Source: Hydrogenophaga sp. 2FB
GTDB lineage: Bacteria > Pseudomonadota > Gammaproteobacteria > Burkholderiales > Burkholderiaceae_C
Assembly (NCBI RefSeq): GCF_005503365.1
Contig: NZ_SCML01000033.1
Location: 1-64,000 of the forward strand
Direction: 5' to 3'
Length of the DNA stretch: 64,000 bases
Under the pieces are notes generated by a model. The model saw nothing but the letters and a program-made list of their open reading frames with translations, was not told the DNA's origin and ran no database searches. Positions within the stretch are counted from its first letter, which is position 1. Each line of letters opens with the position of its first letter. Below, one piece after another: positions 1 to 64,000 of this stretch. The position numbers were made by a program, and so were the translations under genes.

Positions 1-26
1 CCCCCAACCACCTGGAGTACTTCCCC

Positions 27-641
27 ATGCGTATCGAGTTCATCGGCAAAACCAAGGCCACCATCACCGCGATCGACATCCAATCCCTGAAGATGGGCCA
101 GACCGACGTCAAGCCGGCCGTGTGCATCCATTTCAGGATCACCCAGGCCAACAGCACCCTGTCGATGTTCGACAAGAACCTGCTGCGCTTCCTGTTCGAG
201 AAGGGCAACGGCGCGTCCACCCAGCAGGCACTCGAAGGCATCCCGGTGGTGTCCGAGTTCGCGCAACTGACCGAGATCGCGCAGAAGCTCGGCGCCTTCA
301 ACTGGGACGGCGAGCAGACCGGCAGCACCCTGAAGATCTATCAGGGCGTCAGCGGCCATGAAGACATCAAGCTGAGCGACTGCACGGTGCGCAAGCCGAA
401 GATCACGCCCATGGAAGGCGGCGGCGTTGACTACGATTTCCAGGTGTACACGTCCGACGTGGACCAGGAGACGATCGGCGCGCTCGGCGTGCTCAAGTCC
501 CTGACGCGCGACATCGAACTGGAAGCCGCCCAGCCGGTGAGCAACAAGCAGCGCACGATCGACGACGGCAAGGACGAGAAGAAGCTGACGCCGGCTCAAG
601 CGCTGGCCAAGTCGGTGAAGACCGGCGCGGCCACGGTGTAA
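27..641 (+). CDS. Phage protein of unknown function
   Basis: This is a 204-residue soluble protein that I cannot assign to a function. It has no signal peptide or membrane segment and ends in a lysine-rich, low-complexity tail. The ATG at 27 has a weak GGAG about nine bases upstream. The frame also stays open and protein-like to the window edge (residues NHLEYFP precede the Met), so the true start may lie outside and the gene may be partial. It ends two bases before the overlapping methyltransferase starts, which suggests translational coupling in one prophage operon. Position and size fit an early-region phage gene, but that is inference. Confidence 0.6.
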   Translation: MRIEFIGKTKATITAIDIQSLKMGQTDVKPAVCIHFRITQANSTLSMFDKNLLRFLFEKGNGASTQQALEGIPVVSEFAQLTEIAQKLGAFNWDGEQTGSTLKIYQGVSGHEDIKLSDCTVRKPKITPMEGGGVDYDFQVYTSDVDQETIGALGVLKSLTRDIELEAAQPVSNKQRTIDDGKDEKKLTPAQALAKSVKTGAATV

Positions 642-643
642 GC

Positions 644-1960
644 ATGTGGCTCTACACACCATCGAATTCTGTGCCGGCGTCGGAATGCTTGGTGAGGGAC
701 TGCGAGCCGGGCTCGAGTTCCTGGGCATCCCGCATCGCACTGTCTGCTACGTTGAGCGGGAAGCTCACGCAGCCGCAGTCCTGGTCGCGCGCATGGAAGA
801 AGGCTCCCTGGATGCAGCGCCTGTCTGGTCCGACCTTCTCACCTTCGACGCTCGACGCTGGCGTGGATGCCTGGATCTCGTCGTTGCGGGATTCCCGTGC
901 CAAGACCTCAGCGTCGCCGGCCGCCGGGTTGGCCTCGATGGCGCGCGCTCCGGCCTCTTCTTCGACATCCTGGACCACGCCGACGCTTGCGGTGCGACAG
1001 GACTCTTTCTGGAGAACGTCGGCGGCATCTCTTCTGCCACCGCCTCCGTTGTGGACGAAGCCGAAGGCGATCTCGAAGAGCGCGCGGCCGCCCGAGTCCT
1101 GGGAGAACTGGCCGACCGCGGGTGGCATGCGGAATGGCTCACTCTTTCAGCGTCCGACGTGGGCGCCAGCCATGGACGCCTGCGATGGTTCTGCCTGGCA
1201 TGGAGACCTCCTGTGGCAGACGCCGAGGGCCTCCGAGGAAGAGAGTGGCAGCGGCATGAACGGCAGAGGGGAGCCGAAGCTGAAGGGCCAAGCACTGATG
1301 TGGCTGACGCCGGCGGGGATGGCGGGGCTGGACCACACGGGGAAAGCGGGAGCGGGTGGCGAGTTCGCGCAACAGGCAACACGATGGCCAACGCCGATGG
1401 TGGGTATGGGCGACAACTCGCACGGCCAAATCAGCGGGGACTTCCGCCGCAACATGGACTCGATCCTGTCGGAGAACTGGCCGACACCCAACGCGGCGGT
1501 GTTCGAGCCGAAAGCGACTCCACCGGTGATGGAGCACCGCAAGGCGACCGACCCACAGATTGGGCTGGCCGACGTGGCGGTGCACTGCTTCCAGATGAAC
1601 AGCCCGGGGTTGGCCAGGCCAACCCCGGCGAGCCGCGATCACAAGGGCCAGGATCTGCCATCGAGGAACGGCGGCGCGAGCTTGAGCCACGCGACGGAAA
1701 CGGGCGTTTTCTCCCACTCTTCGCACCAGGCCCAGCAGATCCCAGGTGGCCCGGAGTCCTCGCCAGTCACCCCCACCTTGCCCCGGCGCTTGAACCCGCT
1801 TTTCGTGGAGTGGTTGATGGGCTGGCCTTTGCAATGGACGAATGCCGTGCCCCACGCCTCAAGTGCGGCGGCAACGGAGTCGTGGCGCTCTGCGCTGCAA
1901 CAGCATTTGTCGTGCTTGCTCGACGAGCAGGCCTCACCGGTTGAAAGGCTCGCAGCATGA
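644..1960 (+). CDS. Overlapping frame with WPTP repeats, conserved phage type
   Basis: This 438-residue frame covers the methyltransferase gene end to end, shifted by one base. It starts at ATG 644 and its TGA shares the ATGA string with the ATG of the next gene at 1957, as real neighbours in this operon do. Its composition (Ser, Trp, Pro, Thr) is unlike the Arg/His-rich shadow frames elsewhere in the window. It has WQTP, WLTP and two WPTP motifs and a C-terminal RLNPLFVEWLMGWPLQWTN (382-400). I know that motif from the C-termini of phage DNA methylases and from many prophage hypothetical proteins that begin MWLYTPS. No function is known to me. It could be a genuine overprinted gene or a by-product of constrained codons in the methyltransferase. 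I favour a real dual-coding pair but cannot prove expression. Confidence 0.55.
   Translation: MWLYTPSNSVPASECLVRDCEPGSSSWASRIALSATLSGKLTQPQSWSRAWKKAPWMQRLSGPTFSPSTLDAGVDAWISSLRDSRAKTSASPAAGLASMARAPASSSTSWTTPTLAVRQDSFWRTSAASLLPPPPLWTKPKAISKSARPPESWENWPTAGGMRNGSLFQRPTWAPAMDACDGSAWHGDLLWQTPRASEEESGSGMNGRGEPKLKGQALMWLTPAGMAGLDHTGKAGAGGEFAQQATRWPTPMVGMGDNSHGQISGDFRRNMDSILSENWPTPNAAVFEPKATPPVMEHRKATDPQIGLADVAVHCFQMNSPGLARPTPASRDHKGQDLPSRNGGASLSHATETGVFSHSSHQAQQIPGGPESSPVTPTLPRRLNPLFVEWLMGWPLQWTNAVPHASSAAATESWRSALQQHLSCLLDEQASPVERLAA
646..1944 (+). CDS. Phage C5-cytosine DNA methyltransferase
   Basis: This enzyme transfers a methyl group from S-adenosylmethionine to C5 of cytosine in DNA. In a phage it usually protects against host restriction. 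The conserved motifs appear in order in 432 residues: motif I FCAGVGMLGEG (8-18), the catalytic GFPCQDLS with Cys85, ENV (123-125), the HGRLRWF block (176-182) and a C-terminal GGNGVV (from about 408, motif X). Residues about 190-340 are a low-complexity, Gly/Arg-rich target-recognition region with repeated ADA motifs. The start is GTG at 646 inside the string ATGTG, whose ATG opens a second frame at 644. No strong ribosome site is seen, so initiation is probably coupled to the gene ending at 641. The whole gene is overlapped by the 644-1960 frame. Confidence 0.88.
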   Translation: MALHTIEFCAGVGMLGEGLRAGLEFLGIPHRTVCYVEREAHAAAVLVARMEEGSLDAAPVWSDLLTFDARRWRGCLDLVVAGFPCQDLSVAGRRVGLDGARSGLFFDILDHADACGATGLFLENVGGISSATASVVDEAEGDLEERAAARVLGELADRGWHAEWLTLSASDVGASHGRLRWFCLAWRPPVADAEGLRGREWQRHERQRGAEAEGPSTDVADAGGDGGAGPHGESGSGWRVRATGNTMANADGGYGRQLARPNQRGLPPQHGLDPVGELADTQRGGVRAESDSTGDGAPQGDRPTDWAGRRGGALLPDEQPGVGQANPGEPRSQGPGSAIEERRRELEPRDGNGRFLPLFAPGPADPRWPGVLASHPHLAPALEPAFRGVVDGLAFAMDECRAPRLKCGGNGVVALCAATAFVVLARRAGLTG

Positions 1961-2421
1961 AGACCGCCCACCGTCGCGCCTCGCACGCCAAGCGCGAGCT
2001 GCCCAAGTTCTGGCAACCGACCATCACCGCCGACCAGGTGGCCACGTGCCAGCTGGCGCATTGGGATCTGATCGACCGCTTCACCGGTGGCCGGGCCACG
2101 CAGGGCGACCTGCTGGACTGGATCGAGACGGGCCTGACCTACAGCGAGCTGATGCGCCTGCTGGAGGCCGACGGCACGCCCTTCACCGAAGAGGCCAAAG
2201 CCGCGATCGCCGAGCAGCTGGAGTGCTACGAGGCGGTGCTGCAGCGGTTCCACACCAGCGGCCGGGTGGGCTTCAACGGTGCCCAGCTCCTGACCGCGCG
2301 CGCCGCTGCCGAGGTGATGGACCAACTCATTGAAATGGATCGCTTCGGCTTCGCGGTACGCGCGGCGGAGTGGTCGAACGCGCAGATGGCGCGCCTCCAA
2401 CTCTCGAAAGGAACGACGTGA
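1957..2421 (+). CDS. Phage hypothetical protein, helical
   Basis: This is a 154-residue protein I cannot assign. It looks alpha-helical and soluble. A basic N-terminus (about 1-20) is followed by acidic amphipathic stretches. Its start ATG has an AAAGG ribosome site eight to ten bases upstream and overlaps the stop of the 644-1960 frame (ATGA). Its own stop overlaps the GTG start of the J-domain gene (GTGA). Placement in the early phage operon suggests a small accessory or regulatory protein, but nothing in the sequence shows a catalytic or DNA-binding motif. Confidence 0.7.
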   Translation: MKTAHRRASHAKRELPKFWQPTITADQVATCQLAHWDLIDRFTGGRATQGDLLDWIETGLTYSELMRLLEADGTPFTEEAKAAIAEQLECYEAVLQRFHTSGRVGFNGAQLLTARAAAEVMDQLIEMDRFGFAVRAAEWSNAQMARLQLSKGTT

Positions 2422-2990
2422 CTGTCAACGCATTCCCCCTCTCATGGCCCGCGCAGTTCCCGCGTGCGAAGTTCCGCGAAGGCGGCAAGTTCAAGACCGC
2501 GCTGCCGGCCGCCATCAAGAATGTGCAGACCAGCCTGGCCGGCTTCGCGCGCGACTCTGGCAAGAAGCTCGAAGGCCTCGTGATCTCCAGCAACGTCTCG
2601 CTGGGCGACAACGCACCGGCGGATCCAGGTGTGTCGGTGTGGTTCACCTGGGACGGCCTGCAGGTGTGTATCCCAGTAGACCGGTACCACTCGGTGGCGT
2701 CGAATCTGCAGGCGATCCACCACATCCTCGAAGCGCGCCGCGTGGAACTGCGCCACGGCACTCTGGCCCTGGTGCGCGCGACCTTCACCGGCTTCAAGGC
2801 GCTGCCCGCGCCGGCCGGCAAATCGTGGTGGGAGGTGCTGAAGGTGCCACGCGATGCGAAGCGCGAGGACGTGAAGGCGGCATACCGGCGCATGGCCAGC
2901 GCTGCACACCCAGACAAGGGCGGCACCGAGCAAGCCATGGCCGAGCTCAACGTCGCCCAGGAACAGGCCCTCAAGGAATGCACCTCATGA
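2418..2990 (+). CDS. Phage protein with C-terminal J domain
   Basis: The last 55 residues of this 190-residue protein form a DnaJ-type J domain (about 136-190). It starts SWWEVLKVP and has the diagnostic HPD at 164-166 followed by KGG. J domains stimulate the ATPase of Hsp70 (DnaK), so this phage protein probably recruits the host chaperone. The first 130 residues are unassigned and may bind the client. The start is GTG at 2418, overlapping the upstream stop, with GAAAGGA about ten bases upstream. A longer frame opens at 2370 but runs into the previous gene. Placing the J domain at the C-terminus is the reverse of canonical DnaJ and typical of phage or specialised J proteins. Confidence 0.8.
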   Translation: MTVNAFPLSWPAQFPRAKFREGGKFKTALPAAIKNVQTSLAGFARDSGKKLEGLVISSNVSLGDNAPADPGVSVWFTWDGLQVCIPVDRYHSVASNLQAIHHILEARRVELRHGTLALVRATFTGFKALPAPAGKSWWEVLKVPRDAKREDVKAAYRRMASAAHPDKGGTEQAMAELNVAQEQALKECTS

Positions 2991-3355
2991 GCGACCATGT
3001 TCCAGATCACGAATTGCCGGACGAACTGCCGGAGATCTTCAAAGGCCGAAAGGTGATGGCGGTCCACTACAACTACGGCCGCGACGGAGGCGGCGGCATC
3101 TACCGGTGGCACGGCGCGGACGGACGCGCTTGGCCCATTCAGGAGCAGTACGACACCCGAAGGCCAAAGCCGGCCAAGGGTAAGCAGCCCGCCTTCGAAC
3201 CGTCGAAGACCGGCGCCGTGATCATCGACATCAGCCAGCCGGATGGCTTCTACGGCGAGGTGGTGCCCGGCTACCGCGAGCTTCGCGACGTCTGGAAAAA
3301 ATGGCGCGCCGAGAAGAAGGCCGTCCAGCTTCAAGAGGAAAACGGCAATGGCTAA
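2987..3355 (+). CDS. Phage hypothetical protein
   Basis: This is an acidic-to-basic soluble protein of 122 residues with no family I can name. A Gly-rich turn (DGGGG, near residue 34) and a short Lys-rich segment (about 60-68) are visible, and it ends in a charged helix. The ATG at 2987 overlaps the stop of the J-domain gene (ATGA), which is why it is preferred over an in-frame ATG three codons earlier. The 3' end overlaps the next gene by eight bases. Confidence 0.65.
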   Translation: MSDHVPDHELPDELPEIFKGRKVMAVHYNYGRDGGGGIYRWHGADGRAWPIQEQYDTRRPKPAKGKQPAFEPSKTGAVIIDISQPDGFYGEVVPGYRELRDVWKKWRAEKKAVQLQEENGNG

Positions 3356-3572
3356 GCCCAAGCACATCGACACGCGCGCCCCGAAGGGCGAGTACATCAT
3401 CGCCTTCGACACCGACGCGGTGAAGGCCACGGGGATCATCACCGGGGTCAAGGTGACGTTGGAGCCAGCGACCCTCGGCCCGGACGAGTCGGCCCGTGTC
3501 GACCTCACGGAGCACCCGCTGTACCCGCACCTGCGGCAGTACGTGCTTTCCAACCTGAGGAACACGCGATGA
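3348..3572 (+). CDS. Small phage hypothetical protein
   Basis: This 74-residue protein has no recognised family. It appears to be a single small beta-rich domain followed by a C-terminal helix. The start ATG lies inside the end of the preceding gene, with AAGAGGAA as a good ribosome site eight to sixteen bases upstream. Its stop overlaps the next start (ATGA at 3569). The tight overlaps on both sides support it as a real member of the phage operon. Confidence 0.65.
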   Translation: MAKPKHIDTRAPKGEYIIAFDTDAVKATGIITGVKVTLEPATLGPDESARVDLTEHPLYPHLRQYVLSNLRNTR

Positions 3573-4228
3573 AAGAGCGCCCAATATTGTTTCAGGGCGC
3601 GATGGTGCGCGCCATCCTGGACGGGTCGAAGACCCAGACGCGGCGCATCGTGAAGCCGCAGCCTGACAGCCGGCCCGGTATGAACTGCACGCGGCTGATC
3701 TTCAAGGACCGCAAGGGCGCGCCGCTGCTCGATGAAGCGCTTGAGGCCCCTGAGCCACGTGTCTATCGTTCGCTCTGTCCCTACGGCGTGCCAGGCGATC
3801 AACTTTGGGTGAGGGAATCCCATTGGTGGTTCAAGGATGAGCCCGACCATGAGACCGGCTACTACCCGCCAAAGCTGACCGCCGAGGACGTGGTGTACCG
3901 CGCTGACGGCGACGATGGCCGCAAGGTGTGGAGGCCGTCAATCCACATGCCGCGCTGGGCCTGCCGCCTGGTGCTGGAGATCACCGGCGTGCGCGTCGAG
4001 CGCCTGCAGGACATCAGCGAGGCCGATGCGCAGGCCGAGGGAACCCCGTGCTACGTGTGCGGCGAGCCCATGACCGGGCTCAGCGAGGACGATTGCCACT
4101 GCTTCCACCGCAAGGCCATGCCCAGCGACTACCGCGCGCTGTGGCAATCCATCAACGGCGCCAGCTCATGGGATGCGAACCCATGGGTGTGGGTGGTTTC
4201 GTTTCGGAGGGTCGATGGCCAACCTTGA
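3569..4228 (+). CDS. ASCH-like phage protein
   Basis: This 219-residue protein opens with MKERPILFQGAMVRAILDG and then KTQTRR. That N-terminus is shared by a large group of phage proteins with an ASCH/PUA-like fold, thought to bind nucleic acid or modified nucleotides. LWVRES (about 87) and the closing WVWVVSFRRV match the same group. Cysteines in CYVCGEPM and CHCFH (about 170-190) suggest a small metal-binding insert. The biochemical role is not established. The start overlaps the upstream stop by ATGA, and the 3' end overlaps the next gene by 14 bases. Confidence 0.75.
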   Translation: MKERPILFQGAMVRAILDGSKTQTRRIVKPQPDSRPGMNCTRLIFKDRKGAPLLDEALEAPEPRVYRSLCPYGVPGDQLWVRESHWWFKDEPDHETGYYPPKLTAEDVVYRADGDDGRKVWRPSIHMPRWACRLVLEITGVRVERLQDISEADAQAEGTPCYVCGEPMTGLSEDDCHCFHRKAMPSDYRALWQSINGASSWDANPWVWVVSFRRVDGQP

Positions 4229-4460
4229 AGCCCGCGCGCGCTGGCACCTGGCGATCGGCTACCCGCCGCCCGGCGAGGAAGAGCCAGCGCTGGACGATGA
4301 CGACTACGAAGGCGAGTACCTGGGCAGCATCACATGCTGGAGTTGCGGCGGCGAGGGCACCCGCGTCGACTGCATGGATGACCTGTGCCACGGACAAGGC
4401 TTCTGCATGCACGGCGACAACCGCATGTGCGGGGTTTGCTACGGGGAGGGCATGCTTTGA
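4215..4460 (+). CDS. Cysteine-rich Zn-binding phage protein
   Basis: This is a small acidic protein (81 residues) whose second half has eight cysteines. They include CWSCGGEG and CGVCYGEG, which match the CxxCxGxG units of the DnaJ zinc-finger domain. The start ATG at 4215 follows a strong CGGAGG ribosome site, so it is preferred over upstream in-frame starts. It is five genes downstream of the J-domain protein in the same operon. One can imagine the two act together as split DnaJ modules, but CxxCxGxG pairs also occur in unrelated phage zinc ribbons. Confidence 0.7.
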   Translation: MANLEARARWHLAIGYPPPGEEEPALDDDDYEGEYLGSITCWSCGGEGTRVDCMDDLCHGQGFCMHGDNRMCGVCYGEGML

Positions 4461-4491
4461 CCACCAACACACAACCACAAGAGAGATCAAC

Positions 4492-4722
4492 ATGAACTTC
4501 ACACAACCGAAAACCGTGAACCTTGGCGCTCGCTCTGTCGTCGCATGCTCAGATCGCGACGGCCAGGCCAAGTACCAGCTCTGGCTTGGGCTCGATGGCC
4601 AGCCCGATGGGTTCGGGACTTTCAAGCTCGTCGAGGGCCAAGAGCCCGAGCGACTTGCTGATGACCATCCGGCGGCCTTGTGGCTGCAGGGCGGCGTGAA
4701 ACCTCAGGAGAGCCAGCCATGA
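4492..4722 (+). CDS. Small phage hypothetical protein
   Basis: This is a 76-residue soluble protein of unknown function, with a likely beta-hairpin core (about 10-45) and no motif I recognise. The ATG is preceded by AAGAGAGAT. It is separated from the Zn-binding gene by 31 bases, the only clear gap in this operon, and its stop overlaps the next start (ATGA at 4719). Confidence 0.6.
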   Translation: MNFTQPKTVNLGARSVVACSDRDGQAKYQLWLGLDGQPDGFGTFKLVEGQEPERLADDHPAALWLQGGVKPQESQP

Positions 4723-4979
4723 ACATTTCCACGTCCCCGCCCCTGCTCTACCGGATCAACGTCGCCGAGGCAAAGCTGGGCGTCTCACGATCGACCATCT
4801 ACCGGTTGATCGAGGCAGGCACGCTGAACCGCGTGAAAATCGGGAAACGGGCCTGTGGCGTTACAGCCGCAAGCGTCCATGCCATGATCTCGGACAAGCC
4901 GGCCAGCGATTCGATTTCGGGTAGCCAGCCGGGTAGCCAGCCCGCCAAAACCACCCGACTGACCGTCGTAAGTAGTTGA
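4719..4979 (+). CDS. Excisionase-like HTH protein
   Basis: This is an 86-residue DNA-binding protein of the MerR/excisionase (AlpA-like) winged-helix type. Residues about 8-50 contain the typical AEAKLGVSRSTIYRLIEAG helix-turn-helix followed by a beta wing (LNRVKIGKRA). Such proteins direct excision of integrated elements or regulate their early genes. The C-terminal tail has a Gly-Ser-Gln-Pro repeat encoded by a 12-base tandem repeat. It is the last gene of the element, next to the chromosomal xth gene, but no integrase is present nearby. Confidence 0.75.
   Translation: MNISTSPPLLYRINVAEAKLGVSRSTIYRLIEAGTLNRVKIGKRACGVTAASVHAMISDKPASDSISGSQPGSQPAKTTRLTVVSS
4918..4941 (+). repeat. Two-unit 12-base tandem repeat
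   Basis: Two perfect copies of CGGGTAGCCAGC stand in tandem near the 3' end of the excisionase-like gene and encode the GSQP repeat. They lie 60 bases from the chromosomal xth gene. They may be chance coding slippage or arm-type recombinase sites. Confidence 0.6.
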
Positions 4980-5001
4980 TTAAAAACAGATTTCCATACA
5001 C

Positions 5002-5778
5002 ATGAAACTTGCCACCTGGAACATCAACTCCCTCTCCGTGCGCCTGCCCCAGGTGCTCGACTGGCTCGCCGCCAACCCCGTCGATGCGCTGGGTTTGCAG
5101 GAGCTCAAGCTGGTCGACGAGAAATTCCCGTACGACGCCTTGAAGGAAGCCGGGTATCACGCGGCCGTCTTCGGCCAGAAAACCTACAACGGCGTCGCCA
5201 TCCTGAGCCGCACACCCGTGACCGACGTGGTGCGCAACATCCCGACGCACGCCGACGACCAGTCGCGCGTGATCGCGGGCACGCTAGACACGCCCGAAGG
5301 TCCGCTGCGCTTGGTGAACTGCTATTTCGTGAACGGGCAGGCACCGGGCACGGACAAGTTCGCCTACAAGATGCGCTGGCTGGAAGCGCTGCATCGCTGG
5401 CTCGGCGAGGAGCTGAAAGTGCATTCGCGCCTGGTGCTGTTGGGCGACTTCAACGTCGCGCCGGAGGACCGGGATTCGTTCGACCCCGTCGGCTTGAAGG
5501 ACACCATCCATCACACCGTGGAAGAGCGCGCGCACTTTCAGGAACTGATCAAGCTGGGCCTCACCGATGCCTACCGCATGTTCGAGCAGCCCGAGAAAAG
5601 CTACTCGTGGTGGGACTACCGCATGCTCGGTTTTCAGAAGAATCGCGGGCTGCGCATCGACCACATTCTCGTGAGCGAAGCGCTGCGCGGCACGGTGACA
5701 GCGTGCCAGATCGACCGCCTGCCGCGCAAGAACCCACAGCCCAGCGACCACGCGCCGGTGGTGGTCACGCTGGGGTAA
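5002..5778 (+). CDS. xth: Exodeoxyribonuclease III
   Basis: This Mg-dependent AP endonuclease and 3'-5' exonuclease acts in base-excision repair. The protein is 258 residues, the family's usual length. It shows the EEP-nuclease fold motifs: TWNINS at 5-10, LQELKL with Glu34, the GDFNVAP loop near 150 and the C-terminal SDHAPVV with the catalytic His. It is the first chromosomal gene beyond the mobile element and is convergent with ntrC. The next 85 bases hold no gene. Confidence 0.95.
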   Translation: MKLATWNINSLSVRLPQVLDWLAANPVDALGLQELKLVDEKFPYDALKEAGYHAAVFGQKTYNGVAILSRTPVTDVVRNIPTHADDQSRVIAGTLDTPEGPLRLVNCYFVNGQAPGTDKFAYKMRWLEALHRWLGEELKVHSRLVLLGDFNVAPEDRDSFDPVGLKDTIHHTVEERAHFQELIKLGLTDAYRMFEQPEKSYSWWDYRMLGFQKNRGLRIDHILVSEALRGTVTACQIDRLPRKNPQPSDHAPVVVTLG

Positions 5779-5863
5779 CCGATCCAGCGCTGGGCGGCCC
5801 CAAGCCGGATCAGCCCCCCGAGGGCAGCGACCCGCATCAGCGGCGGAGCGTGGGGGCCATTCC

Positions 5864-7387
5864 CTACTCCAGGTTCAGTTCCTGAATCTTGCGGGTGATG
5901 GTGTTGCGCCCGATGCCGAGCTTGTGCGCGGCCTCGATGCGGCGACCGCGCGTGTTGGCCAGCGCGGTCTGGATCAGGCGGGTTTCGAAGCGGCGGGTCA
6001 ACACATCCCACACATCGGTCCGGCCTTCTTCGAGCAACCCCAGGGCCTCGGCCTGCAAGCCGGTTTCCCATGCTGGCGCCGTGGCCCCCTCCAATTCGGG
6101 AAACGCCGCGACCGCTTCGACATGGGGCGCAGGTTCCGGCATGGTGGCCACCGTGGGCGGCATGCTGAAGGCGGTCGGCGATGGCGCTGCGATCGGAGCC
6201 GCCTCGGGTGCGGGCGTTCGCGCCGTCGAAAGAACTTCAGGCGGCAGGTCCTTGAGCTCGATCACCTGGGCCGGCGCCATCACGGTAAGCCAGTGGCACA
6301 CGTTCTCGAGCTGCCGCACGTTGCCGGGAAAGTCGAAACTGCCCAGCAACTTCAAGGCCGCATCGGAAATGCGCTTGGGCTCCACACCCAACTGCTTGGC
6401 GCTTTGCTGCAGGAAAAAGCGCGTGAGCATGGGCACGTCTTCGCGCCGCTCGCGCAGCGCCGGCAGGCGCAGGCGGATCACGTTGAGGCGGTGGAACAAG
6501 TCCTCGCGGAACACGCCTTCCTTGACGCGCTGCTCCAGGTTCTGGTGCGTGGCCGCGATCACGCGCACGTTGGCGCGCACCGCGCTGTGCCCGCCCACGC
6601 GGTAGAAGTGGCCATCGGACAGCACGCGCAACAAGCGCGTCTGCAAGTCAAACGGCATATCGCCAATTTCGTCGAGGAACAACGTGCCGCCATCGGCCTG
6701 CTCGAAGCGGCCGCGGCGCATGGTCTGCGCGCCGGTGAAGGCTCCACGCTCGTGACCGAACAGCTCACTCTCCAGCAAGTCCTTCGGAATGGCTGCGGTG
6801 TTGATCGCCACGAACGGCCCGGCCGAACGCGGTGAGTGCTTGTGCAGCGCGCGCGCCACCAGTTCTTTGCCCGATCCTGATTCGCCGGTGATCAGCACCG
6901 TGACCTGGCTTTGGCTCAGGCGGCCGATGGCGCGGAACACGTCCTGCATGGCCGGCGCCTGGCCGAGCATTTCGGGCGCAGCGCTCATGCGCTCTTCCGC
7001 CACTTCCTCGCGCAGACTCTCGTCCACCGCACGGCGGATCAGCTCGACGGCCTTGGGCAAATCGAACGGCTTGGGCAGGTATTCGAAGGCGCCCCCCTGA
7101 AAGGCCGACACGGCGCTGTCCAGGTCGGAGAACGCGGTCATGATGATGACCGGCAAGCCGGGCAGTTTTTCCTTGACCTTCTCCAGCAGGTCCAGCCCGG
7201 AGCCACCGGGCATGCGGATGTCGCTCACCAGGATTTGCGGGCCCTCCTGGTCGGGCGTGTCGATCAAGGCTTTGAGGACATCCTGCGGATTGGTGAAACT
7301 GCGCGTGGGCAGGTTCTCGCGCAGCAGCGCCTTTTCGAGCACAAAGCGGATCGACTGATCGTCGTCCACTATCCAGATCGGCTTCAT
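5864..7387 (-). CDS. ntrC: Nitrogen response regulator NtrC
   Basis: This sigma-54-dependent activator turns on genes for nitrogen assimilation when phosphorylated by NtrB. Its 507 residues contain a receiver domain with phospho-acceptor Asp56 in SDIRMP and a AAA+ domain with Walker A GESGSGKE and the sigma-54 contact loop GAFTGA. A variable Pro/Ala-rich linker follows, then a C-terminal Fis-type helix-turn-helix ([16 protein letters not shown]). It is slightly longer than the enteric protein because of the linker. It lies 47 bases downstream of ntrB on the same strand and probably binds the TGC-N11-GCA sites upstream of glnA. Confidence 0.96.
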
Positions 7388-7434
7388 TGAGTTGTCTTCC
7401 CTTCGTGTGGCGCGGCGTTCGTGTCAGTGACTGG

Positions 7435-8577
7435 CTAGGGCAACGGAATCAAGATCTTGAAGTCCGTCTGGTTCGGCACGCTCTCACACTCGATCAAGCC
7501 ATGGTGCTGCTGAACAAAAGTCTGTGCCAGCGTCAGCCCCAGGCCGGACCCACCATCGCGCCCCGACACCAGCGGGAAAAAGATGCGGTCCTTGATCGAG
7601 TCTGGAACGCCAGGCCCGTTGTCGATCACATGCAATTCCAGTGCCAGCCGATAGCGCTGCTTGCCAAACGTTACCTGTCGGCCAATGCGCGTGCGAAACA
7701 CGATGCGCGCATCGCCCGCGGCAATGCGTTGACCCAGCGCCTGCGCCGCGTTGTGCGCGATGTTGAGCACCGCCTGAATGAGCTGCTCGCGATCGCCGCG
7801 AAACTCGGGGATGGACGTGTCGTAGTCGCGCACGACCTTCAAGCCCTTGGGGAATTCGGCCAGGATCAGCGAGCGCACACGCTCACAAACTTCATGGATG
7901 TTCACGTCACCCACCACATGCGGGCGGCGGTGCGGCGCGAGCAGTCGGTCCACCAAGGATTGAAGCCGGTCGGCCTCATGGATGATGACCTGCGTGTATT
8001 CGATCAGCTCACGCGACTCCAGGTCCATCTGCAGCAGTTGCGCCGCGCCGCGGATGCCGCCGAGCGGGTTCTTGATCTCGTGCGCCAGGTTGCGGATGAG
8101 CTCCTTGTTCGCCTGAGCCTGGTCGATCAGGCGCTCCTCGCGCTCCTGCCGCGCCTGCTGCTCCAGCGGCAACAACTCCACGATCACTTCACCCGGGTTG
8201 TCCGTCTGCGCGACCACCACGTGCACGGGCAATGTGTCGTGGTTCAGCCGCTTGAGCCAGGCGTCATAGCGCAAGGCGGCGAACTGGTTGCCGCTCGCGC
8301 CTTGCAAAGCGCTCTCCAACTGCGCGGGTTCGGTGAAGCAGGTCTGCAACATGGAGCCCGCGATGCTGCGGCGGGACATGCCCAGTGCATCCTCCAAAGC
8401 CGCATTGGCAAAGAGCACACGGCCTTGTGGATCGACGACGGCCACCAGGGTCGCCAGCAGGTCGAGCGCCTGGAACTGCGATGGCGCGAAAGATTTGCGC
8501 GTTTCGACGGGGCCGTTGGGCTGAGCAGCGGCGTGCTCGGCAGCGGAATGGGGTGAGGGAGCGTTGGGCTTTTTCAA
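7435..8577 (-). CDS. ntrB: Nitrogen sensor kinase NtrB
   Basis: This cytoplasmic two-component histidine kinase and phosphatase controls NtrC under signals from the PII protein. The 380 residues hold an N-terminal PAS domain (about 40-125), the H-box NLAHEIKNP with His166, and a C-terminal ATPase domain with an N-box (NIAHNAAQAL), DNGPGVP and GSGLGL. There is no membrane segment, as expected for NtrB. The gene is five bases from the upstream secreted-protein gene and directly precedes ntrC, so the two are cotranscribed. Confidence 0.96.
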   Translation of the reverse strand: MKKPNAPSPHSAAEHAAAQPNGPVETRKSFAPSQFQALDLLATLVAVVDPQGRVLFANAALEDALGMSRRSIAGSMLQTCFTEPAQLESALQGASGNQFAALRYDAWLKRLNHDTLPVHVVVAQTDNPGEVIVELLPLEQQARQEREERLIDQAQANKELIRNLAHEIKNPLGGIRGAAQLLQMDLESRELIEYTQVIIHEADRLQSLVDRLLAPHRRPHVVGDVNIHEVCERVRSLILAEFPKGLKVVRDYDTSIPEFRGDREQLIQAVLNIAHNAAQALGQRIAAGDARIVFRTRIGRQVTFGKQRYRLALELHVIDNGPGVPDSIKDRIFFPLVSGRDGGSGLGLTLAQTFVQQHHGLIECESVPNQTDFKILIPLP

Positions 8578-8582
8578 GCCAC

Positions 8583-9110
8583 TTATTTTGCGGTAGAACC
8601 GACCGCGTTGGCGGAACCCGGCAAGCGGCTCAGTTCGCGCTGAAGGCCTGCGACATCGCTTTCGGCGCGCGCCACGGCCGCCTTGAGTTCGGCCACGCGA
8701 TCCAGGTAACGCTGGTAGTTGCGCGATTCAATGCCCTGTTTCTCGGGCTCGCCATTGGCGTACTCCTTGCGCGCCTGGGCGAGGCGCTCTTCGGCCTTGC
8801 GCATCTCGGCTTCAAGAATGGCCCGAGCGTCGCTGTCGCGCGCGCGCTGCGCAGCCGGGTCAACACGGTCGTTGCCACCGCTGCTGCGGGCGGAGGCCAC
8901 AGGGGTGCTGCTGCGCGCGGCCGTGGGCTTGGTGCCCTCGATGATGGTGATGTTGCCGCCGTCCATCACCGTGCAGCCCTTGGCCTTGGCCACCGCGGGG
9001 TCGTTGGTGTACTCGTTGCCGCAGCGGTAGATACGCGCCTGGGCATGCACCTGCAAAACGCACAAGGCCAGGGCAGCAACCGCCAGTGACCGGATCGTGA
9101 GGAAAGGCAT
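8583..9110 (-). CDS. Secreted DUF4124-like protein between glnA and ntrB
   Basis: This is a 175-residue exported protein of unknown function. Residues 1-23 are a signal peptide ending in VHAQA. A short IYRCGNEYTND segment like DUF4124 domains follows, then a Ser/Ala-rich linker and a C-terminal charged coiled coil (about 95-165). The ATG at 9110 is preferred over an upstream in-frame ATG (9131) because it starts the signal peptide directly. Its place between glnA and ntrB is common in Comamonadaceae to my knowledge, but no role in nitrogen control is known. Confidence 0.75.
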   Translation of the reverse strand: MPFLTIRSLAVAALALCVLQVHAQARIYRCGNEYTNDPAVAKAKGCTVMDGGNITIIEGTKPTAARSSTPVASARSSGGNDRVDPAAQRARDSDARAILEAEMRKAEERLAQARKEYANGEPEKQGIESRNYQRYLDRVAELKAAVARAESDVAGLQRELSRLPGSANAVGSTAK

Positions 9111-9250
9111 CGGGTTCAAGGTGAGATCCATCCAGGGGGCATTTCGATAGGGGTGCCAACGCTCGAAAAAGCGAATTTCAGTATGACCGAAAAGCCCCGG
9201 AAAAGTGCCATGTCGGCACCCGAACGGTGGCGATTGACCGCCCGATCAAC

Positions 9251-9276
9251 AAAAAAGGGCCGCTTGCGCGGCCCCT
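9251..9276 (-). terminator. Rho-independent terminator of glnA
   Basis: A seven-base-pair stem (GGGCCGC/GCGGCCC) with a four-base loop is followed on the minus strand by six T residues. It lies 45 bases after the glnA stop and separates glnA from the ntrBC group, so the latter needs readthrough or its own promoter. Confidence 0.85.
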
Positions 9277-9320
9277 TTGGGCAAGTCTGCAAAGGCAGCC
9301 CGGCCATGCCGGGCACACCA

Positions 9321-10736
9321 TCACAGGCTGTAGTACATGTCGAATTCAACCGGGTGCGGCGCCATGCGGAAACGCGTGACTTCACCCATCTTGAGTTCGA
9401 TGTAGGCGTCGAGCATGGAATCGGTGAACACACCGCCCTTGGTCAGGAAGCTTCGGTCCTTGTCGAGGTACTCCAGCGCCTGGTCAAGGCTGTGGCACAC
9501 GGTCGGCACCAACTTGTCTTCTTCCGGCGGCAGGTGGTACAGATCCTTGGTGGCGGCTTCGCCAGGATGGATCTTGTTTTCCACGCCGTCCAGGCCGGCC
9601 ATCATCAGCGCCGAGAAACACAGGTACGGGTTGGCCGAAGGATCGGGGAAACGCGCTTCGATGCGGCGGCCCTTGGGATTGGCCACATACGGAATGCGGA
9701 TCGAGGCCGAGCGGTTGCGGGCCGAGTAGGCCAGCTTCACCGGGGCTTCGAAGCCAGGCACCAGGCGCTTGTACGAGTTCGTGCCGGGGTTGGTGATGGC
9801 GTTGAGCGCACGGGCGTGCTTGATGATGCCGCCCACGTAGTACAGCGCGAAATCGCTCAGGCCGGCATAGCCGTCGCCTGCGAAGAGGTTCTTGCCGTCT
9901 TTCCAGATCGACTGGTGCACGTGCATGCCGCTGCCGTTGTCGCCGGCGTACGGCTTGGGCATGAAGGTCGCGGTCTTGCCGTAGGCGTTGGCGACGTTCC
10001 ACACCACGTACTTGAGCACCTGCGTCCAGTCGGCGCGCTCGACCAGCGTGCTGAAACGCGTGCCGATTTCGTTCTGGCCAGCACCCGCCACTTCGTGGTG
10101 GAACACTTCAACAGGAATGCCCAGCGATTCGAGGATCAGGGACATTTCGGCGCGCATGTCTTGCGTGCTGTCGACCGGGGGCACGGGGAAGTAGCCGCCC
10201 TTGACGGTGGGACGGTGGCCGCGGTTGCCGCCTTCGAGCTTGGCGCCGCTGTTCCAGGGTGCTTCGTACTCTTCAATCTCGCACATCACGCGACCGGGTT
10301 CGTTGCTCCAGCGCACGCCGTCGAAGATGAAGAATTCGGGTTCCGGTCCGAAGAAGGCGGTGTCGCCCAGGCCAGAGGCCTTCAGGTAGGCTTCGGCGCG
10401 CTTGGCGATGGAGCGCGGGTCACGGTCGTAGGCCTTGCCGTCGCCGGGTTCGATCACGTCGCACTGCAGGAACAGCGTGGTTTCTTCGAAGAAAGGATCG
10501 ATGTTGGCGGTGTTCGGGTCGGGCATGAGCTGCATGTCCGAGGCTTCGATGCCCTTCCAGCCAGCCACCGAAGAACCGTCGAACGCATGGCCCGAGCTGA
10601 ACTTGTCTTCGTCGAAGTGAGACACAGGCACGGTGACGTGCTGCTCCTTGCCCCGGGTGTCTGTGAAACGGAAGTCAACGAATTTCACTTCGTTGTCTTT
10701 CACCATTTGCATCACGTCTGCGACGGTCTTGGCCAT
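9321..10736 (-). CDS. glnA: Glutamine synthetase type I
   Basis: GlnA makes glutamine from glutamate, ammonia and ATP and works as a dodecamer. The 471-residue protein matches GSI-beta throughout. It has NRSASIRIP, the active-site [12 protein letters not shown] region and, near residue 400, [10 protein letters not shown] with the tyrosine that GlnE adenylylates to silence the enzyme. The start is ATG 10736 with AGGAG eight bases upstream; a TTG just before it is ignored. Upstream lie a sigma-54 promoter and NtrC-type sites, so expression should rise on nitrogen limitation. Confidence 0.97.
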
Positions 10737-10790
10737 CAAAAATACTCCTGTAGCTGGGTGAGTGAAAACTGAAATCGACTCGGGTGATAA

Positions 10791-10805
10791 GCAGAATTTG
10801 TGCCA
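10791..10805 (-). promoter_or_regulatory. Sigma-54 promoter of glnA
   Basis: The minus strand reads TGGCAC-N5-CTGC, with the required GG-N10-GC spacing and one mismatch to the TGGCAC-N5-TTGC consensus. Transcription would start near 10779, about 40 bases before the glnA start codon. NtrC-type sites lie about 155-185 bases upstream. Confidence 0.8.
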
Positions 10806-10960
10806 CAGGATGGTTCACGCGCCTGCAAACGGATCACCGACGAAACGGTCGGCGGCGATTATGGCGCAGGCAGCGCGCCATAAAGGTTCGGCGCAGGACT
10901 TCTTGCCCCGCGATGGCCCTTGGCAGCACGAAGTTGCCCTGTCTCAACGCCCCAATTCAG

Positions 10961-10990
10961 TGCGCGCCCTGGATGCACCAAATTGATGCA
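10961..10990. promoter_or_regulatory. Two overlapping NtrC-type sites
   Basis: TGCACCAAATTGATGCA (10974-10990) matches the NtrC consensus TGCACC-N5-GGTGCA with one change. A second, weaker TGC-N11-GCA (10961-10977) overlaps it. The position upstream of the glnA sigma-54 promoter is the usual enhancer arrangement. Binding is inferred. Confidence 0.7.
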
Positions 10991-10992
10991 TA

Positions 10993-11808
10993 TTAAGGCC
11001 GCACCATTTCGGGGCCCAATCGGGCACCATATGCCGCCAGCCCCTCGAGCAACTGGGGATACGCCGCGCTCACCGCCTCGGCAGCGCCCTTGACGCCCAG
11101 TTCGATGTGGCGGCCAAACTCGGGATGGTCCACGCTGGGCAAGCTGAACACCTTGACCGGGTGATCGCGCTCGATCCGCTCCATCAGCGGCGTCAGCAGC
11201 GCTTCCATCGCGCCGAACACGATCACCGAGCGCTCCTGCCAAGTGCCTTGGCGATGGAAAGCCGCGTATTGCGTGTCCAGCACACCTTCGATCATGGGCC
11301 AGGCCATGACGGGAAACCCGGGCACGAAATGCACCTGCCCGCCACCCGCGCCATCGCACGTGAAGCCCGGTATGCGGTTGTAGGGGTTGGGGATGATGCG
11401 GGCGCCCATCGGAAACACCCCCATGTTGAAGCGGTGCACGTTGTCGGCACGCTCGGCATCGAACACCTCGCCGCGCTCGGCTGCCGTCTCGCGCATGCGG
11501 GCTTCAATCAGCAGCTTTGCTTCAGGGTGCAATGCCAGGTCCACACCCAAAGCCGCCGCAGCGCATTGGCGGGTGTGGTCGTCTGGCGTGGCGCCAATGC
11601 CACCGCAGCAAAACACGGCATCGCCTCCGGCAAAGGCTTCGCGCAGCGCAGCCGTGATGCGCTCGCGATCGTCGCCCACCAGCCGCATCCAGGACAGGGA
11701 GAGCCCCCGTTGCGCCAACATCTCGATCACTTTGGGCAAATGCTTGTCGCTGCGCTTGCCGGAAAGAATTTCATCGCCGACGATGATCAGGCCGAAGTCT
11801 GGCGTCAT
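10993..11808 (-). CDS. CinA-like molybdopterin-binding domain protein
   Basis: This 271-residue protein consists of a MoCF-biosynthesis fold like the N-terminal half of CinA. It starts FGLIIVGDEILSGK and has CGGIGATPDDHTRQ and an N-P-Y-N-R-I-P-G-F segment. It lacks the C-terminal nicotinamide-nucleotide amidohydrolase domain of full CinA, as do many proteobacterial homologues. The function is uncertain; FAD or ADP-ribose pyrophosphatase activity has been reported for relatives. The start overlaps the stop of the EI24 gene, suggesting a two-gene operon. Confidence 0.85.
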   Translation of the reverse strand: MTPDFGLIIVGDEILSGKRSDKHLPKVIEMLAQRGLSLSWMRLVGDDRERITAALREAFAGGDAVFCCGGIGATPDDHTRQCAAAALGVDLALHPEAKLLIEARMRETAAERGEVFDAERADNVHRFNMGVFPMGARIIPNPYNRIPGFTCDGAGGGQVHFVPGFPVMAWPMIEGVLDTQYAAFHRQGTWQERSVIVFGAMEALLTPLMERIERDHPVKVFSLPSVDHPEFGRHIELGVKGAAEAVSAAYPQLLEGLAAYGARLGPEMVRP

Positions 11809-12692
11809 GGTTGCACGGGTGGCTGGTTGAGAGAGGGTCCGGCGGCGGACGGTTCAAGCGCCTCGACCACAGGTGCTGCGACCTGCGCGTCAGGGGGCGT
11901 ATGCGCCCGCAGGCGCTGCAGCATCGCGAGCGTGAAGTGCGCGAACCAGAGGGACGCGAAGGCGAACACCAGGGTGTAGATCCAGATCGCCACCGGGATC
12001 AACAAGGGAGCCAAGGCGATGAACATGGCACCCGATGCCCACAGCAGGCTGGGCGCCGCACCCAGATAGCCACAGAGCACACCCATGAGCAGCAAGCTGC
12101 CGCGGTGACGCCGCACGATGGACCTGCGCTCCTCGGCGCTGGCGTGCGAAGCAAGCGCGTCGAAGGCAAACACGCGGTAGGTCAACCAACCCCAGATCAG
12201 GGGCGGCAGGATCAGCACCAGGGGTGGCACCAGCCACAAAGGCATGGACACCACCAGCGCCACGATCGCCAGCAGCGTGGAACCCAGCGGCCACAACACG
12301 CTGGCCAACAGCGTGCCGCCCCGCTTGCGTTCCAGGCTAGGGAAGCGCCGCTGCGCCACCAGGTCGACCATGAAGGGCGTCATGAACATGGCGACCAGCA
12401 GCAGGCACAACAGCACGATGACCGGCGTCGCCATCACCAGCACCAGCAGCGGTGCAAACACGGTACGAAGCGAGCCCAGACCTATCCGCTCCAGCCACCC
12501 CAGAAACGCCTGCAGCAGGTCAAACGCGTCCAGCCAGGAAGCCACAGCGGTCACCGCGCCTTCCCAGAAAAAGTAGCCCAGGCCAAACGACAGCAGGACC
12601 ATCAGGATGAGCGGCAAGAAAGACAACGCGATCACGCGCGGATGCACGCAATACGCGACGGCACGCCAGAAAGAATCGAACAACTGCGACAT
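11805..12692 (-). CDS. EI24-domain (CysZ-like) membrane protein
   Basis: This 295-residue inner-membrane protein has an EI24 domain. Hydrophobic segments are clear at about 18-43, 70-110, 140-175 and 200-250. A Pro/Ala-rich cytoplasmic tail (about 265-295) follows. Family members include the sulfate transporter CysZ, but sequence alone does not assign sulfate here. It overlaps the downstream CinA-like gene by four bases and is divergent from the hydrolase at 12725, with only 32 bases between, so promoters must overlap the coding ends. Confidence 0.82.
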   Translation of the reverse strand: MSQLFDSFWRAVAYCVHPRVIALSFLPLILMVLLSFGLGYFFWEGAVTAVASWLDAFDLLQAFLGWLERIGLGSLRTVFAPLLVLVMATPVIVLLCLLLVAMFMTPFMVDLVAQRRFPSLERKRGGTLLASVLWPLGSTLLAIVALVVSMPLWLVPPLVLILPPLIWGWLTYRVFAFDALASHASAEERRSIVRRHRGSLLLMGVLCGYLGAAPSLLWASGAMFIALAPLLIPVAIWIYTLVFAFASLWFAHFTLAMLQRLRAHTPPDAQVAAPVVEALEPSAAGPSLNQPPVQP

Positions 12693-12724
12693 GCCGACGA
12701 GAATACAGCAGCTAGGATGGCTTC

Positions 12725-13537
12725 ATGAAGCGCATCGACATCGCAGGCATCGGGCTGGAAGTGGCCCATGTTCCAGGCCCCACCGACAAAACACCACTGG
12801 TTTTTCTGCACGAAGGCTTGGGCAGCGTTGCCATGTGGCAGCAACGCGGCCAACACTGGCCCACCGAACTGTGCGCGGCCACGCAACGGGCCGGCTGGAT
12901 CTTCTCGCGCAGAGGCTATGGGCAGTCCGATCCCGTGGCCGATGTGCGCGGTGAACCTCGCTGGAGCGGCGAATGGCACATCGGCCGCCACGAGCCCGAC
13001 TACATGCACCACGAGGCCTGGCAGGTGCTGCCCCAACTCCTGGAAAAGCTCGGCACGGCCCAACCGGTGCTCATCGGGCATTCGGACGGCGCCACCATCG
13101 CACTCCTGCATGCCAGTCGCGAACCGGTCGCGGCTTGCGTGGCCATCGCGCCGCACGCCTTCGTCGAAGATGTATCGCTGCACGCGATCGCGCGAGCCAA
13201 GACCGAGTACGAAAACCCCTCCGGTACTTTGCGCCAACGCTTGGGACGCTACCATGCCGACGTCGACAACGCGTTCTGGCAATGGAACGATGTCTGGCTC
13301 AGCCCGGCTTTTCGGGCATTTGACATCCGCGCCCAATGCCAGACCATCACAGCCCCCCTGTTGCTGGTGCAAGGCCTTGAAGATGAGTACGGCACGCTCG
13401 CGCAACTGCGGGAAATCGCTCAGGCCGCTCCTCACGCACAACGCGTTGAACTGCCCCAATGCGGCCACAGCCCGCACCGGGACCAACCCGCCGCGCTGAC
13501 CACCGCCATCGTGGACTTTCTTGCAGATGTCGCTTGA
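12725..13537 (+). CDS. Alpha/beta-fold hydrolase
   Basis: This 270-residue cytoplasmic hydrolase has the alpha/beta fold. It shows an oxyanion-loop HEGLGS (29-34), the nucleophile elbow GHSDGA with Ser120, an acid in the QGLEDEYGT turn and a late His in CGHSPH. The Asp after the nucleophile is typical of the BioH/esterase-like group around MhpC-type hydrolases. The substrate cannot be told. It is divergent from the EI24 gene and not part of a clear operon. The following 224 bases hold no gene; only A/T-rich promoter-like DNA is seen there. Confidence 0.85.
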   Translation: MKRIDIAGIGLEVAHVPGPTDKTPLVFLHEGLGSVAMWQQRGQHWPTELCAATQRAGWIFSRRGYGQSDPVADVRGEPRWSGEWHIGRHEPDYMHHEAWQVLPQLLEKLGTAQPVLIGHSDGATIALLHASREPVAACVAIAPHAFVEDVSLHAIARAKTEYENPSGTLRQRLGRYHADVDNAFWQWNDVWLSPAFRAFDIRAQCQTITAPLLLVQGLEDEYGTLAQLREIAQAAPHAQRVELPQCGHSPHRDQPAALTTAIVDFLADVA

Positions 13538-13761
13538 ATAGTCGGCTCGAGGATGGTCGGTGCGTCAGGGCTTAGGCACAATTCATACATTCATTCACAC
13601 GGCACCCCGCCCTGGAATATGCATTAATTCTTTAGGATTCATGGAGCGCGCAAGCACTGCGAAATCGCGCGGAAACCCCAAGAAGTTCACGGCGCGTGTT
13701 CGGTGGAATTCCTGACGGCACCATACACTTTGATACAACTCGACGACACCGGCTTCATCAC

Positions 13762-14490
13762 ATGAACAACTGGCTCAACCCATGGCTGCTTGCCGTGCTG
13801 GCACTGGCTCTGCTGGCGCTGGGGGCATTCCTGCACGGCGTTTGGGCCGACAAGCAGGCCCGGGAACGCCGTCGCATTCCCAAACATTGGCCTCTGAGCA
13901 CCCGCGCATTGGCCAATAGCGAAGAAGCACGCGTCTGGCATTGGCTAGCCCGGGCCTTTTACGACCACCACGTCATGATCAAACTGCCGGTCACTCGCTT
14001 CACGCTCCCGCGCGACCGTGAGCAAGGCATGGACTGGTACAAGCTGCTCGGGGGCGTCTATTGCACCTTCACCGTCTGCCGTGCGGATGGTCGCGTGATC
14101 GGCTGCCTGGATGTGCCGGGCAGCGCTGGGTTGCCACGCAGCACCCGTATGCTCAAGCACTCGCTGCTCACCCAATGCGGACTGCCCTACTGGGTGGTGC
14201 GTTCCAACAGCCTGCCCGCCGTGGCAGAAATTCGCGCCGAATTCCTGGGCGAATCCGCTCTGAACCATTCGATGCGCGAACGCGAAATGGAAGAGCGCGC
14301 GATCGTCGCTGCCCAAGCCAATTTGCGCACCGCCCTTACCCGCCAACGCAACAACCGCCACAGCGACTTCGGCCCACTGTCGAACTGGCCCAACAGCACC
14401 ACCGGCGATCCGCGCAGCGACTTCAATTCACAGTGGCAGGAGAACTCCTTCCTCATGCCGCTGGACAGCCGCAGGGGCGATCTGCTCTGA
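13762..14490 (+). CDS. DUF2726-like membrane-anchored protein
   Basis: This 242-residue protein has one N-terminal membrane segment (about 6-28), then a cytoplasmic domain like DUF2726. It includes LANSEEARVWHWLARAF, a hydrophobic sheet (GVYCTFTVCRADGRVIGCLDV) and LLTQCGLPYWVVRS. DUF2726 has a nuclease-like fold, but activity is unknown. The start is ATG 13762 because the membrane segment begins right after it; the 22 extra upstream residues look non-coding. It is a single gene, convergent with rsuA. Confidence 0.75.
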   Translation: MNNWLNPWLLAVLALALLALGAFLHGVWADKQARERRRIPKHWPLSTRALANSEEARVWHWLARAFYDHHVMIKLPVTRFTLPRDREQGMDWYKLLGGVYCTFTVCRADGRVIGCLDVPGSAGLPRSTRMLKHSLLTQCGLPYWVVRSNSLPAVAEIRAEFLGESALNHSMREREMEERAIVAAQANLRTALTRQRNNRHSDFGPLSNWPNSTTGDPRSDFNSQWQENSFLMPLDSRRGDLL

Positions 14491-14520
14491 GTCGGACCTG
14501 ATCCCAGGCGCAGGGATCGC

Positions 14521-15270
14521 TCACATCGGCGTTGCGCCAGCTTTCTGCGTCAACGCCTGCACTTCGCCAGGCGTCAGCCAACGCCATTGACCGGGCGGTA
14601 GCTCCGGCCCCAAAACCAGGCTCCCCATGGCAGACCGGTGCAGCGACTCCACCCGGTTGCCCACCGCGGCCACCATGCGCTTGACCTGGTGGTATTTGCC
14701 CTCGGTCAGCGTCATTCGCAAATGCAGGGCGCTCGGCGCTTCACAGGACTGGGCTCGTACCGGCTTTGGGTCATCATCCAGCACGACGCCCTCCAGCAAA
14801 CGGTCGAGCTGCTTCTGATCGATCGGGTGTTTGACCCCCGCCTCGTACACCTTGGGCACATGGTGACGTGGCGAAGTCATGCGGTGAATGAACTTGCCAT
14901 CGTCCGACAGCAACAGCAGACCCGTGGTGTCGTGGTCCAGCCGCCCAACCGCCTGCACGCCAGCGGCTGCACCGCCACCGCGCTGACGCAAGGGCCCAGG
15001 CAACAGGGTGTAGACACTGGGGTGCGCTCCCGGCTTGTGTGAGCACTCGAAACCCGCTGGCTTGTGCAACATGAGATACGCCCGCGCGTGGTATTCCCAG
15101 CGTTCGCCCTGCACCGAAAACACCAAACCTTCTTCTTCGAACGCCTCGGTCGCATCGATACACACCGAGCTATCGTGGCCCACCGTCACCAGTCCCTGCT
15201 GCACGAGACCGCTGCATATGCGCCGGGTGCCGAAGCCCTGAGAGAAAAGTATGTCTTGCAGTTGCATCAT
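14521..15270 (-). CDS. rsuA: 16S rRNA pseudouridine synthase, RsuA family
   Basis: This 249-residue enzyme isomerises a uridine in 16S rRNA (U516 in E. coli RsuA). An N-terminal S4 RNA-binding domain starts with ILFSQGFGTRR (about 7-17). The catalytic VGRLDHDTTGLLLLSDDG (about 108-125) carries the essential Asp, and EGKYHQVKRM follows near 200. RluB/E/F-type relatives share these motifs, so the exact target is inferred from length and similarity to RsuA. The tmRNA gene lies just upstream on the same strand. Confidence 0.85.
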   Translation of the reverse strand: MMQLQDILFSQGFGTRRICSGLVQQGLVTVGHDSSVCIDATEAFEEEGLVFSVQGERWEYHARAYLMLHKPAGFECSHKPGAHPSVYTLLPGPLRQRGGGAAAGVQAVGRLDHDTTGLLLLSDDGKFIHRMTSPRHHVPKVYEAGVKHPIDQKQLDRLLEGVVLDDDPKPVRAQSCEAPSALHLRMTLTEGKYHQVKRMVAAVGNRVESLHRSAMGSLVLGPELPPGQWRWLTPGEVQALTQKAGATPM

Positions 15271-15299
15271 CGTGAGGTTGGCGCTGTGGCGAGCGCGGT

Positions 15300-15334
15300 A
15301 AAAAGCCCGCCCGGCTATTCACCGGGCGGGCTTT
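15300..15334 (-). terminator. Rho-independent terminator after ssrA
   Basis: A 13-base-pair perfect stem (AAAGCCCGCCCGG paired with its complement) with a seven-base loop is followed by T residues on the minus strand, six bases after the tmRNA CCA end. It also isolates rsuA from ssrA transcription. Confidence 0.92.
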
Positions 15335-15340
15335 GGAGGA

Positions 15341-15717
15341 TGGTGGAGCTGGGGGGATTTGAACCCCCGTCCGCAAGCCTTCTTCGAGCAGTTCTACATG
15401 TGTAGCCGTCTGATTTGAGTCTCGCCGCCCGAGTCGCGCAGTGGCACGCTAAATGGGAAGCCAGCATCCTTGAATCTCACCCTGCGCCAAGGTGCCCGAC
15501 GCAGAGCCAGCCGATGTGAATTACCTCGCAGCCGGGAGATCTTGCGACCCCCTTGCCCAGCCCATCGGCCTGCTGTTGCGAGGCTCACCGGTGTTTAAGC
15601 GGCGAGTGCGAAACGTTCGTCGTTTGCAGTTGGTTTTTTTCTGCGGATTAACGAGGTGACAGAACCTCGACATGCCCTGCTGCGCGTCCGAACCCACGTC
15701 GAAACCGGTGCAGCCCC
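15341..15717 (-). ncRNA. ssrA: tmRNA (ssrA)
   Basis: tmRNA rescues ribosomes stalled on broken mRNA and tags the nascent peptide for proteolysis. The 377-base gene has a tRNA-like end: 5' GGGGCUG pairs with 3' CAGCUCC before the ACCA tail. A T-arm GGGGGTTCAAATCCCC is next to the 3' end. The tag reading frame is GCA AAC GAC GAA CGT TTC GCA CTC GCC GCT TAA (minus strand, 15627 down to 15595). It encodes ANDERFALAA, a known betaproteobacterial tag. The gene starts 12 bases after the gph stop codon and ends at a strong terminator. Confidence 0.97.
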
Positions 15718-15726
15718 AAGTCGTGA

Positions 15727-15753
15727 AGTTTAAGGCACATCCAGCAATTTCAA
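15727..15753 (-). promoter_or_regulatory. Possible ssrA promoter inside gph 3' end
   Basis: TTGAAA and TAAACT stand 15 bases apart on the minus strand, and TAAACT ends nine bases before the tmRNA 5' end. The -10 overlaps the gph stop codon. The spacer is shorter than the usual 17, so the assignment is weak. Confidence 0.35.
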
Positions 15754-16404
15754 GACTTGCATCGGCGAAGAGACCACAGCGTCCGCACCCCACGCAGATG
15801 CATCGGCCCCAGGACCCAGGTAACCGTAGCGTGCGGCAACGGTCCGCATGCCCGCAGCTTTGCCGGCGCGGATGTCGCGCTCATCGTCACCGACATAGAG
15901 GCACGCGCTGGGCGCCAACCCCAATCGGCGGGCGGCCTCCAGCAGAGGTTCGGGGTGCGGCTTGGAATGTGCCGTCGTATCACCGCTGATGACAACCGAA
16001 GCCGTTTCGAAGAGGTCCATAGACATCGTGATCGGCGTGGTAAACCGTTGCGCCTTGTTGGTCACCACACCCCACTGCATCCCAAGCCCAACCAGCAAGG
16101 CCAGCAGGTCCGTCACTTCATCAAACGGCCGGGTGCGCTGCGTGAGGCATGCGGCGTATTCGGCAAAGAACTCCTCCTTCAGCAGGTCGTACCCATCATG
16201 TTCGGGCGTGACATCAAATGCCGCACGCAACATGCCACGCGCACCCGACCCCGTGTGCGGCCTGTAGTGCTGCAGTGGAAGCGAAGACAAGCCTCGACGC
16301 ACACGCATCGCGTCTACGGCGGCACCCAGATCTGGCGCGCTGTCGATCAACGTCCCGTCCAGATCAAACAGCACACCCCGAACGCCTTGGAAGGTCTGCA
16401 TCAT
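15730..16404 (-). CDS. gph: Phosphoglycolate phosphatase
   Basis: This HAD-family phosphatase removes phosphate from 2-phosphoglycolate, formed in DNA repair or by Rubisco. The 224-residue protein has motif [14 protein letters not shown] (14-26), TNKAQRF with motif II Thr, KPHPEPL with motif III Lys, and motif IV GDDERD. The start ATG overlaps the stop of ubiG by four bases, forming a ubiG-gph operon. It is the closest homologue type to Gph, though other HAD phosphatases are hard to exclude. Confidence 0.88.
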
Positions 16405-17108
16405 GGCTTCCGAGTGGCAAACAGGTAGTTCACGCTGGTGTCAGCGCTCAGCCAATAGCGCCTAGTGATGGGGTTGTATTCCATGCCACGGGTCCGCTCA
16501 AGATCCAGATTTGCGGCACGGCAATAACCGGCCAGTTCGCTGGGCCGGATGAACTTCGCATACTCGTGCGTGCCCTTGGGTAGCAGCTGGAGCAGATACT
16601 CTGCCCCCAGCACGGCAAACAGGAAAGACTTCGGGTTGCGGTTCAGGGTGGAAAAAAACACCCAGCCTCCTGGCTTCACCAGCGTAGAGCAAGCCCGCAC
16701 CACCGAAGCAGGGTCCGGCACATGTTCCAGCATCTCCATGCAGGTGACGACATCGAACTCGCCAGGCTGTGCCAGGGCCAGGGCTTCCGCGCTGACTTCC
16801 TCGTAACGGACGTTCGGGGTGTTTGCCTCCAGCGCGTGCAGTTGCGCCACGCGCAAGGCTTTCGTGGACAAATCGATACCCGTCACCCGCGCACCCTTGC
16901 GCGCCATCGAATCGGAAAGAATGCCGCCGCCGCAGCCCACGTCGAGAACATCTTTGCCCGACAAACCGGCCAGCCCATCGATCCAGTCCAATCGCAACGG
17001 ATTGATTTCGTGCAAAGGACGGAATTCGCTCTCTGGATCCCACCAACGGTGGGCGAGGTCTGAAAACTTGGCCAATTCGGCCGGATCTGCATTGAGGGTC
17101 GGGTTCAT
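16401..17108 (-). CDS. ubiG: Ubiquinone biosynthesis O-methyltransferase UbiG
   Basis: UbiG carries out both O-methylations of the ubiquinone ring using S-adenosylmethionine. The 235-residue protein starts [24 protein letters not shown], the family's N-terminus. It has the SAM-binding motif [12 protein letters not shown] and [12 protein letters not shown] longer frame reaches 17174 but crosses the ompA terminator, so ATG 17108 is used. It forms an operon with gph and lies just after ompA on the same strand. Confidence 0.95.
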
Positions 17109-17131
17109 GGATTCATTATCGTCAGCACAAT

Positions 17132-17159
17132 AAAAAACCGCGCCGAAGCGCGGTTTTTT
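17132..17159. terminator. Terminator between ompA and ubiG
   Basis: An 11-base-pair stem (AAAAAACCGCG with its complement) around a six-base loop is symmetric in A and T runs, so it could stop transcription in either direction. It lies 15 bases after the ompA stop. Confidence 0.88.
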
Positions 17160-17174
17160 ATGGAACTGTGTCAA

Positions 17175-17819
17175 TCAGTTCTTGCGGGTGCCAACCACTT
17201 CAACTTCCACACGGCGGTTCTTGGCGCGACCTTCTTTGGTCTTGTTGTCCGCCACAGGCTGGGTCAGGCCCTTGCCTTCGGTGTAGATGCGGTTGCTTTC
17301 GATGCCCTTGCTCACCAGATAGGCCTTGACGGCTTCTGCACGGCGGTTCGACAGCTTCTGGTTGTAGCCAGCAGCACCGGTGGAGTCGGTGTGACCCACA
17401 GCGATCACCACTTCAAGAGCGATACCCGACACCTTGCCGGCCAGATCGTCCAGCTTTGCCTTGCCTTCAGGCTTCAGCACAGCTTTGTCGAAGTCAAAGA
17501 ATGCGTCGGCAGCGTAGGTCACTTTGGAAGCAACCGGCGCGGGAGCGGGAGCCGGTGCAGGAGCTGCTGCAGCAGGAGCCGGTGCAGGTGCAGCGGCAGG
17601 AGCCGGTGCCGGAGCGGCGACTGGAACGATAGCGCCATCGCAGCCTTGAGCGGCCGTGGCAGGCGTCCAGTTGGCATCACGCCAGCACAGTTCATTGGTG
17701 CCGTTTTTCCAGACCAGTTCGCTGGTGCCATTGCGCCAGTTGTCGATCGTTTGAGCGCCAGCGGCGGTTGCCATGGCGGCGGTTGCCAACAGCATTGCCA
17801 CTTTGTTGAGTTTTTTCAT
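17175..17819 (-). CDS. OmpA-family outer-membrane protein
   Basis: This 214-residue protein anchors the outer membrane to peptidoglycan. It has a signal peptide (1-22, cut after AGA) and two imperfect repeats of a W-x-N-G-T-x-E-L unit (about 27-47). A 40-residue Ala-Pro linker (65-100) and a C-terminal OmpA domain follow, with FFDFDKAVLKPEG, VGHTDSTG and NRRVEVEV. There is no eight-stranded barrel, so it is a short OmpA-C type as in other Comamonadaceae. It is followed by a clear terminator and divergent from gyrA. Confidence 0.92.
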   Translation of the reverse strand: MKKLNKVAMLLATAAMATAAGAQTIDNWRNGTSELVWKNGTNELCWRDANWTPATAAQGCDGAIVPVAAPAPAPAAAPAPAPAAAAPAPAPAPAPVASKVTYAADAFFDFDKAVLKPEGKAKLDDLAGKVSGIALEVVIAVGHTDSTGAAGYNQKLSNRRAEAVKAYLVSKGIESNRIYTEGKGLTQPVADNKTKEGRAKNRRVEVEVVGTRKN

Positions 17820-18078
17820 GGTTTTCCTCTATATAAGCCGCAGAGAGACTGCGTGACAAGAACGACGCTTCAAGTGACCACCACTAAAAACGCTGGAATT
17901 TATTGTGCCACAAGGAGGGAATGGCCAAGCGCTGGACCAAGGCCGCCTCACCGACCAAACCAGCGCCTCGCATCATTCGTTGTTCATGCACAACAAATGC
18001 ACCGAAGAAGTCCAAAGGGCCCTGGCCCTAAAATCTCAGGTTGCCTTTCAGGTCCATCCACGCATATAGCCGCCGCTC

Positions 18079-20714
<2,636 letters not shown>

Positions 20715-20718
<4 letters not shown>

Positions 20719-21824
20719 TGGAGCGCCCCTATAACTTCTCCGCAGGGCCGGCCGCCATGCCAGCCGAGGTGCTGCAGCAGGCTGCGGCCGAGATGCTGGA
20801 CTGGAACGGCAGTGGCATGAGCGTGATGGAAATGAGCCATCGCGGTCAGGAATTCGGCAGCATCCTGGAAGCGGCTGAGCGGGATCTGCGGGAACTGCTG
20901 GTCGTGCCGGATCACTTCCGCATCCTGTTCATGCAAGGCGGCGGTCTGGCGGAAAACGCCATCGTGCCGCTGAACCTCTCGCGCGGTGAAACGGTGGACT
21001 TCGTGGTCACCGGCAGCTGGAGCCAGAAGTCACTCAAGGAGGCGAACCGCTACTGCCAGGCGCGCGCCGCGGCAAGCAATGCCGCCGACGGCCACACCAC
21101 GCTTCCCGATCCTGCGACCTGGCAGCTTTCCAGCGATGCGCGGTACGTCCACCTGTGCAGCAACGAGACCATCAACGGGATCGAAGCGCACGAGTTGCCC
21201 GATCTCAAGGCGCTGGGGTCGGACGCTCCGCTGGTGATCGATTTTTCGTCCCACGTGGCCTCGCGCGCAGTGGACTGGTCGCGCGTGGGCCTGGCATTCG
21301 GCGGCGCTCAGAAAAATCTGGGGCCAGCCGGCGTCACGCTCGTCGTGGTGCGCGAAGACTTGTTGGGCCATGCCCTGAAGGCCTGCCCCAGCGCGTTCGA
21401 CTACAAAACGGTGGCCGAGAACAGCTCGATGTACAACACGCCGCCAACGTTTTCGATCTACATGGCGGGCCTCACCTTCCAGTGGCTCAAGCGACAGGCC
21501 GAAGGCGGCCTTACGGGTGTGGCCGCCATGGAGGCGCGCAACATCGCCAAAGCGACGCTGCTGTATGGCTACATCGATCAATCCGCGCTCTACTTCAACA
21601 AGGTTGCCGCCAACTGCCGTTCGCGCATGAACGTGCCTTTTTTCCTGCGCGACGAATCGCGCAACCAGGCGTTCCTGACGGGCGCCAAGGCGGCAGGGCT
21701 CCTGCAACTCAAGGGCCACAAATCGGTCGGTGGCATGCGTGCAAGCATCTACAACGCCATGCCTCTGGAAGGCGTACAGGCGCTGGTGACCTACATGCGC
21801 GACTTCGAAAAAACCCAGGCTTGA
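20715..21824 (+). CDS. serC: Phosphoserine aminotransferase
   Basis: This PLP enzyme makes 3-phosphoserine for serine synthesis and also serves pyridoxine synthesis. The 369 residues begin with [13 protein letters not shown]. The lysine that binds PLP is in [11 protein letters not shown] (about 198), and the closing [11 protein letters not shown] is typical. The start ATG overlaps the gyrA stop, with a second ATG directly after. It begins the amino-acid part of the gene train serC-pheA-tyrA-aroA. Confidence 0.97.
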
Positions 21825-21828
21825 CCCC

Positions 21829-22923
21829 ATGACCCCAACACAGTCCGACGCCCTCGCGGGCCTTCGCGTGCAGATCGACTCGCTCGACCAGCAGTTGCTC
21901 GCACTCCTGAACCAGCGCGCGCGCGTGGCCGAGCAAGTCGGCGACATCAAACGCGCGGAAGGCTCGCCCTTCTTCCGGCCGGACCGGGCCGCTCAAGTCA
22001 TCGAGAAGATCCAGGGCGCCAATCAGGGGCCACTGCTCAACCAGCATGTGGCGTCGATCTGGCGCGAGATCATGTCCGCTTGCCTGGCACTCGAAGCACC
22101 CCAGCGCGTCGCCGTGCTCGGACCAGAAGGCACCTTCTGCGAACAGGCTGCCATCGAATTCTTTGGCAGCGCGGCCAACCTGATCTATTGCGCCAACTTC
22201 GACGAAGTCTTCCATGCCACCGCGGCGGGCACGGCACAGTTTGGCGTGGTCGGCATGGAGAACTCCACCGAAGGCGTGGTAACGCGCTCGCTCGATCTTT
22301 TCCTCCGCTCGCCGGTGCATGTGGTCGGCGAAGTCAGCCTGTTGATCCGCTTCAACCTGTTGCGCCAGCTGAACCACCTGGATGACATCGAGGTGGTGAT
22401 GGCGCATCCGCAGGCACTGGCGCAGTGCCAGAACTGGCTCTCGCAACACCTGCCCAACGCCGAGCGCCGCGCCGTCTCCAGCAACGCGGAAGGCGCCCGT
22501 CTCGCGGCCACGAACCCCGCCTGGGCGGGTCTTTCAAGCGAGCGCGCCGCCGCCCAGTTTGGCCTGCACATCGTGTCCCATGCCATTCAGGACGAGGCCT
22601 ACAACCGCACGCGTTTCGCCGTGATTTCCCTCCCTCAGACGCTGGCCATGCCGCCCGCGTCTGGCCGGGACTGCACCAGCCTCGTGGTCTCGGTACCCAA
22701 CCGCCCCGGCGCCGTGCACGACCTGCTGGTGCCGCTCAAGAACAATGGCGTCTCGATGACGCGCTTCGAGTCGCGTCCGGCCAAATCCGGTCAGTGGGAG
22801 TACTACTTCTACATCGACATCGCCGGCCATCCCTCGCAGCCCCACGTGGCCGCCGCCTTACAAGAACTGCAGGGCCTGTGCGCCTTCTACAAGGTGCTGG
22901 GCGCATACCCGGTAAGTGAATGA
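21829..22923 (+). CDS. pheA: Chorismate mutase / prephenate dehydratase
   Basis: This bifunctional enzyme takes chorismate to phenylpyruvate in phenylalanine synthesis. The 364 residues comprise an AroQ-type chorismate mutase (about 5-95), a dehydratase domain from VAVLGPEGTFCEQAA, and a C-terminal ACT domain. The ACT domain has the ESRP motif (MTRFESRP) that senses phenylalanine, so feedback inhibition is expected. It starts four bases after serC and overlaps tyrA by four bases. Confidence 0.97.
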   Translation: MTPTQSDALAGLRVQIDSLDQQLLALLNQRARVAEQVGDIKRAEGSPFFRPDRAAQVIEKIQGANQGPLLNQHVASIWREIMSACLALEAPQRVAVLGPEGTFCEQAAIEFFGSAANLIYCANFDEVFHATAAGTAQFGVVGMENSTEGVVTRSLDLFLRSPVHVVGEVSLLIRFNLLRQLNHLDDIEVVMAHPQALAQCQNWLSQHLPNAERRAVSSNAEGARLAATNPAWAGLSSERAAAQFGLHIVSHAIQDEAYNRTRFAVISLPQTLAMPPASGRDCTSLVVSVPNRPGAVHDLLVPLKNNGVSMTRFESRPAKSGQWEYYFYIDIAGHPSQPHVAAALQELQGLCAFYKVLGAYPVSE

Positions 22924-23801
22924 TGTTTGAACAGTTGGGATTGATCGGCTGCGGCTTGATGGGCGGTTCGTTCGCCCTGGCGCTCAAGCGCGCCGGGCTG
23001 GTCAAGCGCGTTGTCGGCTACAGCAAGTCGCCCTCCACCACCGAACGGGCACGCCAGCTCGGCGTGATCGATGTCGAGGCGCCTTCCGCGCTGCTCGCGG
23101 TGTCGGGCGCAGATCTGGTGCTGCTGGCCGTGCCGGTTGCCGCCACCGAAGCCACCTTCAAGGCGATACGCCACCTCGTGCGCAGCAACGTGCTGATCAT
23201 GGATGTGGGTTCCACCAAACGTGAAGTGATCGACGCGGCACGCCGCGTGCTGAAAGACCAGGTCGGTGTGTTCGTTCCGGCACACCCCATCACCGGCAAG
23301 GAAGTCGCTGGCGTCGAGCACGCCGACGCCGACCTCTACCATGGCCGTCAGGTGATTCTCACGCCGATCGAACGCACGCTGACGGTGCAACTCGACAAAG
23401 CCGCGCAGCTCTGGACCGCCCTCGGGTGCCACGTCAAACAGATGTCGCCCGAAGCACACGACGCGGCCTTTGCGGCCGTCAGCCACCTGCCTCACATGGT
23501 CGCGTTCGCACTGATGAACGCCATTCAGGGCCAAGGCGACGGGGCCGATTTTCTCTCGCTGGCGGGTCCAGGCTTCCGCGACTTCACCCGCATTGCGGCC
23601 AGTGACCCCGCGATCTGGCGCGACATTCTCATGTCCAACCGCGAGGAGCTGCTGGCCCAGTCGCGGCATTTTCAGCGCGCGCTGCACACCCTGGAAACAG
23701 CCATCAACGCCGGCAACCCGGAAGCCCTTGAAGCCCTGATCGAACAGGCCAGCGGAACACGCGCACGCTGGCGCATGACCGCCGTCAAGCCCCGAAGCTG
23801 A
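22920..23801 (+). CDS. tyrA: Prephenate dehydrogenase
   Basis: TyrA oxidises prephenate to 4-hydroxyphenylpyruvate for tyrosine. The 293-residue protein opens with the nucleotide-binding [19 protein letters not shown] and has [14 protein letters not shown] and [13 protein letters not shown] with catalytic His. There is no fused chorismate mutase or ACT domain. The start is the first of two adjacent ATGs, overlapping the pheA stop. Confidence 0.95.
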
Positions 23802-23836
23802 GCGCCGCCACGAGCGCCGCTGCATTTTTCCCGCAC

Positions 23837-25888
23837 ATGTTTGCCATCCCCCATCTCGACATTCCGCCGTTGACCAGCGCGGGTGGCACCGTCCGCCTGC
23901 CAGGCTCCAAGAGCATCTCCAACCGCGTGCTGCTGCTGGCGGCCTTGAGCACGGGGCACACCGACATCGCCGACCTGCTCGACTCCGACGACACCCGTGT
24001 GATGCTGGCGGCCTTGTCCCAACTGGGCTGCCGCACCGAACCCCAGTCCGATGGCGCCCTGCGCATCCATGGCCTGGGCGGCGCCCTGCCCGTGCGGCAA
24101 GCCCAGCTGTTCCTCGGCAATGCCGGCACCGCCATGCGCCCGCTCACCGCATCGCTGGCCTTGCTGGCCGCGCGGCACGGCGGTGAATTCGAACTCAGTG
24201 GTGTCGCACGCATGCACGAACGGCCAATCGGCGATCTGGTGGATGCGCTGCGCCAGCTGGGCTGCCCGGTGACGTGTTTGGCCAACGAAGGCTATCCACC
24301 GCTGAAGCTCGGCGACGGTCAGACCCGCGCGCTGCAACTCGACCACGCCATCCGCGTGCGGGGCGACGTGTCGAGTCAGTTCCTCACCGCCTTGCTGCTC
24401 GCGCTGCCCCTGGTTGCACAAGACCGCGACGTGGTCATCGAGGTCGTTGGCGAACTCATCTCGCGCCCTTACATCGAAATCACGCTGAACCTGCTGGCGC
24501 GCTTTGGCGTGCTCGTGCGCAACGACCATTGGCAGCGCTTCACCATCCCGGCCGGCAGCAACTACCGCTCGCCGGGGTCCATCTCCGTGGAGGGCGATGC
24601 GTCCTCGGCCAGCTACTTCATCGCTCTGGGCGCGCTGGCACCTGCCACGCCCGGCACCGACGGCATCACCATCGAAGGCGTGGGCCTGGCATCGATCCAG
24701 GGTGACATCCGCTTCGTCGAGGCGGCCCGGCTCATGGGCGCCCAGATCTTCGGCGAGAACAACCGCCTGCACATCCGACGTGGCGTGTGGCCGCTCAAGG
24801 CCATCGACCTGGACTGCAACCACATTCCCGACGCTGCGATGACGCTGGCGGTGATGGCGCTGTACGCCGACGGTCCGTCCACGCTGCGCAACGTCGCCAG
24901 CTGGCGCGTGAAGGAAACCGACCGCATCGCCGCCATGGCCAACGAATGCCGCAAGCTCGGCGCCACGGTGGAAGAAGGTGCGGACTTCATTCGCATCACG
25001 CCCCCCGTCGATGCACAAGCCTGGCGCGCTGCGTCGATTCACACCTACGACGACCACCGCGTCGCCATGTGTTTTTCGTTGGCCGCATTCAATCCAGCGG
25101 GCCTGCCCGTTCGCATTGAAGACCCGAAATGCGTGGCCAAAACCTTCCCCGACTACTTTGAAACCTTGTTTGACGTGTGCGCCACGCCGCCCGCCAACAT
25201 CCCCGTGATCTGCATCGATGGCCCAACGGCGTCGGGCAAAGGCACCCTGTCGGCCGAAGTGGCCACCCACCTGGGTTACCACCTGCTCGATTCGGGTGTT
25301 CTGTATCGATTGGTGGGTCTGGCCGCCGAAAAGGCCGGCCTGTCCACCCAGGAAGACGACCTCAAAGACAGCGCCCACGCCCAACGCCTGGGCGAGCTGG
25401 CCGCCGGATTGCAGGTGCGGTTCGTCGGACTGAAAACCCTGCTGGACGGGCAAGACGTGAGCGACACCGTGCGCAGCGAAGCCGCCGGCATGGCCGCGTC
25501 GCGCGTGTCGGCCGTGCCCGCCGTGCGCCAGGCCTTGCTGGACCTGCAGCACGCTTTCCGGCAGGTTCCGGGGCTGGTGGCCGATGGCCGTGACATGGGC
25601 ACCGTCATCTTTCCCGACGCGCCTCTCAAGGTGTTTCTCACCGCGAGTGCCGAACAACGGGCCCAACGGCGCCATAAGCAATTGATTTCAAAGGGAATTA
25701 CTGCTAACATCGACAGTCTTTTGGCGGACCTGCGGGCGCGCGACTTGAGGGACTCATCCCGCATGCACGCGCCACTCAAGCCCGCCGAAGATGCCTTGCA
25801 ACTGGACAACTCCGGCATGGACATCGAGCAATCGGTGCAGCAGGTATTGAGCTGGTGGCAAGGAAAAGCGCCGTTCTCAAATAGTTGA
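23837..25888 (+). CDS. aroA: Fused EPSP synthase / cytidylate kinase
   Basis: This 683-residue protein joins two enzymes. Residues about 1-440 are 3-phosphoshikimate 1-carboxyvinyltransferase (AroA), with [21 protein letters not shown] and [14 protein letters not shown]. Residues about 455-680 are cytidylate kinase (Cmk), with the P-loop [14 protein letters not shown] and [15 protein letters not shown]. The first makes a chorismate precursor and the second phosphorylates CMP and dCMP. The joint is a short linker near CATPPANIP with no stop or start between. The same fusion is, to my knowledge, a lineage feature of Comamonadaceae. The AroA part has the class I motif set. Confidence 0.96.
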
Positions 25889-26070
25889 GAGCGCGCTATT
25901 GATGGCCCTGACGGCACAGCCGGGCGTTCTCTGCCCGCATGCCCGAAGGTTCTTTTCACTTAACCCCGCGGTGTCACGCACCGCACGTCAACGCCGCCCT
26001 CCGTCGATTTCCGCGCAAAACCGGGTCTTTCTCGTGGATCGCGCCGACGCTGAGTGGTTTAGGAAATTCA

Positions 26071-27756
26071 ATGTCTGAATCTTTTGCCGCCCTGTTTGAA
26101 GAGTCCCTGAAACGCGCTGAAATGCGCTCGGGCGAAGTCATCACCGCCGAGGTCGTGCGCATCGAGCACAGCCACGTGGTGGTCAACGCCGGCCTCAAGT
26201 CGGAAGCCTATGTTCCGCTGGCCGAATTCAAGAACGACCAGGGCGAACTCGAAGTCCAAGTGGGTGACTTCGTGTCCGTCGCCATCGATTCCGTGGAAAA
26301 CGGCTTCGGTGACACCCTCCTGTCGCGCGACAAGGCCAAGCGCCTCGCCTCCTGGATGTCGCTGGAAAAAGCGCTCGAGTCCGGCGAATTCGTCACCGGC
26401 ACGACCTCCAGCAAGGTCAAGGGTGGCCTCAAGGTCATGGTCAACGGCATCAGCGCCTTCCTGCCGGGCTCGCTGGTCGACAGCCGTCCGACCAAGGACC
26501 TGACCCCGTACGAAAACAAGACCCTGGAATTCAAGGTCATCAAGCTCGACCGCAAGCGCAACAACGTGGTGCTGAGCCGCCGCGCCGTTGTGGAAGCCTC
26601 CATGGGCGAAGAGCGCGCCAAGCTGATGGACACCCTGAAGGAAGGCGCCATCGTTCACGGCGTGGTCAAGAACATCACCGAATACGGTGCATTCGTGGAC
26701 CTCGGCGGCATCGACGGCCTGCTGCACATCACCGACATGGCATGGCGCCGTGTTCGCCACCCGAGCGAAGTGGTCACGGCTGGTCAGGAAATCACCGCCA
26801 AGATCCTCAAGTTCGACACCGAGAAGCACCGCGTTTCGCTGGGCCTCAAGCAAATGGGCGATGACCCATGGATGGGCGTTTCGCGCCGCTACCCGCAAGG
26901 CACCCGCATGTTCGGCAAGATCACCAACATTGCCGACTACGGCGCGTTCGTGGAACTCGAGCCGGGCATCGAAGGCCTGGTGCACGTGTCCGAAATGGAC
27001 TGGACCAACAAGAACGTGGCGCCGTCCAAGCTGGTGTCGCTGGGCGACGAAGTCGAAGTCATGGTGCTCGACATCGACGAAGACAAGCGCCGCATCTCGC
27101 TGGGCATGAAGCAGTGCCGTGCCAACCCCTGGCACGAGTTCGCCGAAGCCACCAAGCGCGGTGACCGCGTCAAGGGCCCGATCAAGTCGATCACCGACTT
27201 CGGCGTGTTCGTCGGCCTGGCCGCCGGCATCGACGGCCTGGTGCACCTGTCCGACCTGTCATGGAACGAAACCGGCGAAGCCGCCGTGCGCAACTACAAG
27301 AAGGGCCAGGAAGTCGAAGCCATCGTCCTGGCCATCGACGTCGAGCGCGAGCGCATCTCCCTGGGCATCAAGCAGCTCGATGGCGACCCGTTCACCACCT
27401 TCGTGTCGGTGAATGACAAGGGCTCCATCGTGACCGGCAAGGTCAAGACCGTCGACGCCAAGGGCGCCGAGATCGACCTGGGCGAAGACGTTCTGGGCTA
27501 CCTGCGCGCCAGCGAAATCAGCCGCGACCGCGTGGAAGATGCGCGCAACGTGCTCAAGGAAGGCGACGAAGTCAACGCTGTGGTGGTCAACGTGGATCGC
27601 AAGACCCGCAACATCCAGCTGTCGATCAAGGCCAAGGACGCTGCCGACCAGCAAGAAGCCATGGCTTCCCTGAGCCAGCAGTCTTCCCGCGAAAACGCTG
27701 GCACCACCAGCCTGGGCGCCCTGCTGCGCGCCAAGCTGGACAACAACCAGAACTGA
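26071..27756 (+). CDS. rpsA: Ribosomal protein S1
   Basis: S1 helps the 30S subunit bind and unfold mRNA. The 561-residue protein starts [13 protein letters not shown] and contains six S1 repeats, seen as recurring YGAFV..., G-I-D/E-G-L and R-I-S-L-G blocks. The ATG at 26071 follows AGGAAATTCA; the open frame upstream to 25939 is not protein-like. The 182 bases after aroA/cmk hold no gene. The cmk-rpsA-ihfB order is conserved in proteobacteria. Confidence 0.98.
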
Positions 27757-27848
27757 GCGTAGTCGCATAGGTATCTGGCGAGTTGCTGGCCCTCATGGGC
27801 GGCAACCCGTCGGATGCCGATGCCTTCAAGCCCGAATCCAGATCCGAC

Positions 27849-28169
27849 ATGACCCGTAGCGACCTCGTTGAAGCACTGGCCGGCCAGTTTGGCCAGCTGA
27901 CCCACCGCGATGCAGAATTTGCCGTCAAGGCAATCCTGGACGCGATGGGCGACGCGCTCGTCAAGGGTCACCGGATCGAGATCCGGGGCTTCGGCAGCTT
28001 CTCCGTGAATCGCCGCTCTCCGCGCATCGGCCGCAATCCGCGTTCGGGCGAAAGCGTGATGATTCCGGAAAAGCGCGTGCCGCATTTCAAACCGGGCAAA
28101 GCCCTGCGCGAAGCGGTGGACAAGAAGACGGCCGAGATCCTGGGTCGCGAAACCCAGAAGCGGGCCTGA
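27849..28169 (+). CDS. ihfB: Integration host factor beta subunit
   Basis: IhfB pairs with IhfA to bend DNA sharply at specific sites; sigma-54 promoters often need it. The 106-residue protein has the family N-terminus [22 protein letters not shown] and the beta-arm Pro region. An in-frame start 22 codons earlier (27783) is rejected because the family begins at this Met. It follows rpsA by 92 bases. Confidence 0.96.
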
Positions 28170-28216
28170 CGCTCGAACCTGCTCGGTACAATCGCCCCAC
28201 CACAAAAGGGGACGAC

Positions 28217-28534
28217 ATGAAATACCTGATGTGGCTGCTCAATGCAGCCATTTTTTTTGTGCTGTTCGCCTTCGCGTTGAACAACCAGGACAGCGTGACG
28301 CTGCATCTGTTCTTCGGTGCCAGCTGGCAGGCGCCGTTGGTGCTGGTGATCCTGGTTGCACTCGTGCTGGGGGTGTTCCTCGGCGTCGCCGTGATGCTGC
28401 CTCTGTGGTTGCGCGCACACCGCGCGCGCCGTCAGCATGGCGCCTCGCCGTCCGTTCTGGCCAACACCTCCTTTGATGGCGACACCTCGTTGATGCCTCC
28501 TCCCACACAAAACGGCCGCCGGCATGGACTTTGA
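28217..28534 (+). CDS. lapA: LapA-type inner membrane protein
   Basis: This 105-residue protein has two membrane segments (about 4-22 and 38-65) and a basic cytoplasmic tail, the layout of LapA (DUF1049). In E. coli, LapA and LapB regulate LPS synthesis through LpxC turnover. A good ribosome site AAAAGGGG stands before the ATG. The 3' end overlaps lapB by 11 bases, so the pair is cotranslated. Confidence 0.9.
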   Translation: MKYLMWLLNAAIFFVLFAFALNNQDSVTLHLFFGASWQAPLVLVILVALVLGVFLGVAVMLPLWLRAHRARRQHGASPSVLANTSFDGDTSLMPPPTQNGRRHGL

Positions 28535-29669
28535 TTTCACCTGGCTGCTCTGGTGCCTGCCCCTTGCCTTCGCCCTCGGCTGGGGCGCCTCCCGCCTGGA
28601 CCTGCGCCAATGGCGCATGGAAAGCCGACAAGCGCCCAAGGCTTACTTCCGCGGCCTGAACCACCTGCTCAACGAACAGCAGGACCAGGCCATCGATGCC
28701 TTCATCGAGGCCGTGCAGGGCGACCCCGACACCGCCGAGCTGCATTTCGCGCTCGGCAACCTGTTTCGCCGCCGTGGTGACTACGACCGCGCCGTGCGGG
28801 TGCACGAGCACCTGCTCTCCCGCGCGGACATCGGCCGCAAGGACCGCGATCGCGCGCAGCACGCCCTGGCGCTGGACTTCCTCAAGGCCGGTCTGCTGGA
28901 CCGGGCCGAGTCGGCGTTGAACAAGCTGGAGGGCTCCGAGTTCGAAGGCGAGGCGCTGCTCGCCCTGCTGGGCATCTGCGAGCGTTCACGCGATTGGCCG
29001 AAGGCCCAACAGATCGCGCAGCGGCTCGAAGACGCGGAACAAGGCAGCTTTGCCACGCGGCTGGCGCACTACCGGTGTGAGGAAGCGGAACTCGCGCTGC
29101 GCGCCAGCGACACCCAACGCGCCTTGGGCCTGCTCGATGCCGCGGTTCGACAGGCCCCACAACTCGCGCGTGGCTGGATGGCCCTGTCGGCCCTGAAAGC
29201 GCAGAGTGGCGATGCCGCCGGTGCTTTCGATGCCCTGCTGCAGCTGAACCAGCACGCACCGCAAAGTTTGCCGCTGGCGGCCCGCGCACTGGCCGATCTC
29301 GCCCAGAAAACGGGCCGACAGACCGAGGCCATGCGCGTGCTGGAGGCCAGCCATGCGCGAGCACCCTCCATCGATGTCACCGAAGCCCTCGCCAGCCTGG
29401 ACGCAGACCCCATCGCCGCACGCGCGAGGTACATGGACCACCTCGCACAAGAACCTTCCCTGGTCATTGCATCGCAGTGGATGGCCGGCGAAAAACTGTC
29501 CAGCGAAACGGCCCAGGCGCGTGTGCAAGCAACCCTGGACAACGCCAGCGCGCCGCTCAAGCGCTACCGTTGCGCGGCGTGTGGCTTCGAGGCGCGCCAG
29601 CACTTCTGGCAATGCCCCGGATGTCAGACCTGGGACAGCTACCCTGCGCGACGGGTCGAAGAACTCTAA
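28524..29669 (+). CDS. lapB: LPS assembly protein LapB
   Basis: LapB is an inner-membrane TPR scaffold that delivers LpxC to FtsH and so limits LPS synthesis. The 381 residues show one N-terminal membrane segment (4-20), a series of TPR repeats (about 35-320) and a C-terminal rubredoxin-like metal site, YRCAACGF and CPGCQTWDSYP. All features and length match the family. It ends the core gene train; the following gene is convergent. Confidence 0.95.
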   Translation: MDFDFTWLLWCLPLAFALGWGASRLDLRQWRMESRQAPKAYFRGLNHLLNEQQDQAIDAFIEAVQGDPDTAELHFALGNLFRRRGDYDRAVRVHEHLLSRADIGRKDRDRAQHALALDFLKAGLLDRAESALNKLEGSEFEGEALLALLGICERSRDWPKAQQIAQRLEDAEQGSFATRLAHYRCEEAELALRASDTQRALGLLDAAVRQAPQLARGWMALSALKAQSGDAAGAFDALLQLNQHAPQSLPLAARALADLAQKTGRQTEAMRVLEASHARAPSIDVTEALASLDADPIAARARYMDHLAQEPSLVIASQWMAGEKLSSETAQARVQATLDNASAPLKRYRCAACGFEARQHFWQCPGCQTWDSYPARRVEEL

Positions 29670-29744
29670 GAAAAGAAGCCAACGCTCCGGCAAGACCGGC
29701 TCACTTCGCCGCAGAAAGCGCTGGTTGAACCGGTTGGGTGATCG

Positions 29745-33337
<3,593 letters not shown>

Positions 33338-33341
<4 letters not shown>

Positions 33342-33880
33342 AAGGATGCCGCGCTGCGCGCCGCCTGGTCGTAGATGCCGGAGAGCACGCGCAACAGGCG
33401 CGCGAGCTGGCCGATGTCGTGGTTGAGTGCGTCGTCCGCCTTGAGGGCGTCGATCAGACAGGTCTCGCGGATCTCCCGGTAGCGCGTCACATAGCCTTTG
33501 CCCGCGTCGGTGGGCGCGTAGGTGACTTCCTTGCCGTTCTTGCTCGACTCCACCATGCCCAGGGTCTGCAGCTTCTTGAGCGAGTAGTTCACGAGGTGCG
33601 TGTCTTCGACATTCATGATGAAGGCGATGTCGGCCAACCGCTTGTCGCGCGCGCGGTGCGAGACGTGGTGCAGCACCAGCACGTCCAGCGCCGTGAGGTC
33701 CTTCAGGCCGGCGGCACTCATGCAGTGCACCACCCAGCGGTGGAAGGCATTGCCGGCCACGATCAGGCCGAATTCGAACTCGCTCATCTCCGCGCTGCGC
33801 GGCGACACCAGGTGCGCGGAGGACACGATGGGAGGAGAAACCTGCGTGCCTGGCTTGGCACTTGCTCTGGAACGGGCCAT
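33338..33880 (-). CDS. MarR-like winged-helix regulator
   Basis: This 180-residue DNA-binding protein has a winged helix (about 85-140). VLHHVSHRARDKRLADIA is followed by a recognition helix TLVNYSLKKLQ-like segment and MVESSKNGKEVTYAPTDAG as the wing. The C-terminal helix would form the dimer. The first 30 residues are unstructured. It is the first gene of the oxoprolinase operon. A GTTGAC-N5-GCCAAC near-palindrome 45 bases upstream of its start could be its own operator. Confidence 0.8.
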
Positions 33881-33924
33881 GGCGGGATCTGCGTCGTTTT
33901 GGTGCGGCGAAGTCTAGGCTTTAT

Positions 33925-33941
33925 GTTGACGATTTGCCAAC
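33925..33941. promoter_or_regulatory. Candidate MarR operator, divergent promoter region
   Basis: The near-perfect inverted repeat GTTGAC-GATTT-GCCAAC lies in the 174-base gap between the MarR-like gene and the TRAP genes. A second TTGACG follows at 33948. Its location suits a repressor controlling both directions. Binding is inferred. Confidence 0.4.
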
Positions 33942-34054
33942 AATTTATTGACGTTAAGGGAAATCACCGATCACACCACACCCACTCGCCGATAGAGTCC
34001 TCCGTGCTGCAAACCGCTGCACGATCCGCGTCCACACCACCTGGAGTCCTCAAC

Positions 34055-35029
34055 ATGAAACGTCGCCTGTTCAGCCTTTCCGTGGCCACTGCCGCCATGG
34101 CCGTGAGCCTTCCCGCACTGGCCCAGACCAAGTGGGACCTCCCGGCGGCCTACCCGGCCACGAACTTCCACACGGTCAACCTGACCGCGTTCGCCAACGA
34201 CGTGGACAAGGCCACGGGCGGCAAGCTCAAGATCACGGTGCACGCCGGCGCCTCGCTGTTCAAGGCGCCTGAAATCAAGCGCGCCGTGCAAGGCGGTCAG
34301 GCCCAGATCGGCGAGATCCTGCTGGCCAACTACCAGAACGAATGGCAGATGTTCGGCGCCGACGGCCTGCCCTTCCTGGCCGACAGCTACGACGCCGCCA
34401 TGAAGCTCTACAAGGCCCAGAAGCCACTGCTGGACAAGAAGTTCGCCGAGCAGGGGATGATGCTGCTCTACACCGTGGCCTGGCCGCCCCAGGGCCTGTA
34501 CAGCAAGACCCCCATCAACAGCGCGGTCGATCTCAAGGGCAGCAAGTGGCGCGCCTACAGCCCGGCCACTGCGCGCATCGCCGAACTGGTGGGTGCGCAG
34601 CCCGTTACCGTGCAGGCGGCCGAACTCTCGCAGGCGCTGGCCACCGGCGTCGTCGAGACCAACATGACCTCCGGCGCCACCGGCGTGGACAGCAAGCTCT
34701 ACGAACACCTGAAGTTCTACTACGACGTGCAGGCCTGGCTGCCCAAGAACGCCGTGTTCGCCAACCGCAAGGCCTTCGACGCGCTGGACAAGCCCACGCA
34801 GGACGCAGTGCTCAAGGCCGCCGCCGATGCCGAAACGCGCGGCTGGGCCGAATCGCAGAAGGTCAACACCGACACCCTCGCCACCCTCAAGGCGCGCGGC
34901 ATGACCGTCACGCCGCCGTCGGCCCAGCTCAAGGCTGACCTCAAGAAGGTGGGCGACACCATGCTCAAGGAATGGCAGGAGAAAGCCGGCCCCGAAGGCA
35001 AGACCCTGATCGACAGCTTCGCCCGCTGA
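34055..35029 (+). CDS. TRAP transporter substrate-binding protein
   Basis: This is a periplasmic solute-binding protein of the DctP type, 324 residues. It has a signal peptide (1-23, cut after LPALA) and WDLPAAYPATNFHTVN at the mature N-terminus. AVDLKGSKWRAYSP holds the arginine that grips the substrate's carboxylate. It starts the complete three-gene TRAP set. The divergent oxoprolinase suggests 5-oxoproline or a related small acid as ligand, but this is inference. Confidence 0.92.
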   Translation: MKRRLFSLSVATAAMAVSLPALAQTKWDLPAAYPATNFHTVNLTAFANDVDKATGGKLKITVHAGASLFKAPEIKRAVQGGQAQIGEILLANYQNEWQMFGADGLPFLADSYDAAMKLYKAQKPLLDKKFAEQGMMLLYTVAWPPQGLYSKTPINSAVDLKGSKWRAYSPATARIAELVGAQPVTVQAAELSQALATGVVETNMTSGATGVDSKLYEHLKFYYDVQAWLPKNAVFANRKAFDALDKPTQDAVLKAAADAETRGWAESQKVNTDTLATLKARGMTVTPPSAQLKADLKKVGDTMLKEWQEKAGPEGKTLIDSFAR

Positions 35030-35036
35030 ACACGTG

Positions 35037-35606
35037 ATGTCCCTGGATGCACCGGCCGCCGCGCGCGGCCCCGTGAGGCGCGCGCTGGACGGTCTGTACG
35101 CACTGGGAGGCGCCCTGGCCGCCCTGTGCGTGCTGGGCATCCTGGTCTTGATGGTCTGGGCGTCCCTCGGGCGTTTGCTCGAGTGGCGCGTGTCCTGGGT
35201 CAACGACGTGGTGGCCTGGCTGTGCGCCGCCGCCGCGTTTCTGGGCATGGCCTACAGCTTTCGCAATGGCGACTTCGTGCGCGTCACGCTGCTGCTGGAG
35301 GTGGCAAGCCCGCGTGTGCGACCCTGGCTGGAGGTGTTCGCCCTCGTGGTGGCAACCGCCATGGTGAGCTACCTCGGCTACTGGGCCGCGCTCTTCACTT
35401 ACGAGAGCTACGTCTTCAACGACATCGCCGGCAACATGGTCGCCATCCCGATCTGGATCCCGCAGATGAGCGTCGTGGTCGGCACCCTCATCCTGGTGAT
35501 CGCGGCGCTGGACGAATGCGTCACCGTGCTGCGCGGTGGCCGCCCGAGTTATGTGGTGCGCGTCGAGGAGCGGCACGCGCGCGGTGATTTTTCCGAGGAG
35601 CTTTGA
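35037..35606 (+). CDS. TRAP transporter small permease
   Basis: This is a DctQ-type membrane subunit of 189 residues with four hydrophobic segments (about 20-42, 55-73, 95-117 and 140-162). The charged tail ends FSEEL. It links the binding protein to the large permease. The start is ATG 35037 (a GTG precedes it directly), seven bases after the binding-protein stop. The stop directly abuts the next ATG. Confidence 0.88.
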   Translation: MSLDAPAAARGPVRRALDGLYALGGALAALCVLGILVLMVWASLGRLLEWRVSWVNDVVAWLCAAAAFLGMAYSFRNGDFVRVTLLLEVASPRVRPWLEVFALVVATAMVSYLGYWAALFTYESYVFNDIAGNMVAIPIWIPQMSVVVGTLILVIAALDECVTVLRGGRPSYVVRVEERHARGDFSEEL

Positions 35607-36917
35607 ATGGGCCTGCTTGAAATCGGGGCCCTGCTGCTCTTCATCATGCTGCTGATGCTCGGTGGCGGGGTCTGGATCGCCATGACGCTGGCCATCGTCG
35701 GCTGGGTCGGCCAGGCCTTCTTCACCACCACGCTACCGGGCAAGAACCTCTTCACCGCCTTCTGGGAGACCACGGCCAGCTGGGAACTCGCGGCCCTGCC
35801 GCTGTTCATCTGGATGGGCGAGATCCTCTACCGCACCCGGCTGTCCGAGCAGATGTTCGACGGCCTCTCGCCCTGGCTCTCGCGCGTGCCTGGCCGCCTG
35901 ATGCACACCACCGTGCTCGGCTGCGGCATCTTCGGCTCGGTCTCCGGCTCGTCCGCCGCCACCTGCGCCACGATCGCCAAGGTCGCCTTGCCCGAGCTGG
36001 ACAAGCGCGGCTATGACCGCAACCTCGCCCTCGGCTCACTCGCCGCAGCCGGCGGCCTGGGCATCCTGATCCCGCCGTCCATCACCATGGTGGTGTACGC
36101 CGTGGCGGCCGACGCCAGCGTGATCCGCCTTTTCCTCGCCGGCTTCCTGCCGGGCTTCCTGTTGATGGGCCTGTTCTCCGGCTACATCATCTGGTGGAGC
36201 CTGCGCAACCCCGACAAGGTGCCACCGGCCGAGGCGCCCACCACCTTCGCCGAAAAAATGCGGCGCTCCGGCAGCCTCATTCCCTGCGGCCTGCTCATCG
36301 TCTTCATCGTCTGGGTGCTGGTCTCGGGCATTGCCACGGCCACCGAATGCGCGGCCTACGGCGTGGTCGGCTCGCTCGCCATCGCGGGCGTGAGCCGGCA
36401 GCTGACCTGGCGCAACTTCTGGCAGGGCCTCACCGGCGCCACGCGCGTGAGCTGCATGATCATGTTCATCCTCGCGGGCGCCGCCTTCCTCACCAAGACC
36501 ATGGCGTTCACCGGCATCCCGCGCGAGCTCGCCGAACTGGTCGAGCGCCTGGACCTCTCGCCCTACGGCCTCATCTTCGTGCTGGTGATCGTCTACCTCG
36601 TGCTCGGCGCGGCGCTCGACGGCATCAGCATGATCGTGCTGACCGCCGCCGTGGTACTGCCCATGATCCAGCAAGCCGGTTTCGACCTCGTGTGGTTCGG
36701 CATCTTCATCATCATGCTGATCGAGATCGCGGAGATCACGCCGCCGGTGGGCTTCAACCTGTTCGTGTTACAGAACATGACCGGCATCGACAGCAACCGC
36801 ATCGCCAAGGTCACCCTGCCCTTCTTCGCCTGCATGATCCTGGCCATCGCACTCATCACCGTCTTCCCTTCCATCGTCACCGTGCTGCCCGACCTGTTCA
36901 TGGGCAAGGAACGGTAG
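35607..36917 (+). CDS. TRAP transporter large permease
   Basis: This DctM-type sodium-coupled permease has 436 residues and about 12 membrane segments. It shows GCGIFGSVSGSSAATCATI, GGLGILIPPS and EIAEITPPVGFNLFV, the family's signature loops. It completes the TRAP operon and is followed by a terminator. Transport is driven by the sodium gradient in known members. Confidence 0.93.
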   Translation: MGLLEIGALLLFIMLLMLGGGVWIAMTLAIVGWVGQAFFTTTLPGKNLFTAFWETTASWELAALPLFIWMGEILYRTRLSEQMFDGLSPWLSRVPGRLMHTTVLGCGIFGSVSGSSAATCATIAKVALPELDKRGYDRNLALGSLAAAGGLGILIPPSITMVVYAVAADASVIRLFLAGFLPGFLLMGLFSGYIIWWSLRNPDKVPPAEAPTTFAEKMRRSGSLIPCGLLIVFIVWVLVSGIATATECAAYGVVGSLAIAGVSRQLTWRNFWQGLTGATRVSCMIMFILAGAAFLTKTMAFTGIPRELAELVERLDLSPYGLIFVLVIVYLVLGAALDGISMIVLTAAVVLPMIQQAGFDLVWFGIFIIMLIEIAEITPPVGFNLFVLQNMTGIDSNRIAKVTLPFFACMILAIALITVFPSIVTVLPDLFMGKER

Positions 36918-36961
36918 TTGTAACAGCCGGCCCGAGTCGCATCCTCTACACTGACGCATCC

Positions 36962-36994
36962 CCGCCGCCACCGTGCGGCGGTTTGCTTTTTTTG
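36962..36994 (+). terminator. Terminator between the TRAP operon and rdgC
   Basis: A seven-base-pair CCGCCGC stem with a six-base loop is followed by TTTGCTTTTTTT. It ends only 12 bases before the rdgC start, so it lies inside the rdgC leader if rdgC starts upstream. Confidence 0.8.
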
Positions 36995-37005
36995 AGGATT
37001 TCCCC

Positions 37006-37998
37006 GTGTTCAAGAATGTGACGATCTACCGCATCGCGCCCGGCTGGTCCGCGACGCTGGAAGCCATGGAAGCTGCGCTGGACGCAGCCCGTTTCGTGCC
37101 CTGCGGCGCTTCGCAGGACAAATCGGTGGGCTGGGTCGAGCCGCGCGGCGAGGCCCATGGCCCGCTGGTGGAATCGGTGGCCGGCCAACGCATCCTGAAG
37201 TTTCAGATGGAGACCAAGGGCGTGCCCGGCTCCGTGGTGCGCAAGAAGGCGCAGGAAGAAGCCGACCACATCGAGGCCACCACCGGCCGCAAGCCTGGCA
37301 AAAAGGAAACCAAGGCCTTGCGCGAAGACGCGCTGCTGGCCCTGCTGCCGCAGGCGTTCGCGCGCGAAATGAACGTCTGGGTCTGGATCGACCTGCAGAA
37401 TGGCTGGCTGGTCACCGACGCGAGCAGCCAGGGCAAACTGGACGAGCTGGTGACGGCCCTCGTGCGCGCCTTCGACGGTCTGGCCATCACGCTGTTGCAA
37501 ACCGCCGTGACGCCGCAGACCGCCATGACGCAATGGCTCTCGGCCACCACGCCCGACGAATGGCCGGGCGGCTTCGCGGTGGAGCGCGAGTGCGAGCTCA
37601 AGTCGGGCGACGAGGAGAAGTCGGCCGTGAAATTCACGCGCCACAACCTCGCCACCGAAGAGGTGCGCAAGCACATCACCGAAGGCAAGCTGCCCACGCG
37701 CCTGGCCATGAGCTGGGAAGGCCGCATCGGCTTCACCCTCACCGAGTCGCTGGCGGTCAAGAAGATCAACTTCCTCGAAGGCGTGTTCGACGGCCGGGCC
37801 GACGAAGGCGAGAACGGCTTTGACGCCGACGTGGCGCTGTCCACCGGTGAGCTGCAGAAGCTCATTCCCGAGCTGATCGAAGCGCTCGGTGGCGAGATGG
37901 CTTTCGGCGCAGCGGCTGCGGACGGCGAGGCGACGCCCGCACCGGCCCCTCGCGAACCCGTCACCGCCGACGCGGACGACGAAGGCCCGCCGTTCTGA
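37006..37998 (+). CDS. rdgC: Recombination-associated protein RdgC
   Basis: RdgC forms a DNA-encircling ring that restrains RecA. The 330-residue protein matches the family from MFKNVTIYRI to a C-terminal acidic tail. It includes LREDALLALLPQAF and the finger region. The family start is the GTG at 37006, with GAGGA eight bases upstream; a longer frame from 36973 crosses the terminator. The C-terminal Ala/Pro extension (about 300-330) is longer than in E. coli. Confidence 0.93.
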   Translation: MFKNVTIYRIAPGWSATLEAMEAALDAARFVPCGASQDKSVGWVEPRGEAHGPLVESVAGQRILKFQMETKGVPGSVVRKKAQEEADHIEATTGRKPGKKETKALREDALLALLPQAFAREMNVWVWIDLQNGWLVTDASSQGKLDELVTALVRAFDGLAITLLQTAVTPQTAMTQWLSATTPDEWPGGFAVERECELKSGDEEKSAVKFTRHNLATEEVRKHITEGKLPTRLAMSWEGRIGFTLTESLAVKKINFLEGVFDGRADEGENGFDADVALSTGELQKLIPELIEALGGEMAFGAAAADGEATPAPAPREPVTADADDEGPPF

Positions 37999-38023
37999 TC
38001 GGCATTGAGCCCCCGACAACGCC

Positions 38024-38407
38024 GTGCACAGCGTCATCGCCATCAGCCTCGGTGCCGTGCTCGGCGCCCTCGCGCGCTGGCGCCTGAGCCTCTGGCTCAA
38101 CCAGAGCGCGGCGGTGCTGCCCTGGGGCACGCTGGCGGCGAACTGGATCGGCGCCTACGTGGTGGGCGTGGCGGTGGTGTTCTTTCAAAGCCAGACGCAA
38201 CTCGACCCGGCCTGGCGGCTCGCGGTCATCACGGGTTTCCTGGGCGCGCTCACCACCTTCTCGACCTTCTCGGCCGAGGTCCTGGGCATGCTCCAGCACG
38301 GCCGCGTGCTTCTGGCCATCGGCACCACCAGCCTGCACCTGTTCGGCTCGCTGTTGCTGACCTGGCTGGGCATGCGCACAGCGGCGGTCTGGTTCACGCC
38401 GGTTTAA
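38024..38407 (+). CDS. crcB: Fluoride channel CrcB/Fluc
   Basis: This small membrane protein expels fluoride as a dual-topology dimer. The 127 residues contain four membrane segments and the signature GFLGALTTFSTFSAE (about 69-83), with the phenylalanines that line the pore. GTG is the start. Only 25 bases separate it from rdgC and no fluoride riboswitch is visible there. Confidence 0.92.
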   Translation: MHSVIAISLGAVLGALARWRLSLWLNQSAAVLPWGTLAANWIGAYVVGVAVVFFQSQTQLDPAWRLAVITGFLGALTTFSTFSAEVLGMLQHGRVLLAIGTTSLHLFGSLLLTWLGMRTAAVWFTPV

Positions 38408-38412
38408 CCCGG

Positions 38413-38799
38413 TCAGGTCGGCGCAACGTCCTCGTGCAGGCACAGGTAGTTGCCTTCCGGGTCCTTGAACCAGGCGGCCTTTTCCGAGCCGAGCACACAC
38501 ACGTGGTTGACGGTCTTGAAGTCCGGGAAATCGTAGTCCTCGAACACCACGCCCGCCTTCTTCAACACGCCAATGGTCGCGGCGATGTCGTCGACCTGGA
38601 AGCTGATCGCGGTGTGTTCGGCCTTGGTGCCTTCGGGCTTGGGAAACAGCGCCAGGGTGCTGCCACCCACCCGGTAGACGAACTTGCCATCCGGTCGCAA
38701 ACCGCCGGGCACCAGCCCAAGGCGCCCTTCGTAGAACCCGCGCGCCCGATCCATGTCGATGACCGGGAGCATGGTGGTAACCGCAGCATTGGCCAGCAT
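38413..38799 (-). CDS. VOC-fold (glyoxalase-like) protein
   Basis: This 128-residue protein with two beta-alpha-beta-beta-beta modules belongs to the glyoxalase/bleomycin-resistance superfamily. Visible are MLPVIDMDRARGFYEGRLGL at the start and WFKDPEGNYLCLHED at the end, with His/Glu candidates for the metal. It could be a lyase, dioxygenase or binding protein. It is a single gene, convergent with crcB. Confidence 0.82.
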   Translation of the reverse strand: MLANAAVTTMLPVIDMDRARGFYEGRLGLVPGGLRPDGKFVYRVGGSTLALFPKPEGTKAEHTAISFQVDDIAATIGVLKKAGVVFEDYDFPDFKTVNHVCVLGSEKAAWFKDPEGNYLCLHEDVAPT

Positions 38800-38997
38800 A
38801 TGCAGTCCTTTCTCAGCGCAGTGGAACTGGCGTCGAAGAACCCATTCGGGGCTCGGTGAGCCAGCGGTCCAGTATAGGACCGGGCGGCGGATTTGTGGCT
38901 CTGTGAGCCACCGAACAGACGCCGCAAAACGCCCGCCGAATACTCACGACAAGGTCGCACCAGGCGACCCGCACGCGACGCTTCCGGGAGACACACC

Positions 38998-39174
38998 ATG
39001 GCATCCACGCACAGCACGAACAGCCCCCAGCGCAAGGGCTCGGCCCACAGTCCGCAGTCTCACGTCGACCGGCAGAAAAAGCGGCCGTCCCGCATGGTTC
39101 GAGAGCAGCCCGACGACACACCGCGAGACCAGCGCATCCCCGGCTCACCGCTGGGCAGCCGTCAGATGGGCTGA
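38998..39174 (+). CDS. Possible small basic protein
   Basis: This 58-residue frame is rich in Ser, Arg, Gln and Pro and probably disordered. An upstream CGGGAGA could serve as ribosome site. I recognise no family. The long upstream extension of the frame looks non-coding. It could be real or chance. Confidence 0.35.
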   Translation: MASTHSTNSPQRKGSAHSPQSHVDRQKKRPSRMVREQPDDTPRDQRIPGSPLGSRQMG

Positions 39175-39266
39175 GCATCGTCCTCCCCAGCGGCCCGCCA
39201 TGCGCGGGCTCTTCTTCGTGTGGACGTGACACGCGAAGCGCGACACACTCCACCAGGAGGTGCGAT

Positions 39267-39656
39267 ATGGAAACCGCTGTTCCCGAAGTCACCACGGAAT
39301 TTCTGCAGGCGTTTGCCGACGCATGGAACCGGCACGATGTGGACGCGCTCATGTCGTTCATGACCGAGGATTGCGTCTTCGAATCGTCTGCCGGCCCCGA
39401 TGCCTGTGGCGCCCGCTACGTCGGAAGGGAGGCCGTGCGCGCTGCGTTCTCGGACGTCTGGGCCGTCTTCCCGGACGCCCATTGGGCAGATGCGCGCCAT
39501 TGTGTCCAGGGAGACCGAGGGGTTTCGGAATGGACGTTTCGGGGCACACGGTCGGATGGCTCGCGCGTTGAAGTGCACGGTTGCGATCTGTTCACGTTTC
39601 GAGCCGGCAAGATTCTCCTGAAGAACTCCTACCGAAAAAACCGCACGCCCTCCTGA
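39267..39656 (+). CDS. NTF2/SnoaL-like protein
   Basis: This 129-residue protein has the cone-shaped NTF2-like fold. FLQAFADAWNRHDVDALMSFMTED is the diagnostic N-terminal helix pair, followed by YVGREAVRAAF and SEWTFRGT strands. Such proteins may be isomerases, hydrolases or binding modules; none can be chosen here. CAGGAGG six bases upstream supports the start. It is convergent with the LuxR-type gene. Confidence 0.82.
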   Translation: METAVPEVTTEFLQAFADAWNRHDVDALMSFMTEDCVFESSAGPDACGARYVGREAVRAAFSDVWAVFPDAHWADARHCVQGDRGVSEWTFRGTRSDGSRVEVHGCDLFTFRAGKILLKNSYRKNRTPS

Positions 39657-39674
39657 GCCGACGCCCCCACCACC

Positions 39675-40751
39675 TCAAGGGGACTCCCGGTCGCGCACGT
39701 ACACGATCGCCTCCGCCCGTGTGTGCACACCCAGCTTGTCGAAGATGCTCGACACCTGGTTGCGCACCGTTTTCTCGCTCTTGCTCAACTGCAACGCGAT
39801 GGCCGCGTTGTCCAGGCCGAGGGCCACCAGGCGCAACACGTCGCGCTCGGCGGGTGTCAGCACCGCGTTGTCATCGGCCGGCGCGCTGCCCAGAAAGTTG
39901 CGCAGTTCGAGCAGGAAGGTGGACCACGCCGGCTCGGTGTCGAGCAGCACGTGGTTGTCGCTCTCCAGCGGCACGAAACGCGCCCCCGGGATCAGCGCCG
40001 CCAGTCGCAGCCCTTCGTCGAACGGCACGCGCGCGTCGCCGCGCGCGTGCAACACCAGCGTGGGCACGCGCAATTGGCGCGCGAGTGCGGTCACGTCGAC
40101 GCGGTGAAACGCGTCGAGCGTGCGCGCAGCGTTCTCGGGGCTGGCGGTCAGGCGCTCCAGTTCGTTCCACCACTGGTGCTGCGCCGGCGTGCCGCCGGGA
40201 ATGAACTGGTTGGTAAACACCTGGCGGAAGGCGGCGTTGTCGCGGCCCCAGCCCAGGCGGATCAGGTTGACCAGGGTCTCTGCTTCCAGCCGCTCGGCAT
40301 CGTGGGTGGCGCGCTGCAGCGCGCCGCGCGCGTACGCACCGGGCAGGACCAGGTGCGACACCTTCTCGGGATGCCGCACGGCATAGGCGATCGCCACCGC
40401 GCCGCCTTGCGACATGCCGATCAGCGGGAAGCGGCGCAGGCCCAGGCTGTCGACCACGGCCTCGAGGTCGCCCACCCAGGCGTCGAGCGAGAAGTCCGCC
40501 ACCGCGCTGTCGGACAGGCCGCAACCGCGTTGGTCGTAGCGGATGTACTGGTGGTCGCGCGCGAGCTCGGCCAGCCACGGCCGCCAGACCGGGCTGTGCA
40601 GGTCGTGTTCGACATGGCTCAGCCAGTGCGCGGCACGCAGCAGCGGCGGACCCGAGCCGATCGAGGCGATGGCAATGCGCGTGCCATCGGCCGCGGTACA
40701 GAAGCGCAGGCTCTGGCGCAGGTTCGAGGGTGGGCTCGGCACGGCGGGCAT
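39675..40751 (-). CDS. Alpha/beta hydrolase - LuxR HTH fusion regulator
   Basis: The 358-residue protein combines an alpha/beta hydrolase (about 20-280) with a C-terminal LuxR-type helix-turn-helix (about 295-345). The hydrolase has nucleophile GMSQGG with Ser114, YDQRGCGLSD and a late His. The HTH is LTPAERDVLRLVALGLDN followed by IALQLSKSEKTVRNQV. It presumably senses a small ester or lactone-like ligand through the hydrolase fold and regulates transcription, but whether it is also catalytic is unknown. The frame continues upstream to 40937 without protein-like sequence. It is divergent from the di-iron protein gene, its likely target. Confidence 0.85.
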   Translation of the reverse strand: MPAVPSPPSNLRQSLRFCTAADGTRIAIASIGSGPPLLRAAHWLSHVEHDLHSPVWRPWLAELARDHQYIRYDQRGCGLSDSAVADFSLDAWVGDLEAVVDSLGLRRFPLIGMSQGGAVAIAYAVRHPEKVSHLVLPGAYARGALQRATHDAERLEAETLVNLIRLGWGRDNAAFRQVFTNQFIPGGTPAQHQWWNELERLTASPENAARTLDAFHRVDVTALARQLRVPTLVLHARGDARVPFDEGLRLAALIPGARFVPLESDNHVLLDTEPAWSTFLLELRNFLGSAPADDNAVLTPAERDVLRLVALGLDNAAIALQLSKSEKTVRNQVSSIFDKLGVHTRAEAIVYVRDRESP

Positions 40752-40908
40752 GCGCCATTCTCGCGCGCCTGGGCCGCGCGTCCTATGCCTTTGCGGCTGC
40801 GCTCTACCCACTCGGGGGACGTGGGACATCCACCCCATGCGCCAGCGCGCGCACCGGTGAATCCTTCGTTCACGTCGACACGACGGACCCCACCCGAAAG
40901 GAAGCGCC

Positions 40909-41877
40909 ATGCAAACCCACACCACCCCGCTCGACACGCCGCGTTACGCCAGGACCATCGAAGTCTCCAAACGCATCCGCTGGGACATCGACCACGACGT
41001 GATCCGTGGCCGCGGCTTCGACCTCAACCACACCTTCCTGCCCGACGGCCTGTCGCTGGCCGACGAACTGCCCTTCCTGAGCCCCGGCGAACACCGCTTC
41101 CTGAGCCAGGTACAGGGCCGCACCTACGCCAACATGTTCGGCCTGGTCGAACGCTTCATTGGCGCGAAGATGCTGGAGGTGAGCCGCGACCACTGGCTCG
41201 GTGACCAGACCGCGCTTGAAGCCATCGTGCGCTTCACCGACGAGGAATTGAAGCACCAGGAGCTGTTCCGCCGCATCGAGCAGCTGGTGGCGGTGGACAT
41301 GCCCATCGGCTACCGCTTCGACATCTCCCCCAACGACGTGGCCGCGTTCGTGCTGGGCAAATCCACCTGGGCCGTGCTGGCGCTCACCTGCCACATCGAG
41401 CTGTTCTCGCAGGCGCACTACCGCGCCAGCATCGACGCCGCCACGGGCCTGTCACCGCTCTTCAAGGATGTGTTCCTGTTCCACTGGAAGGAAGAGTCGC
41501 AGCACGCGATCATCGACGAGCTGGAATGGGCGCGTGAAGACGCCAAGCTGACGTCCGACGCCCAACGCGATGCGGCGGTGGACGACCTGATCGCGCTGGT
41601 CGGCGGCGTCGACGGCATCCTGCAGGCGCAGGCCAAGGCCGACGCGGCGTACTTTCTGAACGTCAGCGGCATGGCCGGTGACCGGGAGCACGCCGAGCAG
41701 GTGAACGCCACGCTGCTCAAGGCCTACCGCTGGCAGTACATCGTCTCCGGCGCGCTGGAGCCGAGGTTCCAGAAGCTGCTGGGCGGTCTCGTCAGCGCGG
41801 CGCAGATGGCGCGCATCCAGGCCGCACTGGAACCGCTCAGTTACGCCGTGCCGGCGCGTGCGCAGTCGGTGCACTGA
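40909..41877 (+). CDS. Ferritin-like di-iron protein
   Basis: This 322-residue helical protein has two E-x-x-H pairs, Glu113-Leu-Lys-His116 and Glu196-Ser-Gln-His199, plus Glu81 and Glu164 at helix positions. This is the ligand set of a ferritin-like or AurF-type di-iron centre. Such proteins are usually oxygenases or oxidases. The substrate is unknown. GAAAGGAAGC is a good ribosome site. It is divergent from the hydrolase-LuxR fusion. Confidence 0.72.
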   Translation: MQTHTTPLDTPRYARTIEVSKRIRWDIDHDVIRGRGFDLNHTFLPDGLSLADELPFLSPGEHRFLSQVQGRTYANMFGLVERFIGAKMLEVSRDHWLGDQTALEAIVRFTDEELKHQELFRRIEQLVAVDMPIGYRFDISPNDVAAFVLGKSTWAVLALTCHIELFSQAHYRASIDAATGLSPLFKDVFLFHWKEESQHAIIDELEWAREDAKLTSDAQRDAAVDDLIALVGGVDGILQAQAKADAAYFLNVSGMAGDREHAEQVNATLLKAYRWQYIVSGALEPRFQKLLGGLVSAAQMARIQAALEPLSYAVPARAQSVH

Positions 41878-41889
41878 CGCTTGCGTCTT

Positions 41890-42588
41890 TCAGACGTTCT
41901 CCGGTTCGAAGAAGCGCCGCGACAGACCCTTGCGTCCCGGATAGAACTTGAAATACGGCCGCGCCTGGTCCACGGTGCGCGCCACCGAAGGGCGTTCCAG
42001 CAAGCGTTCGAAGTAGGCCGCCAGGCGGTCGTGCTCCGGCGCCAACGGCACGTAGGTCACGGCATAGAACAAGGCGGGCGCGGCGGCGCAATCGGCCATG
42101 CTGAAGGCGCCGCCCGTCACCCAGTTTCGCCCCTCAAGATGTTGGTCGATCATGGCGTAGGACGACAGCAGCATGTCGCGGGCACGGGTCACGTTGAGCG
42201 GATCGCGCTCGGCTTCGGCCCGCAACAGATCCGCCGTGAAGGCCTGCATCGGCGTCATCACGTACAGGTCGAACAGGCGGTCCCACAAACGCACTTCCAG
42301 CGCTTCATTCGCATCGTGCGGGATCAGCGTGCGGCCGGGCGCGGCATGTGTGCGCTGCAGGTGCTCGATGATGATGCTCGTCTCGGGAACAACCTCTCCC
42401 TTGTCGATCAGCAAGGGCATCTTGCCGGTCGGCCACAGCGCGAGGAACGCGGCACGTTCCGCGGGATCGCCCAGGTTCAGCAGGCGCTTGTCGGCCTGGA
42501 CGCCCAGCTCATCGAGCGCGATCAGCACCTTGTGGCAGTAGGAAGACAGCGGGTGGTAGTGCAGCGTCAGAGCGGTCATGTTTGTCAT
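41890..42588 (-). CDS. Glutathione S-transferase family protein
   Basis: This protein of about 232 residues has an N-terminal thioredoxin fold (HYHPLSSYCHKVLIALDELG, GKMPLLIDKGEVVPETSIIIEHL with the cis-Pro and Ser/Glu glutathione contacts) and a C-terminal helical domain. The start is either ATG 42588 or ATG 42579. The substrate cannot be told. It is divergent from the flavodoxin-fold gene, with 92 bases between. Confidence 0.88.
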   Translation of the reverse strand: MTNMTALTLHYHPLSSYCHKVLIALDELGVQADKRLLNLGDPAERAAFLALWPTGKMPLLIDKGEVVPETSIIIEHLQRTHAAPGRTLIPHDANEALEVRLWDRLFDLYVMTPMQAFTADLLRAEAERDPLNVTRARDMLLSSYAMIDQHLEGRNWVTGGAFSMADCAAAPALFYAVTYVPLAPEHDRLAAYFERLLERPSVARTVDQARPYFKFYPGRKGLSRRFFEPENV

Positions 42589-42680
42589 CCATCGTTTCCA
42601 GATGGAGAATCTTAAGTTGACGCGCCCCACCGTGCGATATCGAACAGACGCCCATCGGCGCCGCTTTCATATTGAGCAGC

Positions 42681-43751
42681 ATGACCGACGTCCGCAAAGG
42701 CCAGGCACCCGATCCGCTGACACGCCAACAGTTCAGCGAACGGTTTCGCGCCTTCTTCGTGGACCCGGCGTTCCGCGCCGAGGACCAGAGCATCGAACGC
42801 CTCGAAGCCATCGCCTGGGACGCCTACATCGAAGGCCGCAAGGCACCGCTGACGCAGAAGGCGGGCCCGGGCTACGCCGACCCCGAGTACGAGCTGTCGT
42901 CCGAATGGGTGGCCACGAAGACCCGCATCGACGCGGCGCAGGCGCGCTGGTCCCGGCCCGAAACACCGTCGCGCGTGCTGCTGATCTGCGGCTCTGCGCG
43001 CAACGACGGCACCTGTCCTGGCGAAATGTCCAAGACCTTCCGGCTCACGAAGATCGCGCGGAAAGCGCTGGAGCAGGAAAAGATGGACGTGGACCTGCTG
43101 GACCTGAGCCTGCTCACCTCCAGCTACGCGCTGCACATCCACCCTTGCAAGGGCTGCGTGTCCACCGCCCAGCCGCTCTGCCACTGGCCCTGCAGCTGCT
43201 ACCCCAACCACGCGCTGAACCAGACGCACGACTGGATGGCCGAGATCTACGAGCGCTGGACCGCCGCGCACGCGGTGCTCATCGTCACCCCGGTCTACTG
43301 GTACCAGAGCCCGAGCCCGCTCAAGCTGATGATCGACCGCCTGGTCTGCGCCGACGGCGGCAACCCCGACCCGACCTCCACCGGCGGCAAGAACCCCGCC
43401 AAGGCCAAGGCCGTCGAGGAAGCCGGCTGGGACTACCCGCAGCACCTGGCCGGGCGGGCCTACGGCGTGGTGGTGCACGGCGACGTGGCGGGCATCGAAG
43501 GCACGCGCCGCTCGCTGTGCGACTGGCTGGACTGGATGGGTTTCATCGACGCCGGCGCCCACGCCCGGCTGGACCGTTTCATCGGCTACTACGAGCCTTA
43601 CTACAACAGCCACGATGCCCTGGACGAGGACACCGGCGTGCAGGAAGAAACGCGCAACGTGGCGCTGGCCGTGGCCCACGCGGTGGTGGCGTTGCGCGCC
43701 GGGCAGCTGCAGGCGGTGCAACCCAGGCTGGAGCGTCCCCGGCCCAAGTAG
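42681..43751 (+). CDS. Flavodoxin-fold NAD(P)H/FMN reductase-like protein
   Basis: This 356-residue protein contains a flavodoxin-like domain (about 95-330) with the phosphate loop LLICGSARNDGTCPGEMSKT and VLIVTPVYWYQSPSPLKLMIDR. A cluster of Cys (HPCKGCVSTAQPLCHWPC) suggests a metal or redox site, as in iron-sulfur flavoproteins. The N-terminal 95 residues are an unusual helical extension. Substrate unknown. Confidence 0.82.
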   Translation: MTDVRKGQAPDPLTRQQFSERFRAFFVDPAFRAEDQSIERLEAIAWDAYIEGRKAPLTQKAGPGYADPEYELSSEWVATKTRIDAAQARWSRPETPSRVLLICGSARNDGTCPGEMSKTFRLTKIARKALEQEKMDVDLLDLSLLTSSYALHIHPCKGCVSTAQPLCHWPCSCYPNHALNQTHDWMAEIYERWTAAHAVLIVTPVYWYQSPSPLKLMIDRLVCADGGNPDPTSTGGKNPAKAKAVEEAGWDYPQHLAGRAYGVVVHGDVAGIEGTRRSLCDWLDWMGFIDAGAHARLDRFIGYYEPYYNSHDALDEDTGVQEETRNVALAVAHAVVALRAGQLQAVQPRLERPRPK

Positions 43752-43856
43752 GCCCGCACCCCAACCGGGTTATTCTCCCGGCCAACCGACGGAGCCACGG
43801 GCTCGGGTTCCGACCCCCGCCGAACTCTGTGGCCGCGTGAGCGTCCAACCCGTCAC

Positions 43857-44354
43857 ATGAACAAGATACTCGTCTGCGCCGCCCTGCTGGTGCTGTCTGT
43901 CGGCGCTTCGGCGCAAGCGCTGTGGCGCGGCGTGCCCGCGGGCGCGACCGTGGCCCAAGTCAGCGCCCTCGTTCCCGAGGCCTTGCCCGCACCGGCGGAC
44001 ACGCCGGCCAGCGCCGACGGCCGCGTGCTGCTGCACATTCCCCGCGTCGAACTGGTCGATGCCGACTTCGCGGTGGACTTCGCCTTCGAGCAGGACAAGC
44101 TCACGCGCGTCGTGCTGCAGGCGCACACCGATTCGGCCACGCAGGCGCGGGCCATCGCGCAGCGGCTCACGGCCTCGCTGCGGTCGAGCTACGGGCTGGA
44201 AATCAGCACCAAGAGCCGGCAGGAACCCTTGACGCCGGGCATCGACCGCAAGTGGTCGTACCGCCGGGCCAGCGTGCACCTGCAGGTGGTCGAGGGCACG
44301 GTGGTGCGCCTGCGCTACGGCGCGGAAGCCACCCGGCCCTCCAGCCCGCTCTGA
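43857..44354 (+). CDS. Exported protein of unknown function
   Basis: This 165-residue protein has a clear signal peptide (1-20, cut after ASAQA) and a compact mature domain with alternating strands. I do not recognise the family. It stands between the flavodoxin-fold gene and the cox operon and is not obviously linked to either. Confidence 0.7.
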   Translation: MNKILVCAALLVLSVGASAQALWRGVPAGATVAQVSALVPEALPAPADTPASADGRVLLHIPRVELVDADFAVDFAFEQDKLTRVVLQAHTDSATQARAIAQRLTASLRSSYGLEISTKSRQEPLTPGIDRKWSYRRASVHLQVVEGTVVRLRYGAEATRPSSPL

Positions 44355-44376
44355 CGCCACCCGCGCCGGTGCCGCG

Positions 44377-44389
44377 TCTCAATTTGAGA
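44377..44389. promoter_or_regulatory. 13-base palindrome upstream of coxS
   Basis: TCTCAATTTGAGA is a perfect palindrome around a central T, 104 bases before the coxS start. It is a plausible operator for the cox operon. The rest of the 138-base gap contains a good AAGGAG ribosome site but no clear promoter. Confidence 0.4.
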
Positions 44390-44492
44390 ATCGTTGGAAC
44401 CAGAGGCGCGATTTCAGGGTAAACCCGCAAATCACCGCCCGTCGCGCGTGCTCAACTTGTTATGCCCCACCACCACAACAAGGAGACAAACC

Positions 44493-44960
<468 letters not shown>

Positions 44961-44973
44961 GGAGCAAAACATC

Positions 44974-47355
44974 ATGGGTGCATCCGACTTCTCCAAACTC
45001 CCGCACATCGGCGAATCGCTGCTGCGCAAGGAGGACTACCGCTTCCTGACCGGTGCCGGTCAGTACACCGACGACATCGTGTTGCCCAACATGCACCACG
45101 CGGTCTTCGTGCGTTCGCCGCACGCGCACGCCAACATCCGCAAGATCGACAAGAGCGCCGCGCTCAAGGCCCCGGGCGTGATCGGTGTGCTGGACGGCAA
45201 CGACGTCGCGGCCGACAAGGTCAACGGCCTGCCCTGCGGCTGGCTCATCACCGATACCGCCGGCCAGCCCATGAAGGAGCCACCGCACCCCATCCTCGCC
45301 TTCGGCAAGGTGCGCTACGTGGGCGACCACGTCGCCATGGTGGTGGCCGACACGCTGGAGAACGCGAAGAACGCCGCCGAGTTGGTGGACGTGGACTACG
45401 AACCACTGGCCGCCGTGGTGGACGTGCGCGACGCGCAGAAATCGGGTGCGCCCACGCTGCACGACGCCGCCGCCGACAACCACTGCTACAAGTGGGCCAT
45501 CGGTGACCAGGGGCAGGTCGACGCCGCGTTCGCCAACGCCGCGCACGTGACCAAGATCGACCTGATCAACAACCGCCTCGCGCCCAACCCGATGGAGCCG
45601 CGCGCGGCCATCGCCACCTACAACCGCGCGGGTGACGATTACACGCTCTACGTGGCCAACCAGAACCCGCACGTCGAGCGCCTGCTCATGACGGCCTTCG
45701 TGCTCGGCCTGCCCGAGCACAAGGTGCGCGTGATCGCACCCGACGTGGGCGGTGGCTTCGGCGCGAAGATCTTCCTGTACGCCGAAGACGTGTGCCTGAC
45801 GTGGGCGTCGAAGAAGCTCAACTGCGCGATCAAGTGGAACTGCGACCGCTCGGAAGCCTTCCTGTGCGACGCCCACGGCCGCGACCACGTGACGCATGCC
45901 GAAATGGCGCTCGACAAGGACGGTCACTTCCTCGCCTTCAAGGTGCACACCGACGCCAACCTCGGCGCCTACCTCTCCACCTTCTCCACCGCCGTGCCGA
46001 CCATCCTGTACGCCACGCTGCTCGCCGGCCAGTACAAGACGCCGCAGGTCTACGTGGAGGTGGACGCGTGGTTCACCAACACCTCGCCCGTCGACGCCTA
46101 CAGGGGCGCGGGCCGACCCGAGGCCACCTACCTGCTCGAGCGCATCGTCAGCCGCGCCGCATGGGAAACCGGCCTGTCGCAAGACGAGATCCGACGCCGC
46201 AACTTCATCACCGAGTTCCCGTACCAGACGCCGGTGGCGCTGCAGTACGACACGGGTGACTTCCCGGCCTGCATGGAGAAAGCGAACGAGCTGGCCGAGA
46301 TGGCCAGCTTCGAGCAGCGCAAGTCCGCCTCCAAGGCCAAGGGCTTGCTGCGCGGCGTGGGCTACAGCAGCTACATCGAGGCCTGCGGTCTCGCGCCGTC
46401 GAACGTGGCGGGTGCGCTCGGTGCGCGCGCTGGCCTGTTCGAATGCGGCGAAGTGCGCGTGCACCCCACCGGCAGCGTGACGGTGTTCACCGGCTCGCAC
46501 AGCCACGGCCAGGGGCATGAGACCACCTTCGCGCAGGTGGTGGCCTCGCGCCTGGGCTTGGACCCATCGCAGGTCGACATCGTGCACGGCGACACCGGCC
46601 GCGTGCCCTTCGGCATGGGCACCTACGGCTCGCGCTCCATCTCGGTGGGCGGTGCGGCCATCATGCGCGCGCTCGACAAGATCGAAGCCAAGGCGAAGAA
46701 GATCGCGGCCCATTTGATGGAAACGGGCGATGCCGATGTGGACTTCGCCAACGGCGAGTTCACCGTGAAAGGCACCGACAAGAAGGTCACCTTCGGCCAG
46801 GTCGCGCTCACTGCCTATGTGCCGCACAACTACCCGCTGGACAAGCTGGAGCCGGGCCTGAACGAAACCGCGTTCTACGACCCGACCAACTTCACCTTCC
46901 CCGCGGGCACGCACATCTGCGAAGTGGAGGTGGACCCGAACACCGGCGTGGTGCGCATCGACCGCTTCACCGCGGTGGACGACTTCGGCACCATCATCAA
47001 CCCGATGATCGTGGAAGGCCAGGTGCATGGCGGTCTCACCCAGGGCATTGGCCAGGCGCTGCTCGAGAACTGCGTGTACGACCGCGAAACCGGCCAGCTC
47101 GTGACCGGCTCGTTCATGGACTACGCCATGCCGCGCGCCGACGACGTGCCCGACTTCCGCCTGGGCCACGTGTGCACCCCCTGCACCACCAACCCGCTGG
47201 GCACCAAGGGCTGCGGCGAGGCCGGTGCCATCGGCTCGCCGCCGGCGGTGATCAACGCCGTGCTGGACGCGCTCGCGCCGCTCGGTGTGAAAGACATCGA
47301 CATGCCCGCCAGCCCCGCCCGCGTGTGGGAAGCCATTCGCTCGGCCAAGCAGTAA
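44974..47355 (+). CDS. coxL: Form II CO-dehydrogenase-like Mo subunit
   Basis: This is the catalytic molybdopterin subunit, 793 residues, of the xanthine oxidase family. The active-site loop reads AYRGAGR (375-381). That is the form II signature; form I enzymes that oxidise CO well have AYxCSFR. The late [15 protein letters not shown] carries the catalytic Glu. Form II enzymes are poorly defined and may oxidise CO weakly or act on other small molecules, so the name is provisional. It is followed by coxM after 10 bases. Confidence 0.9.
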
Positions 47356-47365
47356 GGAGCACACC

Positions 47366-48160
47366 ATGTACGCATTCACACTCGAACAGCCCAAGACCCT
47401 GGCCGACGCCAAGCGCTTCAGCAGCGGTGGCGCGCAACCCCTGGCCGGTGGCCAGACCCTGATCGCCTCGATGAAGCAGCGCCTGCTGCGGCCGGAGAAC
47501 CTGGTGGACCTCGGCGGCATTGCCGACCTGCGCGGCGTCAAGGTCGAGGGGCAGAACGTCGTCATCGGCGCCATGACCTGCCACCAGGACGTGGCCAACA
47601 ACGCCGACGTGCGCAAACACATCCCCGCGCTGGCGGCGCTGGCCGACGGCATTGGTGACCGCCAGGTCCGCGCGCGCGGCACCATCGGTGGTTCCCTGGC
47701 CAACAACGACCCCGCCGCCTGTTACCCCAGCGCGGTGCTGGGCCTGGGCGCCACCGTCGTCACCGACAAGCGCGAGATCGCCGCCGACGATTTCTTCCAG
47801 GGCCTCTACACCACCGCGCTGGAGCCGGGCGAGCTGATCACCGCGGTCCGTTTCCCCGTCCCCACCAAGGCGGCTTACGCCAAGTTCCGCCAGCCGGCTT
47901 CGCGTTTCGCGCTGGTGGGCGTGTTCGTGGCGCAGACCGCGGGTGGCGCGCGCGTGGCCATCACCGGCACGGGCAACGGCGTGTTCCGCCACAAGGGGCT
48001 GGAAGCGGCGCTGGGCAAGAGCTTCACGCCCGACGCGGTGAAAGACGTGGCGATCGACGCCAGCGACATCAGCGGCGACCTGCACGCCAGCGCGGCCTAC
48101 CGGGCGCACCTCGTCACCGTGCAGACGCAGGCCGCGGTGCGGCAGGCGAACGGTGGATGA
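47366..48160 (+). CDS. coxM: CO-dehydrogenase-like FAD subunit
   Basis: This is the FAD-binding middle subunit, 264 residues. It has PLAGGQTLIASMKQRL and RGTIGGSLANNDPAACYP, the two FAD motifs of the family. It takes electrons from CoxS and gives them to quinone or another acceptor. AAGGAGCACACC precedes the ATG. The stop overlaps coxD (ATGA). Confidence 0.93.
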   Translation: MYAFTLEQPKTLADAKRFSSGGAQPLAGGQTLIASMKQRLLRPENLVDLGGIADLRGVKVEGQNVVIGAMTCHQDVANNADVRKHIPALAALADGIGDRQVRARGTIGGSLANNDPAACYPSAVLGLGATVVTDKREIAADDFFQGLYTTALEPGELITAVRFPVPTKAAYAKFRQPASRFALVGVFVAQTAGGARVAITGTGNGVFRHKGLEAALGKSFTPDAVKDVAIDASDISGDLHASAAYRAHLVTVQTQAAVRQANGG

Positions 48161-49062
48161 CGCGGGTGCCCGACGACACCAGCACCATCGACGGCCTCAC
48201 CCATGCCCTGCAGGGTGTGGGCTACCACGCTCCCCGGCGGCTGGCCACCGCCGTGTTTCTCGCGATGCGCCTGCAGCGCCCGCTGCTGCTCGAAGGCGAG
48301 CCCGGCGTGGGCAAGACCGAGCTCGCCAAGGCCTTGGCCAAGGTGCTCGGCCGCCCGCTGCTGCGCCTGCAGTGTTACGACGGCATGGAGCAGCGCGAGG
48401 CTCTCTACGAATGGAACCACACCGCGCAGCTGCTGCACATGCGCGCGGCGCAGGCCACGTCCACGCCCGACGAGATCGAGCGCGAGGTCTACCAGGCGCG
48501 CTACCTGATCCGCCGACCCTTGTTGCAGGCGCTGCAAACGCCCGAGCCGGGCGCGGTGTTGTTGATCGACGAGGTGGACCGCGCGGACGAACCGTTCGAG
48601 GCCTTCCTGCTCGAATACCTGGGCGAATACCAGGTGAGCATTCCCGAACTCGGCACCATCAAGGCCGTGGCCGCGCCACTGACCATCCTCACCAGCAACC
48701 GCACGCGCGACCTCAACGACGCGGTGAAGCGCCGTTGCCTGTACCAGTGGCTCGACTACCCCGACCGCGAGCGTGAACTCGCCATCGTGAAGAGCCAGGT
48801 GCCCGAGGCCAGCGCGGCGCTCACCGAGCAGGTCACGCGCTTTGTCTCGCGCCTGCGCAACCAGCCGTTCGCCAACGCCTTCCAGCGCAGTCCTGGCATC
48901 GCGGAAAGTGTGGAATGGGCGAAGGCTTTGGTGGCGCTGGACACGCTCACGCTGGACCCGGAGGTGATCCAGGACACGGCCGGCATCCTCTTCAAGCAGC
49001 GCGAGGATGTGGCGGCCTTGTTGCCGATCCTCGACCAGTTGCTCGCGCCGGAACCTGTATGA
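48157..49062 (+). CDS. coxD: MoxR-type AAA+ ATPase CoxD
   Basis: This 301-residue ATPase has Walker A GEPGVGKT (47-54), Walker B LLIDEVDRAD, and TSNRTRDLNDAVKRRC as sensor region. CoxD-type proteins, with CoxE, mature the active site of CO dehydrogenase. Its ATG overlaps the coxM stop. It is separated from its partner coxE by an unusual 447-base repeat-rich spacer. Confidence 0.92.
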   Translation: MTRVPDDTSTIDGLTHALQGVGYHAPRRLATAVFLAMRLQRPLLLEGEPGVGKTELAKALAKVLGRPLLRLQCYDGMEQREALYEWNHTAQLLHMRAAQATSTPDEIEREVYQARYLIRRPLLQALQTPEPGAVLLIDEVDRADEPFEAFLLEYLGEYQVSIPELGTIKAVAAPLTILTSNRTRDLNDAVKRRCLYQWLDYPDRERELAIVKSQVPEASAALTEQVTRFVSRLRNQPFANAFQRSPGIAESVEWAKALVALDTLTLDPEVIQDTAGILFKQREDVAALLPILDQLLAPEPV

Positions 49063-49509
49063 ATTCGGGGACCTTGCTTGCTTGTTTTGCTTCTGGTTCG
49101 AATTCGGGGTCCTTCCTTGCCTGGGTCTTCTCAGGGCCGCTGGTGCGTGTGCCCGTTCTCCGGCGCGGGCTCGCGGGCGTCTGCTCGGGTGCTCATGCAC
49201 CTCTTCGTCAACACCGCGGTTGGCATGCACGCTCTGTGGCAACCGCGAATGGCGCCTGCGCCCGGACACCCACCCCATCGACCCCAGTGGCACCCAGGCA
49301 CGCCACCGAAAACAGCCGCGGGCACACCCACGCGCAGCTCAACCCGGTAGCACCCAGATGAGCGCCCGCCACGGCCTTCACGCAGTGGTGCGGGGATGCC
49401 CGAGCAGACGCCCGCGAGCCCGCGCCGGAGAACGCGGACCACGCCAGCCGGCAGCGCGATGTGCTGGCATAAAAAAGCGATGTGCAGGTACAAACCAGGC
49501 AGAACAAAA
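49063..49509. repeat. Inverted-repeat element between coxD and coxE
   Basis: The 447-base gap has no convincing gene. It contains a perfect 36-base inverted repeat (49154-49189 and 49399-49434) that is extended, less exactly, on both sides. A hairpin (CGCGGTTG/CAACCGCG, 49215-49247), a near-perfect direct repeat starting GAATTCGGGG near each 5' edge, and two GCGATGTGC copies near the 3' edge are also present. The structure is like a small non-autonomous mobile element (MITE) inserted in an operon. No target duplication could be fixed by eye. Confidence 0.65.
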
Positions 49510-50685
49510 ATGATCCTGGGCGACGCAAGAAGCGGGAAGCTGCCCGACCACATCACCGCCTTCGGCCGCGCCTTGCGCCGTGCTGGTGTGCCGGTGGACA
49601 GCAGCCGCGTGGTGCTCGCCATCACCGCCGCTGAAATGGTGGGCGTGGCGCGCCGCGACGACCTGCGCGCCGCGCTCGAAGCCGTGATGGTCAGCCGCCC
49701 GCAGGACATCGGCGTGTTCGACGAGATGTTCGACGCCTTCTTCCGCAACCCCGAACTCGCCCAACAACTGCTCTCCCAGATGCTGCCCAAGGCCGCGAAA
49801 GCGAACCCCGTGCGGCGCAAGGCGCGCGTGCAGGAAGCCCTGAGCGTGGCCGGCCTGAAGGCGCGCACGCCCAACCAGGGCGAGACCGAACTGAAGATCG
49901 ATGCGGCCATGACCGCCAGCGACCAGCAGCGCCTGCGCCACGCCGACTTTGCCGGCCTCTCCGCCAGCGAGTTTCGCCTCGTCGAACAGCTCGTGCGCGA
50001 GATCCCCCTGCCCTTGCCGCCCATCCGCTCGCGCCGCGAACGCGCCGCATCGCGCGGCCACCGCCCGAACTGGGCGCGCGCCCTGCAGGAGGCGCGCCGG
50101 CACGACGGCGAGCTGCTGCGCGTGCCCATGATGAGCCGCCGGCCACAGCCGCTGCCGTTGCTGATCCTGGTCGACATCTCCGGCTCCATGGAACGCTACG
50201 CGCGCCTGCTGCTCGCCTTCCTGCACCAGGCCACGCACGGCACGCCGCGCACGGCCTTCGCTTTCGGCACCGAGTTGACCGACCTGCGCGCCGCGTTTCG
50301 CCACAGCGACACCGACCAGATGCTCGAACTCGCCAACGACGCCATCGCCGATTTTGCGGGCGGCACGCGCCTGGGCGCGTCGCTCGCCCAACTGCGCACC
50401 CGGCACAAACGTTGCCTCGTGGGCCGGCGCACCGTGGTGCTGCTCATCACCGACGGCCTGGACACCGGCACACCCGAGCAACTCGAAGAAGAGCTGCAAT
50501 GGCTCGGCCGCCACAGCCGCAAGCTGCTCTGGCTCAACCCGCTGCTGCGCTACGACGGCTATGCACCGCTGGCCACCGGCGCGAGCGTGCTGCACCGCCA
50601 CGCGCACGGCATGCTCGCCGTGCACAACCTCAGCCGACTCGAAGACCTCGCGCGGTCCATGGCTGCGTTGATGCAACGCGGCTGA
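49510..50685 (+). CDS. coxE: VWA-domain protein CoxE
   Basis: This 391-residue protein carries a C-terminal von Willebrand A domain (about 210-385) with the metal site DISGSME and LLITDGLDTGTPEQL. Together with the MoxR ATPase CoxD it is thought to insert sulfur or metal into the CO-dehydrogenase site. The start is ATG 49510, the family N-terminus (LPDHITAFGRALRRAG). An in-frame extension from 49396 lies in the repeat element and is ignored. Confidence 0.88.
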   Translation: MILGDARSGKLPDHITAFGRALRRAGVPVDSSRVVLAITAAEMVGVARRDDLRAALEAVMVSRPQDIGVFDEMFDAFFRNPELAQQLLSQMLPKAAKANPVRRKARVQEALSVAGLKARTPNQGETELKIDAAMTASDQQRLRHADFAGLSASEFRLVEQLVREIPLPLPPIRSRRERAASRGHRPNWARALQEARRHDGELLRVPMMSRRPQPLPLLILVDISGSMERYARLLLAFLHQATHGTPRTAFAFGTELTDLRAAFRHSDTDQMLELANDAIADFAGGTRLGASLAQLRTRHKRCLVGRRTVVLLITDGLDTGTPEQLEEELQWLGRHSRKLLWLNPLLRYDGYAPLATGASVLHRHAHGMLAVHNLSRLEDLARSMAALMQRG

Positions 50686-50730
50686 AATCCGCCATTTCAT
50701 TCATCATCCCGACCTGACAGGAGAACCCCC

Positions 50731-51309
50731 ATGGACATGCAAGGCAGCCGCACGCTCGCCGTCACCCAACAACAAGCCTGGGAAGCCCTCAACGACCCGG
50801 AGATGCTCAAAGCCTGCATCCCGGGTTGCGAAAAATTCGAAGCCACCGAACCCAATACCTACGCTGTCACCACCGCCATCAAGATCGGCCCCGTGGCCGC
50901 GCGCTTCAGCGGGCGCGTGCTGCTCTCCGACATCGTGCCGCCGCAGTCGTACAAGATCGGCTTCGACGCACAAGGTGGCGTGGCCGGCTTCGGCAAGGGC
51001 GAGGCCGCCGTGCAGCTCACGCCCAAAGACACCGGCTGCGAACTCGGCTACACCGTGCACTCCACCGTGGGTGGGAAAATCGCGCAATTGGGCCAACGCC
51101 TGATCGATGGCGCGGCCAAGTCGCTGGCCGAAGACTTCTTCCGCCGCTTCGACGAAGCCCTGCAGAGCCGCTACCCGAGCGCCGCGACCACCACCGCCGC
51201 CGTTGTCGCAGCCCCCGCGCCGGTGGCCAGCAAGGGCATGCCGAGCTGGGCCTGGGCCGCCATCGCGATCGTCGTGGCTGCGGTGATTTACATGACAACG
51301 AAAGGATAG
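50731..51309 (+). CDS. coxG: CoxG-like SRPBCC membrane protein
   Basis: This 192-residue protein has an SRPBCC (START-like) domain, about 1-145, opening GSRTLAVTQQQAWEALNDPE, and a C-terminal membrane anchor (about 172-188). CoxG-type proteins recruit CO dehydrogenase to the inner membrane. A CAGGAG ribosome site precedes the ATG. Six bases separate its stop from coxF. Confidence 0.9.
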   Translation: MDMQGSRTLAVTQQQAWEALNDPEMLKACIPGCEKFEATEPNTYAVTTAIKIGPVAARFSGRVLLSDIVPPQSYKIGFDAQGGVAGFGKGEAAVQLTPKDTGCELGYTVHSTVGGKIAQLGQRLIDGAAKSLAEDFFRRFDEALQSRYPSAATTTAAVVAAPAPVASKGMPSWAWAAIAIVVAAVIYMTTKG

Positions 51310-51314
51310 AAAGA

Positions 51315-52391
51315 GTGGAAAACCTGGATGTCACCGTCCTGCGCACGCTGCAAGGCTGGCGCGCACAGGGACGGCGCGCCCTTCTCGCCACGGTCGTGCG
51401 CACCTGGGGCTCTTCGCCGCGACCGGTGGGCTCGGTCATGGCGCTGTGCGAAACCGGCGCGGTGGTCGGCTCGGTCTCGGGCGGCTGCATCGAAGACGAC
51501 CTGATCTACCGCTACAGCCGCGCGCACGGCGCGGTGCAAGGCAGCAGCGCGCCCCCCGGCATCACGCACGAAATTCCCACCGGCCCACCCGAGCACGTGA
51601 AGTACGGTGTGAGCGCGGATGAGGCCCACCGCTTCGGCCTGCCCTGCGGTGGCACGCTGGAACTGGTGCTCGAATTCAACCCCGATGCCACCTCGCTCGC
51701 CGAGCTGGTGGGCACGCTCTCCAGCGGCAGTCTGGTGGAGCGGCGCACCGAGCTGGCCACCGGCCGCGTGGAACTGCGCGCCGCCGCCACGCCCGCGGCA
51801 CTGGAAGACGAAGGGGGCTGGCTCAGCAACACCTTCGGCCCCGAGTACCGCATGCTGCTCATCGGCGCGGGCCAGCTCACCGAATACCTCGCCACCATGG
51901 CGCTGTTCAACGGCTTCGCGGTCACCGTGTGCGACCCGCGCGAGGAATACCGCGGCGCATGGGCGGTGCCCGGCGTCGAGATCGTCACCGACATGCCCGA
52001 CGACGTGGTGCGCGCCTTCAACGTCGACCGCCGCAGCTGCGTGATCGCGCTCACGCACGACCCCAAGCTGGACGACCTCGCCCTGCTCGAAGCACTCGAG
52101 ACCGAAGCCTTCTACGTCGGCGCGATCGGCTCGCGCCGCAACAACGAAGCGCGCCACGCACGCATGATCGAGCACTTCGACCAGACGCCCGAGAGCCTGG
52201 CGCGCCTGCGCGGCCCGATCGGCATCTACATCGGCAGCAAGACCCCGGCCGAGATCGCGGTGAGCGTGATGGCCGAGGTGCTCGCGGTGAAGAACGGCGT
52301 GCCGCTGCCACGCGACATGGAAGTGGCGAACGCGAAAAACACGCTGTCCGCTGCGGAGGCCTCTGCCCCCACCTGCTTCGTGTCGCCATGA
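51315..52391 (+). CDS. coxF: XdhC/CoxF maturation protein
   Basis: This 358-residue protein of the XdhC/CoxF family binds the molybdenum cofactor and helps its sulfuration and insertion. The N-terminal ATVVRTWGSSPRPVGSVM and SVSGGCIE motifs and a C-terminal Rossmann domain (MLLIGAGQLTEY) are present. GTG is the start, with GAAAGGATAGAAAG just upstream. The stop overlaps the mocA start (ATGA). Confidence 0.9.
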   Translation: MENLDVTVLRTLQGWRAQGRRALLATVVRTWGSSPRPVGSVMALCETGAVVGSVSGGCIEDDLIYRYSRAHGAVQGSSAPPGITHEIPTGPPEHVKYGVSADEAHRFGLPCGGTLELVLEFNPDATSLAELVGTLSSGSLVERRTELATGRVELRAAATPAALEDEGGWLSNTFGPEYRMLLIGAGQLTEYLATMALFNGFAVTVCDPREEYRGAWAVPGVEIVTDMPDDVVRAFNVDRRSCVIALTHDPKLDDLALLEALETEAFYVGAIGSRRNNEARHARMIEHFDQTPESLARLRGPIGIYIGSKTPAEIAVSVMAEVLAVKNGVPLPRDMEVANAKNTLSAAEASAPTCFVSP

Positions 52392-53035
52392 AAACCGGCT
52401 TCGTCATCCTCGCGGCGGGCGCCGGCCGGCGCATGGGCGGCGTCGCCAAATGCCTGCTGGAACTGGAAGGCCGCAGCCTGCTGGAGCGCCTGCTCACCCA
52501 CCTGCAACCGCTGCGCGGCAAAGCGCGGCACGACCTGGTGCTGGTGCTCGGCCACCACGCGCACGACGTCCAGGCCCACGTGACGCGCCTGCCCGATGCG
52601 CTTGCACCCTTGTGCGTGATCAACCCCCGGCCGGAAGACGACACCGCGTCATCGCTGCGTGCGGGCCTGCGCGCATTGGCGCACGACGTCAAGCAGGTGG
52701 TGGTGCTGCTGGCCGATCAACCGCTGATCGACGGTGCCGACGTGCAGGCCGCGCTGGATGCGTTCAGCGCGCGCGGCCCCGGCATCCGTGTGCAGGTGCC
52801 CATGGTGCACGGCCAGCCCGGGCACCCGGTGATCTTCGATGCGAGCGTGCGCGACGCCCTGATCGCCACCCCCATGCAACCCAGCCTGCGCCAGTGGCGC
52901 GCCGCGCACCCCGAGGCCGTGCGCCTGTGGGCGGTGGACAACCCGCACTACACGCGCGATCTGGACACCACGGCCGACCTGGAAGCGCTGGTGCGCGAAA
53001 CGCGCTGGAGCTGGCGCTGGCCCGGAACGGGATAA
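52388..53035 (+). CDS. mocA: Molybdenum cofactor cytidylyltransferase-like
   Basis: This 215-residue nucleotidyltransferase opens with VILAAGAGRRMGG and has LLADQPLI and GQPGHPVIFD, as in MocA. MocA makes the cytosine dinucleotide form of the cofactor required by xanthine-oxidase-type enzymes. This matches the cox enzyme encoded upstream. It is the last gene of the cox operon. Confidence 0.9.
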   Translation: MKTGFVILAAGAGRRMGGVAKCLLELEGRSLLERLLTHLQPLRGKARHDLVLVLGHHAHDVQAHVTRLPDALAPLCVINPRPEDDTASSLRAGLRALAHDVKQVVVLLADQPLIDGADVQAALDAFSARGPGIRVQVPMVHGQPGHPVIFDASVRDALIATPMQPSLRQWRAAHPEAVRLWAVDNPHYTRDLDTTADLEALVRETRWSWRWPGTG

Positions 53036-53188
53036 ATCCTGTCGGGTGGGCGGCTCTTCCTGTGCAACACCACGATCGAGAGCGCTCCAGCGGTTCCAAC
53101 ACAGCTTCAAAAAACGCTGCTCTAATGGCAGGGCGCTCCACGGATTCATCATCAGCCCGGCCCCGGCCCAGCCAACCCCCTGACGATC

Positions 53189-54307
53189 GTGACCCCACAG
53201 CCCCAGCCATCGGTTCCTCAGCAGCAGCGTCTGGCCCTGATCGAGCAGGCGCGCAAGACCGTACTGGAATCGCGCGCGCCCCTCCACCAGCCCGTGCTGG
53301 CACCCTGGATCGAACGCTCCTGGCGCCGCTGCCTGGAGATCGGACTCGAACCGCACCAGCACATCACGTTCGACACCGTCACCAGCAGTGCGGCGCGCCA
53401 CGCCATCGACGCCAACCAGCCGCTGCTGCGTGCCGCGGCGCCCGTCATCCAGTCCCTCGCGCGGGCCATGGCGCACACGCGCTACTTCGCGATCCTCACC
53501 GACGCCAGCGGCGTGGTGATCGACGTCAATGGTCCGGTGGACCGGCACGACCCCCATGCCATCAGCATCGCGCGCATCGGCATCGATCTGTCGGAGCGCG
53601 CCGTGGGCACCACCGCCATCGGCACCACGCTGGCCGACCTGCAACCGGTCTGGCTGCACCGGGGCGAGCATTTCTTCGACGACACCAGCGTCTACAGCTG
53701 CGCGGGCGCGCCCATCTGGGGACCGAGCGGCCAGTGCGTGGGCATGCTCGACCTCACCGGCGTCAACGTCATCGAGCAACCCGCGCTCAAGCACCTGGTG
53801 ACGCAGTCGGCGCGCAGCATCGAGAATGCCCTCACCCTGGGCCAGCCACACCGCCTGCTGCTGTGCCTGAGCTGGCCGGGCCGCATGCCGGGCGACGCCA
53901 GCGACGGCCTGGTCTGCGTGGATGCCGACGGCCAGATCGCCGCGCTCAACCGCTCGGCCGCCGACATGCTCGGCATCGCGGCTGGCCTGGCGCCAGGCCA
54001 CTGCAGCGAGTTGCTGGCGGTGCCGGTGGAAACATTGTTCGACGCGGCACGCCTGCAGCGCGGCCCGCTCGAAGTGCCGCTGTGGTCCGGCCTGCGCCTG
54101 AGCGTGCTGGCCCAGCTCAACCCCGGCGGCGAACGCGGCCCGCTGCATGGCACCAGCCATGGCCTGCCGCTCAAGGATGTGGAGACCGCCATGATCCGCA
54201 AGGCGGTGGACGACGCGCGCGGCAACGTGAAGGAAGCGGCACGCGCGCTGGGCATCAGCCGTGCGACGGTGTACCGCAAGCTGGGTGCGCAGCGCGAGCG
54301 CGGCTGA
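53189..54307 (+). CDS. AcoR-like GAF/Fis regulator lacking the AAA+ domain
   Basis: This 372-residue regulator has a GAF domain (about 70-205, SERAVGTTAIGTTLA), a PAS-like domain (about 225-290) and a C-terminal Fis-type helix-turn-helix (VKEAARALGISRATVYRKLG). It has no AAA+ ATPase and no GAFTGA, so it cannot activate sigma-54 promoters in the usual way. It probably works on sigma-70 promoters. It starts at GTG 53189, 153 bases after mocA, and may control the cox operon or the neighbouring ALDH group. Confidence 0.82.
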   Translation: MTPQPQPSVPQQQRLALIEQARKTVLESRAPLHQPVLAPWIERSWRRCLEIGLEPHQHITFDTVTSSAARHAIDANQPLLRAAAPVIQSLARAMAHTRYFAILTDASGVVIDVNGPVDRHDPHAISIARIGIDLSERAVGTTAIGTTLADLQPVWLHRGEHFFDDTSVYSCAGAPIWGPSGQCVGMLDLTGVNVIEQPALKHLVTQSARSIENALTLGQPHRLLLCLSWPGRMPGDASDGLVCVDADGQIAALNRSAADMLGIAAGLAPGHCSELLAVPVETLFDAARLQRGPLEVPLWSGLRLSVLAQLNPGGERGPLHGTSHGLPLKDVETAMIRKAVDDARGNVKEAARALGISRATVYRKLGAQRERG

Positions 54308-54319
54308 GCCGCTCGGTCC

Positions 54320-54691
54320 TCAAGCCGGATCTTGCGCGCCCAGCTCGGCCAGTTCGGTCTCGGTGAACACGCGCGAACGCGTGTGGAACGCCTTGCCCTC
54401 GGGGCCTTCGAGCGAGAAGGTGCCGCCGTGGCCCTCGATCACGTCGATGATGAGCTGCGTGTGCCGCCAGTACGCGTACTGCGCCTTGCCGATGTAGAAC
54501 GGACAGCCGCCGATGTCGCCGAGGTACACGTCGCCCGCGCCGGTGGTGATCTCGCCCAGCAGGTAGCAGTTGGCCGCGCTGTTGTCGCAGCAGCCGCCGG
54601 ACTGGTGGAACATGAGGCCGGGGCCGTGCTGGCGCTTGAGCAACTCGATCAGCTCGACCGCGGCCGGGGTGGCGACGACTTTTTCAACCAT
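54320..54691 (-). CDS. DUF779 protein
   Basis: This 123-residue protein of the DUF779 family is found next to aldehyde dehydrogenases. The Cys-rich loop SGGCCDNSAANCY and GGCPFYIG are visible and may bind metal. The function is unknown. AAGGAGAC before ATG 54691 fixes the start. It lies 79 bases after the aldehyde dehydrogenase on the same strand. Confidence 0.85.
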   Translation of the reverse strand: MVEKVVATPAAVELIELLKRQHGPGLMFHQSGGCCDNSAANCYLLGEITTGAGDVYLGDIGGCPFYIGKAQYAYWRHTQLIIDVIEGHGGTFSLEGPEGKAFHTRSRVFTETELAELGAQDPA

Positions 54692-54770
54692 GCGTGTCTC
54701 CTTGTGTGAAAGACCAACAGGGAAAGCGGTCGCCCGCCTCCCCTGTTTCACGAACAGAGCCCGTGGCCGG

Positions 54771-56291
<1,521 letters not shown>

Positions 56292-56352
56292 GTTGTCTTC
56301 CTCTGGGTGAACGTTGATGGCAAGGCCTGTGACATCAGGCCCTCTGTTCACT

Positions 56353-56367
56353 TCAAGTTCCATGCCA
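56353..56367 (-). promoter_or_regulatory. Possible sigma-54 promoter of the aldehyde dehydrogenase
   Basis: The minus strand reads TGGCAT-N5-TTGA, close to the consensus but with GA in place of the normally fixed GC. A perfect TGCGGA-CTGT-TCCGCA palindrome (56413-56428) lies 46 bases upstream and could bind an activator. Confidence 0.4.
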
Positions 56368-56491
56368 TGGGGTTTGGCGAGAAAAGCGCTGCACGAATGC
56401 ACACAGGGACCGTGCGGACTGTTCCGCAACCGCGCACACGCGGGAAAGCCCTGTCACAAACCGGCACAACACGCGGCGCACCGAACGCGAC

Positions 56492-56532
56492 AAAAAAAGA
56501 AGCCACTGGTTGCGCGTGCAACCCGTGGCTTC
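56492..56532 (-). terminator. Terminator after the binding-protein gene
   Basis: A 15-base-pair stem with one mismatch (GAAGCCAC-x-GGTTGC) and a four-base loop is followed by seven T on the minus strand. It ends the cytochrome/binding-protein operon before the aldehyde dehydrogenase. Confidence 0.9.
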
Positions 56533-56549
56533 CTTGACTTGAAAACGGA

Positions 56550-57419
56550 TCAGGGCGCGGTGAGCGTCAGCCCGTGCTTCTGGAAGATGGCCAACAGTTC
56601 GCCGCTGTCGCGCAGGGCCTTCATGGCCTGCTCCAGCGCCTGGCCCAGGTCCTTGTGCTCGGCCTTGACCGCCATGCCCACGGGCCAGCCGGTGTCGGGC
56701 ACACCACCGAGCGCGAGCGCGCTCAAGCGGATGTGACCTGGGCGCGGCTCGGTGTGCGAGAGCACCGACTCGGCCTGCGCGCGCGTCACGTACGCGGCGG
56801 CGGCCTTGCCCTCCACCACGGCCTGCACCGCGAGCTCACCGCTGTTGTGAATGCCGACCTGCGCGCGCAGCAGGCCGCCGCCATACCCCATGAGCGCACT
56901 GGCCGCGCCAGCACCGCGCTCGGCCGCCAGCGGCAGGCCCTTGAGATCTTCGGGGCTGCCCACTTCTGCGATGCGGTGCGTGTCGCTCACCAGCACCAGC
57001 TGCTGGCGCATGTAGGGCGCGAGGATCAGCACCTGGCGGTTCTTCTGCATCAGGTACTTGTCCACCGGCACCTGCAGCATCACGTCCGCCGGGCCGTAGC
57101 CCAGGTAGTGGCCGCGCCAGACCATGTTGCGCAGGTCGTCGTTCATGTTCTCGCCCGCGTCGAACGGCAGCAAGGACAGCTGGAGCTTGAGCTGGCGCGC
57201 CAGCGCGCCCGCGATCGACACGTCCAGCCCGTGGATGTGATTGGCGGGGCCATCGGAGAACGGCGCGTTGTCCTTGTAGACCGCCACCTTCAGCGCGCCG
57301 CTGGCGCGGATGCGTTCGAGGTCGCTCAAGTCGGTCTGCGCGCGCGCCGACAGCGGCACGCTCGCGGCGAGCAGGGTCGCCAGCACCTGCCGGCGGTCGG
57401 GGTGGCGGTGTTGTGCCAT
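56550..57419 (-). CDS. Quinoprotein-associated periplasmic binding protein
   Basis: This 289-residue family 3 solute-binding protein has a twin-Arg-like signal (RRQVLATLLAAS, 9-20). The mature part opens LSDLERIRASGALKVAVYKDNAPFS. It matches the MoxJ/XoxJ-like proteins that accompany PQQ-dependent alcohol dehydrogenases rather than import amino acids; no permease is nearby. It follows the cytochrome gene by 14 bases. Confidence 0.8.
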   Translation of the reverse strand: MAQHRHPDRRQVLATLLAASVPLSARAQTDLSDLERIRASGALKVAVYKDNAPFSDGPANHIHGLDVSIAGALARQLKLQLSLLPFDAGENMNDDLRNMVWRGHYLGYGPADVMLQVPVDKYLMQKNRQVLILAPYMRQQLVLVSDTHRIAEVGSPEDLKGLPLAAERGAGAASALMGYGGGLLRAQVGIHNSGELAVQAVVEGKAAAAYVTRAQAESVLSHTEPRPGHIRLSALALGGVPDTGWPVGMAVKAEHKDLGQALEQAMKALRDSGELLAIFQKHGLTLTAP

Positions 57420-57433
57420 GCGGGCCTCCGGTT

Positions 57434-57925
57434 TCAGGGCTCGCGCCGGGTTTCAAGGTAGGTCTTGATCGACCAGATCGCTTCCTGCGACAGCGTGCCT
57501 TCGAACGGCGGCATGTACACGCGCCCGTCGCGCACGCGGCCGCGGCGCACGGTGGCCATGTAGAAGTCGTCCATCTCCTTGAAGCAAGCGGCCTTCTTCG
57601 CCGCGTCGGCAAGGCCCGTGCATTCGCCATCGAACTTGCGCAGGTCGGGCGAGATGCCGCCCGAGATCGCTTCCAGGCCGTGGCAGCGCGCGCAGTTCTG
57701 GTTGTAGGCCGAGGTGCCGATGCGCAAGGCCTCCTTGTGCGCGGGGCCGGTGCTGTAGGGATTGGCGTCGAGCCACTTCGCGCCGAGCTGCGGCAAGGTG
57801 CTGGTGTCCACCGCTTGCGGCGTGACATCGCCATGCGCCATCACCGCCGCCACACCACAGGTGATGGCGAGTGCGAGCAGGCCACGCGCACCGCGCGAGG
57901 GGAGAGAGAAACGGGGGATCTTCAT
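57434..57925 (-). CDS. pedF: Cytochrome c-550, PedF type
   Basis: This periplasmic monohaem cytochrome of 163 residues has a signal peptide (1-30, cut before HGDVTPQAV). The haem motif is NCARCHG and a late YMPPFEG supplies the Met ligand. PedF-type cytochromes accept electrons from PQQ-dependent ethanol dehydrogenases. ATG 57925 is used because the signal follows it; a longer frame is non-coding. A strong sigma-54 promoter lies 44-59 bases upstream. Confidence 0.88.
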   Translation of the reverse strand: MKIPRFSLPSRGARGLLALAITCGVAAVMAHGDVTPQAVDTSTLPQLGAKWLDANPYSTGPAHKEALRIGTSAYNQNCARCHGLEAISGGISPDLRKFDGECTGLADAAKKAACFKEMDDFYMATVRRGRVRDGRVYMPPFEGTLSQEAIWSIKTYLETRREP

Positions 57926-58349
57926 GGGCTTGTCTCCGGGTTCAGAAAGGGGCTTTTCCAACGTGGCCTGCAAATAGCGGGCCATCGCTTTCGGAACGGG
58001 AGATACGCAAGGGGCGGGCCTGACGGTGTGCCCGGTCAGGCCTGTGCAAGGTGTGCCAATTTGAATCACACCGTTCGCTGTTGAACGCGTCGCGGGTGCC
58101 TTGTGTGTCAACTTTGCGCGCCACACCCTGGCACAGGGCATGGCGAGTTCCTTGCTAACACCGGAGTCGAGACACCAGAGGACATGTTGTTGCACCTCGG
58201 GATTAACCAGTGTTGCCCACAGGGAGCGTTATGAAGAGAATGGCATGAACCCGCGCGACCAGGACGACAGCCCGTCTGACGACCCGGAGCACCCGCCACG
58301 ATGGGTGCCCGACTACTGGGGGGGATTCCCCCCGGATCCAGGAGACCAC
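57926..58349. other. Divergent regulatory region of pedF and the AcoR-like gene
   Basis: This 424-base non-coding gap holds a clear sigma-54 promoter toward pedF (57969-57984). It also has an inverted repeat CGTTC-N6-GAACG (58072-58087) and a weaker GG-N10-GC element toward the regulator (58141-58156, TGGCGA-N5-TTGCT). The open frame through its right half is rejected as coding because the conserved protein starts later. Confidence 0.6.
57969..57984 (-). promoter_or_regulatory. Sigma-54 promoter of pedF
   Basis: The minus strand reads TGGCCC-GCTAT-TTGCA, one mismatch from the TGGCAC-N5-TTGCA consensus and with exact GG-N10-GC spacing. It would start transcription near 57957. Confidence 0.8.
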
Positions 58350-60395
58350 ATGAGTGCTGCCCTCTTCACGCCCCCTGGCGGCAGACACGATGCGCCCGCG
58401 CCCTCCGGCCCGGACGGCAACGCGCCACCCGATCCCATCGGCCAGGCCCACCGGCGCTCGCAGGCCTATGGCATCGGCGCCACCGACGCACCCGATTTCT
58501 CCAGCCCTGGCGTGGGCCTGCTCAACGATGTGCGGGAAGAAAACCGCTTCCTGTTCCAGCACGCCGCACCGGTCATGGAAACGCTGTACGACCAGATCGT
58601 GAACACCCACAGCATGGTGCTGCTCACCTCCGCCAAGGGCCTGGTGCTGCACTCGCTGGGCGACACCGATTTTCTGGAGAAGGCGTCGCAGGTCGCGCTC
58701 ACGCCGGGCATGGACTGGTCGGAGAAGAACAAGGGCACGAACGCGATCGGCACCGCGCTCAGCGAAGAAGAAGCGCTCACCGTGCACGGCAGCCAGCACT
58801 ACATGGATGCCAACAAGTTCCTGACCTGCTCGTGCTCGCCGATCTTCGACCCGTACGGCCAGGTCATCGGCGCGCTGGACGTGACGGGCGACCACCGCAG
58901 CTACCACCAGCACACGCTGGCGCTGGTGCGCATGTCGGCGCAGATGATCGAGAACCACATGTTCGCGGACATCTTCCCCAAGGCCATCCGCATCCACTTC
59001 CACACCCGCTCCGAGTTCCTCGGCACGCTGGTCGAAGGCATCGCCGTGTTCTCGCCCGAAGGCCGTTTTCTCTCGGCCAACCGCAGTGCGCAATTCCAGT
59101 TCGGGCTGCCGTTCAGCGCGCTCAAGGCGCACACCTTCTCGTCGTTGTTCGGCCTGCCGATCTCGGCGCTGTGCGATCTGTTCAGCGGCTCCATGCCGAC
59201 ACCCAAACAGCTGTGCATGCACAACGGCGTGTCGGTGTGGTGCCGCGTCAAGATCAAGGCCACCAATCCCTGGTCGGGTGGCAAGCCCACGGGCGCCGCG
59301 CCCGAGACCGCTGCACCCGCCGCCACCGCCGAACCGCTCAAGCCCACCGGCAGGAAGATGCAGTTCTCCTCGCTGCAGTACCTGGACACGGGTGACCCGC
59401 AGGTATCGACCGTGATTCACAAATTGCGCCGGGTCTCGGGGCGCGACATCCCGGTGATGATCCTCGGCGAAACCGGCACCGGCAAGGACCTGCTGGCCCA
59501 GGCGATCCACGGCGATTCCACGCGCTCGGCGCAGCCCTTCGTGTCGGTGAACTGCGCGTCGATCCCCGACACGCTGATCGAGTCCGAGCTGTTCGGCTAC
59601 GAAGAAGGCGCCTTCACCGGCGCGCGCAAGAAGGGCTCCATCGGCAAGATCCTCCAGGCCCACGGCGGCACGCTGTTCCTCGACGAAATCGGCGACATGC
59701 CCAAGCACTTGCAAGCCCGCTTGCTGCGCGTGCTGCAGGACCGCAAGGTCAGCCCGCTGGGCGCGGGCAAGGAGGTGGAGGTGGACGTGACGGTGATCAG
59801 CGCCACACACAAGAACCTCAAGGACATGATCGCGCGCGGCGACTTCCGCGAAGACCTCTACTACCGCCTCAACGGCCTGGTGGTGCGCCTGCCGGCGCTG
59901 CGCGAGCGCACCGACTTCGAGCTGGTGGTGCACAAGATCCTCCAGGCGCTGTGCGACCAGGGACAACACGTTGGCATCTCGCCCAACGTCATGGCGCTGT
60001 TCAAGCGCTACCAGTGGCCGGGCAACTTCCGCCAGTTGCACAACCTGCTGCGCACGGCCGTGGTCATGGTGGGCAACGACGGCGTGATCGACGTGGCGCA
60101 CCTGCCCGACGATTTCCTCGACGAACTCGAACACAGCCAGACGCCCGACGGGGTGGACGGCGCGCTGGTCGACGGTTTTGGCCCGGCGGCCAGCATCGAA
60201 CCCCTGCCCCCGCAGCCCCTGAGCGAGGTCGCGCCCGGCGATGGCCAGCGCCTGCAGGACGTGGCGCTCAGCGCCATGGCGCAGATGCTGCGCCTGCACA
60301 AGGGCAATGTGTCGGCGGCGGCGAAGGCGCTGGGCGTGTCGCGCAACACCATCTACCGCAAGAAGGACCAGCTACCGCCCGACCTGCTCGGTTGA
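58350..60395 (+). CDS. AcoR-like sigma-54 activator
   Basis: This 681-residue enhancer-binding protein has an N-terminal GAF domain (about 60-210) and a PAS-like part. The AAA+ domain has Walker A GETGTGKD (373-380) and sigma-54 loop GAFTGA (420-425). A Fis-type helix-turn-helix (SAAAKALGVSRNTIYRKKDQ) is at the C-terminus. Relatives control acetoin or alcohol oxidation. The start is ATG 58350 with AGGAG six bases upstream; a frame from 58245 has no clear ribosome site. It likely drives the pedF and aldehyde dehydrogenase promoters. Confidence 0.9.
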   Translation: MSAALFTPPGGRHDAPAPSGPDGNAPPDPIGQAHRRSQAYGIGATDAPDFSSPGVGLLNDVREENRFLFQHAAPVMETLYDQIVNTHSMVLLTSAKGLVLHSLGDTDFLEKASQVALTPGMDWSEKNKGTNAIGTALSEEEALTVHGSQHYMDANKFLTCSCSPIFDPYGQVIGALDVTGDHRSYHQHTLALVRMSAQMIENHMFADIFPKAIRIHFHTRSEFLGTLVEGIAVFSPEGRFLSANRSAQFQFGLPFSALKAHTFSSLFGLPISALCDLFSGSMPTPKQLCMHNGVSVWCRVKIKATNPWSGGKPTGAAPETAAPAATAEPLKPTGRKMQFSSLQYLDTGDPQVSTVIHKLRRVSGRDIPVMILGETGTGKDLLAQAIHGDSTRSAQPFVSVNCASIPDTLIESELFGYEEGAFTGARKKGSIGKILQAHGGTLFLDEIGDMPKHLQARLLRVLQDRKVSPLGAGKEVEVDVTVISATHKNLKDMIARGDFREDLYYRLNGLVVRLPALRERTDFELVVHKILQALCDQGQHVGISPNVMALFKRYQWPGNFRQLHNLLRTAVVMVGNDGVIDVAHLPDDFLDELEHSQTPDGVDGALVDGFGPAASIEPLPPQPLSEVAPGDGQRLQDVALSAMAQMLRLHKGNVSAAAKALGVSRNTIYRKKDQLPPDLLG

Positions 60396-60400
60396 AGCCG

Positions 60401-62875
60401 TTACCAGAGCAGCTTCACACCCAGGCTGCCGCTCACACCGCTGCGCGTGCGCGCGTCGCCCCCCATGTCCCACAGCTTGCCGAGCTCGCCATACAGGCTG
60501 GTGCGGGCGCTCACCCGCCAGCTGGCGCCCAGCGCGAGTTCGCTGCTGGTGCCGCCGGTGCGGCTGCTGATGTCGGTGCTGCCGCCCGTCCCGACGAACC
60601 GGGTGATGTCGGTACCGCTGCTGCGCTTGTAGAGGTTCAGGCCCCCATAGAGTTGCAAGGGGCCGGGCCCGACATCCCACCGGCCCTTGATGCGCGCGCC
60701 CACGCGGGCGATCCAGCCGGCATCGATGTCTTGCTGAACGCTTGCGTTGCTGATGGTGTTGTCGTCCAGGCTCACGCGCTGGTAGGCGAGCTGGAGCTGC
60801 GGCTCAAGCACCCAGCGCGGTGCCAGCGCCAGGGCCTTGCCCACTTCGACCGAGGCCACCAGGCTGTCGCCCGTGCCCCTGCTGGCCAGACCCGTGGACG
60901 CGTACGCGGTGTAGCCATGATCGGCCACCTGCAGCACGCCATCGACATACAGCCCGTCCGACGGGAGCCAGGTGGCGTAGCCGCCCAGGTACCGGCTGCT
61001 CAGCACGTTGCGGCCCGCGGCGTAGTTCACCTCGCCGCTGGCAAAGCCGTTGACCTTCATGTCGCTTTCCAGCTTGCCCACGTAGACGCCGGTGCGCCAC
61101 TGGGCACCGCCCCACAGGTCGGTGCCGGTCTGGAAGCCGCGGATGCGCCCACTGCTGGTGGGACTGACCGTGCCCTGCTGGGCGATGTCGCGGTCCACGT
61201 TGAAGATCCGGCCCCAGGCCTGGCGTTCACCGCCGCCAGCGGCGTCCTGGGCGGCGCGCGGCTCGCCGATGCGCTGCTGCCGGTCGCCCAGCATCGCGAA
61301 GTCCAGGGAACGGAACTGTTCGGGCACCACGGCGTACAGCGAGGCCTCGCTGCGGTAGCCCGTGGAGCGCAGGTACCAGTTCTCGCCCGCGCCGCTGGCG
61401 TCGCCCGCGTGCAGGCTGTAGGCATAGGCGCCGCCACCCACCTGGCCACCGGGCAGGCTGAAGGCGTCGCGCGTGGTCTGTGCCGTGGTCGTCGCGCCGC
61501 CGGTGGCGCTGATCACTTCGATGCCATCGCCCGTCGTGAGCGAACCCAAACCGCCGAGGTTGCTGATCTGCAATTGCGTGGTGCCCGTGGCGCTGGCCGC
61601 GGGACCCGCGAACACCAGGGGCGCGCCGGTCGGGCCAACACCCAGGTTCATGGTGCCGCCGTTGCCCACATAGGCGCCGGTCATGGTGAGTGTGGCACCC
61701 GACAGCGACACGGTGCCGGCGTTGCTCAGGGTGCTCAGCGTCTGGTCGAAGCTGCCCAGGTCCAGCGCGCCCCCGGCAGCGACGGTGTGGGCCGAGTTGG
61801 CGCTGAACACGTTGGCCGCGCCGGCGCGCAGCGTGCCGCCGCTGATGGTGGTGGCGCCGGCATAGGTGCTGGCGCCGCGCAGCGTGGTGGTACCGCTGCC
61901 CAGGTGGTTCAGGGTGATGCTGCCCGTGATGGGCGCGGTGAAGTCGTAGGCGCTGGCGTTGTGGTTGAAGTTCAACACCGCCGTGCCTGCGCCGCCGTTG
62001 ACGACCGAAGCGAGCACCGTGCCCGGTGCGATAGCCGCATCGCCCGCGGCAGCGCCGATGTTCAGCGTGGCGGAGCCGCCGGCGTTCGCCGCGAGGTTGA
62101 GCGCTTGAGTACCACCGTTGGCCGAAAGCAGCGCGCCATCGGAGACGCGCAAGGTGGCCGTGCCCGACGCGCCCAGCGCGATGCCGCCGAACGTGGTGCC
62201 GATCGAGGAGCCCGCGCCGGTCACCACGCCGGTGAAGCCACCGGGCATCGAGCCCAGGTGAATGACCAGCCGGGCCTCCAGCTTGCCGCCGCCGGACACC
62301 TCGAGCGTGCCGCGCTGGTGGATGTACGAGACGGCGGAGGTGAGGGCCGAACCTGTGCCGCTGACGAGCACGTCGGCCACCCCACCGCTGGACGTTGCGG
62401 GCAAGGCGCCGCCGAAGCGGATGCCGGATGGCCCGGTAGAGGCCAGCACACCGCCGTCCAGCACGCGGATGTTGACCTGCCCTGCGAGGCCTTGCAGCAA
62501 GGTCACCCTGGCATGGGTGCCCACGCCTTGCACGGTGAACGCGCCGGTGGTGCCTGCGGTGTTGCCGACGTTGAAATTGCCCAACGTACCGTAGGACGCA
62601 CCGGACCGCAGGACCAGTGATGCCCCGCCCACAGACTCGAGGGCCATGGCAAAGCCATTGGGATTGATCGTCACGTTCCCTTGCACCGGCGGCAGCGCGG
62701 TGGTGATGGTGAAGCCCGTGGTCAGGTTGATCGTGGACGTCGGGTCCCCGCTCGCGTTCGCCGCGTTGATCGCCGAGATCAACTCTGTTTCGTTGGTGAC
62801 TGAGAAAGTGGCGGCTTGCGAGACGCCGCAAGCGGTCCATGTGGCCAAGGCCAGTGCTGTGTAACGCGGGTTCAA
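60401..62875 (-). CDS. Autotransporter (type V secretion)
   Basis: This 824-residue outer-membrane protein has a signal peptide (1-21, ending SQA) and a Gly/Ala/Thr-rich beta-helix passenger (about 22-555). The passenger includes autotransporter beta-strand repeats (TTLRGASTYAGATTISGGTL). A C-terminal 12-strand barrel (about 560-824) ends in Trp. The start is TTG 62875, with AAGGAG six bases upstream; there is no nearby ATG that keeps the signal peptide intact. Passenger function is unknown; there is no protease triad visible. It is convergent with the regulator by five bases. Confidence 0.88.
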   Translation of the reverse strand: MNPRYTALALATWTACGVSQAATFSVTNETELISAINAANASGDPTSTINLTTGFTITTALPPVQGNVTINPNGFAMALESVGGASLVLRSGASYGTLGNFNVGNTAGTTGAFTVQGVGTHARVTLLQGLAGQVNIRVLDGGVLASTGPSGIRFGGALPATSSGGVADVLVSGTGSALTSAVSYIHQRGTLEVSGGGKLEARLVIHLGSMPGGFTGVVTGAGSSIGTTFGGIALGASGTATLRVSDGALLSANGGTQALNLAANAGGSATLNIGAAAGDAAIAPGTVLASVVNGGAGTAVLNFNHNASAYDFTAPITGSITLNHLGSGTTTLRGASTYAGATTISGGTLRAGAANVFSANSAHTVAAGGALDLGSFDQTLSTLSNAGTVSLSGATLTMTGAYVGNGGTMNLGVGPTGAPLVFAGPAASATGTTQLQISNLGGLGSLTTGDGIEVISATGGATTTAQTTRDAFSLPGGQVGGGAYAYSLHAGDASGAGENWYLRSTGYRSEASLYAVVPEQFRSLDFAMLGDRQQRIGEPRAAQDAAGGGERQAWGRIFNVDRDIAQQGTVSPTSSGRIRGFQTGTDLWGGAQWRTGVYVGKLESDMKVNGFASGEVNYAAGRNVLSSRYLGGYATWLPSDGLYVDGVLQVADHGYTAYASTGLASRGTGDSLVASVEVGKALALAPRWVLEPQLQLAYQRVSLDDNTISNASVQQDIDAGWIARVGARIKGRWDVGPGPLQLYGGLNLYKRSSGTDITRFVGTGGSTDISSRTGGTSSELALGASWRVSARTSLYGELGKLWDMGGDARTRSGVSGSLGVKLLW

Positions 62876-63011
62876 CGGTGGCTCCTTGTGGTGAAAAAAT
62901 CGGCCCACGAGAAGCGGGCAAACGCCGCCCGCTCTCAAAAACGCAGCAGTTTACAGATGTAAGTGTTCGTCTCGACGACCGATGCCGCCGAAGCCCCCTG
63001 GCCGCCGTCGG

Positions 63012-64000
63012 TCAATGGCCCTGAGCGGGGTTGGCCGTGGGGACCTGCTGCATCCACAGCGGCTCCAGCTCGCGCCAGGCGCGCTGCACGTTGAAATCCT
63101 GCCGCTGCGCGTGGCCGGCCCAGTGGCGCCATTCGGGCATCTGCAACATCGGCACGCTGGCGCTCTCGCCCGCGTGGCGGCCCTGGTCCATGGCGCTCAA
63201 CACCTGTTCGCGCAAGGCCTGCAGATAGCCACGCGTGCTGGCCAGGGCGGCGGGCGCTTGCTCGCCTTGCGCGCTGGACGCCACCGCGCCGATCACGTGG
63301 CGCGGTTTCAATGCCTGCAAGCGGTCCAGCGCGGCCAGCCAGGCGTCCACCCTGCCCTGCGCGAGTTCGGGCAGGCGCTCGCCGACGACCAGACCGCCGG
63401 CCCACACCACGCCTAGCTGCGCGTGCCAGAGCACGAGGTCGCTCTCGGTGTGGCCCTGTTCCTCGCGCATCACGCGCAGCGGTTGCGCGCCGACGCGCAG
63501 CACGTCGCCCTCGGCCAGCGTGCGCGTGGGCCACACGATCGCCGTGCCGGCCATGGCCTCGGCGCCCGCGCGCTCGGTGATGCTTTGCAAGCACGCCGGA
63601 CAGCGCTGCTCCATCGCCACGCGCGTTCGCGCGGTGGCCAGCACGGTGGTCTGCCCGGCCTCGATGCGGTCGGCCCAGGCGCCATTGGCCAACACGTTCT
63701 CGGCATGCGCGTGGGTGTTGACGATCCAGCGCACCTGCACGCCAAAACGGCAGGCCAGCGACGCGCGCACGCGCTGGCCATGGCGGTGGCTCGGCCCCGG
63801 GTCGACCACCAGCGCCTCACCTCCGTCGATCAACACCGAGGTCGGCACGACATGCCCCGCGTTGGACAGCGACACCTCTTGCAGCGTGGGCGGTGACCAC
63901 GCCCACACGCCGGGCGCGACGGCCCGCCAGGGCACGTCGTCCGCGCAGTCGCGGCTTTGCGCCCACGAAGCTCCAGCACACAAGGCGAGCAGTAGAACGC
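63012..64000 (-). CDS. MBL-fold metallo-hydrolase, quinoprotein relay type (partial)
   Basis: The gene runs off the window at its 5' end. The visible part continues into a hydrophobic VLLLAL stretch and WAQS cleavage site, so a signal peptide begins outside. The metallo-beta-lactamase fold is clear (LVVDPGPSHRHGQRV, VNTHAHAENVLAN, GHTESDLVLWH). The metal motif reads H-A-H-A-E-N in place of H-x-H-x-D-H. This matches the zinc-hydrolase-like proteins seen beside PQQ dehydrogenases. Activity is uncertain. Confidence 0.78.
   Translation of the reverse strand, partial: VLLLALCAGASWAQSRDCADDVPWRAVAPGVWAWSPPTLQEVSLSNAGHVVPTSVLIDGGEALVVDPGPSHRHGQRVRASLACRFGVQVRWIVNTHAHAENVLANGAWADRIEAGQTTVLATARTRVAMEQRCPACLQSITERAGAEAMAGTAIVWPTRTLAEGDVLRVGAQPLRVMREEQGHTESDLVLWHAQLGVVWAGGLVVGERLPELAQGRVDAWLAALDRLQALKPRHVIGAVASSAQGEQAPAALASTRGYLQALREQVLSAMDQGRHAGESASVPMLQMPEWRHWAGHAQRQDFNVQRAWRELEPLWMQQVPTANPAQGH

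What the first reader, a model, noticed from the sequence alone, without database searches (positions are those of the whole stretch)
644..1960. A methyltransferase gene overprinted along its full length by a second conserved-looking gene
The two frames start two bases apart in the string ATGTG, and both are open for about 1.3 kb. The 646 frame has a complete set of C5-methyltransferase motifs, including the final GGNGVV, so it needs no frameshift. The 644 frame has WPTP repeats and RLNPLFVEWLMGWP, a motif I know from phage methylase C-termini and from many prophage hypothetical proteins starting MWLYTPS. Its stop overlaps the next start by ATGA, as its neighbours do. Long overlaps of two conserved proteins are rare in bacteria. 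If both are made, a phage may encode the methyltransferase and an unknown partner from one stretch of DNA.
Basis: partly seen in the sequence, partly recalled or inferred. Interest (0 to 1): 0.85.

Follow-up and report, generated by a model that had tools for sequence, protein, structure and literature searches.

The report
One methyltransferase, two overlapping reading frames
A phage stretch of 1.3 kb appears to encode both halves of one DNA-methylating enzyme at once, read in two overlapping frames from almost the same start point, and relatives in many bacteria and phages keep both frames open.

Summary
Both frames are real: f0 (646-1944, GTG, 432 aa) and f1 (644-1960, ATG, 438 aa). In this gene alone the openness could be chance; in the family it is not. 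In 131 relatives found by f0 at 38% identity or more, f1 has 12 stops across motifs I-VIII against 280 expected from synonymous shuffles; 331 neighbouring ORFs show 2163 against 2193. In the linker of 158 loci f0 has 37 stops against 465. The f1 ATG sits +4, -2 or -5 nt from an f0 start in 105 of 122 loci. My reading: a two-subunit C5 cytosine methyltransferase. f0 is the large domain (motifs I-VIII and X, no IX); f1 is the small domain, W-x-TP cassettes in the recognition position plus motif IX (RRLNPLFVEWLMGWP). It works like M.EcoHK31I, but the recognition-type region is in f1. Cassettes are shuffled between relatives; some relatives have poly-G tracts at frame switches. The first half of f1 is kept open but only weakly conserved. 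Expression, assembly and specificity are untested. Annotators of a Paenibacillus phage already noted an 'internal gene'.

The parts
646..1944 (+). f0 (alpha): C5 cytosine methyltransferase large domain, motifs I-VIII and X, GTG start, 432 aa
   Evidence: PF00145 E 2e-21 over residues 4-188; phrog_29583 E 2e-117 and phrog_363 E 1e-35 over residues 5-423; below the NCBIfam dcm cut-off, 61.7 of 100.65 bits; AF2 ten-residue blocks mostly above 80 for residues 1-190, below 50 over most of 218-338 and 382-397; Foldseek to M.HhaI E 9e-12, 185 columns
644..1960 (+). f1 (beta): overlapping frame, ATG start, 438 aa; cassette region plus motif IX
   Evidence: phrog_1008 'DNA methyltransferase' E 2e-18 over residues 151-408; f1 kept free of stops in relatives
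644..648 (+). double start ATGTG: ATG of f1 and GTG of f0, 2 nt apart
   Evidence: sequence; spacing +4, -2 or -5 in 105 of 122 f0-selected loci, f2 control 0 of 122
667..693 (+). f0 motif I (FCAGVGMLG)
895..912 (+). f0 motif IV with catalytic Cys (PCQDLS)
   Evidence: C85 and Q86 invariant in 86 sequences
1012..1020 (+). f0 motif VI (ENV)
   Evidence: N124 invariant, E123 nearly so
1162..1188 (+). f0 motif VIII (GASHGRLRW)
   Evidence: R178 and R180 invariant
1127..1138 (+). f1 MRNG stretch, overlapping the f0 motif VIII zone
   Evidence: synonymous-site conservation x1.51 at f0 residues 151-170; predicted hairpin at f1 160-169
1214..1783 (+). f1 W-x-TP cassettes (five, M-F-.-.-P in the code), read in f0 as a linker predicted disordered
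   Evidence: substitutions peak at f1 codon position 3; cassette clusters; GC at f1 position 3 is 0.83 over 1201-1715
1784..1828 (+). f1 motif IX (RRLNPLFVEWLMGWP), dual-coded with f0 residues about 380-395
   Evidence: synonymous third-base identity 0.83 against 0.34 expected at f0 residues 371-390; L383, N384, P385, F387, L391, M392, G393, W394, P395 invariant in 13 close sequences
1867..1884 (+). f0 motif X (GGNGVV)
   Evidence: G409, N410, G411, V412 invariant in 13 close sequences; AF2 blocks 68 (401-410) and 93-96 (411-430)

Best explanation
The stretch is one C5 cytosine methyltransferase encoded as two subunits in overlapping frames. f0 makes the large, catalytic domain (motifs I-VIII, then a disordered linker, then motif X). 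f1 makes the small domain: a string of W-x-TP cassettes in the place of the target recognition region, followed by motif IX. Ribosomes binding at one site probably start at either ATG 644 (f1) or GTG 646 (f0), giving both subunits from one message; these would assemble into an active enzyme, as the two polypeptides of M.EcoHK31I do. Shown by comparison: both frames are kept open by selection; the start pair is conserved; constraint moves from f0 to f1 and then to both; motif IX is in f1 and motif X in f0. Inferred: that both proteins are made, that they bind each other, that the cassettes recognise DNA, and that the phage uses the enzyme to mark its DNA against restriction.
For: f1 stops over motifs I-VIII: 12 observed, 279.6 expected, 125 of 131 f0-selected loci with none (13.9 expected), f2 894 against 740. 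De-replicated to 40 loci: 9 against 79.7, f2 216 against 215.5. Neighbouring ORFs: 2163 against 2193 in 331. f0 stops in the linker: 37 against 464.5 in 158 loci (93 of them f0-selected: 9 against 211.1), f2 689 against 632. Double start in 106 of 122 loci, f2 0 of 122; the f0 Asn codon that creates the f1 ATG is AAT in 95 of 97 loci with f0 NE(L/G) near the start. Mismatch by f0 codon position 1/2/3: 0.205/0.141/0.419 over I-VII, 0.325/0.127/0.163 in the linker, 0.233/0.106/0.211 at IX/X. Synonymous-site conservation peaks over f1 motif IX. The f0 model lacks a small domain. In seven actinobacterial relatives an LSPRFVEWMMGLP-type stretch lies in f0 just before motif X, and this part of L182 hits phrog_1008 (E 1e-39), the family that the window's f1 hits.
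Against: No expression data. Single-gene openness is not significant. In the closest f0-selected relatives (55% identity or more, 16 loci) f2 is also below expectation, 53 against 88.4, though f1 is 1 against 34.9. Below 38% identity the depletion weakens: 46 against 108.4 in 37 loci. Some relatives lack the full overlap: the f1 N zone has stops in actinophages L087, L092 and L093 and in low-GC phages L283 and L287, and f0 is interrupted in the linker of 8 of 158 loci. The AF2 model of f1 is poor (mean pLDDT 55.7, pTM 0.27) and has no fold match at E 0.001. No Pfam family matches f1, and Pfam does not reach motif IX in two actinophage C-terminal ORFs or in L199. The 86-row alignments were picked for a motif IX pattern in f1 and a motif X pattern in f0, and the hhalign match was cut with the same pattern, so these are partly circular. 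DNA recognition by the cassettes is inferred from position only. Of 267 loci, 82 gave no motif IX by the pattern; three of those that I then read (L042, L125, L206) do have it in f1.
Confidence: 0.77

Rival explanations
1. A programmed ribosomal frameshift near motif VIII carries ribosomes from f0 into f1, giving one fused chain (I-VIII, cassettes, IX) beside the unshifted f0 chain that ends with motif X.
For: In phage loci L087, L092 and L093 the C-terminal part is a separate overlapping ORF in f1, and their f1 is closed upstream, which would suit a shift or an internal start; the cassettes lie where a shifted chain would continue.
Against: In window-type loci f1 is kept stop-free upstream of any such shift and has its own conserved ATG at the f0 start (AAT 95 of 97). 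Neither is needed for a shift. No slippery site was looked for.
Confidence: 0.12
2. f1 is a separate protein with its own job (for example an anti-restriction or regulatory factor) that shares DNA with a methyltransferase and has taken over its linker.
For: The first half of f1 is open in most relatives and mildly conserved; residues 21-90 are predicted largely helical at block pLDDT 61-84.
Against: f1 carries the one motif that f0 lacks, in the right order. One-frame relatives have the same motif inside the methyltransferase. In actinophages L087, L092 and L093, IX and X sit together in f1.
Confidence: 0.07
3. The second frame is a by-product of GC-rich codon usage and is not a gene.
For: The N-terminal half of f1 is by eye rich in S, P, A and T, as a passive reading would be; in this single gene P(0 stops) is 0.06; f2 is also somewhat depleted in the closest relatives.
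Against: Stop depletion against codon-preserving shuffles with f2 and neighbouring-gene controls; phages of 46-49% GC (L283, L286, L287, L291) also keep f1 open over the cassettes and motif IX; the codon-position pattern switches to f1 in the linker.
Confidence: 0.02

Closest known systems
M.EcoHK31I (two-polypeptide C5 methyltransferase, YGGCCR)
   Same: Larger subunit with motifs I-VIII and X, motif IX on a smaller second polypeptide (PMC3404938, passage seen). That the smaller one is encoded in another frame inside the larger gene is recalled (Lee, Kam and Shaw 1995, not held).
   Different: PMC3404938 places the predicted recognition domain of M.EcoHK31I in the larger subunit; here the f0 linker is unconstrained and the cassettes are in f1. 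Here f1 spans the whole of f0 from a shared start and is 438 aa.
M.AquI
   Same: Natural two-subunit split of a C5 methyltransferase (PMC3404938, passage).
   Different: Its small subunit holds IX and X. In the window X stays in f0; phage loci L087, L092 and L093 are AquI-like in this respect.
Paenibacillus larvae phage Shelly gp55/gp56
   Same: Annotated as a DNA-cytosine methyltransferase with a 'g55 internal gene' also called DNA methyltransferase, in the same relative frame.
   Different: The internal gene starts 184 nt inside gp55, not at a shared start.
Multispecific phage methyltransferases (SPbeta, phi3T type; recalled)
   Same: Several exchangeable recognition units in tandem between motifs VIII and IX (recalled).
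   Different: There they are in one frame; here the cassettes are in another frame and their function is untested.
Hidden HNH endonuclease in phage methylase (ShiLan domain, PMC11855218; abstract and passages)
   Same: A second frame inside a phage methylase gene.
   Different: That is a mobile insertion; here f1 has no HNH match and carries a motif of the enzyme itself.

Membership tests
C5 cytosine methyltransferase (f0) | Motif I, catalytic PCQ, ENV, motif VIII arginines, motif X | tested here: met
   PF00145; conserved residues; fold. Below the NCBIfam dcm cut-off
C5 cytosine methyltransferase (f0) | Own target recognition region and motif IX in the same chain | tested here: not met
   Linker unconstrained in f0 and predicted disordered; motif IX is in f1
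M.EcoHK31I type | I-VIII and X on the larger subunit, IX on the smaller | tested here: met
   Window. 156 of 267 loci with an f0 hit passed the pattern filter
M.EcoHK31I type | Predicted recognition domain in the larger subunit (PMC3404938) | tested here: not met
   Substitution pattern in the linker follows f1, not f0
M.EcoHK31I type | Both polypeptides needed for methylation | not testable with these tools
   -
M.AquI type | IX and X both on the smaller subunit | tested here: not met
   X is in f0 in the window
Multispecific phage methyltransferase | Tandem exchangeable recognition units between VIII and IX | tested here: inconclusive
   Tandem and shuffled; recognition not testable
Hidden HNH in methylase (ShiLan type) | HNH endonuclease in the other frame | tested here: not met
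   No HNH family for f1 in Pfam or PHROGs

The most novel reading that the evidence does not exclude
Phages and prophages of several phyla share one of the longest same-strand full-length overlaps known: a catalytic subunit and a specificity subunit written over each other from one ribosome site. The specificity frame is a string of swappable cassettes, each of which must stay open in both frames, and in some lineages poly-G tracts switch how the halves are joined. The result would be multispecific, reassortable and sometimes phase-variable phage DNA methylation.
Probability: 0.45. Interest if true: 0.88.

Novelty: new variant of a known kind. Interest (0 to 1): 0.78.

Why it matters
Long overlaps in which both frames are conserved are rare in bacteria and hard to prove. 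Here the proof by comparison is strong, the split follows the domain border of a well-known enzyme, and it would explain 'hypothetical' phage proteins starting MWLYTPS or MSWLFSQ (that these are common in databases is recalled). It offers a testable system for how two proteins co-evolve on one stretch of DNA, and for how phages may change methylation specificity by cassette exchange.

Tried and rejected
Chance openness from GC-rich codon usage: rejected by synonymous shuffles with two controls. Hidden HNH endonuclease: no family match. Fold comparison of f1: no hit at E 0.001 in BFVD, best E 0.97, with a low-confidence model, so uninformative. Pfam on two actinophage C-terminal ORFs to place motif IX independently: no match. 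Solved structures by sequence: none for f1 at E 10, M.HhaI for f0 residues 77-153. Relatives in the host's lineage: 26 of 197 genomes matched f0, the window's own included; the other 25 only at 28-50% identity over part of f0, so no orthologue was found there. Burkholderia phage KL1/AH2 paper: passages seen, not about this arrangement. What I saw of papers: PMC3404938, PMC6456624, PMC3439449, PMC12707154 and PMC3483164 as passages, PMC11855218 as abstract and passages; Lee 1995 not held. Ten paper searches showed, among the papers listed, none whose title describes this dual-frame family; some searches listed only 20 of 22, 105 and 35, and the library holds open-licence papers only.

Full report
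What is there. Between 644 and 1960 two frames of the same strand are open. f0 starts at GTG 646 and ends at TGA 1942-1944 (432 aa); f1 starts at ATG 644 and ends at TGA 1958-1960 (438 aa), overlapping the next ATG as ATGA. f0 is a C5 cytosine methyltransferase (PF00145 E 2e-21, phrog_29583 E 2e-117), though below the NCBIfam dcm cut-off. f1 matches phrog_1008, 'DNA methyltransferase' (E 2e-18, residues 151-408), and no Pfam family.

More than chance? In this gene alone, no: shuffling synonymous codons gives 0 f1 stops with P 0.06 over the first 187 codons, and 0 f0 stops with P 0.14 over the linker. In the family, yes. I collected relatives by f1 (best 80 of 218) and, to avoid bias, by f0 (phage records, genomes). 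In the 131 f0-selected loci at 38% identity or more, f1 has 12 stops across motifs I-VIII against 279.6 expected; 125 have none against 13.9 expected; f2 has 894 against 740. Against this stand two points from the same call: in the 16 closest f0-selected loci f2 is also low (53 against 88.4, with f1 at 1 against 34.9), and below 38% identity the effect weakens (46 against 108.4 in 37 loci). In 40 de-replicated loci the figures are 9 against 79.7, with f2 216 against 215.5. In 331 neighbouring ORFs of 150 loci, the same frame has 2163 against 2193. In the linker, keeping the f1 protein, f0 has 37 stops against 464.5 in 158 loci, 150 of them with none (17.7 expected), with f2 689 against 632; the 93 f0-selected ones give 9 against 211.1. 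109 of the 267 loci had been left out beforehand: 98 without the motif IX pattern in f1, 7 with a short linker, 4 with a short f0 match.

The start. In 106 of 122 f0-selected loci (38% identity or more) an f1 ATG with at least 100 open codons lies within 20 nt of an f0 start codon; for f2 the count is 0 of 122. The f1 ATG lies +4 from the f0 start in 81 loci, -2 in 13, -5 in 11 and +10 in 1; the f0 start codon varies (ATG 54, GTG 38, TTG 14). In the commonest form the f1 ATG arises from an f0 Asn codon, which is AAT in 95 and AAC in 2 of the loci with NE(L/G) near the start. This points to two initiations from one ribosome site. A loose Shine-Dalgarno four-mer precedes the f1 ATG in 82 of 106 (no control); in the window none is obvious. 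Not all relatives share this: in Paenibacillus phage Shelly and Lacticaseibacillus phage R9.1 (L283, L287) the early f1 has stops and the ORF starts further in, and the f1 N zone of actinophages L087, L092 and L093 has stops.

Where each frame is constrained. Mismatches between related genes fall by f0 codon position 1/2/3 as 0.205/0.141/0.419 over motifs I-VII, 0.240/0.127/0.376 at VIII, 0.325/0.127/0.163 in the linker and 0.233/0.106/0.211 at IX/X (many overlapping pairs, so not independent). So f0 is constrained first, f1 in the linker, and both at the end. In 2557 distant pairs, synonymous third bases of f0 agree 2.45 times as often as expected at residues 371-390 (f1 motif IX), 1.80 times at 391-410, 1.51 times at 151-170 (f1 MRNG), 1.08 to 1.30 times elsewhere in the first 187 residues, and 0.99 times at 411-432. 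The first half of f1 is thus kept open and only mildly conserved; AF2 nevertheless gives it helices at block pLDDT 61 to 84 in residues 21-90.

What the two proteins are. The AF2 model of f0 is mostly confident for I-VIII and for the end of motif X, below 50 over most of 218-338 and at 382-397, and Foldseek's first hit is M.HhaI over 185 columns. f0 therefore looks like a large domain without its small domain. f1 holds RRLNPLFVEWLMGWP, whose L383, N384, P385, F387, L391, M392, G393, W394 and P395 are invariant in 13 close sequences; the larger set of 86 was picked with a motif pattern, so only residues outside that pattern, such as N384, add to this. Seven actinobacterial relatives (L182, L183, L185, L189, L192, L199, L200) have LSPRFVEWMMGLP-type sequence in f0 just before motif X, and this part of L182 hits phrog_1008. 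So the f1 stretch is motif IX of this methyltransferase lineage. In actinophages L087, L092 and L093, IX and X are together in a second, overlapping ORF in f1. In the loci of each layout that I read, the PTP cassettes are in f1.

How widespread. Of 267 loci with an f0 match, the pattern puts motif IX in f1 in 171, in f0 in 10, in the third frame in 4, and finds none in 82. Three of the latter that I read have it in f1, and 156 loci passed the looser filter. By record title these include Proteobacteria, Myxococcus, and MAGs labelled Acidobacteria, Chloroflexi, Armatimonadia and Verrucomicrobia; phage hosts include Synechococcus and Acinetobacter.

Cassettes. In 38 close genes (some near-identical) I cut 151 pieces at W-x-TP-like borders; 23 clusters recur, in different orders: C-A-D, A-B-D, G-I-A-B-D, C-A-B-I-E, C-J-B-E and others. 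This is cassette shuffling. By position, between VIII and IX, they are the recognition region; that they read DNA is inference.

Comparison with the known. M.EcoHK31I has motifs I-VIII and X in its larger subunit and IX in the smaller (PMC3404938, passage); that the small subunit lies in another frame is recalled. The window works like it. It differs in the place of the recognition region, in the full-length overlap and in the shared start. I do not file it as a strict member because one described feature was tested and not met. Annotators of Paenibacillus phage Shelly already wrote 'g55 internal gene'. Ten searches of an open-licence library (named under Tried and rejected) listed no paper whose title describes the family.

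Context. The window begins inside a phage-like region; downstream lie a DnaJ-domain protein (phrog_9210), an AlpA-like regulator at 4680-4979 and then an exonuclease III-like gene at 5002 that looks like host DNA. No restriction endonuclease family matched the seven neighbouring ORFs that I scanned, so an orphan, protective methyltransferase is the simplest role (inference).

Noticed in passing
L011 4115, L014 3955, L019 4050, L020 3868, L021 3615, L022 3864, L084 3690: Poly-G tracts of 7-10 in seven close relatives in which motifs IX and X have moved to another frame; each tract ends 0-29 nt before the stop of a frame that breaks there. 18 poly-G tracts of 7 or more in 174,358 bases of 191 genes against 18 in 852,440 flanking bases; L084 is not in that set. 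Looks like phase variation by slippage; assembly error is not excluded. Close relatives with a tract but in phase: L007, L008, L127, L004/L207 (one contig). The window gene has no homopolymer of 6 or more.
   Followed up: partly
L182, L183, L185, L189, L192, L199, L200: Actinobacterial relatives with I-VIII, IX and X all in f0; in L182 and L199, the two read in full, PTP cassettes are still in f1.
   Followed up: partly
L087, L092, L093: Actinophage methylases as two overlapping ORFs, the second holding PTP cassettes, IX and X in f1.
   Followed up: partly
L086 1947-3031: Mycobacterium phage GigiOuiOui: motifs I-IV, VI-VIII and IX-X lie in three different frames, IX-X being +1 to VIII.
   Followed up: no
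L228 3266: Relative (viral contig) with IX in f0 and X in the third frame, without a poly-G tract.
   Followed up: no
L054, L059, L061, L066, L073: Relatives with motif X in the f0 frame but f0 interrupted in the linker.
   Followed up: no
L283 816-1853 and 1000-1704: Paenibacillus phage Shelly record annotates the overlap as an internal gene.
   Followed up: partly
window 4680-5775: AlpA/HTH_17-like regulator followed by an exonuclease III-like gene; possible prophage edge; no tRNA found in 1-12000.
   Followed up: no
window 2418-2990: Phage protein of phrog_9210 with a C-terminal DnaJ domain.
   Followed up: no
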